Shown here piece after piece: positions 1 to 64,000 of a stretch of 64,000 bases of DNA (position 1 is the first letter of the stretch; each line of letters starts with the position of its first letter). Origin of the DNA: Actinomyces israelii DSM 43320. Lineage in GTDB: Bacteria; Actinomycetota; Actinomycetes; Actinomycetales; Actinomycetaceae. The position numbers were made by a program, and so were the translations under genes. The stretch lies in contig NZ_JONS01000009.1 of assembly GCF_000711965.1 (NCBI RefSeq), forward strand, positions 1 through 64,000. The letters run 5' to 3'. A model generated the notes under the pieces. The model was not told the origin of the DNA. It did not search any database and saw nothing but the letters and a program-made list of their open reading frames with translations.

Positions 1-698
1 GGGTAGATCTTCATTTTCTTGGTCGTCAGGCTCAGTGCCCCGAAGAACGACTGGCTCGCCTTCTTACGGTCCACGTACAGCTTTGTTCTCTTTCCCTTGG
101 GAAGCCACATGCGCCTCGTCTCGGCCTCGTGCTCGAGGCGGACCTCGTCGACGGTGTATACCTCCCATCCGTCCTGGAGCAGATCGTTGACCTGGCGCCG
201 GATCTCGGCCATCCGCCTGGCGATGGCCTTCTCCTCGCGGCGCCCCACGAACGGGTCGGGGAGCAGAGGCTCATGCCCAGAAAGTGCATGAGCAGCCGGT
301 AGGAGGACTCGGACCTGTACTCGACTCCGAACTTGATGGACACGACGTCCTCAAGGGGCCGGGACGTCCCAGAAACCGGCCTTGACTCCTGCCTCCGATG
401 GCGGTCGGCTGAGAATCTCCTCCAGCTCCTTCTTCTGCGCCCGCTTGAGCTTTGCCGCGTTCTCGCCCACGGCGTGACCGGTTACCACGGAGCCCATCCT
501 GGTCTGCCGCCATTCCGACAGCCACTCGCGTATCGTCCCCTCGGCCCGCTCGACCATCTCCGCGATAATATCCAGGCCGACGCCGCGGGCAGCGTACACA
601 ATCGCCTCCGCCTTCATTCTCACCAGCCTGTAGGTGTCCGAGCGCTTCTTCCACCTGATGAGGATGTCCCGTTCCTCGTTCGTCATGTCGATCTGCAT
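1..698 (-). pseudogene. IS630-family transposase remnant, frameshifted and cut by window edge
   Basis: Remains of an IS630-type DDE transposase read leftward and running off the window. Bases 698 to 351 encode the family's N-terminal helix-turn-helix half (MTNEERDILIRWKKRS, then TIREWLSEWRQTRMGSV). The frame breaks near 355, where an extra C in a C run converts VPALEDVVSIKFG into a stop. It breaks again near 268 after HFLGMS. The rest reads LLPDPFVGRREE, then YTVDEVRLEHEAETRRMW (the region expected around the first catalytic Asp) and ASQSFFGALSLTTKK near base 20. Two frameshifts mean no functional enzyme. No terminal repeat or TA target duplication could be recognised on the right-hand side. 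Confidence 0.8.
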
Positions 699-1044
699 GA
701 GGCTATCTTATACGAGGTGCTCCGCAGGCGCCAACCAGGAATCCCGCAGCGGCTGCCCCGGAATGCCATTTTGTTTAATTCCAGTCATAACTCACAAGAT
801 ATGGCGGTGAGGGCCGCGAAGGTGTTCTTCGGGGCGAGCGCATGGGCTGCCGGGCGTCTGGTGTGTCGTCGGGACGGGGTGGGTGCTGGGCTACTCCTAC
901 GACACGGCCGAGCATCTGAGTCAGGTGGTGGCCGACGGGGAACTGGTGGCCCGCATCGAGCGGGACCTCGCGGCGCGGACGGTGCGCGCACACGGCCCGG
1001 GCGGGGCCCTACCCGCACCAGCACAAGCGGCATACGGTGAGGGC
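699..1044. other. Intergenic stretch with a possible gene remnant
   Basis: Separates the IS630 remnant from the DinB-like gene. A plus-strand open stretch (about 850-1040) reads GVWCVVGTGWVLGYSYDTAE followed by HLSQVVADGELVARIERDLA, which looks protein-like but has no plausible start and runs straight into the DinB gene. I do not recognise it. It could be the 3' end of a gene broken by the IS insertion, or chance coding in GC-rich DNA. Confidence 0.3.
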
Positions 1045-1602
1045 ATGAGCGATAACACCGGCCGCCCCGCAGACTCCGCCCCCTACGCGGACCTCCTGAC
1101 CGCCTCTCTGGACCGCTCCCGCGAGCGCTTCGACCGCGCCCTGGACGGCGTCACCCTCGAGCAGGCCAACACGCGCCCCACCCCGGAGACGGCGCCGCGC
1201 ATCGACTCCCTGACCTGGCTCGCCTGGCACGCGGCCCGGGAGATCGACCTGCAGGTCTCGGCCCTTGCCGCCGTCGAGCCGCTGTGGACCTCGGCCGGCT
1301 TCAGGGAGCGCTTCGCCCTGCCGCTGCCCGACGACACCGAAGACTGGCGCCACACGCCCGAGCAGGCCGCCCTGGTGCGCGTGAGCAGCCTTGCCGTCCT
1401 CACCGACTACCTCGACGCCGCCTACGCGCTCATCCGCGACTACCTGACCAGTCTGAAGCCGGCGGCCCTCGCCGAGATCATCGACCGCTCCTGGCAGCCG
1501 CCGGTCACCCGTGGCTCGCGCCTGGCCTCGATCATCGACGACGCCGCCCAGCACTCCGGCCAGGCCGTCTACTCCCGCCGCCTGCTCGGCCTGGAGGGCT
1601 GA
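1045..1602 (+). CDS. DinB-like / DUF664 family protein
   Basis: A 185-residue protein of the DinB-like four-helix-bundle superfamily. The sequence shows the usual start (YADLLTASLDRSRERFDRAL), a WLAWHAAREIDLQVS segment with the first metal-ligand-type His, and DDAAQHSGQAVYSRRLLGL at the C terminus, where the family's second His lies. Members are predicted metal-dependent enzymes, often tied to thiol or DNA-damage metabolism; no substrate can be assigned here. ATG 1045 follows GGTGAGGG. The same frame stays open upstream to about 883, but that part does not resemble the family. It stands alone between two decayed genes. Confidence 0.7.
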   Translation: MSDNTGRPADSAPYADLLTASLDRSRERFDRALDGVTLEQANTRPTPETAPRIDSLTWLAWHAAREIDLQVSALAAVEPLWTSAGFRERFALPLPDDTEDWRHTPEQAALVRVSSLAVLTDYLDAAYALIRDYLTSLKPAALAEIIDRSWQPPVTRGSRLASIIDDAAQHSGQAVYSRRLLGLEG

Positions 1603-1692
1603 GGCGCCCCGCGACACCCGCACCGCCATCCCATCTGTGCCGCTATCCGCCCATACAGGGACGGCAGAGATGCGAAGGGGAGCGTACCGTCA

Positions 1693-1916
1693 TGGACATA
1701 TGGGCATCACGCCCCCTGCTCTCCCGTCCCGATCTACCAGCAGATCCGCAACGGCGTCATCGAGGGCACCCGCCCGATTCGAGCCGCGCCTGGGCGGCCG
1801 CCTCGTCTCCGTGCGCGCCCTCGCATCGGCCTTCGCCGTCGCCCCGGCCACCATCCATCACCGGGGCCTACGACCTCCTGCGCGCCGAGAGCCTGGTGGT
1901 CACCGGCGCCGAGTGA
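1693..1916 (+). pseudogene. GntR-family regulator remnant
   Basis: Pieces of a GntR/YtrA-type winged-helix regulator in three frames: PIYQQIRNGVIEG, then a stretch equivalent to GGRLVSVRALASAFAVAPAT, then AYDLLRAESLVVTGAE and a stop at 1914-1916. In intact family members these blocks are contiguous (I-Y-x-Q-I, the P-S-x-R-x-L-A recognition region, then Y-x-x-L). Here at least two frameshifts separate them. No intact partner gene, such as the ABC operon these regulators often control, lies next to it. Confidence 0.6.
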
Positions 1917-2178
1917 CGACAGCCCGACCGACGTGGCCTGCAACCCGCGCGGAGGACGGGGACAGCGGGGCCCGAGGGCGTCGACCGCTTCAAGGTTGCG
2001 CAGGATGATGGCTCTCCCAGCCAGCGGTGCGCCCGGCCGCGGACCGCTACTTCTCCCTCTCGGACACGGCGGGCCACCCGGAGGCCGACTTCGAGGAGCT
2101 GATCGCCCCGGCCGGAACGGACACCGCCGACCCGCACCGGGCGAGCGGATCGCCCGCCTGCGCGTCGTCACAGGGGGC
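1917..2178 (+). other. Decayed coding remnant between GntR pseudogene and repeat array
   Basis: Plus-strand frame 2036-2150 reads AADRYFSLSDTAGHPEADFE then ELIAPAGTDTA, which resembles the first helix of SnoaL/NTF2-like proteins (A-x-R-Y-F...F-x-x-L-I-A-P-x). There is no start codon with a ribosome site and no C-terminal part. It ends in the 22-bp repeat array. Probably another remnant; the family call is tentative. Confidence 0.25.
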
Positions 2179-2249
2179 TCTCGAGCCGGAAGCGAACCGA
2201 TCTCGACGCGGAACTCGACCGATCTCGACGCGGAATACGACCGATCTCG
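2179..2249 (-). repeat. 22-bp tandem repeat array (three units) at the 3' end of nagA
   Basis: On the minus strand, three exactly 22-bp units follow each other (2249-2228, 2227-2206, 2205-2184), then a half unit. Each begins CGAGATCGGT, has four variable bases, then TTCCGC or TTCCGG and two more bases. The first unit starts three bases after the nagA stop codon. The same unit recurs at 61244, 61994 and 63262. There are no spacers, so it is not a CRISPR array. Confidence 0.85.
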
Positions 2250-2252
2250 GCG

Positions 2253-3494
2253 TCAGAGGGAGGAGGCCACGGCCTCGCCGCGGCGCAGGACGCGCACGGG
2301 CGCGAGCTCGGCGTCGGTAACCACCAGGTCCGCCCACCTGCCGGGCTCCAGGGCCCCGATCGAGCGGTCGCCCAGGATCTCGGCGCCCTGGCAGGACGCG
2401 GCGTAGACGGCATCGACCAGGTCGACCCCGCCGCGCCAGGTGGTGCGCACGACGTCGATGAGGTGCGCGGTGCCCCCGGCGATCGCGCCGCCCTCGGTCA
2501 GGCGGGCGACCCCGTCGGCCACCGTGACCGCGGCGGGCCCGAGCACGTAGTCGCCGTCGGGCATGCCGGCGGCCGCCATGGCGTCGGTCACCAGGACCAC
2601 GCTCTCCCGCCCGAGGGTCTCGAACACGTCGAGGACGATCGCCGGGGCCAGGTGGACGCCGTCGCCGATCATCTCCACGACGCACTCGCCCCGCCGGGCG
2701 GCGGCGAGGAGCTCGGGGACGGGCCCGGGGGCGCGATGGTGCATGGGCCGCATGCCGTTGAACAGGTGGGTGGCGGTAGGGCGGGCCGAGCGCACCGGCC
2801 GGCCGGCCCGCAGGCGCGCCGCGATGCGGGCCGAGGCGTCGGCCAGGCCGGCGCGCACGGGGGCCGCCTCGGAGTCGGTGTGCCCGAAGGAGGGCAGGGC
2901 GCCGCCGTCGACCAGCGCGGCCACGACGCCGTCGTCGCCGGTGATGCCGGGCTTCTCCGGGGCGATCGTCATGGTGACGACGTGCCCGCGGCCGAGCTCG
3001 ATGAGCTCGCGGGTCAGTGCCGCGTCGGGGTCGATGATGTAGGTGGGGTCCTGGGCCCCGCAGCGCTCGACCGAGACGAAGGGGCCCTCGAAGTGGATGC
3101 CGGCGAGCTCGCCCGCGTCGCACAGGTCGGCCAGGACGCGCGTGCGGGCCCTCAGGACGTCGGCGGCCGCGGTCACGCAGGAGGCGACCAGGCTCGTGGT
3201 GCCGTGGCGGCGGTGCTCCAGCACCGAGACCATGGCCTGGTCCGCGGTCTCGGCGTTGGGGAAGGACTCCCCGCCGCCGCCGTGGCAGTGGACGTCGACG
3301 AGGCCGGGCAGCAGGTATCCGCCCTCGGGGGCGACGACGGCGCCGGCCAGCAGGTCGTCCCAGCCGGCCCGCCCGGCCTCGGCCGCGGCCCCCACCCACG
3401 CAATGTGCCTCTCGGCGACGACGACCAGGCCGTCCTCGATGAGGGCGGTGGGGGTGACGACTCGCCCGCGCAGGGCCTCGGCAACACTGCTCAT
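2253..3494 (-). CDS. nagA: N-acetylglucosamine-6-phosphate deacetylase
   Basis: Cytoplasmic amidohydrolase (413 residues, normal family length) that removes acetate from GlcNAc-6-phosphate to give glucosamine-6-phosphate in amino-sugar catabolism and cell-wall recycling. Visible motifs in order: DVHCHGG (about 67-73), the metal site in HFEGPFVS (134-141), HLFNGM (243-248), DGVH (278-281) and the catalytic TDAM (303-306). The ATG at 3494 is preferred because the upstream in-frame codons lack family similarity. No nagB or transporter is adjacent. The gene ends directly at a 22-bp repeat array. Confidence 0.92.
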   Translation of the reverse strand: MSSVAEALRGRVVTPTALIEDGLVVVAERHIAWVGAAAEAGRAGWDDLLAGAVVAPEGGYLLPGLVDVHCHGGGGESFPNAETADQAMVSVLEHRRHGTTSLVASCVTAAADVLRARTRVLADLCDAGELAGIHFEGPFVSVERCGAQDPTYIIDPDAALTRELIELGRGHVVTMTIAPEKPGITGDDGVVAALVDGGALPSFGHTDSEAAPVRAGLADASARIAARLRAGRPVRSARPTATHLFNGMRPMHHRAPGPVPELLAAARRGECVVEMIGDGVHLAPAIVLDVFETLGRESVVLVTDAMAAAGMPDGDYVLGPAAVTVADGVARLTEGGAIAGGTAHLIDVVRTTWRGGVDLVDAVYAASCQGAEILGDRSIGALEPGRWADLVVTDAELAPVRVLRRGEAVASSL

Positions 3495-3648
3495 GCCCCG
3501 CAGTGTAGCCCCAGACATCTGACATCCGCCGAGGTCACCGACCTCGACGGCCTCGGCTCACGGCCTCTTCGCTCGGCTTCTCGCGGCTCCCCCGGCGCGC
3601 GCGACAGCCGGCCGGCACCGGCCCAGGCCAGCTGGGACGGCACGCTCA

Positions 3649-4464
3649 TCAGCTCCTTCGTCTCCACAGCCGCAGGCCGCCCAGGGTGCAGATCCCGGTC
3701 ACAGGCAGGGCCAGAAGCAGCCGCAGCCACTCGACACGGCTCACCCCGGTGCCCGTGTAGACGCCGATCATGACGTCGAGCCACTGCTTGAGCGGGTTCC
3801 ACTCCAGGACCTTCTGGAGGACCTCGGGCAGGGCGTCCAGGGGCACGGCCCCGCCCGAGCCGAAGAACATGATGAAGAAGACCGCGGCGGACAGGGCCTG
3901 GGTGACGCGGGCGGAGACGCGCAGCGTCCCGATGAGGAAGCCCAGCGCCGACAGCCACAGGACCGAGCCGAGCAGGAGCAGGAGGTAGACGGGGCTCCAC
4001 AGGCTCGCCCGCAGGCCGTCGTGCAGCCCGACCACCAGGATGATGATCGTCAAGGCGCCGGCCGCCAGGACCAGGGTGGAGATCAGGACGGCCGCGGCGA
4101 ACAGCCGGCTCGGCAGAGGCACGACGGCGTAGCGGCGGTCCACGCCGTGGCTGCGCAGCTCGGCGAGGTAGATCGGCAGGCCCATGAGCAGGAGGTTGGC
4201 CACCACGGTGAGGACAAGAGCGGAGAACATGGCGTCGATGAAGTGCACTCCGGGGCCGATCTCGGTGGAGCCGTAGGGGATGCCGATGAAGACGTACATG
4301 ATCACCGGGAACGCCAGGGAGAAGAACACCGCGACGGGCTCGCGCAGGAGCAGGACGAGCTCCTGACGCGCCCACACGGGCAGGATCCGCCACCAGGGCG
4401 CGGGGCGGGCGCGATCGGATACCGCCGTCCGCGTCCGCTCGTTCCGGTTCATGGAGCGGCTCAT
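3649..4464 (-). CDS. ABC-2 type transporter permease
   Basis: Integral membrane subunit (271 residues) of an exporter, paired with the ATPase that overlaps its start by ATGA (4461-4464). After a basic cytoplasmic N terminus it shows about six hydrophobic segments (LLREPVAVFFSLAFPVIMYV, LVLTVVANLLLMGLPIYLAE, LFAAAVLISTLVLAAGALTI and others) and the late WNPLKQWLD motif typical of ABC-2 permeases. The start at 4464 has GGAGGG about six bases upstream. The substrate is unknown; drug or lipid export is common for this architecture. Confidence 0.85.
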   Translation of the reverse strand: MSRSMNRNERTRTAVSDRARPAPWWRILPVWARQELVLLLREPVAVFFSLAFPVIMYVFIGIPYGSTEIGPGVHFIDAMFSALVLTVVANLLLMGLPIYLAELRSHGVDRRYAVVPLPSRLFAAAVLISTLVLAAGALTIIILVVGLHDGLRASLWSPVYLLLLLGSVLWLSALGFLIGTLRVSARVTQALSAAVFFIMFFGSGGAVPLDALPEVLQKVLEWNPLKQWLDVMIGVYTGTGVSRVEWLRLLLALPVTGICTLGGLRLWRRRS

Positions 4465-5507
4465 CGTGCCGCCCTCCCCTCTGCACTGGTCGCGGCGGCC
4501 CCAGCGGTACCGACCGCACTGGCCGCGCCGACCGTCACCGCGTAGGTGAAGACGTCCTCCAGGCGGATCGGTCCGCGCAGCACGTCCTGGCACCCCAGCC
4601 CGCCGCGCTCGCGGGCCGCCTCGACCCGCTCGCCGACCCGCACGACCTCGTCCCTGGAGCCCACCAGGAGGCGGGTGTCCCCGGTTCCAATGAGTTCGAC
4701 GTCGTGGCGCCGCGCCCAGGCGTCGACGTCGGGGGCGACCCCGATGAGGCGCAGTCTCCACCGGCCGCCGGCGAGTCCCAGCACATCCTCGACCGGTCCC
4801 TGGAGCACGAGCCGGCCCCGGTTGAGCACCAGCAGCCTGTCGGCGTAGGCCTCCGCCTCGCTCAGGTCGTGCGTCGAGGCCAGGACCGCGACGCCCTCAT
4901 GGCGTCGGCGCCGGAGGAACTCCCACAGCTCGGCGCGCGCGACCGGGTCGATCCCGCTGGTCGGCTCATCGAGGACCAGGGCGCGGGGACGCCCGATGCA
5001 GGCCAGGACGACGTCCAGCCGCCTGGCCCATCCGCCCGACAGGGAGCCGACCGGAGAGTCCACGTAGGCATCCAGACCGAGCTGTGCGACGATCTCGGCC
5101 ACCGGCCCGGGGTCGTCGTACAGGCACGCGGCGGCACTGATGGCCTCCTTGACCTTGAGCCGCTGAGGCAGGCCCGCCTCCTGGAGCTGGACGCCGATGA
5201 CCATCCGCTGCTCCCCCGACGGCCGCACCCGCCGGCCGGCGACGCGGACCTCGCCCGCGGTGGGCGAGCGCAGGCCGGAGACCATCTCCATGGCGGTGGT
5301 CTTGCCCGAGCCGTTGGGGCCCACGAGGACGACGATCTCGCCGGGGGCTACCGAGAAGGACACGTCGTCCAGGGCGGGCGCCTCTGCGCCCGGGTACCGC
5401 TTGGACGCCCCCTCCCACTCCATCACACGCCGCGCGGCGGAGGCGACGTCACCGATTCTGCTGCCGCCCGTCGACGGCGCTCCCCGCTCTCGATCCCGCT
5501 TCAGCAT
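4461..5507 (-). CDS. ABC transporter ATP-binding protein (ABC-2 exporter)
   Basis: Nucleotide-binding subunit of the exporter formed with the overlapping permease. Motifs with the start at 5507: Walker A GPNGSGKT (63-70), Q-loop VQLQ (106-109), signature LSGGW (156-160, W where Q is usual), Walker B LVLDEP (177-182) and H-loop STHD (211-214). A roughly 130-residue C-terminal extension follows, as in DrrA/CcmA-like exporters. The frame is open upstream to another ATG at 5603, which would place the CAGTTTG palindrome inside the gene. ATG 5507, with AAGGGTGAGG upstream, is therefore preferred; the start is uncertain. Confidence 0.85.
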   Translation of the reverse strand: MLKRDRERGAPSTGGSRIGDVASAARRVMEWEGASKRYPGAEAPALDDVSFSVAPGEIVVLVGPNGSGKTTAMEMVSGLRSPTAGEVRVAGRRVRPSGEQRMVIGVQLQEAGLPQRLKVKEAISAAACLYDDPGPVAEIVAQLGLDAYVDSPVGSLSGGWARRLDVVLACIGRPRALVLDEPTSGIDPVARAELWEFLRRRRHEGVAVLASTHDLSEAEAYADRLLVLNRGRLVLQGPVEDVLGLAGGRWRLRLIGVAPDVDAWARRHDVELIGTGDTRLLVGSRDEVVRVGERVEAARERGGLGCQDVLRGPIRLEDVFTYAVTVGAASAVGTAGAAATSAEGRAAR

Positions 5508-5537
5508 GTCGTCCACAGCCTCACCCTTTCGCAGAAA

Positions 5538-5561
5538 CAAACCAGTTTGTATAACAAACTG
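5538..5561. promoter_or_regulatory. Putative operator: overlapping CAAAC/GTTTG palindromes
   Basis: Two overlapping inverted repeats: CAAAC-CA-GTTTG (5538-5549) and the perfect CAGTTTG-TATAA-CAAACTG (5543-5561). A further CAAACT lies at 5595. The palindrome overlaps a TTATAC sequence on the minus strand that could be a -10 box for the ABC operon. This resembles sites of TetR/MarR-type repressors that control exporters. No such regulator gene is seen nearby, so the binding protein is unknown. Confidence 0.55.
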
Positions 5562-5836
5562 CCGGAGCAAGAGTACCTCTTCTGATTCGGGTTGCAAACT
5601 CATTCGCAGAAGAGACCGAGGCGGTCCGTACAGCCGAGGCGGTCCGCGCATCTGGGTCACTCCGGCCGCGCACGCGCGAGCGCGACCCGAGCTCCCCGAC
5701 GCCGTTGGCGACGGAGCGCGGTCCGGTCCCGCAGGGGCTCGTGCCGGGCGCACCGGGGCAGCACGGAGTATCAGCAGACTATGGCGGGCGGGAGGCCTCG
5801 TGCCGGTCACGCCGGGGGTGCGCCCCTGCTGCGCTC

Positions 5837-7081
5837 CTACTGCGCCAGGCGCTTCTCGACGGTCCTCACCGCCCGGGCCACGTCGCGCTCCGCCCTGGCC
5901 GAGGGCGCGGTCCCGCCCAGCCACAGCAGGCCCTCCCCCACGGGCCGCACGCCCACCACGCGTCCCCGGTCGACCAGGAGAGGGCGGAACATGCCGTTGG
6001 AGGCCGGGCAGATGAGCCGCTCGCCGGAGGCGCCGGTCAGGCAGCTGCGGTCCTTGTAGCCCACATGGAGCTCGTCGAAGGACGGGAGGAAGCGGGCTGC
6101 CAGGGCCCGCCTGCGGCCGGCGTCGAGCAGATCGGGCAGATCGGCGCGCATGTAGAGCGCGCCCGTGCGCGGCGCCGGCTCCCCCGCGCCCAGGACGCGC
6201 AGCCGTCCCCGCAGGCCGCCCTCGGCGACGGCGCGCACCAGGGGCACCCGGGCCGCCTCGGCATCGGCGTCGTAGCCCTCCCCGCCGGTCTCCTCCAGGG
6301 CGTCCTCCAGCGCCCCGGCGGCCTCCCGCTTGGGCAGGGTGGTCCAGCGGGCCAGGTCGTCGGCGCTGACGGGCCCGTGGCTGGTGGCGTAGCGGCGGGC
6401 GATCTCGGCCAGGGCCGCCGCGTGGCCCGGGCCGCCCCGCCCGACCCCGGGCCCGGCCGGCCCGCTGTCGGCGTCGGGCAGGGGGCCGGCGTCGACCACC
6501 AGGTGCTCGTTGCCGCGGCGCGGCCCCTGGACCAGGACCCCGTCGCGCTGCAGGCGCACAAGAAGATGGCGGCGCCGGTAGGCCGAGACGTTCTCGCCGC
6601 GGAAGGCCTCCATGAGCCCGGCCTCCTGCCAGGCAGCCAGCAGCTCGGCCCGCGGCAGCGGCCCGCGCCGCCCGATCACGCTCAGGGCGACCTCGGCGGC
6701 GCGCCCGCACAGGGCCTCGTCGACGCCGTGCTCGGCCTCACTGCGCCGCGTCCAGGCGTCCATGCGGTGCATGAGGGCCACGCGCAGCCAGTGGTGGTCC
6801 GCGGCGGCGGTGATGTGGACGGTGCCGCGCATGGGCCAGGAGCGCACCAGGTCGCCGCGCGCGAAAGCAGCCCCCACGTCACTGCCCACGGCGCCGCGGG
6901 AGCGCACGACCAGGGCGTGCGGCACCGCGGAGACCTGCTGGCCCTGGACGGCGAGCTGACGGCGCACGGCCTCCACGGGCGTCGGCGCGGCGGTGACCCC
7001 GACCAGCCCGTGGGCGACGATCCGCAGCAGCGAGACCTCCCGGGGCAGGGGGACACCGGACCTCGCGGGTCTCTGGCTCAT
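5837..7081 (-). CDS. Winged-helix DNA-binding domain protein (HTH_42 family)
   Basis: A 414-residue member of the HTH_42 / DUF1006 family, which includes the AlkZ/YcaQ DNA glycosylases that unhook crosslinked or alkylated bases. Family features seen: an N-terminal QQVSAVPHALVVRSRG segment, DLVRSWPMRGTVH (a conserved block), a central region with R-Y-A-x-x-HGPVSADDLARW, and FDELHVGYKDRS followed by NGMFRPLLVDRG near the C terminus. Actinobacterial members of this subgroup are mostly uncharacterised, so a repair role is inference. It is 61 bases downstream of the iron-type ABC ATPase gene on the same strand. Confidence 0.8.
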   Translation of the reverse strand: MSQRPARSGVPLPREVSLLRIVAHGLVGVTAAPTPVEAVRRQLAVQGQQVSAVPHALVVRSRGAVGSDVGAAFARGDLVRSWPMRGTVHITAAADHHWLRVALMHRMDAWTRRSEAEHGVDEALCGRAAEVALSVIGRRGPLPRAELLAAWQEAGLMEAFRGENVSAYRRRHLLVRLQRDGVLVQGPRRGNEHLVVDAGPLPDADSGPAGPGVGRGGPGHAAALAEIARRYATSHGPVSADDLARWTTLPKREAAGALEDALEETGGEGYDADAEAARVPLVRAVAEGGLRGRLRVLGAGEPAPRTGALYMRADLPDLLDAGRRRALAARFLPSFDELHVGYKDRSCLTGASGERLICPASNGMFRPLLVDRGRVVGVRPVGEGLLWLGGTAPSARAERDVARAVRTVEKRLAQ

Positions 7082-7142
7082 GGACGACTCCTTGCGGCGG
7101 GGACCGCCCCACCCTACAGGCCGGCCCGAGGCCAGACGCCCT

Positions 7143-7973
7143 TCACAGCTCGTCGAGCACCGGACGACACATGACGGACTCGCGACCGGCCTTGTCGACA
7201 CTGCGCACCAGCTGGATCCTCATTCCGTAGACCTCGGAGAGGTTGGCCTCCGTGAGGACCTCATGACCGGCCCCATAGGCGAGGAACCCCCCATCGCGCA
7301 TAAGCGCCGCTTTCGATGGGAAGTAGAGAGCCTGGTCAGGGCTGTGCGTGATCATAATGACCGCCTTGCCCTGCTGGGCAGCGAGCCGGTGCGCCATCGT
7401 GATCACCATCGCGGAGTTCCTGTAGTCCAGGTGACTCGTCGGCTCATCCATCATGACCAGCTCGGTGCCCTGGGCCAGGGCCCGGGCGATAAGGACCATC
7501 TGCCGCTCACCCCCCGACAGGCGCGTGTAGGCCTCGGCCACCAGGTGGGACAGGCCGACGGCATCAAGAGCCTCGGCGCAGATGGCCCGGTCCTCGCGGC
7601 TGGGGTTCCCAAGGGGCCCGAGATGCGGGGTGCGCCCCATGGCGACCACGTCCTCGACGGTGAAGGGGAAGGGCGCGGAGTGGTCCTGAAAGACCATGGC
7701 GGCTCTGCGCGCAAGATCCCGCGGGCTCATCGCGGACACGTCCCGGCCGAGGAGCCGGATGCGGCCGGCCTCTGGTCTCGCCTGGCCGAGCAGGAGGCGC
7801 ATCAGGGTGGACTTCCCGCAGCCGTTCGCGCCCAGCACCATGAGGACCTCGCCCGCTGCGAGCTCGAAGCTCACGTCCTTCAGGACGAGGCGCCCGGGCA
7901 CGTACCCGAAGGCCACATGCTCGGCACTGACCACCGGGGCGCCGGAGGAGGAGGCGCTGGTCACTGGACCCAT
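7143..7973 (-). CDS. Iron/siderophore ABC transporter ATP-binding protein (FecE-like)
   Basis: Cytoplasmic ATPase (276 residues) driving a binding-protein-dependent importer of the iron-siderophore/cobalamin class. Motifs: Walker A GANGCGKS (48-55), Q-loop VFQDH (94-98), signature LSGGE (152-156), Walker B LVMMDEP (172-178) and H-loop ITH (208-210). The MDEPTSHLDYRN sequence is typical of FecE/FepC proteins. It overlaps the 3' end of the permease gene by 13 bases, so the three transporter genes form one operon in the order binding protein, permease, ATPase. Confidence 0.92.
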   Translation of the reverse strand: MGPVTSASSSGAPVVSAEHVAFGYVPGRLVLKDVSFELAAGEVLMVLGANGCGKSTLMRLLLGQARPEAGRIRLLGRDVSAMSPRDLARRAAMVFQDHSAPFPFTVEDVVAMGRTPHLGPLGNPSREDRAICAEALDAVGLSHLVAEAYTRLSGGERQMVLIARALAQGTELVMMDEPTSHLDYRNSAMVITMAHRLAAQQGKAVIMITHSPDQALYFPSKAALMRDGGFLAYGAGHEVLTEANLSEVYGMRIQLVRSVDKAGRESVMCRPVLDEL

Positions 7974-9064
7974 TCCGCTTTCGTGCGGCGCAGCAGGAGC
8001 GCGAAGAAGGGGGCGCCGATCAGCGCGATGGGGATCGACAGCGGCAGAGAGGTCTCGGAGGCCGAACGGGTGAGATCGTCAATGAGCAAGAGGAAGGTGC
8101 TGCCGAGGACGGCCGCCGTCGGCAGGAGCTTCCGATGGTCCGGACCGACGAGCATCCGCGCCATATGGGGGATGACGAGCCCGATCCACCCGATCGCCCC
8201 GCACTGGGACACGGCGGTGGCGGTCATGGCCGTCGCGCAGACGATCGCGATGGTCTTGAGCCGCTGCGTGTTGACGCCCAGGGAGCGCGCCTCGTCGTCG
8301 CCCATGGTGAGCAGGTTGAGTCGCCACGCAGCGGCCATGAGCCCTGCCGCTCCAATGAGGATGACCGGCGCCGCGAAGGCCAGGTTCTCCCAGCGCATTC
8401 CGACCAGCGACCCCATGAGCCAGAATGTGATGGCGGGGAGGTCGTCATAGGGGTCCGCGAGGTACTTGGTGATGGAGACCCCCGCGTTGAACAGGGAGGC
8501 GACGACGACCCCCGCCAGGATCAGCATGACGTTGGGGATGGTACCGCGGACCCGGGCGAGCCAGTAGGCGATGGCGACTCCTCCCAGGCCGAAGGAGAAG
8601 GCGAGAACCTGCACCAGCGGCGAGTGCGCGTCACGCGCCAGGATCCCCACGGCGGCGCCGAAGGAGGCGGCCGCGGAGACCCCCAGGATGTCCGGGGAGA
8701 CCAGGGGGTTGCGGAAGACCCCCTGGTAGGCCGCGCCCGAGCAGGACAGCGCCGCTCCGACGAGCACCGCCATGAGGACTCTCGGCCAGCGGATCGTCCA
8801 GACGACCTTGGCGTCGAGCGCGCCCCAGGTCTGCTCGACCGGAAGGACCTTGGAGGCCAGGATGCGCACAGCCTCCCAGGGAGGTATCGAGTAACGGCCG
8901 ATCACGAAGGACGCGAGGATGGAGGCGAGCAGCACCGCGATGCAGGACGCCAGGACAACGCTGAAAGGAAGGGTGCGGCTCCGGCGCCCGGCCCGGCCCG
9001 GCGCCTGCCCGCGGCGACCGGCGCGGTCGACGCCGGCTCCCGCCCGATCAGCGCTTGAAGACAT
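7961..9064 (-). CDS. Iron/siderophore ABC transporter permease (FecCD family)
   Basis: Membrane subunit (367 residues) with the FecCD signature: RWPRVLMAVLVGAALSCSGA, QGVFRNPLVSPDILGVSAAA, the coupling-helix region SLGVNTQRLK, IGWIGLVIPHMARM and a late LPLSIPIALIGAPFFALLLR. About nine or ten membrane helices are visible after a basic 35-residue N-terminal tail. One permease gene implies a homodimer. ATG 9064 overlaps the binding-protein gene by 17 bases; an in-frame ATG at 9082 is possible but has no better ribosome site. Confidence 0.9.
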   Translation of the reverse strand: MSSSADRAGAGVDRAGRRGQAPGRAGRRSRTLPFSVVLASCIAVLLASILASFVIGRYSIPPWEAVRILASKVLPVEQTWGALDAKVVWTIRWPRVLMAVLVGAALSCSGAAYQGVFRNPLVSPDILGVSAAASFGAAVGILARDAHSPLVQVLAFSFGLGGVAIAYWLARVRGTIPNVMLILAGVVVASLFNAGVSITKYLADPYDDLPAITFWLMGSLVGMRWENLAFAAPVILIGAAGLMAAAWRLNLLTMGDDEARSLGVNTQRLKTIAIVCATAMTATAVSQCGAIGWIGLVIPHMARMLVGPDHRKLLPTAAVLGSTFLLLIDDLTRSASETSLPLSIPIALIGAPFFALLLRRTKAEWVQ

Positions 9065-10181
9065 CCTCGACCGTCGCGCCATCGGCAAGGGTGAACAGGG
9101 TGCGCATGTCGTCGTCGGTCAGCTCGAAGCCGAAGTAGGTGGAGTAGAAGCTCCGGGCAGCCGTCTCCATGTCGATGTCGGCGAAGAGCTCGGGCTGGAT
9201 CGCCTTGGCGAAGAACTGCATGGCGAGGTACTCCTCGGGACCGTTGTAGGCCCAGGCCATGGCGCCGCGGGGGATGACGAAGATCTTGTTGCTCTTCACG
9301 GCTTGCAGCTCGGAGAAAGCCTGGTCGGACTGGATCATGGTGCGGATCTCCGGAGAGTCCACCAGAAGGATGCTCGGGTCCCACTCCAGGAGCTGCTCCG
9401 ACTCGATAGCGGTCTGCCCCGATGGGCCCTTCGACTCACCCGTGGCACCTTCCGCGGCGTTGACGCCCCCGGCCATGGTGATGAGCTGCTGGCCAATGGC
9501 CGAGCCGTTGTTGGCCTGGAGGGCCTCCCCGTTACCGGAGAGCTGGACGACGGTGGGCTTCTTGTCCTTGGGCAGGTCCTTGGTCTTGGCCTCGATGCCG
9601 GCGCGGATGTCGTCGAACTCGGTTCCGTAGCTGGTCGCGCTCTCCATCTGGGCGCCGCCGATGGCCTCGCCGTAGTGGACCTGGTTGTCGCGTACGCGGT
9701 TGAGGAAGTCCTCGTCCTCGACGGCGACGCCGCCGATGCAGGCGATGCCGAGCTCCTCGAGCTGCTTGCGGGTGTCCTCGCCGTACCGGGAGGCGTAGGC
9801 GACCAGGTCGGGCTCGGCGTTGAGCAGCTCCTCGACATTCGTGGTGTTGTTCGAGAAGACGACGGGCAGGTCGGCGAGCTGCGGGTACTTGGACTGGATC
9901 CACGCGTTCTTCCCGGTCGAGTCCTCAATGGCGACGAGCTTGTCGACGCCGCCGAGCAGGAGCACCGCAGTGGTCTGAGCGGGAGCCGTTGTAGCGATCC
10001 GCTGAGCCTCCCACGGCACCGTGATAGTGCCGAGGGAGTCCTCGATCGTGCGGGTTGAGGGGTGGCTTGCAGTACTGTCGGCGCTCGCGACATCACCGGG
10101 GCTGCTCGTACCGCAGCCGGGAAGAACAAGGGACCCGATGGCCAGGACGACGGCGGCCAAGCGCAGCACGGGAGAACGCAT
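9048..10181 (-). CDS. Iron-siderophore ABC transporter substrate-binding lipoprotein
   Basis: Extracytoplasmic binding protein (377 residues) of the FecB/BtuF type. It starts with a lipoprotein signal (hydrophobic stretch then LPGC, Cys23), so it should be anchored outside the membrane. The first lobe carries RIATTAPAQTTAVLLLGGVD and the NVEELLNAEPDLVAYAS block common to Periplas_BP_2 proteins; the second has KSNKIFVIPRGAMAWAYNGP. A strong AGGAGG lies six bases before ATG 10181. No recognisable DtxR/IdeR iron box was found upstream, so iron is inferred from family only. Confidence 0.88.
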   Translation of the reverse strand: MRSPVLRLAAVVLAIGSLVLPGCGTSSPGDVASADSTASHPSTRTIEDSLGTITVPWEAQRIATTAPAQTTAVLLLGGVDKLVAIEDSTGKNAWIQSKYPQLADLPVVFSNNTTNVEELLNAEPDLVAYASRYGEDTRKQLEELGIACIGGVAVEDEDFLNRVRDNQVHYGEAIGGAQMESATSYGTEFDDIRAGIEAKTKDLPKDKKPTVVQLSGNGEALQANNGSAIGQQLITMAGGVNAAEGATGESKGPSGQTAIESEQLLEWDPSILLVDSPEIRTMIQSDQAFSELQAVKSNKIFVIPRGAMAWAYNGPEEYLAMQFFAKAIQPELFADIDMETAARSFYSTYFGFELTDDDMRTLFTLADGATVEDVFKR

Positions 10182-10345
10182 GGTGATCCTCCTGGGAAGA
10201 ACGGTTGAAGATCAAACCAATGGTAACGGGAGAATCATCAGGAATGATGGCTTTTCACCCTTGCGATCCCACCGAGTTCTCGGCCCATTACGACGATCCC
10301 GCCGCCCGGGGCTGAATACTCGCCGGGCCACCGGCCCAGCAGGGA

Positions 10346-11041
10346 TCAGAAGAGGCGGGAGCCGGGGTCGTCCATGCCGCGCATGGCGTCGTAGTCCAGC
10401 ACCACGCAGCGGATGCCGCGGTCCTCGGCCAGCACCCGGGCCTGCGGCTTGATGGTCTGGGCGGCGAACACCCCGCTCACCGGCGCCAGGACCGGGTCGC
10501 GGTTGAGCAGCTCGAGGTAGCGGCTCAGCTGCTCGACGCCGTCGATGCCGCCCACGCGCTTGAGCTCGACGGCCACCGAGCCGCCGTCGGCGTCCCTGGC
10601 CATTATGTCCACCGGGCCGATGGCGGTGGGGTACTCGCGTCGCACGAGCCGCCAGCCGGGCCCCAGGACCTCGATCTGCTCGGCGAGGAGCTCCTGGAGG
10701 TGGGCCTCGACGCCGTCCTTGGTCAGGCCCGGGTCCACGCCGAGGTCCGCGCTGGTGTCCGAGAGGACCTCGAAGACGCGGATGATGAGCCGGTCGTCGG
10801 TCTTGGCGGCGCGCACCTCCCAGCGGGAGACGACGCCGGCCTCGCGGTCCTCCTCATCGGGCTCCGCCTCGCTGAGCCGGGCGGGCGGGCTCATCCAGTT
10901 CAGCGGCTTGTAGGAGCCGCCGTCGGAGTGGACCAGGACCGACCCGTCCGCCTTGACCATAATGAGGCGGGTGGCCCGGGGCAGGTGGGCGTCCAGGCGC
11001 CCGGAGTAGTCGACGGAGCAGCTGGCAATGACGACACGCAC
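10346..11041 (-). CDS. nucS: Endonuclease NucS (EndoMS mismatch endonuclease)
   Basis: Mismatch-specific endonuclease of actinobacteria and archaea, which replaces MutS/MutL by cutting both strands at G-T, G-G and T-T mismatches. It has 231 residues. The N-terminal DNA-binding domain ([20 protein letters not shown]) is followed by a RecB-like nuclease core with D145 (GPVDIMARD) and the E-x-K pair E159/K161 (VAVELKR). The C-terminal GSRLF resembles the sliding-clamp-binding tail of NucS. GTG 11041 is the start. In many actinobacteria nucS follows the ATP synthase and DUF2550 genes; here two opposite-strand genes intervene. Confidence 0.93.
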
Positions 11042-11125
11042 GCGACCACCCTAGCCGGTAGTCTCGGAGCCCGACGACACGCCGGCCGCCGAGCTTCCCG
11101 CGGCGGCCGGCAGCAAGGAGCACCC

Positions 11126-11893
11126 ATGAGCCGGACCGCCGACATCTACTCCGTCGCCGCCGACATCTACCCGACGGTGGCGGCTCCCCAGACCGAGGCC
11201 ATGGGGGCCGCCCTCGCGGAGCTGCTCGCCGGACCGCGCCCCGGCCCGCTCGACGGCGCGCCCGAGGCCGCGGCAGACTCCCCCGTCCTCGACCTCGGCT
11301 CGGGAACCGGCGGCGCCCTGCCCTACCTGGCGCGGCTCGGGAGCGGACCGCTCTACGCCGTCGAGCCGAGCGCGGCCATGCGGGCGGGGCTCATGGCGAC
11401 CGTCTGCGCCGTGCCCGGGCTGGCGGAGCGCACAACCGTCCTGGGCGGCGCCCTGGACGACGTCGAGCCCCTCCTGCCCGACCGCCTGGGCGCCGTGACC
11501 GCCCTCAACATGCTCGGGCACCTCGACGAGGCCGCCGAGGACCGCTTCTGGGGGCTCGTGCGCGAGCGCCTGGTGCCGGGCGGCGCCGTCGTCATCGCCC
11601 TTCAGGGGCCGCTGGAGCCCGCACCCGTGCCCTGGACCGACTTCGGGACGACGGCGGTCGGCGATCTGCGCTACCGCACCGAGGGCCGGGCCGACCCGGA
11701 GGGCGGAGCGATGGCCTGGACCATGCGCTGGACGATCTCGACCGCCGACGGCGCCGTCCTGGAGACGCGCACCGCCCACCTGTCCTGGCGGGTCCTCACG
11801 CCGGACCACCTGCGCGAGCGGGCCGCCGGCGCGCTGTGCGAGCCGGGCCCCGCCAGGGACGACCTGCTCCTCCACTCCTTCCGGCGGCTGTGA
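11126..11893 (+). CDS. Class I SAM-dependent methyltransferase
   Basis: A 255-residue cytosolic methyltransferase of the small Rossmann type. Motif I is VLDLGSGTG (54-62), followed by LYAVEPSAAMRAGL (motif II acidic residue), ALNMLGHL (motif IV region) and LVPGGAVVIAL (motif V/VI). The start at 11126 has AAGGAG five bases upstream. The substrate cannot be predicted. It is transcribed away from nucS, and its 3' end is followed after 55 bases by the acyltransferase-like membrane gene on the same strand. Confidence 0.82.
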   Translation: MSRTADIYSVAADIYPTVAAPQTEAMGAALAELLAGPRPGPLDGAPEAAADSPVLDLGSGTGGALPYLARLGSGPLYAVEPSAAMRAGLMATVCAVPGLAERTTVLGGALDDVEPLLPDRLGAVTALNMLGHLDEAAEDRFWGLVRERLVPGGAVVIALQGPLEPAPVPWTDFGTTAVGDLRYRTEGRADPEGGAMAWTMRWTISTADGAVLETRTAHLSWRVLTPDHLRERAAGALCEPGPARDDLLLHSFRRL

Positions 11894-12117
11894 GACGGGC
11901 CGCGTCCGACCTCCCGGGGCGGCCGGCGATGGCGCAAACCCCCCGGGCATGCTCATCATATCCCCCGTGACTTCTGCGACTTCCGATACCACCCCGCCGC
12001 CGCACTCGGAGGCGGTGCGCTACGGGTGGCCCCTGCCCCGGCGCCTACCTGACCGGGACAGCCGGGCCCGACCGCCTCGGCGGGCTCGACGCCGCCCGCG
12101 GGCTGGCGCTGCTCGGG

Positions 12118-13377
12118 ATGATGGCGGCGCACGTGGGTTTCACGACCTGCGGGCTGACGTCCCTGTCCGGCGTGCTCAATCAGGCGCACGGCCGCTCCGC
12201 GGTCCTCTTCGCCGTCATCGCCGGGTTCTCGCTGGGCATCATGTCCGGGCGCACGCGCCCCCACACCGGCGAGGCCCTGGTACGCACCCGCCTGCGGATC
12301 CTCGTGCGCTGCGCACTGCTGCTGGTGCTGGGCACGTGCCTGGCGGTGCTCGGCCCACCGGTAGGAGTCATCCTGGGCTACTACGCCGCCTGGCTCGCCC
12401 TGGCCCTGCCCTTCCTCGCGTGGCGCCCCCAGAGCCTGTTCGTCCTGGCGGCCGTCACCGCGGCAGTCGGCCCTGTGATCAAGATCGGCCTTCCCGTCGT
12501 GCTGGACTCTCTGGGGATGACCGCCCAGCCGTTCCTGACGGACGGCAATATCGCCGTCATCTCCTTCCTCATCACCGGGCTGTACCCCGGCGCGCTGTGG
12601 ATGGCCTACATCTTCCTGGGGCTGGGCCTGTCCCGCCTGGACTGGTCGCGCTCGCGCAACCTGTGGCGCCTGGCCGCGGTCGGCGTGCTGTGCGCCGTCG
12701 TCGGCTACGGCGGCGGCTGGGCCGCCAGCAGCGTCGCGGCCCCGGACGGCCCCGATCCCTATCACCTGGTCTCCCCCGCCGAACCCGCCCAGTGCTCCAC
12801 CGGGCCGGGCCGCCTCGATCCGGCGGTCGGCCGCAGTGGGCGGGCCGGCTCGTCGGTCGGGCCCGACGCCGCCGGGTTCGGCACGGGCACGACGCCGGAG
12901 CCGGCGGCGGGGCCGGCGCCCTCCGCCGACCCGATCGAGACCGCGCCCGGGGACGGCGAAGGCATCGACGCCGGCGGCGGGAAGGGGGCCGTCGGCGCGT
13001 CCGCATCCTTCTCCCTCGAGTCCCTGGCCACCGCGGGCCCGCACACGGACACGCCCTTCGAGGCGGTGGGCCCCGGCGGCACGGCCATGGTCGCCTTCGC
13101 TCTTCTTCAGCTTCTCTCCCGCCGTCTGCGCCGGCTGATCGCCCCGCTGGCGGCCGTGGGGTCGATGTCGCTGACCGTCTACTGCGGGCACGTGCTCGCC
13201 GCCTGGGCGCTCCTCATCTGGACCGATGCCCTGAGCTCGAAGAGCAACCTGGCCTGGGGCGCCATGTCGATCGGGTTCGTCGCCTTCGCCATGGCCTGGT
13301 TCGCCGTCTTCGCCCGCGGTCCGCTGGAGCACCTCGTCCACGTCATCTCCGTGCGCGCGACCCGCGCCCGGCCGTGA
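12118..13377 (+). CDS. Membrane protein, DUF418/DUF1624 acyltransferase-like, 5' frameshift
   Basis: Polytopic membrane protein with the start typical of DUF418/DUF1624 (heparan-alpha-glucosaminide acetyltransferase-like) proteins: RLGGLDAARGLALLGMMAAH, then GRSAVLFAVIAGFSLG. That conserved block starts at about 12052, upstream of the first in-frame ATG (12118), and a stop at 11968 blocks the frame further up. A second frame from ATG 11949 (MLIISPVTSATSDTT...RYGWPLP) joins it if one C is removed from the C run near 12036-12039. Either the gene is frameshifted or the sequence has an error there. A Gly/Ala/Pro-rich loop (about 220-300) interrupts the helices. Confidence 0.65.
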   Translation: MMAAHVGFTTCGLTSLSGVLNQAHGRSAVLFAVIAGFSLGIMSGRTRPHTGEALVRTRLRILVRCALLLVLGTCLAVLGPPVGVILGYYAAWLALALPFLAWRPQSLFVLAAVTAAVGPVIKIGLPVVLDSLGMTAQPFLTDGNIAVISFLITGLYPGALWMAYIFLGLGLSRLDWSRSRNLWRLAAVGVLCAVVGYGGGWAASSVAAPDGPDPYHLVSPAEPAQCSTGPGRLDPAVGRSGRAGSSVGPDAAGFGTGTTPEPAAGPAPSADPIETAPGDGEGIDAGGGKGAVGASASFSLESLATAGPHTDTPFEAVGPGGTAMVAFALLQLLSRRLRRLIAPLAAVGSMSLTVYCGHVLAAWALLIWTDALSSKSNLAWGAMSIGFVAFAMAWFAVFARGPLEHLVHVISVRATRARP

Positions 13378-13479
13378 CCCGGACCGGCCGACCGCCGACC
13401 GCCCCGAAACCAGTCCGCTCCGCCCCGCTCAGCGGCCCGCAGTCGCACGGGCCGCCACGCCGTCGGTGCCGAGGCGGGC

Positions 13480-13887
13480 TCAGAGGAACCTCGGCTGCGT
13501 CGGGGCGGCGGCCTCGAGCCAGGCCACCATCGCCGAGTGCGAGTCCTCGATCATGGCCAGGTCGAAGTGCTCGCCGCGGTAGGTGCACTCGACATCGACG
13601 ACGCGCCCGCCCGCTCCCCGGTGGCGGACCCTGCCGAGCTCGATGTCGGCGCGCTCGAAATGGTAGCGGGGCCGCACCGACAGCGAGATCAGTCGCGTCC
13701 AGTCCACCGAGTCCCCGCCGAAGGTGGCGATGCCGCTGGTCCAGCGGGTGCGCCCGGGCCGTCGCAGGGCGCACTCGAAGGATCCCACGCGCCCGGCCAG
13801 GTAGCGCAGTCGGACAATGAAGACCCCGGTCAGGACGAGCACGACGAGCGCCGCCGCGCCCACCGCCGTCCAGACCGAATGTCCCAT
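13480..13887 (-). CDS. DUF2550 family membrane-anchored protein
   Basis: A 135-residue protein with one N-terminal membrane helix (AAALVVLVLTGVFIVRLRYL) and a small cytosolic beta-rich domain (SFECALRRPGRTRWTSGIAT, RADIELGRVR). Its position directly downstream of atpC and this architecture identify it as the DUF2550 protein that follows the ATP synthase operon in many actinobacteria. Function unknown. It starts 11 bases after the atpC stop and is likely translated from the same message. Confidence 0.85.
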   Translation of the reverse strand: MGHSVWTAVGAAALVVLVLTGVFIVRLRYLAGRVGSFECALRRPGRTRWTSGIATFGGDSVDWTRLISLSVRPRYHFERADIELGRVRHRGAGGRVVDVECTYRGEHFDLAMIEDSHSAMVAWLEAAAPTQPRFL

Positions 13888-13898
13888 GGATGCGCTCC

Positions 13899-14237
13899 TC
13901 AGTCCTCGATATCCGGGATATCGGGAACACCTATGTCCTCGGCCGGCGCGTCGTCGGCCCCGGTGTCCCTCGCCTCCTCCCCGGCGACATCGGCCGCCAC
14001 GGTGACGGTGTCGTGGTCCACCGAGCAGAAACCGCCGGCAACCGGGACCTCGACGGGCCCGTCGTCCAGGGAGGTGATTCGCACAGTACCACGACCCACG
14101 ATCGCCAGGATCGGCTGACGCCCCGGCAGGACCCCGAGCTCGCCGTCCACCAGCGGAACCGTGACCTGCCTGGCCTGCCCGCTCCAGGCCTCCCCGCCGA
14201 AGCGGGAGACGACCTCCACACTCAGCGGCCCAGCCAT
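13899..14237 (-). CDS. atpC: ATP synthase F1 subunit epsilon
   Basis: Short epsilon subunit (112 residues) of the F1 central stalk. Family features: N-terminal LSVEVVSRFGGEAWSGQARQ, VTVPLVDGELGVLPGRQPIL (the beta-sandwich core with G-x-L-G-V-L-P) and GGFCSVDHDTVTVAAD. The C-terminal helical hairpin seen in longer epsilon subunits is replaced by a short acidic tail (DDAPAEDIGVPDIPDIED), as in several actinobacteria. It starts one base beyond the atpD stop, in a tightly packed operon. Confidence 0.93.
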   Translation of the reverse strand: MAGPLSVEVVSRFGGEAWSGQARQVTVPLVDGELGVLPGRQPILAIVGRGTVRITSLDDGPVEVPVAGGFCSVDHDTVTVAADVAGEEARDTGADDAPAEDIGVPDIPDIED

Positions 14238-14238
14238 G

Positions 14239-16673
<2,435 letters not shown>

Positions 16674-16674
16674 G

Positions 16675-18306
16675 TCAGCCCCTCTTGAGGACGATCTGCT
16701 CGGTCGTGTGCTCCGCGGGGACCTCCTCCTCCGCGGCGGCGACCTCGCCGGACAGCATCTTGCCCCCGGCCAGGTAGGTGCTGCGGAAGGACTCCACCGC
16801 GGCGCGCAGCGCCTTCTCGGTCTCCTCGTCGAGGACGCCGCTGTCCCGGATGGCGCCCAGGATCTCGGTGTTGCGGCGCAGGTGGTCCAGGAGGGCGGCC
16901 TCGAAGGGCAGGACGTCGGCGACGTCGAGGTCGTCGAGGTAGCCGTTGGTCCCGGTCCACACGCTGGCGACCTGCTCCTCGACCGGGTAGGGCGTGAACT
17001 GCGGCTGCTTGAGCAGCTCCATGAGGCGCGCGCCGCGGGTCAGCTGCTGGCGGGTGGCGGCGTCCAGGTCGGAGGCGAACATGGCGAAGGCCTGCATGGA
17101 GCGGTACTGCGCCAGGGTGATCTTGAGCGTGCCGGCGACCTTCTTCATGGCCTTGACCTGGGCGGCGCCGCCGACGCGGGACACCGAGATGCCGACATCG
17201 ACGGCCGGCCGCTGGTCGGAGTTGAACAGGTCGGACTGGAGGAAGATCTGCCCGTCGGTGATGGAGATGACGTTGGTGGGGATGTAGGCGGAGACGTCGT
17301 TGGCCTTCGTCTCGATGATCGGCAGGCCGGTCATCGACCCGGCGCCCAGGTCGTCGGACACCTTGGCGCAGCGCTCCAGGAGGCGGGAGTGCAGGTAGAA
17401 GACGTCGCCCGGATAGGCCTCGCGGCCCGGCGGCCGGCGCAGGAGCAGGGAGACGGCGCGGTAGGCCTCGGCCTGCTTGGACAGGTCGTCGAAGATGATG
17501 AGCACGTGCTTGCCGGAGTACATCCAGTGCTGCCCGATGGCGCTGCCGGTGTACGGGGACAGGTACTTGAACCCGGCGGGGTCGGAGGCCGGGGAGGCGA
17601 CGATCGTGGTGTACTCCAGGGCGCCGCGCTCCTCCAGGACGGAGCGCACCGAGGCGATGGTCGAGCCCTTCTGGCCGGTGGCCACGTAGATGCAGCGCAC
17701 CTGCTGGGCGGGGTCGCCGGTCTCCCACACGGCCCTCTGGTTGAGGATCGTGTCCAGCGCGATGGCGGTCTTGCCGGTCTTGCGGTCACCGATAATGAGC
17801 TGGCGCTGGCCGCGGCCGATGGGGATCATGGAGTCGATGGCTTTCAGCCCGGTCTGCAGCGGCTCGTGGACCGACTTGCGGGACATGACGCCGGGCGCCT
17901 GGAGCTCCAGGGCGCGCCGCCCCTCGGTGCGGATCTCGCCCAGGCCGTCGATGGGGCGGCCCAGGGGGTCGACGACGCGGCCGAGGTAGCCGTCCCCGAC
18001 GGGCACGGACAGGACCTCCCCGGTGCGCCGCACGGTCTGGCCCTCGTCGATGCCCGCGAAGTCTCCCAGGACGACGACGCCGATCTCGCGCTCGTCGAGG
18101 TTCATCGCCAGGCCGGCCGTGCCGTCCTCGAAGGCGAGGAGCTCGTTGGCCATGACACCGGGCAGCCCCTCGACGTGGGCGATGCCGTCGGCGGCGAAGA
18201 CGACGTAACCGACCTCCTCCGCCGCGACCTGCGCGGGCTTGTAGGACGCGACGAACTCGTCCAGGGCCGAACGGACGTCCTCCGGCCTGATGGTCAACTC
18301 TACCAT
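16675..18306 (-). CDS. atpA: ATP synthase F1 subunit alpha
   Basis: Non-catalytic nucleotide-binding subunit (543 residues). Visible: N-terminal crown domain with [20 protein letters not shown], the P-loop [13 protein letters not shown], the Walker B region [17 protein letters not shown], and the [15 protein letters not shown] arginine-finger region. A charged C-terminal extension ([15 protein letters not shown]) goes beyond the Escherichia coli protein and is usual in actinobacteria. It lies 31 bases downstream of atpH in the operon. Confidence 0.98.
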
Positions 18307-18337
18307 CTGTCGTCTCCTTGCTGTGTGCTCAGTGTGC

Positions 18338-19183
18338 TCAGGAAGTCTGTGGATGGGCTCGGCCCGTGAGCCGGGTGCGCAGTGCGGCGACGTTGCTGCG
18401 GACGGTGGAGTCCATGACGAGGTCGCGCACGGAGACCCTGACCCCGCCGATGACCGAGGGGTCCACCGTCGTGTTGAGCTCGATGTCGGTGCCGATGCGG
18501 CCGGCGAGGATGGCGCGCAGGCGCGCCTCCTGGGCCCTCGTCATCGGGATGGCGGTGACGACGTCGGCAATGGTGCGGTTCTGCAGGTCGGCGGCCAGCT
18601 CGGTGACCCGGCGCAGGTTGTAGGGCACCCCGCCGACGGCGATCTCCGGCTGGTGCCGCACGCACCAGACGACCAGGCTCATCGCCGGCCCGGAGATGCG
18701 CGAGGCGAACAGGCGGCGGGCCAGGCGGACGCGCTCCTCCTTGCTGATGCGCCGTGAGGGCTCGAGGGCGACGCGGATCTCCCGGCTGTCGGCCAGGACC
18801 CGCCGGACGGCGAAGAGCTCCTGCTCGACGTCCTCGAGGGTGCCGCCGGCGCGCGCTCCGGCGAGGATGGCCTGGACGCCCAGGTCGTGCAGGGCGGTGA
18901 TGAGGTCGACGGGCCGCGACCAGCGCCCGCGGACGAGGGCCTGGATGAGGGCGACGACGCGCTCGTCCATCCGTCCCGCGAACAGGCGGGCCGCCAGCAC
19001 CGCCTTGTCGTCGGGCTCACGACCGGGGTCGGTCAGCGGTCCGCGCAGCGGGTTGGCGGCGACCTCGTGCGCAAGGGTCAGGATCTCCTCGCCGAGCTCC
19101 TGACCCTGCACGCCCGCCGAGGCCAGGACGGGAGCCCAGGCCTCGGCAGCGGAGGCGCGGCTGGCGGCGGTCCCGGTTCTCAC
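18338..19183 (-). CDS. atpH: ATP synthase F1 subunit delta
   Basis: Peripheral-stalk subunit (281 residues) linking the b subunits to the top of F1. Actinobacterial delta subunits are of this longer form. The conserved C-terminal motif appears as [30 protein letters not shown] (compare V-D-x-S-x-x-G-G), preceded by an alpha-helical domain with R-x-x-R-R-L-F repeats. The GTG start at 19183 overlaps the atpF stop by four bases, so translation is coupled. Confidence 0.94.
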
Positions 19184-19788
19184 CGGACCGCTCCGTCCCC
19201 GGTGGTGGCGCGCCGCTCACCGGCGGGCGCCGCCTCGAGCTCGTCGAGGAAGCGGTCGATGACCCGCGCGGACAGCTCGGTGTCCTTCAGGTGCTCGCCG
19301 ACGATCCTCTCGGCCAGGGAGGAGGCCAGGAGCCCGACGTCGGTGCGCAGGCTGATCTGGGCGGCCTGCTTGTCCGCCTGGATCTGGCGCTCGGCGGCGT
19401 CCATGGCCTTGCCGGCCTCGCCCTGGGCGGCCTCGCGTGCCGTGGCGATGATCTCCTTGGCCTCGGCCTGGGCGTCCTCGCGGATCTTGGCGGCCTCGCG
19501 GCGGGCGTCCTCGAGCAGGCGGGAGGCCCTGAGCTCGGCGTCGGCATGGTCCCCCTTGGCCTTCTCGGCGAGCTCAAGGCCCTCCTGGATGCGGCGGGTG
19601 CGCTCGTCGAGGACCGTGGTGAAGCGGGGCAGGGCGTACCTGATGAGCACGATCGCGATAATGAGGAAGGCGACCGTGCCCCACAGCAGGTCGGGGGGCT
19701 CGGGCAGCAGCAGGTTGTGGCTGCCCTCGCCGCCCGCCGCGGGAGCGGCGACCAGCGCCGGATGCAGTGGAGTGAGTACGGGGGTCAT
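19180..19788 (-). CDS. atpF: ATP synthase Fo subunit b
   Basis: Stator b subunit (202 residues). One N-terminal membrane helix (LLWGTVAFLIIAIVLIRYAL) is followed by a long charged helix (RTRRIQEGLELAEKAKGDHA, ARREAAKIREDAQAEAKEII) that forms the right-handed coiled coil of the peripheral stalk, and a C-terminal delta-binding part. ATG 19788 gives the normal length; the longer upstream open frame runs through atpE and is not used. Confidence 0.96.
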   Translation of the reverse strand: MTPVLTPLHPALVAAPAAGGEGSHNLLLPEPPDLLWGTVAFLIIAIVLIRYALPRFTTVLDERTRRIQEGLELAEKAKGDHADAELRASRLLEDARREAAKIREDAQAEAKEIIATAREAAQGEAGKAMDAAERQIQADKQAAQISLRTDVGLLASSLAERIVGEHLKDTELSARVIDRFLDELEAAPAGERRATTGDGAVR

Positions 19789-19804
19789 ACAGGACCGCCC
19801 GCGC

Positions 19805-20077
<273 letters not shown>

Positions 20078-20896
20078 CTAGTGCGTATTGATCGAGGACT
20101 CGATGTAGACGGCGGTGAGCAGGGCGAAGATGTAGGCCTGGAGGGAGGCGACGAAGACCTCGAACAGGACGAAGGCCAGGGCGACCCCGAAGGTCACCAC
20201 GCCCAGGCCCTTGAGGGCGCCGGCGGCGGTGAAGAACAGGGCGCTCGTGGCGGCGTAGCACAGGGCGAGCAGGAAGTGCCCGGAGACCATGTTGGCCAGG
20301 AGCCGGATGGTCAGGGTCACCGGACGCATAATGAGGTTGGACAGGAACTCGATGGGGATGATGAGGATCCACAGGACCTTCGGCACCCCCGAGGGCAGCA
20401 CGGCGCTGCGCAGGAACCCGCCGATGCCGTGGTTCTTGATGCCGGCGTAGAAGAAGGCGATGTAGGCCACCGCGGCGAAGATGATCGGCATGCCGATCAC
20501 ACTGGTGGCGGCGATGTTGAGGCCGGGGATGACGCCGGAGATATTGAGGAAGAGCACCCCCAGGAAGATCGTGGTGATAATGGGCACGTAGGGCTGGGCC
20601 CGACGCTTGCCGATAATCTCCTCGGCGATATTGACGCGGGCGAAGTCGAGGAGCATCTCGCACACGTTCTGGAAGCGGCCCGGCACGACCCTGGCGCGGG
20701 CGGCGCCCACGGCGAAGAAGAGCACGAGGACGCCGGTCATAATGAGCCGCACCATCATAATGCGGTTGACGGCGAACGGTGTCCCCGCGAGCAGGAAGGC
20801 CGTCGGGAAGAAGTCGTTCAGGGACGGCGGCTCGAAACCGCCCTCAGCGGGCAGGGCGACCGCCGCCAGTCCGGCGGCCAGAGTCGCGCTCGTCAT
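20078..20896 (-). CDS. atpB: ATP synthase Fo subunit a
   Basis: Stator membrane subunit (272 residues) that forms the proton half-channels. It includes the essential arginine segment in LTIRLLANMVSGHFLLALCY, the N-terminal PPSLNDFFP segment, and a C-terminal VFVASLQAYIFALLTAVYI helix. The start at 20896 has AAGGAGG about eight bases upstream; upstream in-frame codons lack family similarity. First of the canonical atpBEFHAGDC genes. Confidence 0.96.
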   Translation of the reverse strand: MTSATLAAGLAAVALPAEGGFEPPSLNDFFPTAFLLAGTPFAVNRIMMVRLIMTGVLVLFFAVGAARARVVPGRFQNVCEMLLDFARVNIAEEIIGKRRAQPYVPIITTIFLGVLFLNISGVIPGLNIAATSVIGMPIIFAAVAYIAFFYAGIKNHGIGGFLRSAVLPSGVPKVLWILIIPIEFLSNLIMRPVTLTIRLLANMVSGHFLLALCYAATSALFFTAAGALKGLGVVTFGVALAFVLFEVFVASLQAYIFALLTAVYIESSINTH

Positions 20897-20982
20897 TGCC
20901 AGGCCTCCTTCGGGACGAGTCGGGGCGTCGTAGGCAGCTCCGCCTGGAACGGGCACCGAACTGCGGGACGCCGAGCAACACC

Positions 20983-21417
20983 TTACTCGCCCTGCGTCTC
21001 AGATTCGACCGTTAGAGCCCGTCCATTGGCCAGAGAGACGATTTCAGTGGCGGTGACGCCCACCAGCACCGCCGCCAGCGTGACCAGGAACCACGCCGGA
21101 GACATGGCGGACCTGTGCGGCCCCGCCAGCACCACCACGCCGACCATGACCACGACCTTGCCGGCGAAGGACGCCATGACGCCACTGGAGGCGAGCAGCG
21201 GGAAACGGTCCCAGGGCACGGCCAGGGCGGCGGCCGTGATCGCGGTCAGGAGCGCGCCCGCGCCCGCGCCCCAGACGGCACCGTTCCAGGCCCGCCCGCC
21301 CGCCAGGAGCCCGGCGAGCAGGCCGATGGCCGCCAGCGCCCCGCCGACCGCTCCCGTGCGAGCGGCGGCGCGCCGGAAGACCTCCTGGTGCGTGCGCGCA
21401 GTACTCACCGGACTCAT
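20983..21417 (-). CDS. AtpI-like small membrane protein
   Basis: A 144-residue protein with four membrane helices (GGALAAIGLLAGLLAGG, WGAGAGALLTAITAAALAV, ASFAGKVVVMVGVVVLAG, AWFLVTLAAVLVGVTATEI), placed directly before atpB where many actinobacteria have an AtpI-like or unnamed protein thought to help c-ring assembly. Sequence similarity to AtpI is weak by eye, so the name rests on position and topology. Start and stop overlap with the upstream gene (ATGA at 21414-21417). Confidence 0.7.
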   Translation of the reverse strand: MSPVSTARTHQEVFRRAAARTGAVGGALAAIGLLAGLLAGGRAWNGAVWGAGAGALLTAITAAALAVPWDRFPLLASSGVMASFAGKVVVMVGVVVLAGPHRSAMSPAWFLVTLAAVLVGVTATEIVSLANGRALTVESETQGE

Positions 21418-22550
21418 CGACGAGGTCCTCTCCTGACGTGCCGGGCGCCCAGGCGCCGCGCCCAGGACTGGCGCAGGCCCGGCATCATGTCGGCGGTGAT
21501 CACCAGCGCCACGACCACGCCGACGCCGGCGCCCGCCAGGACGGCGGGCAGCGGGAAGAAGGCCATGGCGGCACAGGAGAAGGAGATGAGGGCCGCCCAC
21601 ACGTACATCACCAGCACGGCCCGACGGTGCGAGTGGCCGGCGGCCAGCAGCCGGTGGTGCATGTGCATGCGGTCGGGATGGAAGGGGCTGTGCCCGGCCC
21701 AGGTGCGCCGCGTGATCGCCATCACCATGTCGGTCAGGGGCAGCAGCAGCACCGCCAGGGGGATGAGCACCGGCAGGAACACGGGCACGGCCGTCGTGCC
21801 CTCGATGGACAGCGGATCGATCTGGCCGGTGACGATAATGGTCCCGGCCGCCGAGATCAGCCCCAGCTGCATGGAGCCGGAGTCGCCCATGAAGATGGTG
21901 GCCGGGTGGAAGTTGTGGGGCAGGAAGCCCACGCAGATCCCGATCAGGGCGGCGATCACGGTGGCGGCCAGGGACGTGTAGGAGGCGGGCTGGGTGGTGC
22001 GGGTGAGCACGTAGACGTAGAGGAAGAAGGCGCTGGCGCCGATGCCGATGATGCCGGCCGCCAGGCCGTCGAGCCCGTCGACGAAGTTAACCGCGTTGAT
22101 GACCGCTAGCACCACCACGATGGTGGAGACCAGGCTCAGCCGCGAGGACCCCAGGGTGACCCCGCCCACCGGGAAGGTGATGAGCTGGACCCCCCGCCAG
22201 GCCATGACGCCGGCCGCCAGGATCTGCCCGGAGAGCTTGGCCCACCAGTCCAGCTCCCACAGGTCGTCGACGACCCCCAGCAGGCACACCATGCCCGCCC
22301 CCAGCACGACCGCCCACGCGGATGAGTCGATGACTCCGGCCAGGTAGGGCACCTGGGAGGCCACCGTCACGGCGGAGGCGAAGCCCGCGAACATGGCCAC
22401 GCCCCCGAGCCGGGGGATCGGGGTGGAGTGGACGTCGCGGGCGCGCACCGGGGTCAGGGCGTTGGACACCAGCGCGACGTGCCGCACGATCGGGACGGCC
22501 ATGTAGGTGACCGCCGCCGCGACCAGGAGGACCAGCAGGTAGACCCTCAT
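21414..22550 (-). CDS. MraY/WecA-like undecaprenyl-phosphate sugar-1-phosphate transferase
   Basis: Polytopic glycosyl-1-phosphate transferase (378 residues, about 11 helices) that loads a UDP-amino sugar phosphate onto undecaprenyl phosphate to start a cell-wall glycopolymer. Catalytic motifs: VVDDLWELDWWAKL, NAVNFVDGLDGLAAG, FMGDSGSMQLG, and the cytoplasmic HSPFHPDRMHMHHRLL loop typical of the WecA/TagO branch. In actinobacteria this gene (often called rfe) commonly lies between sua5 and the ATP operon, as here; the neighbouring genes overlap it by four bases on both sides. Confidence 0.93.
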   Translation of the reverse strand: MRVYLLVLLVAAAVTYMAVPIVRHVALVSNALTPVRARDVHSTPIPRLGGVAMFAGFASAVTVASQVPYLAGVIDSSAWAVVLGAGMVCLLGVVDDLWELDWWAKLSGQILAAGVMAWRGVQLITFPVGGVTLGSSRLSLVSTIVVVLAVINAVNFVDGLDGLAAGIIGIGASAFFLYVYVLTRTTQPASYTSLAATVIAALIGICVGFLPHNFHPATIFMGDSGSMQLGLISAAGTIIVTGQIDPLSIEGTTAVPVFLPVLIPLAVLLLPLTDMVMAITRRTWAGHSPFHPDRMHMHHRLLAAGHSHRRAVLVMYVWAALISFSCAAMAFFPLPAVLAGAGVGVVVALVITADMMPGLRQSWARRLGARHVRRGPRR

Positions 22551-23290
22551 GCCCCGCGCTCCCCGTCCGCCGCACCGGCCGGCGCCGCCGCCCCCGCGGC
22601 GCGCAGCACGGCGGCCAGGGCGGCGCGCGAGAGGACCCCGTCGCGCAGCACCACCGGCGCCTCGGCGCGGTTGGCGGCCAGCGACACGATCGTGGAGGGC
22701 ACGGGGCCGGGCGTGGGGCCGCCGTCGAGCACGACGATGTCCCCCGGGCCGTCGCCGCCGGAGGGGAAGGCGGCGCGGGCGGAGGCGGCGTCGGTGGCCG
22801 GGGGCCGGCCGGTGCGGTTGGCGCTGGTGACGGCCATGGGCCCGGTGGCCCGCAGCAGCGCCAGGGTCAGCGGGTGGTCGGGCATGCGCACCGCGATGGT
22901 GCCGCCGGTCTCGCCCAGGTCCCAGCTCAGGCGGGGGGCCGCGTCCAGCACCAGGGTGAGCGCTCCGGGCCAGCAGGCCTCGATCAGGGCGCGGGCAGCG
23001 GGCGGGGTGCCGGCGACGACGCCGTCGAGCTGGTCGACGCCGGCGACCAGGACCGGCGGGGGCATCCGGCGCCCGCGCCCCTTGGCCGCCAGGAGCCGGG
23101 CGACGGCGCCGGCGTCGCGGGCCAGGGCGCCGATGCCGTAGACGGTGTCGGTGGGCAGGACGAGCAGGCCGCCGCTGCGCACGTGCGCGGTGGCGCGCTC
23201 CACCGCCGGGGGCGGCGCCGGGCGCCGGCGCGTCCGGGCCGCCTGCGTTGCGCGGGTATCGTGATCTGGCTGCTCCGTCACGGCGGCCAT
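22547..23290 (-). CDS. tsaC: L-threonylcarbamoyladenylate synthase (Sua5/YwlC/TsaC family)
   Basis: Cytosolic enzyme (247 residues) making threonylcarbamoyl-AMP from threonine, bicarbonate and ATP for the universal t6A37 tRNA modification. YrdC-domain features: GGLLVLPTDTVYGIGALARD, KGRGRRMPPPVLVAG (K-R-x-x-x-x-P motif), and TGPMAVTSANRTGRPPATDA. The length lacks the C-terminal Sua5 domain. It overlaps the wecA-like gene by ATGA and appears to be the first gene of the ATP synthase transcription unit in this window. Confidence 0.9.
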   Translation of the reverse strand: MAAVTEQPDHDTRATQAARTRRRPAPPPAVERATAHVRSGGLLVLPTDTVYGIGALARDAGAVARLLAAKGRGRRMPPPVLVAGVDQLDGVVAGTPPAARALIEACWPGALTLVLDAAPRLSWDLGETGGTIAVRMPDHPLTLALLRATGPMAVTSANRTGRPPATDAASARAAFPSGGDGPGDIVVLDGGPTPGPVPSTIVSLAANRAEAPVVLRDGVLSRAALAAVLRAAGAAAPAGAADGERGA

Positions 23291-23336
23291 CCTCCCACGG
23301 ATCTGCCGAGCGGGGCCCGGCGGGACGCGAGGACGG

Positions 23337-23369
23337 CGTTGCGCCCGCGTCTAGGTGGCGGGCGCAACG
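23337..23369 (-). terminator. Hairpin terminator after the response regulator gene
   Basis: A perfect 12-bp stem (CGTTGCGCCCGC / GCGGGCGCAACG) with a 9-base loop (23349-23357) lies 21 bases beyond the response regulator stop codon and just before the tsaC gene. There is no clear T tract. Its position between two same-strand transcription units supports a terminator role. Confidence 0.6.
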
Positions 23370-23390
23370 GCTGCCGCATTGCCGCCGGGG

Positions 23391-24089
23391 TCACACGAGG
23401 TGGCGGGCGGCGGCCCAGCGGGTGAGCTCGTTGCGGTTGGACAGCTGCAGCTTGCGCAGCACCGCCGAGACATGGGTCTCCACCGTCTTAATGCTGATGA
23501 ACAGCTCGGAGGCGCACTCCCGGTAGGTGTAGCCGCGGGCGATGAGCCGCATGACCTCCCGCTCCCGGGCCGACAGGCGGTCGAGCTCGCAGTCCGCCAC
23601 GGCCACCTCTCCGGCTCCCGCGCCGAAGGCGTCGAGCACGAAGCCGGCCAGGCGCGGGGAGAAGGCGGCGTCCCCGGCGGCCACGCGCCGCACCGCCTGG
23701 GCCAGGTCGGCCGCCGAGATCGCCTTGGTGACGTAGCCGCGCGCCCCGGCGCGGATGACGCCGACGACGTCGTCGGCCGCGTCGGACACGCTCAGGGCCA
23801 GGAAGCGCGTGGCCGGCACGTCCTGGCAGGAGACCACCACCTCGGCCCCTCCCCCGCCGTCGCCGCCCGGCAGGTGCACGTCGAGCAGGACGACGTCGGG
23901 GGCCAGCGCGTGCACGGCGGCGACGGCGCCCTCGACGTCGTCGGCCTCCCCGACGACGTCGAGGTCGGCGGCGTGGGCGGAGAGCTCGGAGCGCACCCCG
24001 GCGCGCACCAGGGCGTGGTCGTCGACGACCAGGACGCGCAGGGGCGCGGAGGGGGCGGTGGGATCGGCGGGCCTGGCGGGCTCAGTCAT
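23391..24089 (-). CDS. NarL/LuxR-type response regulator
   Basis: Two-domain DNA-binding response regulator (232 residues). The receiver has the acidic pair VVDDH, the phospho-acceptor D70 (VVLLDVHLPGG) and the conserved K in RGYVTKAIS. A glycine-rich insertion (GGDGGGG) follows the acceptor site. The C-terminal LuxR helix-turn-helix (LSAREREVMRLIARGYTYRE then KTVETHVSAVLRKL) occupies about 168-228. It overlaps the sensor kinase gene by eight bases, so they form a pair. Likely target: the divergent PspC-domain gene at 25664. Confidence 0.92.
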   Translation of the reverse strand: MTEPARPADPTAPSAPLRVLVVDDHALVRAGVRSELSAHAADLDVVGEADDVEGAVAAVHALAPDVVLLDVHLPGGDGGGGAEVVVSCQDVPATRFLALSVSDAADDVVGVIRAGARGYVTKAISAADLAQAVRRVAAGDAAFSPRLAGFVLDAFGAGAGEVAVADCELDRLSAREREVMRLIARGYTYRECASELFISIKTVETHVSAVLRKLQLSNRNELTRWAAARHLV

Positions 24090-25527
24090 GATGCTCCTTG
24101 GGAGGGGTGGGAAGGGAGAGGCTGACCTCGGTGCCCTGGGCGAGGCGGCGCACGGCGCCGGTGCCGCCGTGGCGGTCCATGCGGGCGATAATGGACTCGC
24201 GCACGCCGTGGCGGTCGGGGGCCACGGCGTCGAGGTCGAAGCCGGGGCCGCGGTCACGCACGAAGACCTCCATCCGCCTGTCGCTGAGCTCGGCGTAGAC
24301 GGACACCGGCGGGGCGCCGTGGCGCACGGCGTTGGACAGGGCCTCGCGCGCGGCGGCGACGATGACCTCGGTGGCGCGGTCCGGGACGCGGTCGCCCACC
24401 ACCACCAGCTCGACCTCCACGCCGTAGCGGTCCTCAACCTCCCCGACCAGGTCGCGCATGGCGTCGGCCACCGAGGTGCCCGCCTCGGGCCGGTCGGTGT
24501 AGAGCCAGGCGCGCAGCTCGCGCTCCTGGGATCGGGCGAGGCGGGCGACGGCGGCGGGCTCGTCGGCGCGCTTGCGGATGAGAGTGAGGGTCTGGAGGAC
24601 CGAGTCGTGCAGGTGGGCGGCGATGTCGGCGCGCTCAGCCTCGCGGACCTCGGCGGCGCGGGTATCGGCCAGGGCCCGGTTGGTGCGCAGCCACAGCGGG
24701 GCCAGGACGAGCCCGATGCCCACCACCAGGGCGGCGCCGGTCAGGGCGCCCGCGAGCAGGTCGGCCGGAGCGGTGCCGCGGCTCATCCACATGAGGATAC
24801 CGACGGCCGCCAGGGCGACGCCCCCGGCCATGCGCAGGCGGGCGCCGATATCGCGTCCGGGCCCGGTGACGGCATCGACCTGGGACCATGCGAGCGCGGC
24901 CCCGGCCCCGGTGACGGCCAGCGGCCCGGCCCAGCTGATGGAGGACTCGACCCAGCCCACGGAGGAGAAGACCCCGGCGCGCCACAGGGCGAGCAGAGCG
25001 GCGGCGAGCAGGAGGGCCCCTCCGCCGAGGACGGAGCGCAGACGGCTGGAGACCGAGAAGAGCTCGGCCGGACGGTGGGCGAGCCGGGCGCGGCCGGCGG
25101 GCACGGCACCGGCCGCCTCGGCCCACGGGTCGCCGGTCGGGACGGTGAGCCACAGCAGCACGTACAGCAGGGGGCCGGCGCCTCCCGCCAGGGCCGTCAC
25201 GACGGCGATGACCCGCACGACCGCCACGGGCGCGCCGAGGTGGATGGCGACACCGGCGCACACGCCCGCCAGGACGCGGGCGGGTCGCTGCCGCGAGGGC
25301 CCGCCCGCGGGGGGCGCCCCGAACCGGGCGGGGGCCGAGGAGGCCGGATGACGGGGAGGACGCCGCAGCGGCAGCGGCCGCGGAGCGGCGTCGCTGAAGC
25401 GCAGAGACGACAGAGATGACAGGGACGACAGAGACGACAGAAGGGTCGGGAGCCAAGGCGGCGGGGGGCCGGCAACGGGCTGCGCTGACGGCCGGCCTGC
25501 AGGCTGTTCCCGGGCTGTGGTCGTCAT
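24082..25527 (-). CDS. PspC-domain sensor histidine kinase
   Basis: Membrane histidine kinase (481 residues). A proline- and serine-rich N terminus (about 1-80) leads into a PspC domain (RVLAGVCAGVAIHLGAPVAV and membrane segment, about 80-135), further hydrophobic segments, then a HisKA_3 dimerisation region with HLHDSVLQTL (phospho-acceptor His307) and an HATPase_c domain (EALSNAVRHG, RDRGPGFDLDAV). PspC kinases paired with NarL regulators monitor envelope stress in actinobacteria. A 9-bp tandem repeat encodes the repetitive LSSLSSL near residues 30-42. Confidence 0.9.
   Translation of the reverse strand: MTTTAREQPAGRPSAQPVAGPPPPWLPTLLSSLSSLSSLSSLRFSDAAPRPLPLRRPPRHPASSAPARFGAPPAGGPSRQRPARVLAGVCAGVAIHLGAPVAVVRVIAVVTALAGGAGPLLYVLLWLTVPTGDPWAEAAGAVPAGRARLAHRPAELFSVSSRLRSVLGGGALLLAAALLALWRAGVFSSVGWVESSISWAGPLAVTGAGAALAWSQVDAVTGPGRDIGARLRMAGGVALAAVGILMWMSRGTAPADLLAGALTGAALVVGIGLVLAPLWLRTNRALADTRAAEVREAERADIAAHLHDSVLQTLTLIRKRADEPAAVARLARSQERELRAWLYTDRPEAGTSVADAMRDLVGEVEDRYGVEVELVVVGDRVPDRATEVIVAAAREALSNAVRHGAPPVSVYAELSDRRMEVFVRDRGPGFDLDAVAPDRHGVRESIIARMDRHGGTGAVRRLAQGTEVSLSLPTPPKEHHD
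25405..25440. repeat. Four-unit 9-bp tandem repeat inside the PspC kinase gene
   Basis: Four tandem units (AGACGACAG, AGATGACAG, GGACGACAG, AGACGACAG) at 25405-25440 encode the repeated Leu-Ser-Ser of the kinase N terminus on the minus strand. Because the unit is nine bases, copy-number change would lengthen or shorten the tail without breaking the frame. Confidence 0.75.
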
Positions 25528-25663
25528 GGTCCTATCGTGGCACGCCAGGCGGGGCCCCGAGTCCGCCGCGGGGAGGAATCAGGGCGGAGGCGAGCGGAAT
25601 CGGGGGACGTCTCAGGGTCTTTCCCGATCGTCAGGGGCCGGGTCCGACGGCGACCATGGAGCC

Positions 25664-27760
25664 ATGAGCAACTCCGACATCCCCCCTGACGACCCTCATG
25701 ACGACTCCGGGACGGCACCGCCCGAGAACGATCCGTCCCAGTCGACTCCCGCGGCTCCCGCCGCGCCCGGCACCGGCGGCCCGACTCCCCGGCCCGCACA
25801 AGACCCGACACCCGGCGGCACCCCCGAGGGCGGAGCGGGCCCTGCCGGGGCTCCTCCCGGCGGCTACGCCGCGGGCGCCGGCCAGTGGGCCTACCCGCCG
25901 CCGCGGCGCGGGGCGGCCTCCGGCTTCTTCGACTCCATCCGGCGCTCCGGCCTGGTGCGCACCGATCAGCGGTGGCTCGGCGGAGTCGCGGGCGGGGTGG
26001 CGCGGCGCCTCGGCGTGGACGTCACGCTCGTGCGCTGCATCTGGTTCGTCCTGTCGGTCTTCACCGGCCTCGGCCTGGTTCTCTACGGCCTGGCCTGGGC
26101 GCTCCTGCCGGAGGAGTCCGACGGGCGGGTCCACCTCCAGCAGGCCCTGGCGGGCGACATGAGCGCCGGCCTGGCCGGGTCAGTCGTCGTCTTCCTGGCC
26201 GGCCTGGCCTCCGTGGACCACGGCTCGGCCCTCTTCTGGTTCCCGGGCGGCTGGCACTACTTCTTCGGGCCCGCGCCGATCATCGGGGTCGTCCTCTGGC
26301 CGCTGTTCTGGACCGGCCTGTTCGTCGGGGCGATCATCTGGCTCGTCCGGTCGCTGCGCTCGCGGCCGACGTACGGCCCGCAGCCGCATCCCGGCCGGCT
26401 CGGCCGACCGGGCCCCGCGGCCGGACCCGGCCCGGCGCATCCGGGCCGGCAGCAGGCCGCGTGGGCGGAGGGGGCGCACGCTGCACGGGCAGCGCACACC
26501 ACGCCTGCGGGAGCGCCCCCTGCGGGAATGGGGCCGGGGACGCCTCCCCGGCCCGTGCCGCCGCCGCGCCCGCCCGTCCCCGGCCCCGGCCGGACGGTGA
26601 GCCTCCTGGTGATCGGGCTGGCCCTCATCGGCCTGGCGCTCGCGGGCCTGGGACGCACGACCGACACCATCAGCGCCTTCCAGGCGGTCTTCTTCACGAG
26701 CGGCGGCCTGATCGCGCTGCTGGGCGGCGGCGTCGTGGTCTCGGCGCTGCGGGGCCGGCGCGGCGGCTGGATGACCGGTATCGGCTGGCCGGCCCTCTTC
26801 GCGACCCTGCCCCTGGTCTTCCTCGGGTCCCTCATGCCCCCGCAGGCCATGAACGGCCCCACTCCCAAGCACCCCGTCACCATTGCGCTCACCGACGCCG
26901 ATCTCAATCCCGGTACGACGGCCTACCCGGTCGCCTCCGACGGCACCATCGACCTGGGCGCCTACGCGGCCGGCTCGGTGACCCTCGACCTGCGTCAGGT
27001 CACGCAGGAGGCGAGCAGTGACAGGACCGCCGCCGTGCACCTGACCGTCGGCGCCGGGCGCGTCCTGGTCAAGACCCGCGAGGGCCAGCCGGTCCACGTG
27101 GACGGACGGGCCGGTCTCGGAGTGCTCACGACCGATCTGGCCTCGACGTGGGACGCGGACGGCACCGCCGCGGACGCCGACCGCTGGAACGCCGGGCCCC
27201 GCCACTGGCGGCCCGGCCCCGACAGGGGCTACACGGTCACCGGGGAGGAGCTGTCCTCGTCCCGTTCGTGGTGGCGCCTGAGCGACGAGCGCGCCGGAGT
27301 CACCTCGCCGGCCGCCCAGGACGGCCGCGGGCGGATCGACGTCGACGCCGAGATCGGCACCGGCGCGATCCAGATCGAGGAGTCCTCCTCCCAGACGCGC
27401 TGGAGCGGCTCGACGGAGACCGCCACCTGGGTCGTGGACTCCTGGACCGACGACAACGGCTACCACGACGAGCTGCCTGTGGCCGGCATGACTCACCCGG
27501 CCGTCAGCTCGGACACCGCCGACAGCTGCCTCGACCAGGTTCTTGACAATAACGACGATGACGACGATGACGACCGCCCTTGGGCGAGCTGGCGAGACCT
27601 CTCGGAGCTGTCCGGCCGGCAGCGCTCCGCCTACGAGGGCTGCCTGACCACCGCGTGGGACCGGGAGGAGAGGGCCCGCGGCTCGGCGCCCACAGCGACG
27701 CCGTCCCCCACGACGTCGGCCCGGCCCACCGATGCGCCCTCACCCACCCCGACGCACTGA
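25664..27760 (+). CDS. PspC-domain membrane protein with extracytoplasmic C-terminal domain
   Basis: A 698-residue envelope protein. A Pro/Gly-rich disordered N terminus (1-80) is followed by a PspC domain (RTDQRWLGGVAGGVARRLGV, about 103-150), further membrane segments (LFWFPGGWHYFF region, IIGVVLWPLFWTGLFVGAII), another Pro-rich linker, two more helices (VSLLVIGLALIGLALAGLG, AVFFTSGGLIALLGGGVVV) and a long C-terminal domain with LiaF/adhesin-like beta repeats. The end has an NNDDDDDDD run and a Thr/Pro-rich tail. It is divergent from the PspC kinase across a 136-base gap and is its probable target or partner. Confidence 0.85.
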   Translation: MSNSDIPPDDPHDDSGTAPPENDPSQSTPAAPAAPGTGGPTPRPAQDPTPGGTPEGGAGPAGAPPGGYAAGAGQWAYPPPRRGAASGFFDSIRRSGLVRTDQRWLGGVAGGVARRLGVDVTLVRCIWFVLSVFTGLGLVLYGLAWALLPEESDGRVHLQQALAGDMSAGLAGSVVVFLAGLASVDHGSALFWFPGGWHYFFGPAPIIGVVLWPLFWTGLFVGAIIWLVRSLRSRPTYGPQPHPGRLGRPGPAAGPGPAHPGRQQAAWAEGAHAARAAHTTPAGAPPAGMGPGTPPRPVPPPRPPVPGPGRTVSLLVIGLALIGLALAGLGRTTDTISAFQAVFFTSGGLIALLGGGVVVSALRGRRGGWMTGIGWPALFATLPLVFLGSLMPPQAMNGPTPKHPVTIALTDADLNPGTTAYPVASDGTIDLGAYAAGSVTLDLRQVTQEASSDRTAAVHLTVGAGRVLVKTREGQPVHVDGRAGLGVLTTDLASTWDADGTAADADRWNAGPRHWRPGPDRGYTVTGEELSSSRSWWRLSDERAGVTSPAAQDGRGRIDVDAEIGTGAIQIEESSSQTRWSGSTETATWVVDSWTDDNGYHDELPVAGMTHPAVSSDTADSCLDQVLDNNDDDDDDDRPWASWRDLSELSGRQRSAYEGCLTTAWDREERARGSAPTATPSPTTSARPTDAPSPTPTH

Positions 27761-27783
27761 CCCGCCATCTGAAGGAGAGAACC

Positions 27784-28149
27784 ATGAGCACCGACAGCAT
27801 CAACAGCACCGAGGGCGCGAGCAGCCTGAACAGCCCTGGCAGCCCTGACAGGGCCCCCGCGGGCCTCGCCGACCGATCCCCCGAGGCGCCGTCCGACCCG
27901 GACGCGGTCTGGACGGCCGGCTCCCTGGGGCGCGAACCGCAGCCGCACGACAAGCGCAGGCCGATCCGCAGGAGCACGCTGACCTGGGGCCTGATCCTGA
28001 CGGCGCTGGGCGGGCTGCTCATCGCCTTCGGAGTGGGTCTGCACATCGATCTGGTCACCACGGGGATCGTGCTGCTGGCCGGCACCGGCGTCCTCGTCCT
28101 GGTGGCGGCGCTGCTCCCCCACTCGCGAGGCCGCTCCACGCGCTCTTGA
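27784..28149 (+). CDS. Small two-helix membrane protein
   Basis: A 121-residue protein: a polar, proline-rich first half, a basic patch (HDKRRPIRRS), then two hydrophobic helices (LTWGLILTALGGLLIAFGVG, LVTTGIVLLAGTGVLVLVAA) and a basic tail, so both ends should be cytoplasmic. It starts 23 bases after the PspC protein gene with GGAGAGA upstream and ends at a strong hairpin, so the two form one transcription unit. Function unknown; co-transcription suggests a part in the PspC envelope-stress system. Confidence 0.75.
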   Translation: MSTDSINSTEGASSLNSPGSPDRAPAGLADRSPEAPSDPDAVWTAGSLGREPQPHDKRRPIRRSTLTWGLILTALGGLLIAFGVGLHIDLVTTGIVLLAGTGVLVLVAALLPHSRGRSTRS

Positions 28150-28171
28150 GCCCGGCGGGGGCGAGCAGGAC

Positions 28172-28203
28172 AGGGGCCGGACCCGCTGGCGGGTCCGGCC
28201 CCT
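28172..28203. terminator. Bidirectional hairpin terminator
   Basis: A perfect 14-bp stem (AGGGGCCGGACCCG / CGGGTCCGGCCCCT) with a CTGG loop sits between two converging genes (ends at 28149 and 28236). No T tract follows on either side. The symmetrical position suggests it serves both transcription units. Confidence 0.75.
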
Positions 28204-28235
28204 GACGCTGCGCCCAGCGCCGGTTCGGGCCGCAC

Positions 28236-28820
28236 TCAGCGCCGGTAGACGATACCCTTCCTGACCGCCTCGACGGCGGCGTCGTCGAGCAGGAGGCGGA
28301 CGATCTTCAGGCCCAGGTCGATGGCGGTGCCCATGCCGCGGCTGGTGAGCAGGTTGCCGTCGATCACGACACTGTCCTCGCTGGTCTCGGCGCCGTTGTC
28401 CTCCAGGACGCGGAGGAAGGCCGGGTTGGCTGTGGCGCGGCGGCCGGCCAGCAGTCCCAGCTCGGCGGGGATGGAGGGGGCGGCGCAGATGGCGGCCAGG
28501 GGCAGGCCGGCCTCCAGGCGGCGGGTCACCTCGTCGGTCACGGCCCGGGTGCTCTTGAGGTTGGGGGTGCCGGGGACGCCGCCGGGCAGGAAGACGAGGG
28601 CGTAGTCGGTCAGGTCGACGTCGGCCAGGAGGGCGTCGCAGCGGAAGGTGACGCGGTGGGAGCTGGTGACCGACAGGTCGTCTCCCACGGCGAGCATGTC
28701 GACGGCGATCCCGGCGCGGTAGAGCACGTCGACGACGGCCAGGGCCTCGACCTCCTCCAGCCCGTTGGCGATGAGCACAGCGACCCTGGCGTCGGTGGCC
28801 AGCTTGTCCGGTGTGGGCAC
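28236..28820 (-). CDS. DJ-1/PfpI family protein
   Basis: A 194-residue member of the DJ-1/ThiJ superfamily, in the DJ-1 branch. The acidic residue of NGLEEVEALAVVDVLYRAG, the nucleophile-elbow cysteine in LAAICAAPS (about residue 112) and VFLPGGVPG match the family's active-site arrangement. Such proteins act as redox-sensitive chaperones, glyoxalases or deglycases; none can be chosen from sequence alone. It stands alone, with a hairpin beyond its stop codon. Confidence 0.88.
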   Translation of the reverse strand: MPTPDKLATDARVAVLIANGLEEVEALAVVDVLYRAGIAVDMLAVGDDLSVTSSHRVTFRCDALLADVDLTDYALVFLPGGVPGTPNLKSTRAVTDEVTRRLEAGLPLAAICAAPSIPAELGLLAGRRATANPAFLRVLEDNGAETSEDSVVIDGNLLTSRGMGTAIDLGLKIVRLLLDDAAVEAVRKGIVYRR

Positions 28821-28971
28821 GGTTCCTCCTCAATGCGGATGACGGATGGCGATGAGTAGCGGTGGACGATCATGTGCACGGCGGGCACGCCGCTCGTCCC
28901 CGACCATAGTCCCGGCCGGAGGCGATCGGGAAGGCCCGGCGCCAGCATCCCCGGCCGCCCCGGGGCCGCCC

Positions 28972-30471
28972 TCAGCGCTGCCTCAGCAGGCGGTACTCGG
29001 CGTCGTCGAGAAGCGGCCGGGCCGACTCGGGGGCGTACACGCTCAGCCCGCCGTCGGACACGGCCAGCTCCACCGCCCCGTCCTCGCCGACGGTGACCGG
29101 CTCGTGGCCGCCCAGGACGCAGACCCACCGCCGTCCCGCATGGCGGGCGCCGACGTCGAGCCGCTTGGAGCCCGCCCGGCGGTCGGACAGCACCACCGCC
29201 AGGCCCGAGCCGGGGTGGGCGGCATCCCCCTCGCGCGCGAAGCCGACGACGTCCGGCTCGTCGAGGGCGTCGTGCTGGGGGCCGTGCGCGAGCGCGCGGC
29301 GCATGGTCATCAGCAGCGGCAGCTCGGTGACGGCCGGCAGGTCGCCTGTCTCGGGGGTGCCGAACAGGTCGCCCCAGAAGACGCAGGGGGTTCCCGCCTC
29401 GCGCAGGAGGATCAGTGCGTAGGCGGAGGGCTTGAACCACGGCAGGACGGTGGAGGCCAGCGACTGGCCGGGCTGGGTGTCGTGGTTCTCCACGAAGGTG
29501 ACGGCACGGGCGGGGTCGGCCCCCACCAGGGTGCCCTCGAAGAGGCGGGACAGGTCCATGTCGCCGTTGGAGGTCGAGGCCGCGTGGAGGCGGAAGTGGA
29601 GGGGCACGTCGAACAGGCTCGTGGAGGGGACGGCCTCCAGGTAGCGCTCCAGCTCGGCGACGTCGCGCGACCAGTACTCGCCGACGGCGGGCAGGTCGCG
29701 TCCGGTGGCCCGGCGCAGCCCGGGCAGCCACCGGGCGAAGAAGTCCGCGCCCACGTGCTTGAGGGCGTCCAGGCGCAGCCCGTCCACGCCGGTGGCCTCC
29801 ACGTACCACCGGCCCCACCGGTCCAGCTCGGCGGCGACCCGGGGGTCGGTGGCGTGGACGTCGGCGCCCATGAGGTAGTCGTAGTTGCCGAGCTCGTCGG
29901 TGACGTGGTCGTTCCACTGCTTGCCCTCGAAGAGCCACACCCCGGCCAGGCGGCGGGACTCGTCCCAGTCGGTGCCGTGGAAGCAGGTCCAGTCCCAGGT
30001 GAAGTCCGAGTGTGCCTCGGCGCGCCCGGGGAAGGTGAAGCGGGTCCAGGCGGTGATCTCCTCGGCCGGCCCGATGGGGCGGCGCCGGTCCGCGGGGTCC
30101 ATGGGGGTGGCGCGCACGACCTCGGTGGAGTCGGCCCCCATGCGGTGGTTGAGGACGATGTCGGCCACGACCGCGATGCCGGCGGCGTGGAGAGCCCCGA
30201 CGGCGGCGAGGTAGTCGTCCTTCGTGCCGTACTTGGTGGCCACGGAGCCCTTCTGGTCGAACTCGCCCAGGTCGTAGGTGTCGTAGACGCCGTAGCCGAC
30301 GTCCTCGGCCCCGGCCCGGCCCTTGTAGGCGGGCGGGAGCCAGGCGGAGGTGACGCCGCAGTCGGCCAGCAGGGAGGCGTTGTCGGCCAGGAGCCTCCAG
30401 TGGGCGCAGTCGGCGGGCAGGTCCCAGGCGAAGGCCTGGAGCAGCAGGGGGTTGATCGGTTCGTCGCTCAC
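28972..30471 (-). CDS. Cytoplasmic alpha-amylase (GH13)
   Basis: Alpha-1,4-glucan hydrolase (499 residues) with no signal peptide, so probably active on internal glycogen or imported maltodextrins. GH13 regions in order: DIVLNHR (104-110), GLRLDALKH with nucleophile D235, GEYW with acid/base E265, and FVENHDTQ. The opening LLQAFAWD and the GNYDYLMGADV block match the GH13_5 liquefying group. The GTG at 30471 (VSDEPINP) is chosen because the upstream codons are Arg/Gly-rich and unlike the family; no clear ribosome site is visible. Confidence 0.92.
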   Translation of the reverse strand: MSDEPINPLLLQAFAWDLPADCAHWRLLADNASLLADCGVTSAWLPPAYKGRAGAEDVGYGVYDTYDLGEFDQKGSVATKYGTKDDYLAAVGALHAAGIAVVADIVLNHRMGADSTEVVRATPMDPADRRRPIGPAEEITAWTRFTFPGRAEAHSDFTWDWTCFHGTDWDESRRLAGVWLFEGKQWNDHVTDELGNYDYLMGADVHATDPRVAAELDRWGRWYVEATGVDGLRLDALKHVGADFFARWLPGLRRATGRDLPAVGEYWSRDVAELERYLEAVPSTSLFDVPLHFRLHAASTSNGDMDLSRLFEGTLVGADPARAVTFVENHDTQPGQSLASTVLPWFKPSAYALILLREAGTPCVFWGDLFGTPETGDLPAVTELPLLMTMRRALAHGPQHDALDEPDVVGFAREGDAAHPGSGLAVVLSDRRAGSKRLDVGARHAGRRWVCVLGGHEPVTVGEDGAVELAVSDGGLSVYAPESARPLLDDAEYRLLRQR

Positions 30472-30533
30472 GTGCAGCCACGGTGCCAGGCGAGCCCGGG
30501 AGCCGCCTGGGAGCCGGCGGGACCGCCGCGGGC

Positions 30534-31409
30534 TCAGGCGCCCTCCAGAATCTCGCACCAGGTCAGGAAGGACTCGGTGCGCGCGACGGCGTCGGCCAGC
30601 CGCTCGTCGCCGAAGCCGTGGGCTGCGCCGGGCACCCGCACGAGGCGGGCGTCCGGCAGCAGGCGCGCCGCGTCCTCGGAGACCGAGATGGGCACGTCGG
30701 CGTCCCGCTCGCCGTGGACCAGCAGCACCGGGATGCGCAGCCGCACCAGCTCGGCGTCGACGTCCAGACCCCGGGCGTCGGCGGCGTAGCGGCTCCCGAG
30801 GGCGATGTCGCGCCCCTCAACGCGGTGGGTGAAGGTCCGCGGCGCGGCGGAGGCGGGGCCGAAGCGGGCGCGCATCGACTCCGGCAGGCGCAGCGCCGGG
30901 TACCACAGGACGAGGGCGCCGACCTGCGTCGGCCGCCGGGAGGCCGTCAGCGCCGCGACGAGCCCGCCCTGGCTGCGTCCGAACAGTCCCGTCCGGCCGG
31001 TGTCGACGAAGGGCCAGGCGCCCGCCGCGTCCAGCACCGCCTCCAGGTCGGCGATCTCGGTGAGCACCGACATGCCGGTCGTGGGCCCGGCGGTGGGCGC
31101 CCCGCCGCCGCGGAAGGAGGGGACGACGGCCACCGCCCCGGCGGCCGCGAACCGCTGGGCGATGCCGGCCACGCGCAGCCCGGACTCCCCCAGGCCGTGG
31201 CAGCACACCACCAGCGGCGCGCGCACCCTCCCGGCGGCGGCCGCGCGGGGCACGTAGACCAGTGAGTGAACCAGCGGGCCGGGCGAGTCCGCTGAGTCCA
31301 TGCCGCCCGCATTGGCGCCGCCGGCCACCGGCGTGCTGAGCTCGCGCGTAAGGACGTCGCTCATCGTCGCGGCCCCGTCCCGCTCGACGCCGCCCGCGTC
31401 CCTGTACAT
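30534..31409 (-). CDS. Alpha/beta hydrolase, dienelactone hydrolase-like
   Basis: A 291-residue serine hydrolase. Oxyanion segment CCHGLGES, nucleophile elbow GRSQGG, acid HGERDADVP and catalytic His in PGAAHGFGDE form a complete triad. No signal peptide, so cytosolic. ATG 31409 has GAAGGGAG upstream; a second ATG at 31364 (MSDVL) is possible. It resembles the hydrolase at 35296 (shared GMSVLTEIADL-like stretch, SQGG elbow, YAAD and HG-x-x-D blocks), so the two look like an old duplication. Substrate unknown. Confidence 0.83.
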   Translation of the reverse strand: MYRDAGGVERDGAATMSDVLTRELSTPVAGGANAGGMDSADSPGPLVHSLVYVPRAAAAGRVRAPLVVCCHGLGESGLRVAGIAQRFAAAGAVAVVPSFRGGGAPTAGPTTGMSVLTEIADLEAVLDAAGAWPFVDTGRTGLFGRSQGGLVAALTASRRPTQVGALVLWYPALRLPESMRARFGPASAAPRTFTHRVEGRDIALGSRYAADARGLDVDAELVRLRIPVLLVHGERDADVPISVSEDAARLLPDARLVRVPGAAHGFGDERLADAVARTESFLTWCEILEGA

Positions 31410-31608
31410 GCGCTGCTCCCTTCTGCGCCCGACGACGGCAGCAGGCCGTCGACGGACCGCAACAGCCTACGGGAGGGCGCCGCGGCCCGCTCGGTACGTG
31501 CATAACGCGCATACCGTCGGAACCGGACCGGTGCGGGCCGGGATAACGGCCCTGTCCATCACGCAGGCGCGCCCAGTCGGGTGCCCAACGGCCCAGTCCC
31601 GGAGGGGC
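31410..31608. other. Non-coding stretch before hairpin element A
   Basis: No gene was found between the hydrolase start and the long inverted repeat. The stretch is the likely promoter region of the hydrolase gene at 31409. No confident -10 or -35 box could be chosen. Confidence 0.4.
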
Positions 31609-31828
31609 GCACATGGGAGCGGGGCGACCGGACGAGAAGGGCATCGGCTTTCGTTGAAATTCCGGGATTCTGCCTGGATCGTCAAGACGAGTTGACACGC
31701 TCCCATGTGCACAGACCCCCCTGCCTGCACGTGGGAGCGTGTCAACTCGTCTTGACGGATGGCGAAGAACCGCGGAATCATGCGGAAAACCGGCACCCAT
31801 TCCGGCAGAGCCCTCCTCTCCCATGTGC
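31609..31828. repeat. Hairpin element A: 220-bp nested inverted repeat
   Basis: A central hairpin has 32-bp arms (31680-31711 and 31726-31757, one mismatch) around a 14-base loop containing CAGACCCCCCT. Outside it, 31609-31674 and 31761-31828 are also inverted copies of each other: each runs from an AGAA-C-x-GGAAT core to CTCCCATGTGC. Related sequence occurs at 61518, and the core recurs at 47925 and 51695. No coding capacity. Confidence 0.85.
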
Positions 31829-32095
31829 AACCCCCTCCGCAGACCCGCGCGCCCCGGGGACCGAACATCCAGATGTCACTCGGGTCAATGACCACGGGGT
31901 CAGGTCCCCGACGGCCCGCCGGACGCCTGCCGCCTCGTCGCGATCGTCAGTGCCGCCGAGAGCCGGTCGGGCGGGTCGGCGGGGCCGGTGCACCCGGAGC
32001 AGAAGTATCGGTCACAACCCGATCGCGCCAGGGCCGAGACCGCCGGAACCGCTGCGCGCCGCAGCCCGCTCGGCACGCGCACGCCGCGCGCGGGC
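31829..32095. other. Non-coding stretch between element A and ogt
   Basis: No gene or clear signal on either strand. It contains GGGGTCAGGTCCCCGACGG and a GATCGTCAGTGCCGCC region without further structure. It ends at the ogt stop codon. Confidence 0.35.
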
Positions 32096-32680
32096 TCACA
32101 GCCCGGGCAGGCCGTCCTGCGGGGCGCCGAGGTCGGGCAGGCGGGCGCCCTCCAGGCGCAGCATCCGCATCTTGCGGTCGGTGCCGCCCGCGTAGCCGGT
32201 CAGGGACCCGTCGGCGCCCACCACTCGGTGGCAGGGGACGATGACGCTGATCGGGTTGCGCCCCACGGCTCCCCCGACGGCGCGGGCCGAGCAGCGGTGG
32301 CCGATCTCGGCCTCGACGGCGTCGGCGATCTGCCCGTAGGTGCGGGTCTCCCCGCGCGGGATGGCGCGCAGGCGGACCCACACGCGCTGCTGGAAGCCGG
32401 TGCCCCGGGGGGCGAGCGCGGGCGGCTCCCCCGGGTCCTCCCCGGCGAAGTACCGGTCGAGCCAGGCCCGGGTCCGCCCGAGGACCGCCGGCTCGCCGCC
32501 TCCTGGATCGACGGCGGCACCGGCGCCGTCCAGCCCGGCCCGGTCGTGGCGCTGGCCGTCGAACCAGGCCCCGACGAGCGCCCCGTCGTCGGGCAGGCCC
32601 TCGCCGAGCTCGGCGGCCAGGGTCATGGGCCCCAGCGGCGAGTCGTAGGCGAGCATGGCGGTATGGCGGACATGACGCAT
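32096..32680 (-). CDS. ogt: Methylated-DNA--protein-cysteine methyltransferase
   Basis: Suicide repair protein (194 residues) that moves O6-alkyl groups from guanine to its own cysteine. The active site is the PCHRV motif within NPISVIVPCHRVVGADGSLT, preceded by the helix-turn-helix region RTYGQIADAVEAE (with the arginine finger region SARAVGGAVGRNP). The N-terminal domain is short and variable, as in Ogt. It stands alone, facing away from the methyltransferase at 32736 only by a 55-base gap on the same strand. Confidence 0.93.
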   Translation of the reverse strand: MRHVRHTAMLAYDSPLGPMTLAAELGEGLPDDGALVGAWFDGQRHDRAGLDGAGAAVDPGGGEPAVLGRTRAWLDRYFAGEDPGEPPALAPRGTGFQQRVWVRLRAIPRGETRTYGQIADAVEAEIGHRCSARAVGGAVGRNPISVIVPCHRVVGADGSLTGYAGGTDRKMRMLRLEGARLPDLGAPQDGLPGL

Positions 32681-32735
32681 GAGGGCAGTCTCTCAGAAAG
32701 GCCCTCTCTCAAGGGCCCTGCGCCGCGGCGGCCTC

Positions 32736-33581
32736 TCACCGGCGGCGCGTGGCGGGCGCGGCCCGCAGGACCAGGATGCGCTGGGAGAGGCGGCGCGCCG
32801 GCGCCAGCCCCAGCAGCGGCGTCAGCCAGGGGTGCATGCGCCCGATGACATCGGTGAGGAGGACGTCGTGGAGCAGCGCGAACCCGGGGGCGACCGTCCG
32901 GCGGAACTCCTCGGCGCCCGAGCACCCGTAGGTGAAGCGCGCGCCGGTGGCGACGACCGAGCGCTCCCGGCCGTATCTCTGGAACAGGCGCGGCATGACC
33001 TCGACCAGGACCGTCGCCCCGGGGAGGCTCCCGGCGATAATGCCCATGAGCCCGCGCACCTGGTCCTCGGTGAGGTACATGGTCAGGCCCTCGACGACCA
33101 CCAGGACGTCACCGGCCGCCTCCACCTGCTCGGGCCAGTCCGGATCGAGGGCGGAGGCGGCGATCAGGTGCCGGCGCTCGCCCTCCCCCAGCAGCTGCCG
33201 GCGCAGGGCGATGACGTCCGGCAGGTCGAGGTCGAACCAGGTGATGCGTCCGTTGTCGAGACGGTGGAATCGGGTGTCCAGGCCACAGGCGACATTGACG
33301 ACGACGGCGTCGGGGTGGGTGGAGATGAACCCCGAGACGAGGGGATCGAGCGTGAGGGTGCGCAGGATCACGCCGTCGGACATGAGGCGGTCGCGTGCCG
33401 CCTCCGAGAAGTCGTAGTCGAGCCGGGAGACGAGGTCGACGGCGGCCCAGTCCTCGAAGCGCGGGCGGGAGGAGAGGGTGTGCTCGGCCCTGGCGTGGAG
33501 GGGCAGCAGCAGGGTCTGGCTGGCGCCGGCCAGGTCCACCCGCTCGCGCGCGCCCGCCGCCAATGCACTCACAGCAGTCAT
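32736..33581 (-). CDS. Class I SAM-dependent methyltransferase (LCM-like family)
   Basis: A 281-residue protein of the leucine-carboxyl-methyltransferase-like (PF04072-type) group. The SAM site appears as VVVNVACGLDTRFHRLD, then TWFDLDLPDVIALRRQLL, and the characteristic VVVEGLTMYLTEDQVRGLM. The acceptor is unknown; bacterial members are often polyketide or small-molecule O-methyltransferases. The ATG at 33581 is used because family similarity starts just after it; no good ribosome site is seen. Confidence 0.85.
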   Translation of the reverse strand: MTAVSALAAGARERVDLAGASQTLLLPLHARAEHTLSSRPRFEDWAAVDLVSRLDYDFSEAARDRLMSDGVILRTLTLDPLVSGFISTHPDAVVVNVACGLDTRFHRLDNGRITWFDLDLPDVIALRRQLLGEGERRHLIAASALDPDWPEQVEAAGDVLVVVEGLTMYLTEDQVRGLMGIIAGSLPGATVLVEVMPRLFQRYGRERSVVATGARFTYGCSGAEEFRRTVAPGFALLHDVLLTDVIGRMHPWLTPLLGLAPARRLSQRILVLRAAPATRRR

Positions 33582-33728
33582 GGGGTCATGATGGTGCGCC
33601 CGCGGCGGGGCCGCCAGGGCCGTCAGCACGAGCCCGACCGAGCCTGGTTCTGCCAGGGCCTGTTCCGCGGGCGCCGGCGGCCCTTAGCCTCGGGGCTGTT
33701 CGCAGACCCGACGTGAAGGAGATCTCGC

Positions 33729-34295
33729 ATGGCCCGCACCACCACCGTCTTCCTGTTCCACCCCCACCTGGACGCCTCCCGGGTCAATGCCCGCCTCGCG
33801 CAGGCGGCCCGCGGCGCCGGGACGCCCGAGCGCCCGGTCCAGGTGCGCGACCTGTACGCGCTCTACCCGGACTTCCGCATCGACATTGCCGCCGAGCACT
33901 CTGCGATGGAGGGCTCCGACCGCATCGTCCTGCAGTTCCCCATGTACTGGTACTCCTCGCCGGCCCTGGTCAAGCAGTGGGAGGACGACGTCCTCACCTA
34001 CGGCTGGGCCTACGGGCCGGCGGGCACCGCCCTGCACGGCAAGGAGCTGGCGCTGGCGGTCTCCCCCGGCGGGCCGGCCGCCGGCTACACGCACACCGGC
34101 TCGGTCCACTACGAGCTGCACGAGCTGCTGCGCCCCTTCCAGGCGACGAGCGACCTGATCGGCACCCGCTTCGCCGTGCCCTTCCTCACCCCCGGCGCAA
34201 TGAGCCTGACCGATGAGGAGCTCGCCGAGCGGGCGCAGGACTACGCCGCCTGGCTCGCCGCCCCCGACCACCCGCGGCTCGGCGCCTTCGAGTAA
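33729..34295 (+). CDS. NAD(P)H oxidoreductase, KefF/MdaB flavodoxin-fold family
   Basis: A 188-residue FMN/FAD-dependent quinone or azo-reductase-like protein. It starts VFLFHPHLDASRVNARLAQA (phosphate-binding loop), has VRDLYALYPDFRID, DRIVLQFPMYWYSSPALVKQ (flavin-contact block of this family) and LALAVSPGGPAAGYTHTG. It most resembles the KefF/NQO group of NAD(P)H dehydrogenases. AAGGAG lies five to six bases before ATG 33729. It is convergent with the CMD gene at 34353. Confidence 0.88.
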   Translation: MARTTTVFLFHPHLDASRVNARLAQAARGAGTPERPVQVRDLYALYPDFRIDIAAEHSAMEGSDRIVLQFPMYWYSSPALVKQWEDDVLTYGWAYGPAGTALHGKELALAVSPGGPAAGYTHTGSVHYELHELLRPFQATSDLIGTRFAVPFLTPGAMSLTDEELAERAQDYAAWLAAPDHPRLGAFE

Positions 34296-34352
34296 GCAGA
34301 GCGGCGGGCCCGGGCGGCGAGACCGAGGCCCGGGCGCGGGGCCTCAGCGGCC

Positions 34353-35123
34353 TCAGCGGTAGGCCTCCGAGGAGGCGCTCTCGTCGTAGCCCGCCACGAG
34401 GACCAGGCCCGACAGGGCGTAGGGGCCGCCGATGTAGGGCAGGACCTGCACCAGCGCCGCGGCGACCTTCTGCCTGGTGTTGCCGGCCCTGATGGCCCCC
34501 GCGACATGGGGCCGCAGCTGGGCGGCCGCCCCGAGGGCGGCGACAGCGACCAGGCTGACGAGCTCGCGCGTAGCGACGTCCAGGCCGTCGCGGGTCTCCA
34601 TGTCGCCGAAGGCGCCCGAGGTCAGCAGGTGCGGGACGACCCTGTCGAAGGGCTCGGGCAGCGCCGAGAAGACCGCCTTGACCTCGTCGCCGTACAGCGG
34701 GGCCTGGATGGCGGCGCCCGCGGCCTCCCGCTGCTCGTGGGCGACGGTGGCGGCGTCGGGCAGGGGCAGGCCCACGCCCGCGGCCGTGAGGACCTCGTTG
34801 GCGGTGGCGGCGGCGTTGAGGGCCTTGGGGTAGCCGATGTAGGGCGCGCACTGGTAGATCGCCTCGCGCACCTCCAGCGGCGCGACGCCGACGTTCAGGG
34901 CCGCCCTCACGTGCGCGGCGAGCTGCGGGAGCGTCTGCATGGCGGCCAGCACGGTCACGGTGAGCAGCTCGCGCTCGCCGTCGGTGAGGACCCCGGTGGC
35001 GAAGACCTCGCCGAAGATCTGGTTCTGGAGGATCTCGTAGAGCTCGGGGTCAGTGGGGTGGGGCTCCGGCTCGGCGCCGAACAGTCGGGCGAAGGTCTGG
35101 CGCGCCTCGGGGGTCAGGGCCAT
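34353..35123 (-). CDS. Carboxymuconolactone decarboxylase family protein (tandem CMD)
   Basis: A 256-residue protein with two CMD-type alpha-helical domains: one around LLTVTVLAAMQTLPQLAAHV, ALNVGVAPLEVREAIYQCAP and one around LVSLVAVAALGAAAQLRPHV, AIRAGNTRQKVAAALVQVLP. The usual C-x-x-C peroxidase pair of AhpD is absent, so a decarboxylase or unknown role is more likely than peroxide reduction. GAGGAGAGA precedes ATG 35123. It stands alone and converges with the flavodoxin-fold gene. Confidence 0.85.
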   Translation of the reverse strand: MALTPEARQTFARLFGAEPEPHPTDPELYEILQNQIFGEVFATGVLTDGERELLTVTVLAAMQTLPQLAAHVRAALNVGVAPLEVREAIYQCAPYIGYPKALNAAATANEVLTAAGVGLPLPDAATVAHEQREAAGAAIQAPLYGDEVKAVFSALPEPFDRVVPHLLTSGAFGDMETRDGLDVATRELVSLVAVAALGAAAQLRPHVAGAIRAGNTRQKVAAALVQVLPYIGGPYALSGLVLVAGYDESASSEAYR

Positions 35124-35295
35124 GGTGGATCTCTCCTCAGGTTCTGGGCTCACTGGACTCACGGGGAGCCGCGGAGCCTTCCGGCCGGCTCTCCCGAGCT
35201 GTCACAAAGCATGGCACCCGTGCCGCGCCCCCGACAGGCCCTGGGAGAGCCTGGCTGGAGCGCCGGACTCACCGGGGCTCACGGGCCGCCGGGGC

Positions 35296-36102
35296 TCACA
35301 GCACGCCGACCCGGCGCAGGTGGTCGTCGGTGACCGCGAGCGCCGCCTCCAGCTCCTCCCGCTGGAAGCCGTGGCCGGCGCCGGGGATGGGCGCGAAGCG
35401 CGCGTGCGGGAGGACCTGCGCGGCGCGGCGCCCGTAGGAGACCGGGACGAGGCTGTCGGCGGTGCCGTGGACGATGAGGGCGGGACCCGTGTAGCCCGCG
35501 AGCTCGGCGTAGATGTCGAGGTCCCACACGTCGGCGGCATAGCGGCGCCCGAGCGTCTGCCCCATCCAGGAGAAGGTCTCGCCGACCTTGTCGAGGGAGC
35601 CGAGCCCGCGGTGCAGGTCGTCGACGATGCTCAGGGCCGGGTGCCAGGCGACGACGGCGGCGAACAGCCTGGGGCGCCGCGCCGCGGTGAGCAGGGCGAC
35701 GGCGCCGCCCTGGGACTGGCCGAGCAGGACGAGGCGCTCGGCGTCGATGGCGGCCCATGGCCCCTGCCCCGAGGCCGCCCCGGCCCGGGCCGCGTCGACG
35801 ACGGCGTCGAGATCGGCGACCTCGGTCAGGAGGGACACGCCGGTCATGTCCCCGCCCGGCCAGCGGCCGCGGAAGGTGAAGCGGAAGGTTGCCAGGCCCA
35901 CCTGGTTGAGATGGTCGGCGACGTCGTTGGTGGCGGCCAGGGAGGCGGCGACGCCGTCGCAGCAGATGGCCAGGGGCACCCGCCCGTCTGCGTGGCCCGC
36001 GGGCGGATCCGGGGGAGGGCCGGAGGGAAGGCCGAGGACTCCGTCCAGCGGCTCCCCCGCGTCCAGGACCTGGAGCCTGTGGCTGCGTGCGCGAGATGTC
36101 AT
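35296..36102 (-). CDS. Alpha/beta hydrolase, dienelactone hydrolase-like
   Basis: A 268-residue hydrolase with nucleophile elbow GQSQGG, acid loop HGTADSLVPVSYG and catalytic His in PGAGHGFQRE. The oxyanion loop is CCDGVAAS, where Asp replaces the usual His-Gly. It shares block structure with the hydrolase at 30534 (TFRGRWPGGDMTGVSLLTEV versus the equivalent SFRGGG...GMSVLTEI). The start may be ATG 36102 or the in-frame GTG 36120. No signal peptide. Substrate unknown. Confidence 0.8.
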   Translation of the reverse strand: MTSRARSHRLQVLDAGEPLDGVLGLPSGPPPDPPAGHADGRVPLAICCDGVAASLAATNDVADHLNQVGLATFRFTFRGRWPGGDMTGVSLLTEVADLDAVVDAARAGAASGQGPWAAIDAERLVLLGQSQGGAVALLTAARRPRLFAAVVAWHPALSIVDDLHRGLGSLDKVGETFSWMGQTLGRRYAADVWDLDIYAELAGYTGPALIVHGTADSLVPVSYGRRAAQVLPHARFAPIPGAGHGFQREELEAALAVTDDHLRRVGVL

Positions 36103-36178
36103 GTGCTCAGTGTCACCCACGCGCGACGGCAGGGCGCCGCCGGCGCACCGGCGTGGCGGCCCTGCTGCCGCGCGGGCC

Positions 36179-36955
36179 TCACACGAGGGTCGCTCCGCCG
36201 TCGACGAGGATGAGCTGTCCCTGGACGTAGCTGGAGGCGTCGGAGGAGAGGTAGAGGATCGTCCCGTTGAGCTCGCCCCGCCCGCCCGGGCGGCCGGCCG
36301 GGTTCAGGGCGTTGTAGGCGGCCAGGAACTCCTCGCTCTTGAACAGGGTGTCCGCGGTCATCTCGGACTCGAACAGGCCCGGGCCGATGGCGTTGACGGT
36401 GATGCCGTAGCGGGCGTAGGAGCAGGCCATGCCCCGGGTCAGTCCCAGGACCGCGGCCTTGGAGGCGTTGTAGGCGTGGCGGATGAACACGTCCTGCTTG
36501 TCGGCGATCACGGCGTTGACCGAGGCGATGTTGACGATCTTGCCGTAGCCGCGCTCGCGCATGCGGGGCACGACGTACTTGCTGACGTGGAAGACGCCCT
36601 TGACGTTGGTGTCGAAGGAGCGGTCCCACTCGGCGTCGGTGAGCGTGTCGACGCCGCCGCGCACGGCCACCCCCGCGTTGTTCAGGAGGATGTCGATGCG
36701 CCCGTAGGCGTCAATGACCTCCTGGACGGCGGCCCGGCAGCTGTCCTCGTCGGTGACGTCGCAGCGCACGGCGACGGCGCGGCGCCCGGTGGCCTCGATC
36801 TCCTCCTTCAGGGCCTCCAGGCGCTCCTGGCGCCGGGCGAGCAGCGCGACGTCGGCGCCGTGCTCGGCGTAGGCGCGGGCGGCGTCGGCGCCGAGCCCCG
36901 AGCTCGCCCCGACGACGACGGCGACCTTTCCGCTGAGGTCAAAACTGCTGCTCAT
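36179..36955 (-). CDS. Short-chain dehydrogenase/reductase (gluconate 5-dehydrogenase-like)
   Basis: Classical SDR (258 residues): NAD(P)-binding GASSGLG (T-G-x-x-x-G-x-G variant), LLNNAGVAV, catalytic Ser in VNIASVNAV and Y-x-x-x-K as YNASK, then GPGLFESEM and the C-terminal VDGGATLV. The overall pattern is close to gluconate 5-dehydrogenase and 3-oxoacyl-ACP reductase; the position 215 bases from a GH3 glucosidase start-to-end favours sugar metabolism weakly. AGAGAGGA precedes ATG 36955. Confidence 0.87.
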   Translation of the reverse strand: MSSSFDLSGKVAVVVGASSGLGADAARAYAEHGADVALLARRQERLEALKEEIEATGRRAVAVRCDVTDEDSCRAAVQEVIDAYGRIDILLNNAGVAVRGGVDTLTDAEWDRSFDTNVKGVFHVSKYVVPRMRERGYGKIVNIASVNAVIADKQDVFIRHAYNASKAAVLGLTRGMACSYARYGITVNAIGPGLFESEMTADTLFKSEEFLAAYNALNPAGRPGGRGELNGTILYLSSDASSYVQGQLILVDGGATLV

Positions 36956-37170
36956 GACGGTGTCCTCTCTGAAGCCCTCTGGGAGCTCTTCACTTGCCCT
37001 TCGCACGTTCGCCGCGCGTCCTGCGCGGGGCCGCGCCGGCGTGCGCCGCCCCGCGCGGGCCCACGAGAACCATGCCGGGCCCGCCGGGGCTTCTCAAGGG
37101 ACCAAGAACCTCCCCTCGCGGCGGGATCGCCCGCCCAGCGCCCGGCGGGGCATCGTCGTCCGGCCCCGGC

Positions 37171-39627
37171 TCAGCGCCCGGCGAGCGCCCAGACCATGCG
37201 CACCACGCGCGCGGCCTGCTCCTCCAGCTCGGAGCGGGTCAGTGAGACCCGCGCGTTCTCACCGGCCAGGGCCGCCAGGACGTCCTGGCGGTCGGCCTCG
37301 CAGCCGGGCATGAACAGCTCGTTGCCGGCCTTGACGGTGGCGGCGGCCGTGGCGCGCGGGTGCTTCAGGTCCGTGCGGGCCATGCCGTCCACGACCCAGT
37401 CGGTCATGACCAGGCCCTCGAAGCCCCACTCCCGGCGCAGGACGGTCTCCAGCAGCTCGGCCGACTCGGAGGTGTGCACGCCGTTGAGGAGGTTGTAGGA
37501 GGTCATGACGGCGTGGGGCCGGGCCTGACGGACCACGATCTCGAAGCTGCGCAGGTACAGGTCGCGGGCGGCCCGCTTGGAGACGTGGCTGCACGAGTTC
37601 AGGCGGTTCGTCTCCTGGTTGTTGAGGGCGAAGTGCTTGACGGTCACCCCGCGCCCCGGGTGCCTCTGGACGCCACGGGTGATGCCGGCGGCCACGCGCC
37701 CGGCCAGCAGCGGGTCCTCCGAGAGGTACTCGAAATTGCGCCCGCACAGGATGGAGCGCTGCAGGTTGAAGGCCGGGGCGAGCCACAGGTGCGCTCCGAA
37801 GCGGTCCATCTCCGCGCCCACGAGGTCGCCGAGGGCCTCGGCCAGGTCGGGGTTCCAGGACTGGGCGACAGCGGTGCCGATGGGGATGGCGGTGGCGTAC
37901 TGCTCAATGGTGCGCTCGGGCGTGCGCGGCCGATCGGGAGTCCCCATCATGGCCCCGAGCATCTTCTGCGACTCGTCGTCCATGAGCTCGGCGAAGTCCG
38001 CCGGCAGGGCGGAGTCCAGCGCGAAGGCGCCCTCGTCGTCGACGCCGACCCGCGGCGCGATGCGCAGGCCCGCCGGGCCGTCGGACATGACGAGGCTGGG
38101 CAGGCCCTCGAGGCGGGTGGTGGTCTGCCCGGCGGCGCCCACCAGGGTCTGGGCGGCCGCCCCGATAATGGACTGGGACTCGGCCCCGTCCCGGTAGTCG
38201 CCGAGCACCACGTAGGACAGCTCGTCGTCGGACAGCCCCTCGACGAAGCCCAGGGCCTCGGCCAGGTCGACCGGCTCGCAGCGGTCGGCCCGGCGCAGGG
38301 CGGCGGGCTCGACCGCCAGGCGCGGGACGCCGCCCGGCACCTCGACGGCGGCGGGGTCGGCCGGCCTCCAGTCGGTGAAGCCCGCCTCGCCCAGGACGTC
38401 GTGCAGCTCGCGCACGACGGTAGTGCGGGCCAGGCCGATGACGGCGGCGGGGGCGGTGTCGCGGCTGGAGACGCCCACGCGCACCACGTAGTCGCCGGCC
38501 TCCAGGACGGTGGCGGCGCGCGCCTCGTCGTAGGAGGCCAGGTCGGCCAGGTCGAAGGAGACGACGACGTCCTGGTGCTCGCCGGGGGCGAGCTCGGCGG
38601 ACTTGCTGAAGCCCGCGAGCGCCTGGTAGGGCTGGTCGAGGCCGCCGGGCGGGACGGAGACGTAGACCTGGACGACCTCCCTGCCCGCGCGCTCGCCGGT
38701 GTTGGTCACCCGGACCCGCACGCTCGCCCGGGAGCCGTCCAGGTCGACGGCCGGCTCGCCGAGCGCGAAGCCCGTGTAGCCCAGGCCGAAGCCGAAGGGG
38801 AACAGCGGGGCCGTCCCGGTGGAGTCGAAGTAGCGGTAGCCGACGTAGACGCCCTCCCGGTAGTGGGTGTCGTCGGGGTCGCCGAAGTCGCCGACCGCGG
38901 GGTAGTCCCCCCAGGCGGCCCAGGTGGTGGACAGCCGGCCGGAGGGGTAGGCCGCCCCAAGCAGGACGTCGGCGAAGGAGTCGCCGACGGCGGCGCCCAG
39001 CTGGGAGAGCAGGAGGATGTTCCTCACGTCCTTCACCGGTGTCAGGTCCACCACGCCGCCGACGTTGAGGACCAGGAGGAACCGCTCGTAGCGCTCGTCC
39101 AGGGCGAGGATGTCGCGGACCTCGGCGTCGGTCAGGAGCACGTCGCCATGCTCGGGGCGCCGGTCGTTGCCCTCCCCGGAGACGCGGGCGAGCACGTAGA
39201 CGGCGGCGGTCTCGCCCCCGACGCCCTCGGCGTCGAGCGGCAGGTCGTGCTCGGGCTCGGGCATGACGGCGCCCATGCCGTAGACGAGGGCGGGCACGCC
39301 GGCGGCACTGGCGCGGGCCTTGATGTCGGCGATGAAGTCGGCGTGGGCGCGCTCGCGGACAGCGTCGTAGGCGTCCAGCCACGCCTTGGTGGTCAGGGTG
39401 AAGCCGGCCTTCTCCAGGCCCTCCTCGATGGTGACGACGTGGCGGGAGTTGACGTCGCCGGACCCGGTGCCGCCCTTGACGGTGCGGCGGGCGCCGGAGC
39501 CGTAGAGGGCGAGCCGGCCCGCCCCGGGCAGGGGGAAGGAGCCGTCGGAGCGGAGCAGCACCATGGACTCGGGTGCGCTGGCGCGCACGGTGGCGAGGTG
39601 GTCGATCTCATACTGGTTGAGCGGCAC
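37171..39627 (-). CDS. GH3 beta-glucosidase with swapped domain order
   Basis: An 818-residue family 3 glycoside hydrolase without signal peptide. The half that is C-terminal in most GH3 enzymes comes first: ESMVLLRSDGSFPLPGAGRL, GSGDVNSRHVVTIEEGLEKA, then the fibronectin-like part (VVQVYVSVPPGGLDQPYQAL). The TIM-barrel half comes second: LVMSDGPAGLR, TVKHFALNNQETNR and the nucleophile Asp in GLVMTDWVVDG (about D743). This order is known from some rumen bacterial enzymes. GTG 39627 has AAAGGAG upstream. Near a sugar ABC operon and its LacI regulator, so a role in imported disaccharide cleavage is inferred. Confidence 0.92.
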   Translation of the reverse strand: MPLNQYEIDHLATVRASAPESMVLLRSDGSFPLPGAGRLALYGSGARRTVKGGTGSGDVNSRHVVTIEEGLEKAGFTLTTKAWLDAYDAVRERAHADFIADIKARASAAGVPALVYGMGAVMPEPEHDLPLDAEGVGGETAAVYVLARVSGEGNDRRPEHGDVLLTDAEVRDILALDERYERFLLVLNVGGVVDLTPVKDVRNILLLSQLGAAVGDSFADVLLGAAYPSGRLSTTWAAWGDYPAVGDFGDPDDTHYREGVYVGYRYFDSTGTAPLFPFGFGLGYTGFALGEPAVDLDGSRASVRVRVTNTGERAGREVVQVYVSVPPGGLDQPYQALAGFSKSAELAPGEHQDVVVSFDLADLASYDEARAATVLEAGDYVVRVGVSSRDTAPAAVIGLARTTVVRELHDVLGEAGFTDWRPADPAAVEVPGGVPRLAVEPAALRRADRCEPVDLAEALGFVEGLSDDELSYVVLGDYRDGAESQSIIGAAAQTLVGAAGQTTTRLEGLPSLVMSDGPAGLRIAPRVGVDDEGAFALDSALPADFAELMDDESQKMLGAMMGTPDRPRTPERTIEQYATAIPIGTAVAQSWNPDLAEALGDLVGAEMDRFGAHLWLAPAFNLQRSILCGRNFEYLSEDPLLAGRVAAGITRGVQRHPGRGVTVKHFALNNQETNRLNSCSHVSKRAARDLYLRSFEIVVRQARPHAVMTSYNLLNGVHTSESAELLETVLRREWGFEGLVMTDWVVDGMARTDLKHPRATAAATVKAGNELFMPGCEADRQDVLAALAGENARVSLTRSELEEQAARVVRMVWALAGR

Positions 39628-39756
39628 GTGGAGCTCCTTTGCTGTGCTTGCTGCGGATTGTCGTGGGCAGCAGCGGGTTGTCGCGACCGCCTGGGCCGCG
39701 TGGATCTGCCGACGCCCCAAGCATCGCGTAATTTTTCCGCCCGGTCAATATCGCGA

Positions 39757-40575
39757 TCATCCCCGCACGATAGCGAGAAAGACCTCGTTGAGGCGCCCCC
39801 AGGGCACCTTGGGCCCGGGCGCGAGGGCGCCGACGGCGTCCTCCAGCTCGGCGAGGGCGCCCGCGACCCAGGCGTCGAAGGCCGGGACGCGCGGGCGCTC
39901 GTCGCTCTCGCCCGAGGCGGTCTTGGCCGCCAGGAGCTCCTCGACGAGACCGCTCATGGAGTCCTCGAGCTCGGCGCCCACCAGGTCGCCGAAGAGCATG
40001 GGAGCGGGGGCGCGCTCAGCCACGACCCAGCGGGCGGCCAGGAGCGCGCGCATGATGTACAGGTACTTCTTGAGGCGGATCGTGCCCGCGGTGCACGCGG
40101 CCACCTGCCCCCTGGCCATGCTCAGGTAGTGGCGGGCGGAGGCGACCGGCGAGAAGCAGTCGGCGGCCAGGTCCCTCACGGCGGTGAAGGCGGGGTCCTC
40201 GGCGTAGACGATCGGGGAGGCGAGCCACTCGAAGAACGACGGGTTGGCGCCGCGCACCAGGCGCAGGGACTTGTCGAGGTCCCAGCCGCTGATGTCGAGG
40301 ACCTCGTCGAGCCGCCACTCCAGGACGTCGCGCGCGCCCTCCAGACGCAGGTAGTGCTCGAGGGGGCGGACGTAGACGAAGCGGACGTCGAAGTCGGAGT
40401 CGGGCGACTCGAACCCCCAGGCCCGGCTGCCGGACTCCACGGCGAGCAGGACGCGCACCCCCTCGGCCTCCTCGAGGCGGCGCAGCTCGTGGGAGACGGC
40501 ACGGGCGACGACGGCGGCACCGGCGGCGCGCAGGTCGACGGGCCGCGGGTCGGTGGACGGCACGGGGCGCCTCAT
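39757..40575 (-). CDS. Predicted nucleotidyltransferase (RlaP/YcgL-type)
   Basis: A 272-residue protein of the COG3541-type nucleotidyltransferases. The polymerase-beta-like active site is visible as AVESGSRAWGFESPDSDFDV (G-S-x-A-W-G ... D-S-D-x-D) followed by RFVYVRPLEHYL, FFEWLASPIVYAED and a helical C-terminal part. In several bacteria homologues sit near RNA ligase or repair genes; no such neighbours occur here. It overlaps the stop of the LacI gene by four bases (40572-40575), so it may be co-transcribed with the regulator. Confidence 0.85.
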   Translation of the reverse strand: MRRPVPSTDPRPVDLRAAGAAVVARAVSHELRRLEEAEGVRVLLAVESGSRAWGFESPDSDFDVRFVYVRPLEHYLRLEGARDVLEWRLDEVLDISGWDLDKSLRLVRGANPSFFEWLASPIVYAEDPAFTAVRDLAADCFSPVASARHYLSMARGQVAACTAGTIRLKKYLYIMRALLAARWVVAERAPAPMLFGDLVGAELEDSMSGLVEELLAAKTASGESDERPRVPAFDAWVAGALAELEDAVGALAPGPKVPWGRLNEVFLAIVRG

Positions 40576-41714
40576 GGTTCTGACCGGGTCGGGTCCGGAC
40601 CGGCGGATGCGCGCGCCGTCGGCCCGCTCCCGCCCCGGGCCGGCTCCCGGGCCGGCCACCGGATTTCCCCGCTTCCGCGCACGACAAGCTCGGTCGGCAC
40701 GACGAGGCGCTCGGGGGCGAGCGAGCCCTGGAGCCTGCGGAAGAGCCGCTCGGCGGCGAGCCGGCCCATCCGGCGCGGGTCCTGGCGCACGACCGTCAGG
40801 GCCGGGTCGAGGAGGTCGGCCAGGGGGATGTCGTCGAAGCCGACGTGGGCCACTGCGTGCTGGACCCCGGCCCGCCACAGCGCGTGCAGGGCCCCCTCGG
40901 TGACGAGGTTCTGAGCGCTGAAGACCGCCGTGGGAGGATCGGCGGAGCGGAGCATGAGGCTCAGGGCCTCCTCGGCGGCGGCCGCGCCGGTGAGCCCCGT
41001 CGCCGAGACAACGTCGTCCCGGGACAGCCCGCCCTCGCCCAGCGCGTCGAGGAACCCCCGGCGACGCTCGGCCGCCGTGGGCACCGTGAGCGGCTCGGTG
41101 AGCAGGGCGAGGCGCCGGTGGCCGTGGGCGAGCATGTGCCGGGTCGCGCGCGCAGCCGCCTCCCGGGTGTCGCTCGTGACGCAGTCAGCCTCCACGCCCC
41201 GCGGCACGCGGTCCACGAAGACGACCGGCACGCCGAGGTCGAGGATCGAGCCGAGGGCGCTCCCGCCGGAGGACACCGTGTCCACAATGATCCCGTCCAC
41301 GTGACGCCTCATGGAGTCCCTGATCGCCCGGGCCTCCCGCTCGGGGTCCTCGTCGAGGCTGGAGGCGATCACCGCCACGTCGCGCTCCCGGGCCACGTCC
41401 TCGACACCGCGGTGCACCTCGCCGGCGAAGGGGTTGGCGACGCTGCTGACCAGCAGCGCGATCGTGTGCGTCGCGCCTCCGGGGCGCCGCAGGCTGCCCG
41501 CCCGCAGGTCGACGTGGTAGTCCAGCTCGCGGACCGCCGCCCACACCCGCTGCGAGGTGCTCTCGGAGACCAGCGGCTCGCCGTTGACGACGCGCGAGAC
41601 CGTCTTGGTGCCCACGCCCGCCAGCGCCGCGACCTCCTTCATCGTCGGACGGCGCCTCGGCTCATCAGCCCGCGGCGTCGGCGGCGTCAGTGGCGTCAGC
41701 GGCGTCGCTGCCAT
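40572..41714 (-). CDS. LacI-family transcriptional regulator
   Basis: A 380-residue sugar-responsive repressor. The N-terminal LacI helix-turn-helix is TMKEVAALAGVGTKTVSRVV followed by NGEPLVSE and the hinge; the effector domain has TIALLVSSVANPFAGEVHRG, VVFVDRVPRGVEADCVTSD and VGFDDIPLADLLDPALTVVR. A Pro/Thr-rich leader precedes the HTH and a basic tail follows the effector domain. Divergent from the sugar ABC operon, with two matching operators between the starts, so it very likely represses that operon and itself. Confidence 0.93.
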   Translation of the reverse strand: MAATPLTPLTPPTPRADEPRRRPTMKEVAALAGVGTKTVSRVVNGEPLVSESTSQRVWAAVRELDYHVDLRAGSLRRPGGATHTIALLVSSVANPFAGEVHRGVEDVARERDVAVIASSLDEDPEREARAIRDSMRRHVDGIIVDTVSSGGSALGSILDLGVPVVFVDRVPRGVEADCVTSDTREAAARATRHMLAHGHRRLALLTEPLTVPTAAERRRGFLDALGEGGLSRDDVVSATGLTGAAAAEEALSLMLRSADPPTAVFSAQNLVTEGALHALWRAGVQHAVAHVGFDDIPLADLLDPALTVVRQDPRRMGRLAAERLFRRLQGSLAPERLVVPTELVVRGSGEIRWPAREPARGGSGPTARASAGPDPTRSEP

Positions 41715-41758
41715 CTCGGCCCCCTCGGATCTCGTTCAGACCCTTGACTCTAGCAGCG

Positions 41759-41800
41759 ATCGATTCTATCGTTTTCATCACCGCCAACGATGACATCGTT
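41759..41800. promoter_or_regulatory. Two LacI-type operators between lacI-like gene and sugar ABC operon
   Basis: O1 is AACGATGACATCGTT (41786-41800), perfectly symmetrical about the central A. O2 is ATCGATTCTATCGTT (41759-41773), matching O1 at 11 of 15 positions with both half-sites recognisable. Their centres are 27 bp apart. They lie 45 to 86 bases before the regulator start and about 170 to 210 before the transporter start, where a LacI protein could control both. Confidence 0.8.
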
Positions 41801-41902
41801 GTCACCCTTGTGATTCAGCGGTTCTTCAACGGAGAGGAGCGTGCCGCACCCCCGCCGTCGGGCCCGGCGCCGCAAGCCCGCCCGACGGCCCCATATCCCA
41901 CC

Positions 41903-41957
41903 CGGACCCGCCCCCCGTGACGGGTCCGCGCAATTCCGGCAATTCCGGCAATTCCAT
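41903..41957 (+). other. Leader hairpin and 9-bp tandem repeat upstream of sugar ABC operon
   Basis: An 8-bp stem (CGGACCCG / CGGGTCCG, 41903-41910 and 41921-41928) is followed by three near-identical 9-base units CAATTCCGG, CAATTCCGG, CAATTCCAT (41931-41957). They lie just before the ribosome site of the ATPase gene (GGAG at 41963). They may affect leader folding; no known attenuator or riboswitch class was recognised. Confidence 0.45.
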
Positions 41958-41971
41958 GCAATGGAGCAGAC

Positions 41972-43476
<1,505 letters not shown>

Positions 43477-43480
<4 letters not shown>

Positions 43481-44469
43481 AGACCAACCTCCTGAAGAAT
43501 CCCCTCGGCAAGAAGCTCTCCCCCCAGGCCACCCAGCAGCTGATGGCCCTGGCCGCCCTGGTCATCCTCTACGTGTACTTCGCCATCTTCGGCACCCGCT
43601 TCCTGTCCCCCGGCACCTTCGTGTCGATCCTCGACTCCTCCTACTACATCGGCTACCTCGCCATCGGGATGACCTTCGTCATCATCACCTCCGGCATCGA
43701 CCTGTCCGCCGGAACCGTCATGGTCGGCGCGGCGCTGGTCGGCGGCATCGCCTACAACGTGTGGCACCTGCCGATCCTCGTCTGCCTGCTGGTCGTCGTG
43801 GGGACCGGCCTCCTGTTCGGGGTCGGCAACGGAGTCCTCGTCGGCTTCTTCCGGCTGCCCCCGTTCATCGCCACCCTGGGCATGCAGTTCATCTCCCTGG
43901 GCCTGTGCGCCGTCGCCGCGAAGGTCCAGACCCAGACCTACCCGAGCCTGACCTCCTCCGACGGGTGGTTCAAGACCGTCCTGTACAAGGCCGGCACCTT
44001 CCCCGTCGGGGCGCTCTGGCTCGCCGGGTTCTTCGCCATCGCCTGGTTCATCCTCAACCGCACCAAGCTCGGCCGGTACGCCTACGCCATGGGCTCCAAC
44101 GAGGAGGCCGTCGAGCTGTCCGGGGTCATCGTCTCCCGCTGGAAGTTCTGGGTCTACGTCCTCAACGGGTTCTTCTGCGGGCTCGCCGGGGCCATCTACG
44201 CGGCGACCTTCTCAGCGATCACCCCGCAGACCGGCAACGGCCAGGAGATGTACGCGATCGCCGCCTGCGTCATCGGCGGGACGTCGCTGGCCGGAGGCGT
44301 CGGCTCCCTGTGGGGGACGATCATCGGCGTCTTCGTCATCAGCGTCCTGAAGACCGGCCTGCTCTCCATGGGCCTGCCGGTCCAGTGGCAGCAGTTCCTC
44401 ATCGGGACCGTCGTCATCCTCGCGGTCCTGCTCGACGTCATCCGCAGCAGGCGGGCCCGCCGCTCATGA
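43477..44469 (+). CDS. Sugar ABC transporter permease (RbsC/MglC/YtfT family)
   Basis: A 330-residue membrane protein with about ten helices. Family blocks: YYIGYLAIGMTFVIITSGID, LSAGTVMVGAALVGG, LPPFIATLGMQFISLGL, YAMGSNEEAVELSGV (coupling loop) and VIGGTSLAGGVGSLWGTIIG. A single permease implies a homodimer. The ATG at 43477 overlaps the ATPase stop (ATGA). Works with the downstream lipoprotein to import a sugar. Confidence 0.93.
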
Positions 44470-44537
44470 CCGTCCGGACGGGGCCGGCCCGCGCCCCCTC
44501 CCACCCCACCCGTGGATCTCGAAAGGATCTCCAGCCC

Positions 44538-45626
44538 ATGGCCCCCATCACCCGCAGAACGGCGCTCGCCACCCTGGGCGCCGCATGCTCTGTGACGCTG
44601 CTGTCCGCGTGCGCGGGCGACGACGCCACGACCGTCATCATCATCTCCAAGAGCTATCAGAACCAGTTCTACCAGGCGGCCTTCAAGGGCGCCCGGGAGG
44701 CCGCGGAGTCCCTCGGCGTCAAGCTCGTGACCAACGGGCCCGACGCGGAGAGCAACGTGTCCCAGCAGGTCGAGCAGCTCGCCGCCGCCGTCAACCAGCG
44801 CCCCTCGGCCATCGCCCTGGCGGCCTGCCAGCCCGACGCCGTCCAGGACGCCCTCGTGGCCGCCAAGCGGCAGGGCACCCCCGTGATCGGCTTCGACTCC
44901 GGCATTCCAGACGACGCCTCGGGGGCCGTCCTGGCGACCGCGACCACCGACAACGCCCTGGCGGGAGGGAACGTGGCCAGCAACCTCGCGGCCAGCGAGG
45001 CCTTCCGCAGGGCCGTCGCCGCGGGCACCGCCGCCTCCCCCGCCGTCGTCGGCGTCCTGGCCCAGGACTCCACCTCGGGCTCGATCATCCAGCGGGTCGA
45101 CGGCTTCATCGACACGCTGGTGAACGAGCTGGGCAAGCTCGACGGGCTCGCGGGCGCCATCGACGTCTCGGGTCAGCAGCACTGGACCCGGGCCTCGGAC
45201 AAGCCCGCCAGGGTGAAGATCGTCGTCACGGTCCCGCCCACCACGAGCCAGGCCGACATCCAGTCGGCGGCGGCCTCGATCCTCGGCGCCCAGGGCCTGG
45301 TCGCCCTGTTCGCCGGCAACCAGGACACCGTCAACGGAGTCATCTCCGCCACCAGCGACGCGACCGCGCTGGACCGCGAGACCGGCGAGTACAAGGACCT
45401 CCTCGTCGTCGGCTTCGACGCCGGCAAGTCCCAGAAGGATGCGGTGCGCTCCGGCGCCTTCCTCGGGTCGGTCACCCAGGACCCCTACCAGATGGGCTAC
45501 CAGGCGGTGCAGATCGCCGCGAGGGCAGCCGCCGGCGAGACGGTCGGGGACGTGGACACCGGCTCGCACTGGTACGACGCGAGCAACATCGACGACGCCG
45601 ACCTGTCGATCCTGCTCTACGACTGA
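44538..45626 (+). CDS. Sugar ABC transporter substrate-binding lipoprotein
   Basis: Extracytoplasmic sugar-binding protein (362 residues) of the Peripla_BP_4 (RbsB/YtfQ) type. A twin-arginine-like start (TRRTALATLGAACSVTLLSA) ends in a lipobox LSAC; TVIIISKSYQNQFYQAAFKG, VNQRPSAIALAACQPDAVQD, VIGFDSGIPDD and GSVTQDPYQMGYQAV are the usual conserved stretches. ATG 44538 lies ten bases after GAAAGGA. A strong hairpin follows the stop codon and ends the operon. Which sugar it binds cannot be told by eye. Confidence 0.92.
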   Translation: MAPITRRTALATLGAACSVTLLSACAGDDATTVIIISKSYQNQFYQAAFKGAREAAESLGVKLVTNGPDAESNVSQQVEQLAAAVNQRPSAIALAACQPDAVQDALVAAKRQGTPVIGFDSGIPDDASGAVLATATTDNALAGGNVASNLAASEAFRRAVAAGTAASPAVVGVLAQDSTSGSIIQRVDGFIDTLVNELGKLDGLAGAIDVSGQQHWTRASDKPARVKIVVTVPPTTSQADIQSAAASILGAQGLVALFAGNQDTVNGVISATSDATALDRETGEYKDLLVVGFDAGKSQKDAVRSGAFLGSVTQDPYQMGYQAVQIAARAAAGETVGDVDTGSHWYDASNIDDADLSILLYD

Positions 45627-45647
45627 GCGGGGCGGCGTCGGGCGGCC

Positions 45648-45691
45648 GGGTGCGCCCGCGGCCGGCTTGCGGGTCGGCCGTGGGCGCACCC
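45648..45691 (+). terminator. Hairpin terminator of the sugar ABC operon
   Basis: Seventeen-bp arms (45648-45664 and 45675-45691; GGGTGCGCCC... / ...GGGCGCACCC) with one G:T pair and a 10-base loop, 21 bases after the binding-protein stop codon. No T tract. It separates the transporter operon from the next same-strand gene. Confidence 0.75.
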
Positions 45692-45803
45692 TATGCGCCC
45701 GGCGTGCCCGCGCCCCCGGCGCTGCTCCCGCCCGCGGCAGGGCGCAGCGGCTACCGTGCTGCTCGAACGAGCACACGAGCACGAGCAGGACACGGAGGAT
45801 CCC

Positions 45804-46646
45804 ATGGCTGGGAGAACGGGAAGGACGGGCAGGGTCGTCCTCATCACCGGCGCGAGCAGCGGCATCGGCTTCCAGGCGGCCAGGGACCTGGCCAGGGCCG
45901 GGCACACGGTCTACGCCGGGGCGCGGCGCGTGGAGCGGATGCGGCCGCTGCGGGCCCTGGGCGTCGCCCCCGTCGCGCTCGACGTCACCGACCAGGACGC
46001 CTGCACCGGCGTCGTCGAGACGATCATGGCCGAGCAGGGGCGCATCGACGTCCTGGTCAACAACGCCGGCTACGGCTCCTTCGGGGCGGTCGAGGACGTG
46101 GACCTGACCGAGGCGCGCCGCCAGATCGAGGTCAACGTCCTGGGTCTGGCCGCCCTGACCAGGGCGGTCCTGCCGCACATGCGCGCCCGCCGCTCGGGCA
46201 CGATCATCAACATGAGCTCCATGGGCGGCCGTCTCGTGACCTTCATGGGCGGCTGGTACCACGCCACGAAGTACGCCGTCGAGGCCCTGTCCGACGCCCT
46301 GCGCATGGAGGTCGCGGACTTCGGCATCGACGTGGTCCTCATCGAGCCCGGTGGCATCAGGACCGACTGGGGCACCATTGCCGCCGACCACCTGGAGAGC
46401 TCCGCCCGGGGCGGCGCCTATGAGAAGGCGGCCGGCAGGGTGGCTGCGAACATGCGCAGGCTGTACGCGAGCAGGCGGATGAGCGACCCGCAGGTGGTGG
46501 TGCGGGCCATCCGCGGGGCCGTCGAGGCCAGGCGCCCCCGGTCCCGCTACCTCGTCGGCCTGGGGGCCAAGCCGCTCGTGGCCGCCCACGCGCTGCTGCC
46601 CGCCCGCCTGTTCGACCGGATCATGCGGGGCGCGGCGGCGGGCTGA
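45804..46646 (+). CDS. Short-chain dehydrogenase/reductase
   Basis: Classical SDR (280 residues): VLITGASSGIG at the nucleotide site, VLVNNAGYGSFGAVEDVDLT, catalytic Ser in INMSSMGGR, and Y-x-x-x-K as YHATK; then DVVLIEPGGIRTDWG. The extended C terminus with RYLVGLGAKPLVAAHALLPA is typical of the retinol-dehydrogenase-like/oxidoreductase group. Actual substrate unknown. CGGAGGA lies about six bases before ATG 45804. It has its own space after the sugar operon terminator. Confidence 0.88.
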   Translation: MAGRTGRTGRVVLITGASSGIGFQAARDLARAGHTVYAGARRVERMRPLRALGVAPVALDVTDQDACTGVVETIMAEQGRIDVLVNNAGYGSFGAVEDVDLTEARRQIEVNVLGLAALTRAVLPHMRARRSGTIINMSSMGGRLVTFMGGWYHATKYAVEALSDALRMEVADFGIDVVLIEPGGIRTDWGTIAADHLESSARGGAYEKAAGRVAANMRRLYASRRMSDPQVVVRAIRGAVEARRPRSRYLVGLGAKPLVAAHALLPARLFDRIMRGAAAG

Positions 46647-46688
46647 GGGGCCGCGTGGCTCCCGCCGCGGCTCACGGGCCTACCGGAC

Positions 46689-47207
46689 CTACAGGATCAG
46701 CCGCATCTGGCGCCAGACGGCGCCGCCGTGGGTGGACTCCCGCGAGACGCCCTCGTCGCGGAAGCCGAGGTGGGCGTAGAAGCCGACGAGGGCGGCCTTG
46801 GCGGTGAGCACGACCCCGCGGCGGCCGCTGGAGCGGGCGTCCTCGACAGCGTGCCGCACAAGCGCGCCGGCCAGGCCCCGGCCCCGGCGGTCGGGAGCGG
46901 TTGCAACGCTGAAGATCATCTGCCAGGCGCCGTCGGGCTCGTGCAGCTCGGCGCGGGAGAACATCTCGTCGGCCAGGTCGGGCAGGTCGGTGCACATGCC
47001 GTTGACGCAGGCGACCAGCCGCTCGGGGCCGTCGGTGTCGGGGCTGTCCTCGACGGCGAGCCAGACGTGGTCGGGGTAGGCGGCCAGGCGCGCGGCGATC
47101 GTCTCGCGGTCGGCGGCCTCGGCGGGCGGGAAGCAGAGGGCCTCCAGCTCGGCGACGGCGTCGAGGTCGGCGGGCGAGGCCGTGCGGATTCTCGGGCGGA
47201 TTCTCAT
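46689..47207 (-). CDS. GNAT-family N-acetyltransferase
   Basis: A 172-residue acetyltransferase with the acetyl-CoA loop in VATAPDRRGRGLAGALVRHA (R/Q-x-x-G-x-G/A) and the late FYAHLGFRDEG block. The N-terminal RTASPADLDAVAELEALCFP is typical. Acceptor unknown; the acidic patch could suit amine substrates. The start ATG at 47207 overlaps the stop codon of the broken membrane-protein gene upstream (ATGA), so the two were once translationally coupled. Confidence 0.85.
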   Translation of the reverse strand: MRIRPRIRTASPADLDAVAELEALCFPPAEAADRETIAARLAAYPDHVWLAVEDSPDTDGPERLVACVNGMCTDLPDLADEMFSRAELHEPDGAWQMIFSVATAPDRRGRGLAGALVRHAVEDARSSGRRGVVLTAKAALVGFYAHLGFRDEGVSRESTHGGAVWRQMRLIL

Positions 47208-47660
47208 GCGCCCATTGTGCGTATGGCGCCAGCCGCATCGCGCGTGTACCACATGCCGATACCTGCCAGGCAGACGGCCGTGGCCACCACGGCGAGCACG
47301 CCGGGCAGGGCGGTCGCCCAGCAGGCGACGACGGCGCCAGCCCCACGGCCAGCGGCGGCGCCCGGTCAGGAGCGCCAGGAAGCCCCAGGAGGCCACCAGG
47401 CAGATCATAATCCCGCCGGCCAGCAGGGCGGCGGCCGTCGCCGTGAGCGGCTCACGGGGCTCATCGACAATGATCTCGGCGCTCACCGCCAAGGTGATGA
47501 GCCCGATGACCAGCACCTGCTGGCCGTTCGTGGCCGGCCTACCCGTAGACGTCGTGGGCGAGGATCATGGCGCTGCGGCCCACCTGGACGAGCACCAGGG
47601 GAACCACGCCGGACAGGACCCGCAGCAGCAAGGGGCGGGTGGATCGCAGTCACGGCCCCA
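47208..47660 (-). pseudogene. Frameshifted small integral membrane protein gene
   Basis: Hydrophobic segments of one membrane protein occur in three consecutive frames: PLLLRVLSGVVPLVLVQVGR-SAMILAHDVYG (ends at a stop near 47539), then QQVLVIGLITLAVSAEIIVD and LLAGGIMICLVASWGFLALL, then VVACWATALPGVLAVVATAV-CLAGIGMWYTRD ending in TGA at 47206. Two frameshifts (near 47535 and 47340) break it. I do not recognise the family. Its last codons overlap the GNAT start. Confidence 0.55.
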
Positions 47661-47870
47661 GGCAAGGTCGGGGGAAGGACGAGGCCGCCTCGATCTGCCG
47701 ACTGCCGAGCTCGATCTCAACGGGCGCCCAGCGCATGACCAGTCTGCGACGCGGCCGATACCGGAGCGCACCCTCCCCATCGGCGTGGATGACCTAGTGG
47801 ATGACTTAGATGAGTGATTCCCAGGCCTGACGCCCGGGGCCTGACGCCCGCCATGCGCTGCGGCCCTATC

Positions 47871-48002
47871 AAAAAGGTGGCTCCTACGCACTTTTAAGGT
47901 GTTCGGCAGCCTTGAGCGCGGCGGAGATCGGCGTGATTCCGCGGTTCTGCAGCGAAGGCGGGGCGAGCGCCGGTGTTAAAAGTGCGTAGGAGCCACCTTT
48001 TT
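47871..48002. repeat. Hairpin element C: perfect 27-bp inverted repeat with conserved core
   Basis: Perfect 27-bp arms (47871-47897 and 47976-48002) read AAAAAGGTGGCTCC then TACGCACTTTTAA and its complement. The 78-base interior holds, on the minus strand, the core AACCGCGGAATCACGCCGAT with the preceding CAG, identical to the centre of element D. The layout is the same as D (about 27 bases, core, 29 bases), but the outer stem sequence differs. No coding capacity. The whole gap 47661-48130 holds only this element and, near 47690, a weak relative of the 22-bp repeat. Confidence 0.88.
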
Positions 48003-48130
48003 CCCGTCGAGGTCGGCCTCCTGGGGCCCCGGAGAGCCCCGGAGGGCTGGTGGTGGCCCGGCGACGGGCGCTCGCATCTCGACGAAGAAGGCAGTGGGGC
48101 TGCGAGGACCGGGCGAGGAACCCGCCCCTG

Positions 48131-49576
48131 TCAGCCGCCCGCCCCGGCGCCGCCGCCCGCCCCGGCGCCGCCGCCCGCCGCCGGGCGACGGCCGACGAAG
48201 ACGCTCACCGCGGCGGCGAGGGCGATGACGGACAGGGCGAGGAGCACGACGAAGCCCGTGCGCGTGCCGGCGCGGGTCGCGGCGACAAGGTCGTCGGGGT
48301 CCGCGCTCTGGGCGGCGTTGACGACGGTGGTGGCCACGGCCGTCCCGACGGCGCCGCCGAGCTGCTGAATGGTGTTGAAGGCGGCGTTGCCGTCGGCCTG
48401 GAGGCGGTCGGGCAAGCCGCGCAGGCCGTTGGTCATCGAGTTGGAGACCGACAGCCCCTGGCAGATCGGCATGATGACGTAGATGAGGGCGAGCCAGGCG
48501 GCGGGGACGGTCACGCCGACGGCGGCGAACAGGGCCATGGCGAGCACGCCGCAGGCGGCGCCGACCAGGATGGGGCGGGCCGGGCCCAGGAGGTCGAGGA
48601 CGCGGCCGCCGAAGGGGGTCAGGCACGCGCCCAGGATGCAGCCGGGCAGCAGGAGGCAGCCGGCGGCGAATGAGCCCATGGAGGCGCTGACCTGCGCATA
48701 GTAGGGGATGAGGTAGCCCAGGGCGAGCACGATCGCCTGGATGAGGACGACGTAGGTGACGCTGAGGGCGTAGGTGCGGTCGGTGAAGATGCGGATGCGG
48801 ACGAGAGGGCGCTCGGAGCGGGACGACAGGACGCAGAATGCCGCGATGAGGACGAGCGCGAGGGCGAGCAGCCCCAGGACCCGGGGACTGGTCCACCCCG
48901 TCTCGCCGGCCGCGTTCGTGGCCAGGACGAGGGCGGTGAAGCCGGAGGCCATGACGAGGAACTGCAGGGGGCTGAAGGTGGCGTCGGCCTGCGGCCGGGT
49001 GGCCTGCCGGATGGCGAGGACGCCCAGGACGCCGGCGACGAGGAGGAAGGGCAGCAGGACGAGGAAGATCGACCGCCAGCCGAAGGCGCCGATGAGGTAG
49101 CCGCCGAGTGAGGGCCCGACGGCGGGCGCGATGGCGGTGATGAGGGTGGCGACGCCCATCATGGTGCCCAGCCTCTCGAAGGGGACCTGTTCGAGGACCA
49201 TGTTGAACATCAGGGGCAGGGCGATGCCGGTGCCGACGCCCTGGATGAGGCGGCCGAGGATGAGCACGGTGAAGTGCGGGGCCGCGGCGCACATGACCGT
49301 GCCGGCCAGGAAGGCCGCCATAGCGAGGGCGAAGAGGGCCCTGGTGCGGAAGCGCCGGTTGAGGAAGGAGGAGATCGGCATGATCGCCGCCAGGACCAGG
49401 AGGTAGCCGGTGGTGATCCACTGGACGGTGGAGGTGGAGACGCCGAACTCCTCCATGAGGGCCGGGAAGGCGATGTTCATGGCGGTCTCGACGACGACGC
49501 CGGCGAAGGACATGATGCCGATGGCGACAACGGCGAGGACGAGGCGGGCGTCGAGCCTGCGTTCGAAGGTGGGCAC
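48131..49576 (-). CDS. MFS multidrug transporter, DHA2 (EmrB/QacA-like) family
   Basis: Proton-driven exporter (481 residues, 14 helices predicted). Family motifs: motif D1 (VVVETAMNIAFPALMEEFGV), TVQWITTGYLLVLAAIMPIS, motif A RRFRTRALFALAM, motif C GPSLGGYLIGAFGWRSIFLV. The C terminus is a Gly/Ala-rich repeat (GGGAGAGGGAGAGG) coded by an 18-bp tandem duplication (48137-48172). GTG 49576 lies seven bases after a good -10 box, so translation is probably leaderless. Drug or peptide export is likely; the substrate is unknown. Confidence 0.92.
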   Translation of the reverse strand: MPTFERRLDARLVLAVVAIGIMSFAGVVVETAMNIAFPALMEEFGVSTSTVQWITTGYLLVLAAIMPISSFLNRRFRTRALFALAMAAFLAGTVMCAAAPHFTVLILGRLIQGVGTGIALPLMFNMVLEQVPFERLGTMMGVATLITAIAPAVGPSLGGYLIGAFGWRSIFLVLLPFLLVAGVLGVLAIRQATRPQADATFSPLQFLVMASGFTALVLATNAAGETGWTSPRVLGLLALALVLIAAFCVLSSRSERPLVRIRIFTDRTYALSVTYVVLIQAIVLALGYLIPYYAQVSASMGSFAAGCLLLPGCILGACLTPFGGRVLDLLGPARPILVGAACGVLAMALFAAVGVTVPAAWLALIYVIMPICQGLSVSNSMTNGLRGLPDRLQADGNAAFNTIQQLGGAVGTAVATTVVNAAQSADPDDLVAATRAGTRTGFVVLLALSVIALAAAVSVFVGRRPAAGGGAGAGGGAGAGG

Positions 49577-49583
49577 GAGACTG

Positions 49584-49589
49584 ATTGTA
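49584..49589 (-). promoter_or_regulatory. Promoter -10 box for a leaderless MFS transcript
   Basis: TACAAT on the minus strand (five of six consensus) ends seven bases before the GTG start at 49576. With transcription starting at or next to that G, the message would have no leader. Leaderless genes are common in actinobacteria. No clear -35 box lies 17 bases upstream. Confidence 0.5.
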
Positions 49590-49686
49590 TGAGGCGATTA
49601 ATTCTCCGGCGTGTGACGTCTCAGGCAGGACCCGCACCGTCGCGGCGCCCCGTCAGCGGTCTCCCGCTGCGGATGCGCTCCCGGTC

Positions 49687-50646
49687 TCAGCGCCGCGGGA
49701 GGACGACGATCCCCCGCTCGACATAGCTGCGCACGGCCGCCTCGACGGTCTCGACGGTCGTGTAGCGGGGCCGGTAGCCCAGGAGCCGCCTGGCCTTCTC
49801 GTTGGAGAAGTGGCCGGAGCGGGCCAGGTGGAGGTAGGTGGACTTAACGGCGTCCTCGCCCAGGCCGCACTCGCCTGCCCACCGCTCCCAGCCGAGGAAG
49901 CCGATCCGGGGCTCGGCGCCGAGCACCCGGGCGACCGCCAGCGCGCAGCCGTAGGTGGTCAGCCCCTCGTCGGCGACGGCGTGGAAGCACTCCCCCAGGG
50001 CCGCCTCGCGATGGACGACGGCGTCCCGGAAGACCTGGGCGACGTCGTAGCCGTGGACGTGGTGGAGGATCTCCTGACCGAAGTTCGGCAGGACGACCTC
50101 GCCGCCGTCGGCGATCGTCTGAAAGACGCGGTGGTCGGTGTTGCCCAGGGGGCTGATGATGTCCCAGCCGGGGCCGGAGATCTGGCCGGGCATGACGACG
50201 GTGGCGGGGAGGGCGTCGCGCTGCCAGGCCCGGCGGAGGAGCTCCTCGATGGCGGTCTTGTCGCGGCCGTACTGGTCGAGGGCGCGGCGGGGGTGGTCCT
50301 CGGTGACGGGGTTGACCTCGGTGCGGCCGTCCGCCCAGATGGAGGAGGCGACGAGGTAGTGCCGCAGCGGCCCGCCGGCGAGGGCGTCGACCATGGCGCG
50401 CACCTGCTCGGGGGTGAAGGCGACGAGGTCGATGACGACATCGGCGCCGACGTCGGCGATGGCGCGGGCGAAGCCGGCCTGGGAGCGGTCCACGAAGAGG
50501 CGCTGCGCGGCCTCCCAGGCCGGGTGGTGCTCGTAGGGCCGGGAGGCGCCACGGGTGACGGCGGTGACCTCGTAGCCGGCCTCGGCGAGCTGGGGGACGA
50601 GGTAGGTGCCGATGTGCCCGGTGGCCCCGATGACGACTGCCTTCAT
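49687..50646 (-). CDS. NAD-dependent epimerase/dehydratase family protein
   Basis: A 319-residue extended-SDR protein. The nucleotide-binding GATGHIGTYL is at the N terminus; VIDLVAFTPEQVRAMVDAL and the SSIW...Y-G-R-D-K segment (YGRDKTAIEELL) take the places of the catalytic Ser and Y-x-x-x-K. The C-terminal half has HVHGYDVAQVFRDAV and LGYRPRYTTVETV. Likely acts on a nucleotide sugar or small-molecule substrate, not further defined. It stands alone between the MFS gene and a LysR remnant. Confidence 0.85.
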   Translation of the reverse strand: MKAVVIGATGHIGTYLVPQLAEAGYEVTAVTRGASRPYEHHPAWEAAQRLFVDRSQAGFARAIADVGADVVIDLVAFTPEQVRAMVDALAGGPLRHYLVASSIWADGRTEVNPVTEDHPRRALDQYGRDKTAIEELLRRAWQRDALPATVVMPGQISGPGWDIISPLGNTDHRVFQTIADGGEVVLPNFGQEILHHVHGYDVAQVFRDAVVHREAALGECFHAVADEGLTTYGCALAVARVLGAEPRIGFLGWERWAGECGLGEDAVKSTYLHLARSGHFSNEKARRLLGYRPRYTTVETVEAAVRSYVERGIVVLPRR

Positions 50647-50773
50647 GACTGTGGTCCCTTCTCAACGCGCTGGCTGCTCCCGCCCGGCGCCGCTGCCGCC
50701 GCGCTGCGGAGCCGCCTTCGGGATCCATGCTAGCAATGGCGGCGATCCGGGTAAGCCCCTGGGCCCGCGCCGT

Positions 50774-51086
50774 TCATCGAGCGCGCACCCACTCGAAGAC
50801 GTCGGCTGCCTCCGGGCGGCCGTCGGCTCGGGCCAGCAGGTGGAAGGTCGCGTGGGCCATGGCGTCGCGGATGGGCACCACGGTGCGGTCGGGCGCCGGC
50901 GCCGCGTGGGAGGGCGCGTCGGTGACGAAGTAGGGCAGCGACGAGCTCGCCAGCTGCTCGAAGGACCGCGCGGTCCTCCTGGACGAGGAACTGTGAGCGC
51001 GGGAAGTGCCGGTCCCACAGCTCGCGCCAGAACCCGATGCCCTTCAGGAGAAGGAAGGTCTCACCGTCGAGCTTAGCCGCGCTCAC
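50774..51086 (-). pseudogene. LysR-type regulator, C-terminal fragment with frameshift
   Basis: The fragment begins GETFLLLKGIGFWRELWDRH-FPRSQFLVQEDRA and continues, after a frameshift near 50975, as SFEQLASSSLPYFVTDAPSH, VVPIRDAMAHATFHLLARAD and DVFEWVRAR with a stop at 50774. This matches the last third of a LysR effector-binding domain (domain order and F-x-x-L-K-G-x-G-F-W block). The DNA-binding half is missing. It faces an aldo/keto reductase fragment, a common LysR-target arrangement. Confidence 0.6.
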
Positions 51087-51089
51087 GCT

Positions 51090-51430
51090 CGGCCGGCCCG
51101 CGAGCGCGTGCCCGGGAGGTCGCCGTCGGCCGGGTCGTCGCCGACAGCCAGGTCACGCGCGAGGATCTCTTCATCACCTCCAAGCTCTTCCTGCAGAGCT
51201 CCCCCTACGCCCAGTACGGCAAGGACATCGACGCCACCCTGGAGTGCCTGGGCACGGACTACGTCGACCTGCTGCTCCTCCACCAGCCCTACGGCGAGTA
51301 CGTCTCCGGCCGGAGGGCTATGGGGGAGGCGGTCGAGGCGGGCAGGGTCCGCTCGATCGGCCTGTCCAGCTTCTCCGCCACTCTGGTCCGCGAGATCCTC
51401 GACTGGGCCGCATGGGCCCGCCCCACGGCT
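51090..51430 (+). pseudogene. Aldo/keto reductase fragment
   Basis: One open frame encodes the middle of an aldo/keto reductase: AVGRVVADSQVTREDLFITS-KLF, YGKDIDATLECLGTDYVDLL-LLHQPYGEY and AVEAGRVRSIGLSSFSATLV-REILDWA. The first ~60 residues and the C-terminal third are gone. After about 51410 the frame no longer resembles the family. It lies divergent from the LysR fragment; a deletion removed the starts of both genes. Confidence 0.65.
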
Positions 51431-51626
51431 ACGGGCCGATCCTTTACGAGGAGCTCGCACGCCCCTGGACGAGTGATTCCAAGGGGCGCGGCAGCGATGC
51501 CCAGTCCGTCGGCGTGCCAGGCCACTCGGCGCCTCGCAGTCCCGACGCCGTCCCCGGGGCCCTGGGCGGTCCGGTCCGGCCCGAGACGCCGGCCTGACGG
51601 CCCGCCGGGCGCCGCCGCGCCCCGCA

Positions 51627-51754
51627 AAGTGATCACCCCACGCACCTTTAGCCCTCCACGCCGCCCGGCCCGCGCCGCAGAACCGCGGAATCACGCCGAT
51701 TCTCACCGTGTCCGGGGCTGTTGGCCGGCTTAAAAGTGCGTGGGATGATCACTT
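51627..51754. repeat. Hairpin element D: 24-bp inverted repeat with conserved core
   Basis: Arms 51627-51650 and 51731-51754 (AAGTGATCA...CACGCAC...TTTA) are complementary with two G:T-type mismatches. The interior carries, on the plus strand, the same core as element C (AACCGCGGAATCACGCCGAT, preceded by CAG), at the same distance from both arms. The inner end of the stem (GCAC-TTT-A) is shared with C while the outer half is different. Confidence 0.85.
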
Positions 51755-51858
51755 CTCCCACCCCGGAGCCAGTCATCGGGATAATCGGGTGCCGTTCCAG
51801 CAGGCCGCGGCTGCCGGGTCCTGCCGACCGGTGTCGAGCCGGAACGTCAACGTACCTT

Positions 51859-51937
51859 CCCAACACCAACGTACCTTTCTCCCATCCTTCTGAGCTTTAC
51901 CCCCAGAAGGATGGGAGAAAGGTACGTTCACGTTGGG
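51859..51937. repeat. Hairpin element E: perfect 25-bp inverted repeat
   Basis: Perfect 25-bp arms (51868-51892 and 51904-51928; AACGTACCTTTCTCCCATCC... and its complement) flank an 11-base loop AGCTTTACCCC. The stem extends after a three-base bulge to CCCAAC / GTTGGG (51859-51864, 51932-51937). A partial direct copy of the left arm start lies at 51844-51858. It lacks the core found in elements A to D. Confidence 0.85.
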
Positions 51938-51976
51938 CCGCACGCCCCGCCCGGCGAGCGCCGCACCCCGGCGCGA

Positions 51977-52252
51977 TCACAGGCCCAGGTCGGCGTGACT
52001 TCCAGTCTCCACCAGGACCAGGACCAGCTCCGTCTCCCTGATCTGGTAGATCAGCACCCAGTCGGGCCGGATGTGGCAGTCCCTCACTCCAGCCCGGTCG
52101 ACCGTGAGCGCATGATCCCGATAACGGACAGGCAGCGTCTCGCGACGTCGAAGCATCTCAACCACCGCGAAGAAGGCATCCATGTCGAGGCCGCGTCTTC
52201 TAGCCCGCTTGAGGTCCTTCCTGCATTTACTCGAGATGACGATGTCGAGCAC
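51977..52252 (-). CDS. Type II toxin, YafQ/RelE family
   Basis: A 91-residue RelE-superfamily mRNA interferase of the YafQ type. It starts LDIVISSKCRKDLKRARRRG, has RDHALTVDRAGVRDCHIRPD-WVLIYQ (the conserved R-D-C-H-I-x-P-D-W-x-L-x-Y block with the catalytic His/Asp) and ends LVLVLVETGSHADLGL. The catalytic late His (GSHADL) is present, so the toxin looks active. It starts on the last base of the antitoxin stop, the normal arrangement. Confidence 0.92.
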   Translation of the reverse strand: MLDIVISSKCRKDLKRARRRGLDMDAFFAVVEMLRRRETLPVRYRDHALTVDRAGVRDCHIRPDWVLIYQIRETELVLVLVETGSHADLGL

Positions 52253-52527
52253 TACAGGTCCAGGTCATCGCGCAAGTCTGCGACGCTCCCGTAGCGTCTG
52301 GCGGTGCCCGCTGAGATCTCTGCGTCAATCTCGTCGTAGGCCTGCCGGGCCTCGGCACTCATGACATATGGACGGGACGTGTCGAAGGGGAAGCCCTTGA
52401 ACTCATTGAACGCGCGCACGAACATGCGCACCGCATTTGACGGGGTCGTCCCCATCTGATGAGTGAGCTCAACAAATAAACGCTTGTCGTCGTCGTCGAT
52501 CTTGACATTGAGGGTCTTAGTCGCCAT
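52252..52527 (-). CDS. Type II antitoxin, RelB/DinJ family
   Basis: A 91-residue ribbon-helix-helix antitoxin: TKTLNVKIDDDDKRLFVELT-HQMG followed by TTPSNAVRMFVRAFNEFKGFP, the standard DinJ pattern, then an acidic C-terminal arm that wraps the toxin. ATG 52527 has GGGAGA upstream. It should bind the YafQ-like toxin and repress its own promoter. Confidence 0.92.
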   Translation of the reverse strand: MATKTLNVKIDDDDKRLFVELTHQMGTTPSNAVRMFVRAFNEFKGFPFDTSRPYVMSAEARQAYDEIDAEISAGTARRYGSVADLRDDLDL

Positions 52528-52566
52528 CAGGTCTCCCGCCCCACACCTCACTGCATCAGCATGCTC

Positions 52567-52589
52567 ATCGTATCATGGTGTAACACGAT
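52567..52589. promoter_or_regulatory. Putative autoregulatory operator of the toxin-antitoxin pair
   Basis: Inverted half-sites ATCGT (52567-52571) and ACGAT (52585-52589) frame a smaller palindrome GTGTAACAC (52578-52586), 40 to 62 bases before the antitoxin start. DinJ/RelB complexes usually bind such sites. The sequence is short and the call is tentative. Confidence 0.4.
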
Positions 52590-52701
52590 GTGGTACGGGC
52601 TCGTGGGGCCCGGCACCGCCCGGCCCGGGACGCCGCCTCACCAGGACGTCAGCGGCCCTGGACCAGGTCCTGGGGGGTGAAGCGGCGCCCCGCCGGCCCT
52701 C

Positions 52702-53721
52702 TCACTGGGACGTCGTGCGCACCGTCGTCCCGGCAAGGGCCTTCTCCCCGGGGCGGGCGAGCGGGCCGACGAGCTCGTGGGGCGCGTAGGGCTCCTCCAG
52801 GTAGGCGACGTCCTCGGCGGTGAGGGTCAGCTCCAGGGCGCGCACGGCATCGTCGACGCGGCTCGGCCGCGAGCAGCCGACGATGGGGGCGGCCACGCCC
52901 CTGGCCCAGTGCCAGGCCAGCGCGACGTCGGCCATGGGCACCTCGTGCCTGGCCGCGACCTCGGCGACGCGCGCGATGACGGGCATGTCGATCTCGCGGT
53001 CGCGGTCGTACTTGGCGCGCATGGTGCCGTCCGTCGTCGAGCGCACCGACGGCGAGTCCCAGGTGGGGCGGGTCAGGTGCCCGGAGGCGAGCGGGCTGTA
53101 GGGGGTCAGGGACATGCCGTACTGCTCGACCACGGGGATCATCTCCCGCTCGTCCTCGCGGTAGAGGAGGTTGTAGTGGTTCTGCATGCTGGCGAAGCGG
53201 GTCCAGCCGTGGGCGTCCGCCACCACCTGCAGGTTGTGCAGCTGGTAGGCGTACATGGCGGAGGCGCCCAGGGCCCGCACGCGGCCGTCGCGCACGAGGC
53301 GGTCCAGGGCCTCCATGGTCTCCTCCACGGGGGTGGAGTAGTCGAAGCGGTGGATAATGTACAGGTCGAGGTAGTCGGTGCCCAGGCGCCGGAGCGTGCC
53401 CGCGATCTCCCGCTCAATGGCCTCGGCGCCCAGATGGCCCTCGTTGAAGTAGACCTTGGAGGCCAGCACCACGTCCTGGCGCGCGACGCCGAGGTTCCTC
53501 AGGGACTGCCCGATGTACTCCTCGCTGGTGCCGTGGGCGTAGACGTTGGCGGTGTCGATGAAGGTGACGCCGAGCTCGAGCGCGCGGGCGATGACGGCCT
53601 GGGTGGAGGGCTGGTCGATGACCCACTGGTGGAAGTCCGGGAAGACCTGGCCGAAGCTCATGCCTCCAATGCACAGCCGCGGGATCGTAATGCCTGTGGT
53701 GCCGAGCGTCGTGTACTGCAT
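52702..53721 (-). CDS. Aldo/keto reductase
   Basis: NADPH-dependent oxidoreductase (339 residues) with the TIM-barrel tetrad D-Y-K-H: FIDTANVYAHG (Asp, Tyr), VLASKVYF (Lys) and DLYIIHRFD (His). LGTTGITIPRLCIGGMSFGQ and the nucleotide site GCSRPSRVDDAVRALEL are typical of the YghZ/general stress GSP69-like group. It is intact, unlike the reductase fragment at 51090. Physiological substrate unknown. Confidence 0.9.
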   Translation of the reverse strand: MQYTTLGTTGITIPRLCIGGMSFGQVFPDFHQWVIDQPSTQAVIARALELGVTFIDTANVYAHGTSEEYIGQSLRNLGVARQDVVLASKVYFNEGHLGAEAIEREIAGTLRRLGTDYLDLYIIHRFDYSTPVEETMEALDRLVRDGRVRALGASAMYAYQLHNLQVVADAHGWTRFASMQNHYNLLYREDEREMIPVVEQYGMSLTPYSPLASGHLTRPTWDSPSVRSTTDGTMRAKYDRDREIDMPVIARVAEVAARHEVPMADVALAWHWARGVAAPIVGCSRPSRVDDAVRALELTLTAEDVAYLEEPYAPHELVGPLARPGEKALAGTTVRTTSQ

Positions 53722-53926
53722 GGCGCCAGTATGGGTGCCCGGCGCCGCCCCCGGGCAGGCCCTGCCAGAACCACCCTGGAGGCCGCCCAGCGTGCGGTCC
53801 GACGCCGGCGCCCAGCCTCAGCGGCTCCCTTTCGCCGCGAGGAGGCGCACCGCCCGGCCGGGCCCGCGCCCTGAGCCTCCGCCGGCCCGCGCCACGACCT
53901 GGGACCAGGCGGCCGTCTCGGCCCGC

Positions 53927-55189
53927 TCACGGCCCCAGCGCCTTGAGCGGGAAGGTGACGACGCCGTCAGGGAGCGTCATCACGGGTCCGTCGGCGGTAA
54001 TGACGGCGGTGTACGCCGGAGGAGGGGTCCGTGCGGTGTCGATATCGGCCACGAAGGCAGCGAGCGAGGTCTGCGCCGCCGGGATCTGGCGCTGCCCCAG
54101 CTTGACCTCGAAGGCGGCCCAGCGCCCGTCATCCAGTTCCACAATGGCGTCCGCCTCCTTCCCCGCCTTGTCCCGGTAGTGGTAGAGGCGTCCGCCGCAC
54201 ATCTCGGAGAAGATCCGCAGGTGCTGCACCGCCTGGGACTTAAACCAGAGCCCGGCGGTCTCCAGGTCCTGTAGGAGGCGCTCCGAGGATGTCGCCGTCA
54301 CCGCCGCGGCGAGCGCAGGGTCGACGAAGTGCAGCTTCGACGACGTGCGCACCGCGTAACGGGACCGCAGGTGCGGCGCCCAGGCCGGCTGCTCCTCGAT
54401 GACGAAGAGGCGCCTGAGGGCGCCCACGTAGGCGATGGCAGTCTCCGCGCTCAGGGACTGCCCGGCCGCGTCCCTGGCGATGGCGCGGAAAGACGCCTCT
54501 GTCGCGACATGCCGGGCGAGAGAGCGCATGAGGGCGCGCAGGCGCACAGGATCCCGCCGCGGTTCACCGTCCAGGCGACCGACGTCGATACTGACAATGT
54601 CCTCGACGTAGTCGCGCAGGCGGCGCTGCGCCTGAGGGGTCGTCAGGTCGAGGTCCCCCGGCCACCCTCCGTGCACCAGGTCGTCCAGGGCCTCGCGTAC
54701 ACCGGCGCCGGAGTTAAGCACCGGCGCCGGCGCCTCGCCGTTGAACAAGCCCGCCAAGGAGACGCTGCCATCCCCGCGACCGCGCTCGAACAGGGTCATG
54801 GGCCGCATTCGGATCCGTGAGATCCGGTGTGCTCCGGAGTGCCGCGCGGCATCCTCGGCGGGGACGGATGATCCCGTGAGGATGAACTGTCCCGGGTGGC
54901 GACGGGAGTCGATCTCCCTGCGCACGAGGTTCCACAGTGAGGGCTCGATCTGCCACTCGTCAAGAAGACGCGGCACGTCGCCGGCCAGGAGGAGCGAGGG
55001 ATCGACGTCCAGGGCGGCCCGCAGCTGCGGCAGCCCGGAGTCCAGCGCGATCTCGGAGGAGGCGTGTCGGCGTCCGGTCATGGTCTTGCCGCAGGCGCGG
55101 ACGCCCTCGATGAGGACACCCCCCGAGTAACCGAGGATGTCGTCAACAAGCCGATCCACGACTCTCGGCAGATAGCCCTCCTGCTCCAC
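53927..55189 (-). CDS. AAA-type ATPase with DUF4143 domain
   Basis: A 420-residue protein of the ATP-binding/DUF4143 group. P-loop GVRACGKT near residue 35, Walker-B-like PRLLDEWQ, sensor-type FILTGSS, and the C-terminal nuclease-like DUF4143 part ([42 protein letters not shown]), where D/E-x-K residues form a PD-(D/E)xK-like site. Function of the family is unresolved; it is common in accessory regions. GTG 55189 has GGGGAGGG upstream. The family is often mobile, consistent with toxin-antitoxin neighbours. Confidence 0.88.
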
Positions 55190-55393
55190 GGTTCCCTCCC
55201 CGCACCCTTGCCGCGCAATGTCAACCCGGCATGTGGCGTCGCCCCAACCGGTCATGTGGCATCTCCTGGGCGCCGCGCCCCCTTGCCAGGAGCGGGGCCC
55301 GCCGCATTGTCCACCGTCTCCGCTGCGGCCTCGGCGAGCCCGAGAGCAGGTGCGGGACGCAGTCGGATGGGAAATGGCTGGTACCCTGTTCCC

Positions 55394-55633
55394 ATGCAGG
55401 TCACGATCGATTCCGGAGGGCGGATCCTTCTTCCGAAGAGCCTGCGGGACTCCCTGGGGCTTCTGCCCGGCACGAAGGCGGATATCTCGCTCTACGGCAA
55501 CGGCGTGCAGGTGACCCCGGGGGGACGCACCGCTCGGCTGGAGGCGGACGAGGACGGGCATCTCGTAGCCAGGTCGCACACCGTCGTCACCGACGATATG
55601 GTGCTCGCGCTCATGGACACCGGGCGCCGATGA
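55394..55633 (+). CDS. AbrB/MazE-family antitoxin
   Basis: A 79-residue swapped-hairpin AbrB protein: [30 protein letters not shown] is the typical DNA-binding half. The C-terminal region ([18 protein letters not shown]) should mask the toxin. The TGA stop overlaps the ATG of the VapC fragment (55630-55633). With the toxin truncated, this may be an orphan antitoxin. Confidence 0.88.
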
Positions 55634-55854
55634 CGGATCGGCCTCGGCTCGCGGTCGACACGAGCGTCGCGGTCCCTCTGCTCGTCGCCTCCCACCAGGC
55701 CCATGGGGCCGTGCACTCCTGGGCGAGAGGACGCGAGCTCGGCCTCAGCGGGCACGCGCTGGCGGAGACCTACGCGGTGCTGACCCGGCTGCCCGGCGAC
55801 GCACGTGTGAGTCCCGCGGATGCGGCTCGCGTCGGCACCGAGATCCTCCGCTGA
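55630..55854 (+). pseudogene. Truncated VapC-type PIN-domain toxin
   Basis: Reads [20 protein letters not shown], with the first PIN aspartate, and [20 protein letters not shown] with the conserved Glu, then stops after 74 codons (GTEILR). PIN toxins are normally about 130 residues, and the last two acidic residues of the active site are missing. No continuation in another frame was found before the response regulator gene, so the 3' half was probably deleted. Confidence 0.75.
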
Positions 55855-55904
55855 CTCCTCCGACCGACCGAAGAATCCCCGCTCAGTCAGCCGGCCTGGG
55901 CGGC

Positions 55905-56573
55905 CTATGCGGAGCGGTAGTACAGCACCGCGACCTGGGTGCGGTTCCTCAGCCCCAGCTTGGCCAGGATGGAGCTGATGTGGTTGCGCACCGTCCCCAC
56001 GCTCATGAAGAGCCGGTCCGCCACCTCCGCGTTGTCCAGCCCCTGGGCCACGGCCTCGACCACCTCGTACTCGCGGTCGGTCAGGGGCGAGAAGGCGGCG
56101 CTGCGCTGATAGAGGCCCGACGACGGCGCCCCCTGCCGCCCCTCCCGGGCGCCCCGCCCCTGGCGACCGGGCCCCATGGTCGCGCGCTCGAGCACCTCTC
56201 CCTCCAGCACGCACACGCCCGCCATGACGGACCGCAGGGCCGGCGCGATCTGGGCGACGTCCTGCTTGACGAGGTAGCCGCGGGACCCCATCCTCAGGGC
56301 CCGCACGATGTACTCGTCGTCGGAGAAGGTGGTCAGGAAGACGATGCGCGCCCGCCCGTCGCGCGCAAGGATCCGCTCGGCCGCACTGAGCCCGTCGCCG
56401 CCCGGCATCTGGATGTCCATGAGCAGGATGTCGGGGCGCAGCTCCCGGTACCTCTCCACCGCCTCGGGGCCCGATCCGCCCAGGCCCACGACGTCGACGT
56501 CCGGCTCCGCCGACAGGATGGTGGCGAGCGACTGGGCGACCAGGGCGTCGTCGTCAACAACAAAGAGCCGCAT
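55905..56573 (-). CDS. NarL/LuxR-type response regulator
   Basis: A 222-residue regulator. Receiver: FVVDDDALVAQSLATIL, phospho-acceptor D53 (ILLMDIQMPGGDG), and RGYLVKQD with the conserved Lys. A linker with an Arg/Gly-rich insert (GPGRQGRGAREGRQG) leads to the LuxR HTH (LTDREYEVVEAVAQGLDNAE, SVGTVRNHISSILAKLGLRN). Its 5' part is overlapped by the reading frame of its kinase. Likely controls the divergent ABC exporter at 57924. Confidence 0.92.
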   Translation of the reverse strand: MRLFVVDDDALVAQSLATILSAEPDVDVVGLGGSGPEAVERYRELRPDILLMDIQMPGGDGLSAAERILARDGRARIVFLTTFSDDEYIVRALRMGSRGYLVKQDVAQIAPALRSVMAGVCVLEGEVLERATMGPGRQGRGAREGRQGAPSSGLYQRSAAFSPLTDREYEVVEAVAQGLDNAEVADRLFMSVGTVRNHISSILAKLGLRNRTQVAVLYYRSA

Positions 56574-57712
56574 ACTCCGTCCTCCCCGCCTTTCGGGATC
56601 ATGGCGAAGACCGTGAACCTCGGCCTCGGGGTGACCCGCACCGTCCCGCCCAGCGCCTCGACCCGGTCCGTCATGGAGCGCAGCCCGAGGCCGCCGCCCG
56701 ACGCCGGGTCGTCCCGTTGCGGGGCGGCTCCGTCATTGTCGATCCTGACCTGCCAGAACGCAGGGTAGTCGGCGACCACCACGCGTGCCGAACCGGCCCG
56801 GCCGTGCCGGGCGGCATTGGTGAGCGCCTCGCGCACCACCGCGGCGATGCAGCGCGAGACCGCGGCCGGCGGCTCGGCGTCCAGGGAGCAGTCGATCGAC
56901 ACCCGGCCGATCCCGCAGCGGGAGCCCAGCAGGCCGAGGGCGATGGCAAGCTCCTCGCCCTCGTCGGACAGGGCGTGGACGCTGCGGCGCATGGAGTCGA
57001 GAGCCTCGTCCAGCCCCGAGTCGAGCGCCGCCAGGTCGGACACGACGCCGGGCTGGTCGCGGTGGCTGATCCGGAGGGCCTTGACCGCCAGGAGGAGGCG
57101 GGTCAGGAGGTGCCCGACGCCGTCGTGGATCTCCCGGGCGATCCTCGTGCGCTCGGCGAGGGCCGCGGCGCGCATCTCATGGTCCTGCGCCTGGAGGAGC
57201 CTGGCATTGGACTCCTGCAGGGCGAGGACCTTCTCGCGCAGGTCGTCCCGCACCGCATGGAGGCCCTGGCGCGCCGACTCGTCCTGCCAGGTGCGCAGCG
57301 CCAGCAGAGCCGCAAGGGCCCCGACCGCCACGGCGAGGACGAGAGCCGGTTCCTGCGATGCCCGCCGCATGACGGCGAGCAGCAGCGGGGTGCAGCACAG
57401 CAGGGAGATACCCCGATTCCGCCCGAGGCCGAGCGCGGCAATGCGCACGAGGTCGTAGACGACCAGCGGCGCGCCCGAAACCGACGCCGTCGTCGAACAG
57501 CCCAGGAGGAGATAAGCGCCGGGAATGACGATCAGCGCGCGCCGCCAGTCCGCCACCGCGCACAGCCCGCTCGTGATGACGGCCAGGAGCAGCCATATCA
57601 CCGCGGCGGGTTCCGCCGCGTCAGCGGTACCAGCAGCCCGCGTCGCCCCGGAGAACAGCGCCAGCAGGCCGCAGGCGCCGAGGACCACACTCTTGTCGGC
57701 CAGTACCCTCAC
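56333..57712 (-). CDS. Sensor histidine kinase (HisKA_3)
   Basis: Membrane kinase with about five N-terminal helices, a HisKA_3 region with H196 (AREIHDGVGHLL), N-box EALTNAARHG and G-box GGGLGLRSMTDRVEALGG. The family-like sequence ends at FTVFAMIPKGG, about 56590, but no stop follows: the frame stays open for about 80 more codons inside the response regulator gene, to 56333. GTG 57712 lies six bases after a GATAAT box, suggesting a leaderless start; ATGs at 57787 and 57823 are alternatives. Confidence 0.82.
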   Translation of the reverse strand: MRVLADKSVVLGACGLLALFSGATRAAGTADAAEPAAVIWLLLAVITSGLCAVADWRRALIVIPGAYLLLGCSTTASVSGAPLVVYDLVRIAALGLGRNRGISLLCCTPLLLAVMRRASQEPALVLAVAVGALAALLALRTWQDESARQGLHAVRDDLREKVLALQESNARLLQAQDHEMRAAALAERTRIAREIHDGVGHLLTRLLLAVKALRISHRDQPGVVSDLAALDSGLDEALDSMRRSVHALSDEGEELAIALGLLGSRCGIGRVSIDCSLDAEPPAAVSRCIAAVVREALTNAARHGRAGSARVVVADYPAFWQVRIDNDGAAPQRDDPASGGGLGLRSMTDRVEALGGTVRVTPRPRFTVFAMIPKGGEDGVCGSLLLTTTPWSPSRSPPSCRRSRTSTSWAWADRAPRRWRGTGSCAPTSCSWTSRCRAATGSVRPSGSLRATGGRASSS

Positions 57713-57718
57713 ACCACG

Positions 57719-57724
57719 ATTATC
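57719..57724 (-). promoter_or_regulatory. Promoter -10 box for a leaderless kinase transcript
   Basis: GATAAT on the minus strand, six bases before GTG 57712. The spacing fits transcription beginning at the start codon itself. No convincing -35 box. If this is the promoter, the ATG codons at 57787 and 57823 lie upstream of it and are not used. Confidence 0.45.
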
Positions 57725-57923
57725 AGCGACCGATCGGCCGCGCACGTACCCGGCGGGCCGGTATCCGCGCCGCCGCACAGTGCTCATGACAGAAGTCATG
57801 GCCCGGTGCCCGGGCCATGACAACAGGCGCTTCTCCGGCCGACCACCGCCACGAGAGCATCACGGCGACGGCCCGCGCGAGCGCCGGGCCTGCAAGAGAC
57901 CGAGCAAGGAAGCAGGAGCCGAT

Positions 57924-58886
57924 ATGGGCGGTGAGACGGTACCCGAGCGCAGCGAGGCTGTACTGGTCGAGTCCCTGGTCAAGCGCTACGGGGAGCTGGT
58001 CGCGGTGGACGGCCTGTCGCTGCGGATCGCCCGGGGGGAGGTGCTCGGCCTGCTGGGCCCCAACGGCTCGGGCAAGACGACGACCATCAACTGCCTGCTG
58101 CAGCTGCTGACCTACGACCGGGGCGAGATCAGCGTCTTCGGGGAGCGCATGACGGCGACCTCCTACGACCTCAAGCGCCGGATCGGCATCGTGCCGCAGG
58201 ACGTGGCCGTCTTCGACGAGCTCACCGTGGCCCAGAACGTGGATGCCTTCTGCGCCCTGTACGTGCACGACCGCGCCCGGCGGCGGCGCCTGGTGGAGGA
58301 GGCGATCGCCTTCGTCGAGCTGGAGAGGTTCACGGGCTTCAGGCCCGCCAAGCTCTCGGGCGGCCTGCTGCGCCGACTCAATATCGCCTGCGGCATCGTC
58401 CACGCCCCGGAGCTCATCATCCTCGACGAGCCCACGGTCGCCGTGGACCCCCAGAGCCGCAACGCGATCCTGGAGGGCATCAGGCGCCTCAACGAGCGGG
58501 GCGCCACGATCGTCTACACCAGCCACTACATGGAGGAGGTCGAGCAGCTGTGCCACCGGATCGTCATTATGGACGCCGGACGGCAGGTCGCCTCCGGCAC
58601 GGCCGATGAGCTCAAGGCCATGATCGGCACCGGTGAGCGCATCCGGGCCGAGATCATCGCCCCCGTACCCCTGGGCGAGCGGGCCCTGGAGCACGTGCGC
58701 ACCGCCTCCTACCAGGCCCCCGAGCTGGTGGTCGAGTGCTCCCCGGGGGCTCACAACCTCTCCGACGTGCTGGGGGCGCTGACCCGGGCCGGGGTCACCT
58801 GCGGGCGGATCACCTCCGAGCCCCCCACGCTCAACGACGTCTTCCTGGAGATCACCGGGCGGGCCCTGCGGGACGAGGCGGCCTGA
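57924..58886 (+). CDS. ABC transporter ATP-binding protein (antimicrobial/drug exporter type)
   Basis: ATPase (320 residues) for the two permeases that follow. Walker A GPNGSGKT (45-52), Q-loop IVPQDV, signature LSGGL, Walker B LIILDEPTVAVDP and H-loop YTSHYMEE. The DrrA-like C-terminal domain follows. Ribosome site AGCAGGAG precedes ATG 57924. Divergent from the two-component genes; such pairs often respond to cell-envelope-active peptides. The first permease begins one base after the stop region. Confidence 0.92.
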   Translation: MGGETVPERSEAVLVESLVKRYGELVAVDGLSLRIARGEVLGLLGPNGSGKTTTINCLLQLLTYDRGEISVFGERMTATSYDLKRRIGIVPQDVAVFDELTVAQNVDAFCALYVHDRARRRRLVEEAIAFVELERFTGFRPAKLSGGLLRRLNIACGIVHAPELIILDEPTVAVDPQSRNAILEGIRRLNERGATIVYTSHYMEEVEQLCHRIVIMDAGRQVASGTADELKAMIGTGERIRAEIIAPVPLGERALEHVRTASYQAPELVVECSPGAHNLSDVLGALTRAGVTCGRITSEPPTLNDVFLEITGRALRDEAA

Positions 58887-58887
58887 C

Positions 58888-60032
58888 ATGCTCTCCGTCC
58901 TCACCTACCAGGTGCTCCGGCTCCTGCGCGACAGGATCCTGCTGGCGTGGGTCGTGGCCTTCCCCGTCATCCTGTCGTGCCTCTTCATGGCCATGTTCTC
59001 CAACCTGGACGAGACCTACCAGGCCACCCCCCCCTGAACCTGGGCGTGGTGCAGGACGACGCCTACCGCGCCGCCACCGGCCTGGACGCCACGATCAGGG
59101 CCGTCTCCGAGGAGGGCGAGCGCCACCTGCTCAATCCCACCCTCTACGCCACCGCGGACCAGGCCCAGGAGGCCGCCCGGAAGGGGGACACCGTCGGCTA
59201 CATCGACGTGGAGGACGGCAACCCCGTCCTGCACGTGACCCAGGAGGCCAACACCGGCAGCAAGGGCGACACGGTCCTGGTGCTGCGCGCGGTCCTGGAC
59301 TCCTACACCCAGACCCGGGCCGAGTACGAGGCCCTGGCCGCGGCCGGGGCGCAGGCCGGGCCACCGGACACCGGCAGCGTCCCCACCCGACGGGCGCAGG
59401 TGACCCCGTCGACCGTCAAGCCGCAGACCCGCTACTACTTCTCGCTGCTGGCCTTCGCCTGCGGCATGGGCACCGCCGTGGCCATGACCGCGGTCCAGGG
59501 GGTCACGGCCACCTCCTCCCACCTGGGGACGCGCCTGACCCTGGCGGGCCTGCCCCGGTGGAAGGTCCTGGTCGGCACGCTGGCCGCCGCGTGGGTCTGC
59601 GTCCTGGGCTGCCTGCTCGTCGCCTTCGCCTTCATACGGCTGGTGGTCGGCGTGGACTTCGGGCCCCACGCGCTGCTGTGCCTGGTGGCCATCGGGGTCT
59701 CCAGCCTCCTGTCCTGCGCGGCCGGGGCGATGCTGGGGACCTCCCGCCGGATGAACACGGGCATCGTCTCCGGCATCGCCTCCCTGTTGTCCCTGTTCAC
59801 CGGCCTGTACGGGTCCGGGGCCCAGAAGCTGGCCGACGCCGTCGAGTACCACGTCCCCCTACTGGCGCAGGCCAACCCGCTGTGGCAGTCCGCCCACAGC
59901 TTCTACGGGCTGCTCTACTACGACAGCCTCGCCCCCTTCGCCCGCAGCTGTGCCGTGATGGTGGGCATGACCTGCCTGTTCCTGGGCCTGGCCCTGGTCC
60001 GTATGAGGAGGATGAGCCATGAGCACCTTTAG
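58888..60032 (+). pseudogene. ABC-2 permease gene interrupted by frameshift in a poly-C tract
   Basis: ATG 58888, one base after the ATPase stop, encodes VLRLLRDRILLAWVVAFPVI-LSCLFMAMFSNLDETYQATPP and stops at 59035-59037. The rest (LNLGVVQDDAYRAATGLDAT, then helices such as YYFSLLAFACGMGTAVAMTA and SHEHL at the end) lies in the +1 frame. Adding one C to the C8 tract (59027-59034) gives ATPPLNLGVV in one frame. The protein would be about 382 residues with one helix, a large outer loop and five or six helices (ABC2_membrane_3 type). The tract could be a phase switch or a sequencing error. Confidence 0.75.
59027..59034 (+). repeat. C8 homopolymer inside the ABC permease gene
   Basis: Eight C residues follow GGCCA. 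In this length the frame ends at TGA directly after the tract; nine C residues would restore the full permease. Mononucleotide runs of this length are typical slipped-strand sites. Confidence 0.85.
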
Positions 60033-61188
60033 GACGTCACTGCGGATCGTGGCGGCGCACCGGGTCATTATCCTGGTGTACCTGCTGACGCTGTCCATGT
60101 TCGGCCTGCTCATGGGGCTGTCCGTCACGGACGCGGCCGACGTGCACGCCACCGTGGCGGTGGTCGACCGTGACGGCTCGGAGGTCTCCCGGGGCGTGAC
60201 CCGCTACCTGGGGTCTGTCGGTGAGGCCCGGCCCCTGGAGGACTCCCGGCAGGCGATGCAGGACGCCACCGCCCAGAACCGCATCTCCTACATCCTCGTT
60301 ATCCCCGCCGGTTACGGGCAGGCCCTCCAGGCCTCCGCCCGCCAGGGCGGCGAGCCGCCGGCGCTGGAGACCGTCGTCAACTACGAGTCAGCGGCCGGCT
60401 CGTTCATGGACGTGCGCACCACCTCCTACCTGGAGCAGGTGCGCACCTACATGGGGGCCGTCACCGACGACCCCGCCCGGGCCGTCGCCCTGGCCGACGC
60501 CGCCATGGAGCACACCGCGGCCGCCGAGCTGATACCCCAGGAGTCCACTCCCCTGCCGCACAGCCTCCTGGTGTACGCCCAGTTCTCCCTCTACCCGCTC
60601 ACGGCCTTCGCTATTGTGTCCGTCTCCACGCTCATGGCGTCGCTGGGGCGCCGGGCCGTGCGCTCACGGCTGTCCGCCGCACCCGTCAGCGGCTGGGAGC
60701 GCGGCCGAGGGCTGCTGGGGTCCTGCTTGGTGGTGGGCCTGGTGGGGTGGGCCTGGATCCTCTGCCTGGGGGTGGCGGTCTTCGGCCGGGGGTACCTGGT
60801 CTCCGCGGCCCCGCTGCTGGGGGTGGTCGGGGCCGCGCTGGGCGCCTACACGCTGGTGCCGGTCTCGCTGGGCTTCCTCCTGGGCCAGCTGGGGCTGGGA
60901 GAGAACGCGGCGAACGTCATCGCGAACATCGGGGGCCTGGCCCTGTCCTTCCTGGGCGGGGCGTGGATCTCGGCCGATATCATGCCCGCCGCCCTGGTCG
61001 CCGTCGCCAGGTTCACCCCCACGTACTGGGCCAACAGGGCGATGACCGGCGCCTCCGAGGTGACCTCCGTCTCCGCCGACACCGTGCTGCCGCTGCTGGC
61101 CGACTGCGGGGTGTGCGCCCTGTTCGCCGTGGCCATCTTCAGCGTGGGGCTGGCGGCGGGACGCACCCGGGCGCGCTCGGCGCTGTGA
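60019..61188 (+). CDS. ABC-2 type transporter permease
   Basis: Second permease (389 residues) of the exporter. N-terminal helix (VIILVYLLTLSMFGLLMGLS), an outside loop of about 150 residues (VHATVAVVDRDGSEVSRGVT, VVNYESAAGSFMDVRTTSYL) and a C-terminal block of about six helices (AQFSLYPLTAFAIVSVSTLM, LGALSFLGGAWISADIMPA-type region) match the ABC2_membrane_3 fold. It overlaps the first permease by 14 bases. Intact, in contrast to its partner, so a half-functional exporter could be made when the poly-C tract is out of frame. Confidence 0.88.
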   Translation: MSTFRTSLRIVAAHRVIILVYLLTLSMFGLLMGLSVTDAADVHATVAVVDRDGSEVSRGVTRYLGSVGEARPLEDSRQAMQDATAQNRISYILVIPAGYGQALQASARQGGEPPALETVVNYESAAGSFMDVRTTSYLEQVRTYMGAVTDDPARAVALADAAMEHTAAAELIPQESTPLPHSLLVYAQFSLYPLTAFAIVSVSTLMASLGRRAVRSRLSAAPVSGWERGRGLLGSCLVVGLVGWAWILCLGVAVFGRGYLVSAAPLLGVVGAALGAYTLVPVSLGFLLGQLGLGENAANVIANIGGLALSFLGGAWISADIMPAALVAVARFTPTYWANRAMTGASEVTSVSADTVLPLLADCGVCALFAVAIFSVGLAAGRTRARSAL

Positions 61189-61243
61189 GCGGGGCTGCGG
61201 GGCCGGCCAGCGGCAGCCGGCCCAGCAAAGCCCCTTCGCCAGC

Positions 61244-61287
61244 CGAGATCGGCCCAGTTCCGCACCGAGGCCGATTCGAGGCACTGC
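61244..61287 (+). repeat. 22-bp repeat, two units, downstream of ABC permease
   Basis: Units 61244-61265 (CGAGATCGG, CCCAG, TTCCGC, AC) and 61266-61287 (CGAGGCCGATTCGAGGCACT..., degenerate) lie about 55 bases after the permease stop codon, in the same orientation relative to the gene as the nagA and esterase arrays. Confidence 0.7.
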
Positions 61288-61398
61288 CGGGTGCGGCCGT
61301 CTCGCGGGAAAGTGAGGCTCTCACGCGCTTTCAGCACCGCACTCCGTTCCACCGCACTCGGACCCCCCGGACCGATCTCGAGCCGGAATGTGATGCCT

Positions 61399-61977
61399 CA
61401 GTGCATCTGAGACACTTCGAGGGTCTTGGACGTGGTGATCCGGCGGGGATGGTCCCGGGACTGAGGGCCACGGGTGCCGGGGCGGTGGCTGCTGCACATT
61501 CGCGTGCGCTCCGCGCTGGCAGAAACCCCGGAATCATGCAGAAAAGAAGTTTCAACGGCGGCCACGATCCCGCTCCCATGTGCGCAGACCCCCCTCAGCG
61601 CACACGGGAGCCCGACGACCGAACACGACAACCAACGGGAAAGCGCACGATCCTGCGGGAAAACGGCCTCCGCCCCGCAGCGGCGCTCCTCTCCCATGTG
61701 CAACACCGGAGAAGACCACCCCTATCCCCCACGCTCACGCCTCGACACGGCCTCTGGGCGGGAACACCAGGGACCCTCTCAAGACCGGACGCCATACGAA
61801 TCCGGCACGCAGTCCTGATGAGCCCGACCCCATCATCACAGCGCAGTCGGCGAGCCGCAGCACCCGCCATTGCCTGCCGACCTCCAACACCCCACACCCC
61901 CGCAACCGACCCACCACGCACAGGGCGCCGCCTCAGACGTAGAGGACAAACACTGCCTCACTGTCTCAGATGCACTG
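61399..61977. repeat. 16-bp inverted repeat pair bounding a 579-bp segment
   Basis: CAGTGCATCTGAGACA (61399-61414) and its exact complement TGTCTCAGATGCACTG (61962-61977) face each other across 579 bp that contain hairpin element B. TCTCGAGCCGGAA occurs as a direct repeat just outside both (from about 61376 and 61989). The arrangement resembles a non-autonomous mobile element, but no target duplication was confirmed. Confidence 0.55.
61518..61701 (+). repeat. Hairpin element B, related to element A
   Basis: Reads GGCAGAAACCCCGGAATCAT then GCAGAAAAG, about 30 variable bases and a 14-bp hairpin (GCTCCCATGTGCGC 61572-61585 / 61598-61611, one mismatch) whose loop AGACCCCCCTCA matches that of element A. 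A second, weaker copy (GATCCTGCGGGAAAACGGCC...) ends in CTCCCATGTGC at 61691-61701. Stem mismatch position is the same as in A. Confidence 0.75.
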
Positions 61978-61986
61978 ACACACTAC

Positions 61987-62015
61987 AATCTCGAGCCGGA
62001 ACCGCACCGATCTCG
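61987..62015 (-). repeat. 22-bp repeat unit upstream of the esterase gene
   Basis: On the minus strand CGAGATCGGT, GCGG, TTCCGG, CT (62015-61994), followed by CGAGATT. One full unit plus a partial one. Orientation is opposite to the array at 63262, which follows the same gene, so the esterase gene is bracketed by the repeat. Confidence 0.7.
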
Positions 62016-62240
62016 GCGAATCCCGCACGATGGCTGCATCCTGCGCAGGTCGGCCTATGACCTCACGAACCGGAAGAGGCGGGAAACCCCTGACCTGGGG
62101 CAGATGACGCGGAGCCGAGAAAGTGTCACACATCATATTGTGTCACCTACGGCATTATGGTCGTTTTGTCCATACAGTGCCTCTGGGCCGCCACTCTCAA
62201 TGCATCCGGACGGCCCCGGCGAAGCGGAGGAGGCATGATC

Positions 62241-63245
62241 ATGACAGCTCGGGGCAGGACCTTGAAGACTGTTGCCGGCGCAATGGCGGGCGCCGGTCTG
62301 GTAGCGGGCGCCTTCAGCGCCTTCTCCCATCTGCGCTACCAGCGCTCGGCACTGGCGACCCTGTCGGAGTACGGCACCCGGACGATGAGGCTGATGAGTC
62401 CCCGCATCTCGTTCACCGACCGGATCGCGCGAATGGCGAGCCGCCCAGAGCCCCGTCGGGACATGGCCTTCCCCATCTGGTCGCGGCTCTTCTACGACGT
62501 CGAGCGACGCGAGGGCGGCGGCATGCCCGTCTACTACGCCCGCCCGCACTCGCCGTCGGACACCGTGGTCATCTACATCCACGGCGGCGGCTACATCGCC
62601 ACGGCGTCCCTGGGCCAGGCCCTGCTCGTCGACGACCTCGCCCGCGCCACGGGCGCCGAGCTCGTCGTGCCGCTCTACCCACTGGCGCCGCACCACACGT
62701 GGGAGGAGGCGCACCGGCTCGTACTGGACCTGTACCTGCGCACCGTCGCGGAGAATCCCGGCAAGCGGGTCATTCTCATGGGCGACAGCGCGGGCGGGGG
62801 CCTGGCTCTGGTCATCGCTCTGTCGCTCGCGGAGCGGGGCGCCAACCAGCCCGATGAGCTGGTCCTGCTGTCCCCCTGGGTGGATGTCACCCACGCGAAC
62901 CCCGACATCGCGGACTACGTCGACGTCGACCCGCTCATGGCCCCTGAGCCGCTCACGGTCATGGGCAAGACGTGGGCGGGCGACACACCCACGACCGACT
63001 GGCACCTGTCCCCCATCAACGGGAACCTGTCAGCGCTGCACCGGGTCACCACCTTCGTGGGCAGCCGGGAGCTCTTCCTCCCGGACAACGCGCTCCTCCA
63101 CGACAGGCTCGTGAAGGCCGGCGTCACCTCCACGCTGCACGTCGGGGAGAACCTCAACCACGTCTACCCGATGTTCCCCTCCCCCGAGGGACGCCGGGCC
63201 CGGCGCGAGATCGCCCGGATCGTCTCCGGCCGGGCCTCTGCCTGA
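62241..63245 (+). CDS. Alpha/beta hydrolase, HSL-type esterase
   Basis: A 334-residue hormone-sensitive-lipase-family (family IV) esterase. Motifs: IYIHGGGYIATASLGQALLV (oxyanion HGGG), nucleophile GDSAGGGLA, and the late LNHVYPMFP region carrying the catalytic His; the acid is likely in the SRELFLPDN block. A short hydrophobic N terminus (TVAGAMAGAGLVAGAFSAF) could be a membrane anchor. The second ATG (62241), seven bases after GGAGGAGG, is preferred over 62235. Bracketed by 22-bp repeats. Substrate unknown. Confidence 0.88.
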   Translation: MTARGRTLKTVAGAMAGAGLVAGAFSAFSHLRYQRSALATLSEYGTRTMRLMSPRISFTDRIARMASRPEPRRDMAFPIWSRLFYDVERREGGGMPVYYARPHSPSDTVVIYIHGGGYIATASLGQALLVDDLARATGAELVVPLYPLAPHHTWEEAHRLVLDLYLRTVAENPGKRVILMGDSAGGGLALVIALSLAERGANQPDELVLLSPWVDVTHANPDIADYVDVDPLMAPEPLTVMGKTWAGDTPTTDWHLSPINGNLSALHRVTTFVGSRELFLPDNALLHDRLVKAGVTSTLHVGENLNHVYPMFPSPEGRRARREIARIVSGRASA

Positions 63246-63261
63246 GCCCCTCCCCCTTCGC

Positions 63262-63305
63262 CGAGATCGGTCGTACTCCGCACCGAGATCGGTTCACCTC
63301 CGCGT
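63262..63305 (+). repeat. 22-bp tandem repeat, two units, after the esterase gene
   Basis: Units 63262-63283 (CGAGATCGGT, CGTA, CTCCGC, AC) and 63284-63305 (CGAGATCGGT, TCAC, CTCCGC, GT) start 17 bases after the stop codon of the esterase gene. The first unit differs from the first unit of the nagA array at three positions. Confidence 0.85.
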
Positions 63306-63342
63306 CGGTCGCGGCTCCGGAGCCGGGCATGAGCATAAAGGC

Positions 63343-63819
63343 TCAGGCGCTCAGTTCTTTACGGGGACCAGTATCCGGCCCCCAGGCCAGCACCGCGATA
63401 CCCACGACCCCGAGAAGCGCAAGAAGCGCGCAGGGGACTGTCGTCTCAAGAGCGTAGTCCGCGGCGATATGCGGGGCACGAGCAATCAGCCACATGCCCC
63501 ACAGGGCACCCCCGCCCCCGGCCCCAGCCGCGAGCGAGAACGCGCTGACCGCGCATCTCAGGGCCCTGCGCAATGGAGCCCGCCTCACCACGACCTGCAC
63601 GACGGGAAGAAGCAGCCACACCGTGAGCGAGACGGAGCAGAGGAGGATCACGTGCCGCACGGGGCTGTGCACAAGGCCGCGCAGCGGCGAACCGTACCCG
63701 AGGACGACGCAGACGAGCCACACCGCCCCGCAGTACAGAACCAAGCGCGTGTCGGACCACTCCCACCGGGTGTGTTCGCGGGACCAGCGCGACACGTCAT
63801 CGAAGAACCCGTGGACCAT
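63343..63819 (-). CDS. Unknown four-helix membrane protein
   Basis: A 158-residue protein with four likely membrane helices (LVLYCGAVWLVCVVLGYG, HVILLCSVSLTVWLLLPVVQ, AVSAFSLAAGAGGGGALWGM, TTVPCALLALLGVVGIAVLA) after a charged N terminus rich in Trp and Arg (DDVSRWSREHTRWEWSDTR). I do not recognise the family. ATG 63819 follows the stop codon of the Cys-rich reading frame by nine bases, so the two are probably co-transcribed and it could be an accessory or immunity-type protein for that product; this is inference. Confidence 0.6.
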   Translation of the reverse strand: MVHGFFDDVSRWSREHTRWEWSDTRLVLYCGAVWLVCVVLGYGSPLRGLVHSPVRHVILLCSVSLTVWLLLPVVQVVVRRAPLRRALRCAVSAFSLAAGAGGGGALWGMWLIARAPHIAADYALETTVPCALLALLGVVGIAVLAWGPDTGPRKELSA

Positions 63820-63828
63820 GAGACCGCC

Positions 63829-64000
63829 TCAGTACTCGTGCCAGGTCTGCACCCACCCGGTGCAGCAGTACTGCGTCCCGACGCAGCAATACGCGGCGAG
63901 ACACGTTCCAAGCGCCCAGCTATTCCAGGAGAGGCCCGAACCGACCCGTCGTAGAAGGCAGTGCGAGAACGATAGCGAGAGAGACAGAATCCTGCTGCGC
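63829..64000 (-). CDS. 3' end of a possible small Cys-rich peptide gene (partial)
   Basis: The minus-strand frame entering from the right edge reads LSWNSWALGTCLAAYCCVGT then QYCCTGWVQTWHEY and stops at 63829-63831. Five cysteines in 13 residues, with Ser, Thr, Trp and aromatic residues, look non-random in GC-rich DNA. No ATG or GTG is in frame inside the window, so the start is beyond 64000. It could be a RiPP (lanthipeptide-like) precursor core or the zinc/disulphide tail of a larger protein; neither can be shown here. Confidence 0.35.
   Translation of the reverse strand, partial: RSRILSLSLSFSHCLLRRVGSGLSWNSWALGTCLAAYCCVGTQYCCTGWVQTWHEY

Follow-up and report, generated by a model that had tools for sequence, protein, structure and literature searches.

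We consider it probable, with some reserve, that the three-unit array beside a nagA-like gene belongs to a genus-wide family of repeats which are scattered between genes, form dialects, and have a putative protein-binding site as their unit. The repeats of this family are dispersed, intergenic, polar, and modular. It was observed directly how many copies there are, how they are built, that they lie between genes and at 3' ends, that facing pairs are in excess, and that species have their own dialects. The window, i.e., the whole stretch of 64,000 nucleotides that was analyzed, belongs to contig C8 of the source genome (G000; 4,025,772 bases in 102 contigs). The units and their neighbors in the window are listed in Table 1.

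Table 1. Repeat units, flanking genes, and a neighboring dispersed element in the 64-kb window.
Feature	Position	Strand	Remark
Three-unit array CGAGATCGGT-N4-TTCCG-N3	2179-2249	-	Decamers at 2240-2249, 2218-2227, and 2196-2205
nagA-like amidohydrolase gene (N-acetylglucosamine-6-phosphate deacetylase family)	2253-3518	-	ORF, TIGR00221, and Amidohydro_1
ABC-2 permease gene	60049-61188	+	Gene before the single unit at 61244
Single unit, one mismatch	61244-61262	+	55 bases past the stop of the ABC-2 permease gene
Half unit TTCCG-GCT-CGAGATCGGT	61371-61388	-	Faces the + unit at 61244
Element of another dispersed family (intergenic, about 240 bp; CTCCCATGTGCG palindrome)	61471-61717		
Exact unit; a 17-bp inverted repeat adjoins the truncated next decamer (CGAGATT)	61997-62015	-	
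alpha/beta hydrolase gene	62283-63245	+	Gene before the two-unit array at 63262
Two-unit array, one mismatch per unit	63262-63305	+	16 bases past the alpha/beta hydrolase stop

Read on the minus strand from position 2249 to 2179, the array consists of CGAGATCGGT-CGTA-TTCCG-CGT, CGAGATCGGT-CGAG-TTCCG-CGT, and CGAGATCGGT-TCGC-TTCCG-GCT, followed by the bases CGAGA (2179-2183), which are five bases of a truncated fourth, closing decamer. The repeat search returned all three units as exact with spacings of 22 and 22 bp, and TRF called the array at 2196-2249 with a period of 22 and a score of 94. This agrees with the initial annotation, which had described three units of exactly 22 bp sharing the decamer and TTCCG and had placed them three bases past a nagA stop codon. 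The stop end of the ORF is at 2253, and the array starts three bases downstream of it, on the strand of the gene. The gene itself is better called nagA-like: its product matches TIGR00221 with an E-value of 2.4e-51, and the score of 174.9 bits lies below the curated cut-off of 225.65. The four bases between the two halves of the unit, described earlier as free, are not so, as a few forms (CGTA, CGAG, TCAC, TCAG, CCGG, and others) dominate instead. No Rfam structured RNA scored above the gathering score in the 64-kb window. Judging by their translations, overlapping short ORFs at 32-698 give the impression of a broken transposase gene, and out-of-frame pieces at 1690-1920 give that of a broken GntR-type regulator.

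The unit was then counted in the whole source genome. At up to three mismatches it occurs 357 and 358 times on the two strands, against 31 and 29 for the reversed pattern, and at up to one mismatch 200 and 214 times (414 in total), against none for the reversed pattern. These genome-wide copies rule out a local duplication and confirm a dispersed family. The 22-bp spacing holds as well, being found in 317 of the 344 decamer pairs of this genome. A protein-coding repeat was also ruled out, since the 22-bp period is no multiple of three and the arrays lie between genes. Among 213 genomes of the family, TTCCG-type units are plentiful elsewhere only in A. massiliensis 4401292 (G018; 633) and A. 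gerencseriae DSM 6844 (G011; 305), while all others have at most five.

For the anatomy of the arrays, 2.72 Mb of DNA were read (579,560 bases of the source genome, 520,000 of A. gerencseriae, and 1,620,000 of A. massiliensis). For the detection of arrays, the decamer was allowed one mismatch, and genes were called with an in-house codon-usage script. The sample contained 138 arrays (34, 20, and 84, respectively), 136 of them with at least two decamers, and no tandem pairs of the reversed decamer. Exact decamers numbered 398 in arrays, 20 as single copies in genes, and 23 as single copies between genes; the single genic ones were three times commoner than in permuted controls (20 versus 6.6). 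A short motif that is present in hundreds of copies and has dialects differing between species would also suit the DNA uptake sequence of a competent bacterium. Uptake sequences, however, lie mostly in coding DNA and are not known to form tandem arrays, whereas here only 4 of the 138 arrays overlap a called gene and the decamers in arrays greatly exceed the single genic ones, which makes this explanation very improbable.

The order of elements is the same in the three species: a pyrimidine-rich leader is followed by a decamer and then by one to eight repeats of a 12-bp spacer plus a decamer, with up to nine decamers per array. The spacer of the TTCCG-type arrays carries a second motif of its own, TTCCG. 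Pyrimidines make up 71%, 69%, and 66% of the 14 leader bases from -18 to -5 in the three species, compared with 50-52% in control windows after stop codons, and at least 12 of the 14 are pyrimidines in 26 of 136 arrays but in about 1% of the controls. This excess is independent of the orientation of the array to genes. The leader ends in TTCGC or CTCGC in 42 of 136 arrays. The other end was examined in an initial set of 106 arrays; of the 104 having two or more decamers, 84 end on a closing decamer that has no TTCCG (within one mismatch) after it.

Across 315 units, positions 6-8 of the decamer are invariant, positions 4 and 5 are conserved in 301 and 304 units, and spacer variation is limited to forms like YSNN-TTCCG-NNY, the invariance of the decamer being partly by construction owing to the one-mismatch detection. 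As this selection inflates invariance, unselected middle decamers lying between exact decamers 44 bp apart were used as a check. The exact decamer was present in 129 of 143 cases and differed by one change in the other 14 and by more in none, which supports the invariance. In the spacer before the middle decamer, CCG is 96-100% conserved, while at six of the twelve positions the commonest base stays below 65%. The pattern of conserved and variable parts noticed earlier in three units is thus upheld in the larger sample.

Single arrays mix several unit types. Stretches of 32-54 nt are shared at >96% identity over the full overlap by 72 array pairs, the flanks of which are unlike (33% identity upstream and 36% downstream over 30 nt); as full overlaps at each unit shift were compared, longer shared inner stretches may be missed. 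In A. massiliensis, two unit classes, with G or C at position 12, alternate along the arrays (84 versus 72 expected, p 0.001), and no alternation was seen in the small numbers from the other two species. The final bases of the spacer show an R-Y pattern, for which base pairing was considered and rejected, as transitions explain it equally well and folding gives no support. Recombination between decamers that are almost identical, or copying from one to another, may let the arrays grow and mix one unit at a time.

The TTCCG pattern had suggested a restriction of the family to three species. This proved wrong, as a search without the spacer motif revealed dialects throughout the genus. In an order-wide scan of 396 genomes, decamers 22 bp apart (up to two mismatches) occurred in four of the seven genomes of the genus drawn, and no genome outside the genus had more than two such pairs. 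Pairs of CGARNYCGGK with a gap of 5-35 number at least 28 in 19 of 49 Actinomyces species, the reversed control giving at most six in each, and pairs at exactly 22 bp number at least 10 in 17 of the 49 species and at most one in 164 other genomes of the family. Among the matches listed, the TTCCG spacer type is found in G000, G011, and G018, the spacer CGAAAATAGGAG in G010 and G017, the spacers CGAAGTGGCGAT and CGAAAACGCCAT in G008, the ATAACC type in G012 and G025, and the spacer ACATCCTGACCT in G013 and G027. Among the pairs listed for G014 the period is 23 bp, and none of its 252 pairs is at 22 bp. Two dialects within one genome were seen in G013 and G025, the latter having both a 22-bp and a 23-bp one. 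Most decamer pairs are not at 22 bp in G012, G029, G030, G036, G040, and G043.

The decamer class and the fixed spacing are therefore kept while the spacers are replaced, and dialects can coexist, as in dispersing repeat families. Since related species keep the decamer class and the spacing but have unrelated spacers, the decamer is taken to be the recognized part. The sharing of one architecture (a conserved decamer with a fixed 22- or 23-bp period) by about 17-19 species with unrelated spacers separates the constrained part from the free one and makes the question of a reader protein testable. The arrays might also serve as typing markers for oral Actinomyces. The earlier argument that a period of two helical turns puts all decamers on the same face of the DNA fared less well: the 22-bp spacing stands, but the argument is weakened by the 23-bp dialects of G014 and G025.

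Some further occurrences were noted in the course of these searches. An identical 54-base stretch with decamer-like repeats is present at G004:C8:75378-75431 and G008:C3:9710-9763, although G008 otherwise has another dialect. A phage origin was rejected after viral contigs had been scanned with the patterns of three dialects, which matched 0, 3, and 0 stretches, respectively; two of the three stretches are near-copies of each other with a palindromic decamer occurring twice. In the third, L269:2717-2830 of the viral-contig collection, ACCGGTTTCG is repeated at 22-bp spacing, possibly as a distant cousin or by chance.

The persistence of arrays at the same place was examined in 219 orthologous intergenic comparisons, some loci entering more than one species pair. 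Arrays were present in both species in 6 comparisons, in one only in 17, and in neither in 196, while 0.8 shared places would be expected by chance. At the six shared places, the unit number and the spacers differ and 50 of 53 decamers are exact under the one-mismatch selection. This speaks for either a constraint on the decamer or homogenization, which the data do not separate. No clean insertion with target duplication was found; in the eleven pairs that were aligned, the intergenic sequences had diverged so far that no junction could be recognized.

The placement of the arrays relative to genes could be determined for 126 of them. Arrays occupy 39 of the 311 intergenic regions between convergent genes, 52 of the 1111 between codirectional genes, and 14 of the 313 between divergent ones. 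The convergent regions are 2.7-fold enriched over the others (66 of 1424; odds ratio 2.95, Fisher 1e-6). Sense arrays start at a median of 45 bp after the stop codon, and within 100 bp of a stop between codirectional genes there are 27 sense and 9 antisense arrays (p 0.004). This sense bias is not explained by pure tolerance. The mapping against gene ends proposed in the initial annotation thus found a preference for intergenic 3' ends; neither a loss of the 22-bp periodicity nor a lack of this preference, which would have pointed to a simple local duplication, was seen.

Neighboring arrays also have a preferred mutual orientation. They lie <1 kb apart in 25 cases, of which 22 are inward-facing pairs (+ -), two are outward-facing (- +), and one has both arrays in the same direction (- -). 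Four facing pairs of A. massiliensis have a gap of exactly 7 nt and can form hairpins, two of them with perfect 32-bp stems, and three of the four lie between convergent gene ends, 14-46 bp away. Among the remaining facing pairs, the enclosed core either measures 110 bp, in three homologous copies, or has a length of 152-656 bp; several of the latter cores are homologous and carry the 240-bp element (approximate length) that contains CTCCCATGTGCG palindromes.

The position past stop codons and the hairpins would suit an RNA-level element, in which an array in the 3' UTR ends transcription or protects the mRNA end. One of the 7-nt-gap pairs, when folded, gave z = -9. The unpaired arrays, however, fold like shuffles (mean z of -0.25, -0.62, and -0.14 in the three species; 91 arrays), and 44 of the 126 placed arrays are antisense to a codirectional pair or lie between divergent genes. 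An RNA role for ordinary arrays is thus disfavored, and we hold the RNA-level explanation as a whole to be improbable, while the hairpins of paired arrays could act on RNA.

A 22-bp bipartite unit in inward-facing arrays is also reminiscent of transposon ends of the Mu, Tn7, and IS21 type. According to this explanation, a transposase would bind the tandem 22-bp sites, and solitary arrays would be orphan or miniature elements; the 22 facing pairs around cores of 7, 110, 152, or 305-656 bp, several of them mutually homologous, are in line with it. R6K-type 22-bp iterons and MuA/TnsB sites are likewise two-part direct repeats of about 22 bp with the same tandem spacing as the arrays. Unlike iterons and transposase end arrays, the units studied here occur by the hundreds in the chromosome, and no MuA/TnsB-type domain was found in the species with arrays. 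The Mu-transpos_C domain was detected in 1 of 49 genomes, that of G021, a species without arrays, which has six decamer pairs within the gap range of 5-35 and no pair spaced by exactly 22 bp. The eight genes lying between five facing pairs 1-4 kb apart are unlike transposases, as judged by eye from their first 90 residues, and a conserved outer TG..CA end or a target duplication was not noticed in the inspected flanks. We therefore consider transposon ends a quite improbable explanation, even more so than the RNA-level one.

The initial annotation had also proposed mapping the copies against the replication origin and terminus. In A. massiliensis, dnaA is at C1:565,369, and the GC skew, which is weak and noisy, changes its sign at dnaA and near C2:450 kb. 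A contig of the source genome bridges C2 to the far end of C1, and the remaining scaffold joins were inferred from skew and length; the terminus thus rests on the weak skew and the bridging contig. A search with an actinobacterial dif motif gave no match. Within 800 kb of dnaA there are 72 arrays in 39 segments (9.2 per 100 kb), compared with 12 arrays in 42 segments beyond this distance (p 9e-13). Among intergenic regions of at least 100 bp, an array is present in 0 of 191 around the terminus versus 39 of 299 in C1:0-1.3 Mb. The source genome sequence syntenic to the terminus carries 6 arrays in 275 kb, and its comparison stretches carry 16 arrays in 120 kb of one and 9 in 120 kb around dnaA. 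In G014, whose dnaA lies 2.00 Mb into a genome of about 3.1 Mb, 22 arrays are in the origin half and 16 in the terminus half among the forward-strand arrays listed, which derive from 100 of 120 matches and reach 2.81 Mb. The origin-half enrichment is strong in A. massiliensis, but there is no clear bias among the G014 arrays listed, and a general origin-half rule was dropped after this result.

Such a distribution raises the question of chromosome organization, with a dedicated nucleoid protein (or gyrase) binding the gene-end arrays and structuring the origin-proximal half, like Noc/SlmA sites or the gyrase-binding BIME-2. The depletion near the terminus in A. massiliensis resembles that of Noc/SlmA sites. 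Noc/SlmA binding sites are present in fewer copies than the arrays, and, unlike them, the arrays are tandem and show no clear depletion among those listed for G014. The enrichment between convergent genes also favors an organizing role, and the gyrase sites of E. coli BIME-2, which lie between genes according to the accessible part of the source (PMC6379681), offer a parallel. On the other hand, apart from the lack of a clear bias among the G014 arrays listed, the array density beside dnaA in A. massiliensis is below that at 400-600 kb. Having fewer than 28 pairs of CGARNYCGGK (gap of 5-35) in 30 of 49 species, the family cannot have a role essential to the genus, and two dialects per genome (G013, G025) fit one protein poorly. 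A chromosome-organizing role is possible but rated unlikely, and it may not be general.

Among known repeats, the STAR elements of Staphylococcus aureus are the closest in form. As far as the available text of PMC3532100 describes them, they share with the arrays a short conserved direct-repeat motif, recurring spacers, variable-copy intergenic arrays, plentiful occurrence in some species of a genus and rarity in others, and a function and spread that are unexplained. They differ in having a 14-bp motif and spacers of at least 40 bp, whereas here the motif is 10 bp, the spacers are 12-13 bp, and the units number hundreds; dialects among 17-19 species, the 3'-end bias, and the facing-pair bias further distinguish the Actinomyces family. 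The motif CGAGATCGGT differs from the STAR consensus given in the same text, T(G/A/T)TGTTG(G/T)GGCCC(C/A), and the arrays are an analogue of STAR, not a member.

The REP/BIME elements with RAYT are the closest in lifestyle. In the portions available of PMC2817692 and PMC3733652, they appear as hundreds of intergenic copies with facing pairs, species-specific unit families, and mosaics with other short elements, all of which have counterparts here. The arrays are likewise high-copy and extragenic, as shown by the 414 units of the source genome and the 4 of 138 arrays overlapping genes. Unlike REP/BIME, the unit is a direct repeat without a palindrome, and long hairpins arise only from facing pairs; the GTAG/CGTC tags in the accessible part of the REP paper (PMC2817692) are not the motif found here. 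RAYT-mobilized REP/BIME were rejected, as no Y1 transposase (PF01797) was found in the 49 genomes of the genus, with positive control matches in 5 of 14 known genomes, and as the unit is not palindromic and unpaired arrays fold like shuffles. Membership in either class thus fails on motif, palindrome, or transposase. CRISPR, which has repeats of 24-48 bp and non-repetitive spacers according to the available part of PMC3733652, was ruled out by the 10-bp repeat and by 12-bp spacers recurring between arrays. Dispersed intergenic repeats are a known kind of element; no description of such repeats in Actinomyces was found in the literature searched, mostly outside subscription papers, and the dialect-forming Actinomyces family looks undescribed.

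Returning to the reading as a dispersed repeat family, the unit would be a putative bipartite recognition site, in which a DNA-binding protein would contact the decamer in every dialect and the spacer motif in a manner specific to the dialect. New arrays would be spread by some agent and would survive where they are least harmful, between genes and just past stop codons, and a bound protein may form a boundary between converging transcription units. The preference for an array of protein-binding sites over a decaying duplication, expressed in the initial annotation, is borne out insofar as the repeat is not a local duplication and its decamer is sharply conserved; judged from the sequence, the binding is putative. 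The findings are accounted for equally well by the lifestyle of a dispersing repeat and by a dedicated function in binding. A more far-reaching proposal, which we put forward tentatively as possible rather than probable, is that a DNA-binding system of Actinomyces, so far undiscovered, docks on the arrays. One protein domain would contact the decamer and another the spacer motif, the protein would be aligned along the array, and site and protein would have co-evolved into dialects; the arrays would serve throughout the genome as gene-end boundaries between converging transcription units, and in some species these boundaries would be concentrated in the half of the chromosome around the origin.

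The window itself contains further units besides the array at the nagA-like gene (Table 1). At up to three mismatches, 11 matches were counted, compared with a mean of 3.2 in shuffled sequences, none of 100 shuffles reaching 11. The element of about 240 bp with the CTCCCATGTGCG palindrome is a family separate from the 22-bp arrays. At least 12 scored hits each were obtained in the source genome and in A. massiliensis, where its relatives are often located between facing arrays, and weak ones in six other species; none was found in A. gerencseriae, although this species carries arrays. Beside the truncated decamer of the exact unit, an element of about 580 bp (61398-61978) is bounded by a perfect 17-bp inverted terminal repeat (TCAGTGCATCTGAGACA / TGTCTCAGATGCACTGA), and the codon-usage caller found no gene inside it. 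It looks like a non-autonomous insertion targeting or neighboring arrays. An end sequence related to that of this element also adjoins an array in A. massiliensis.
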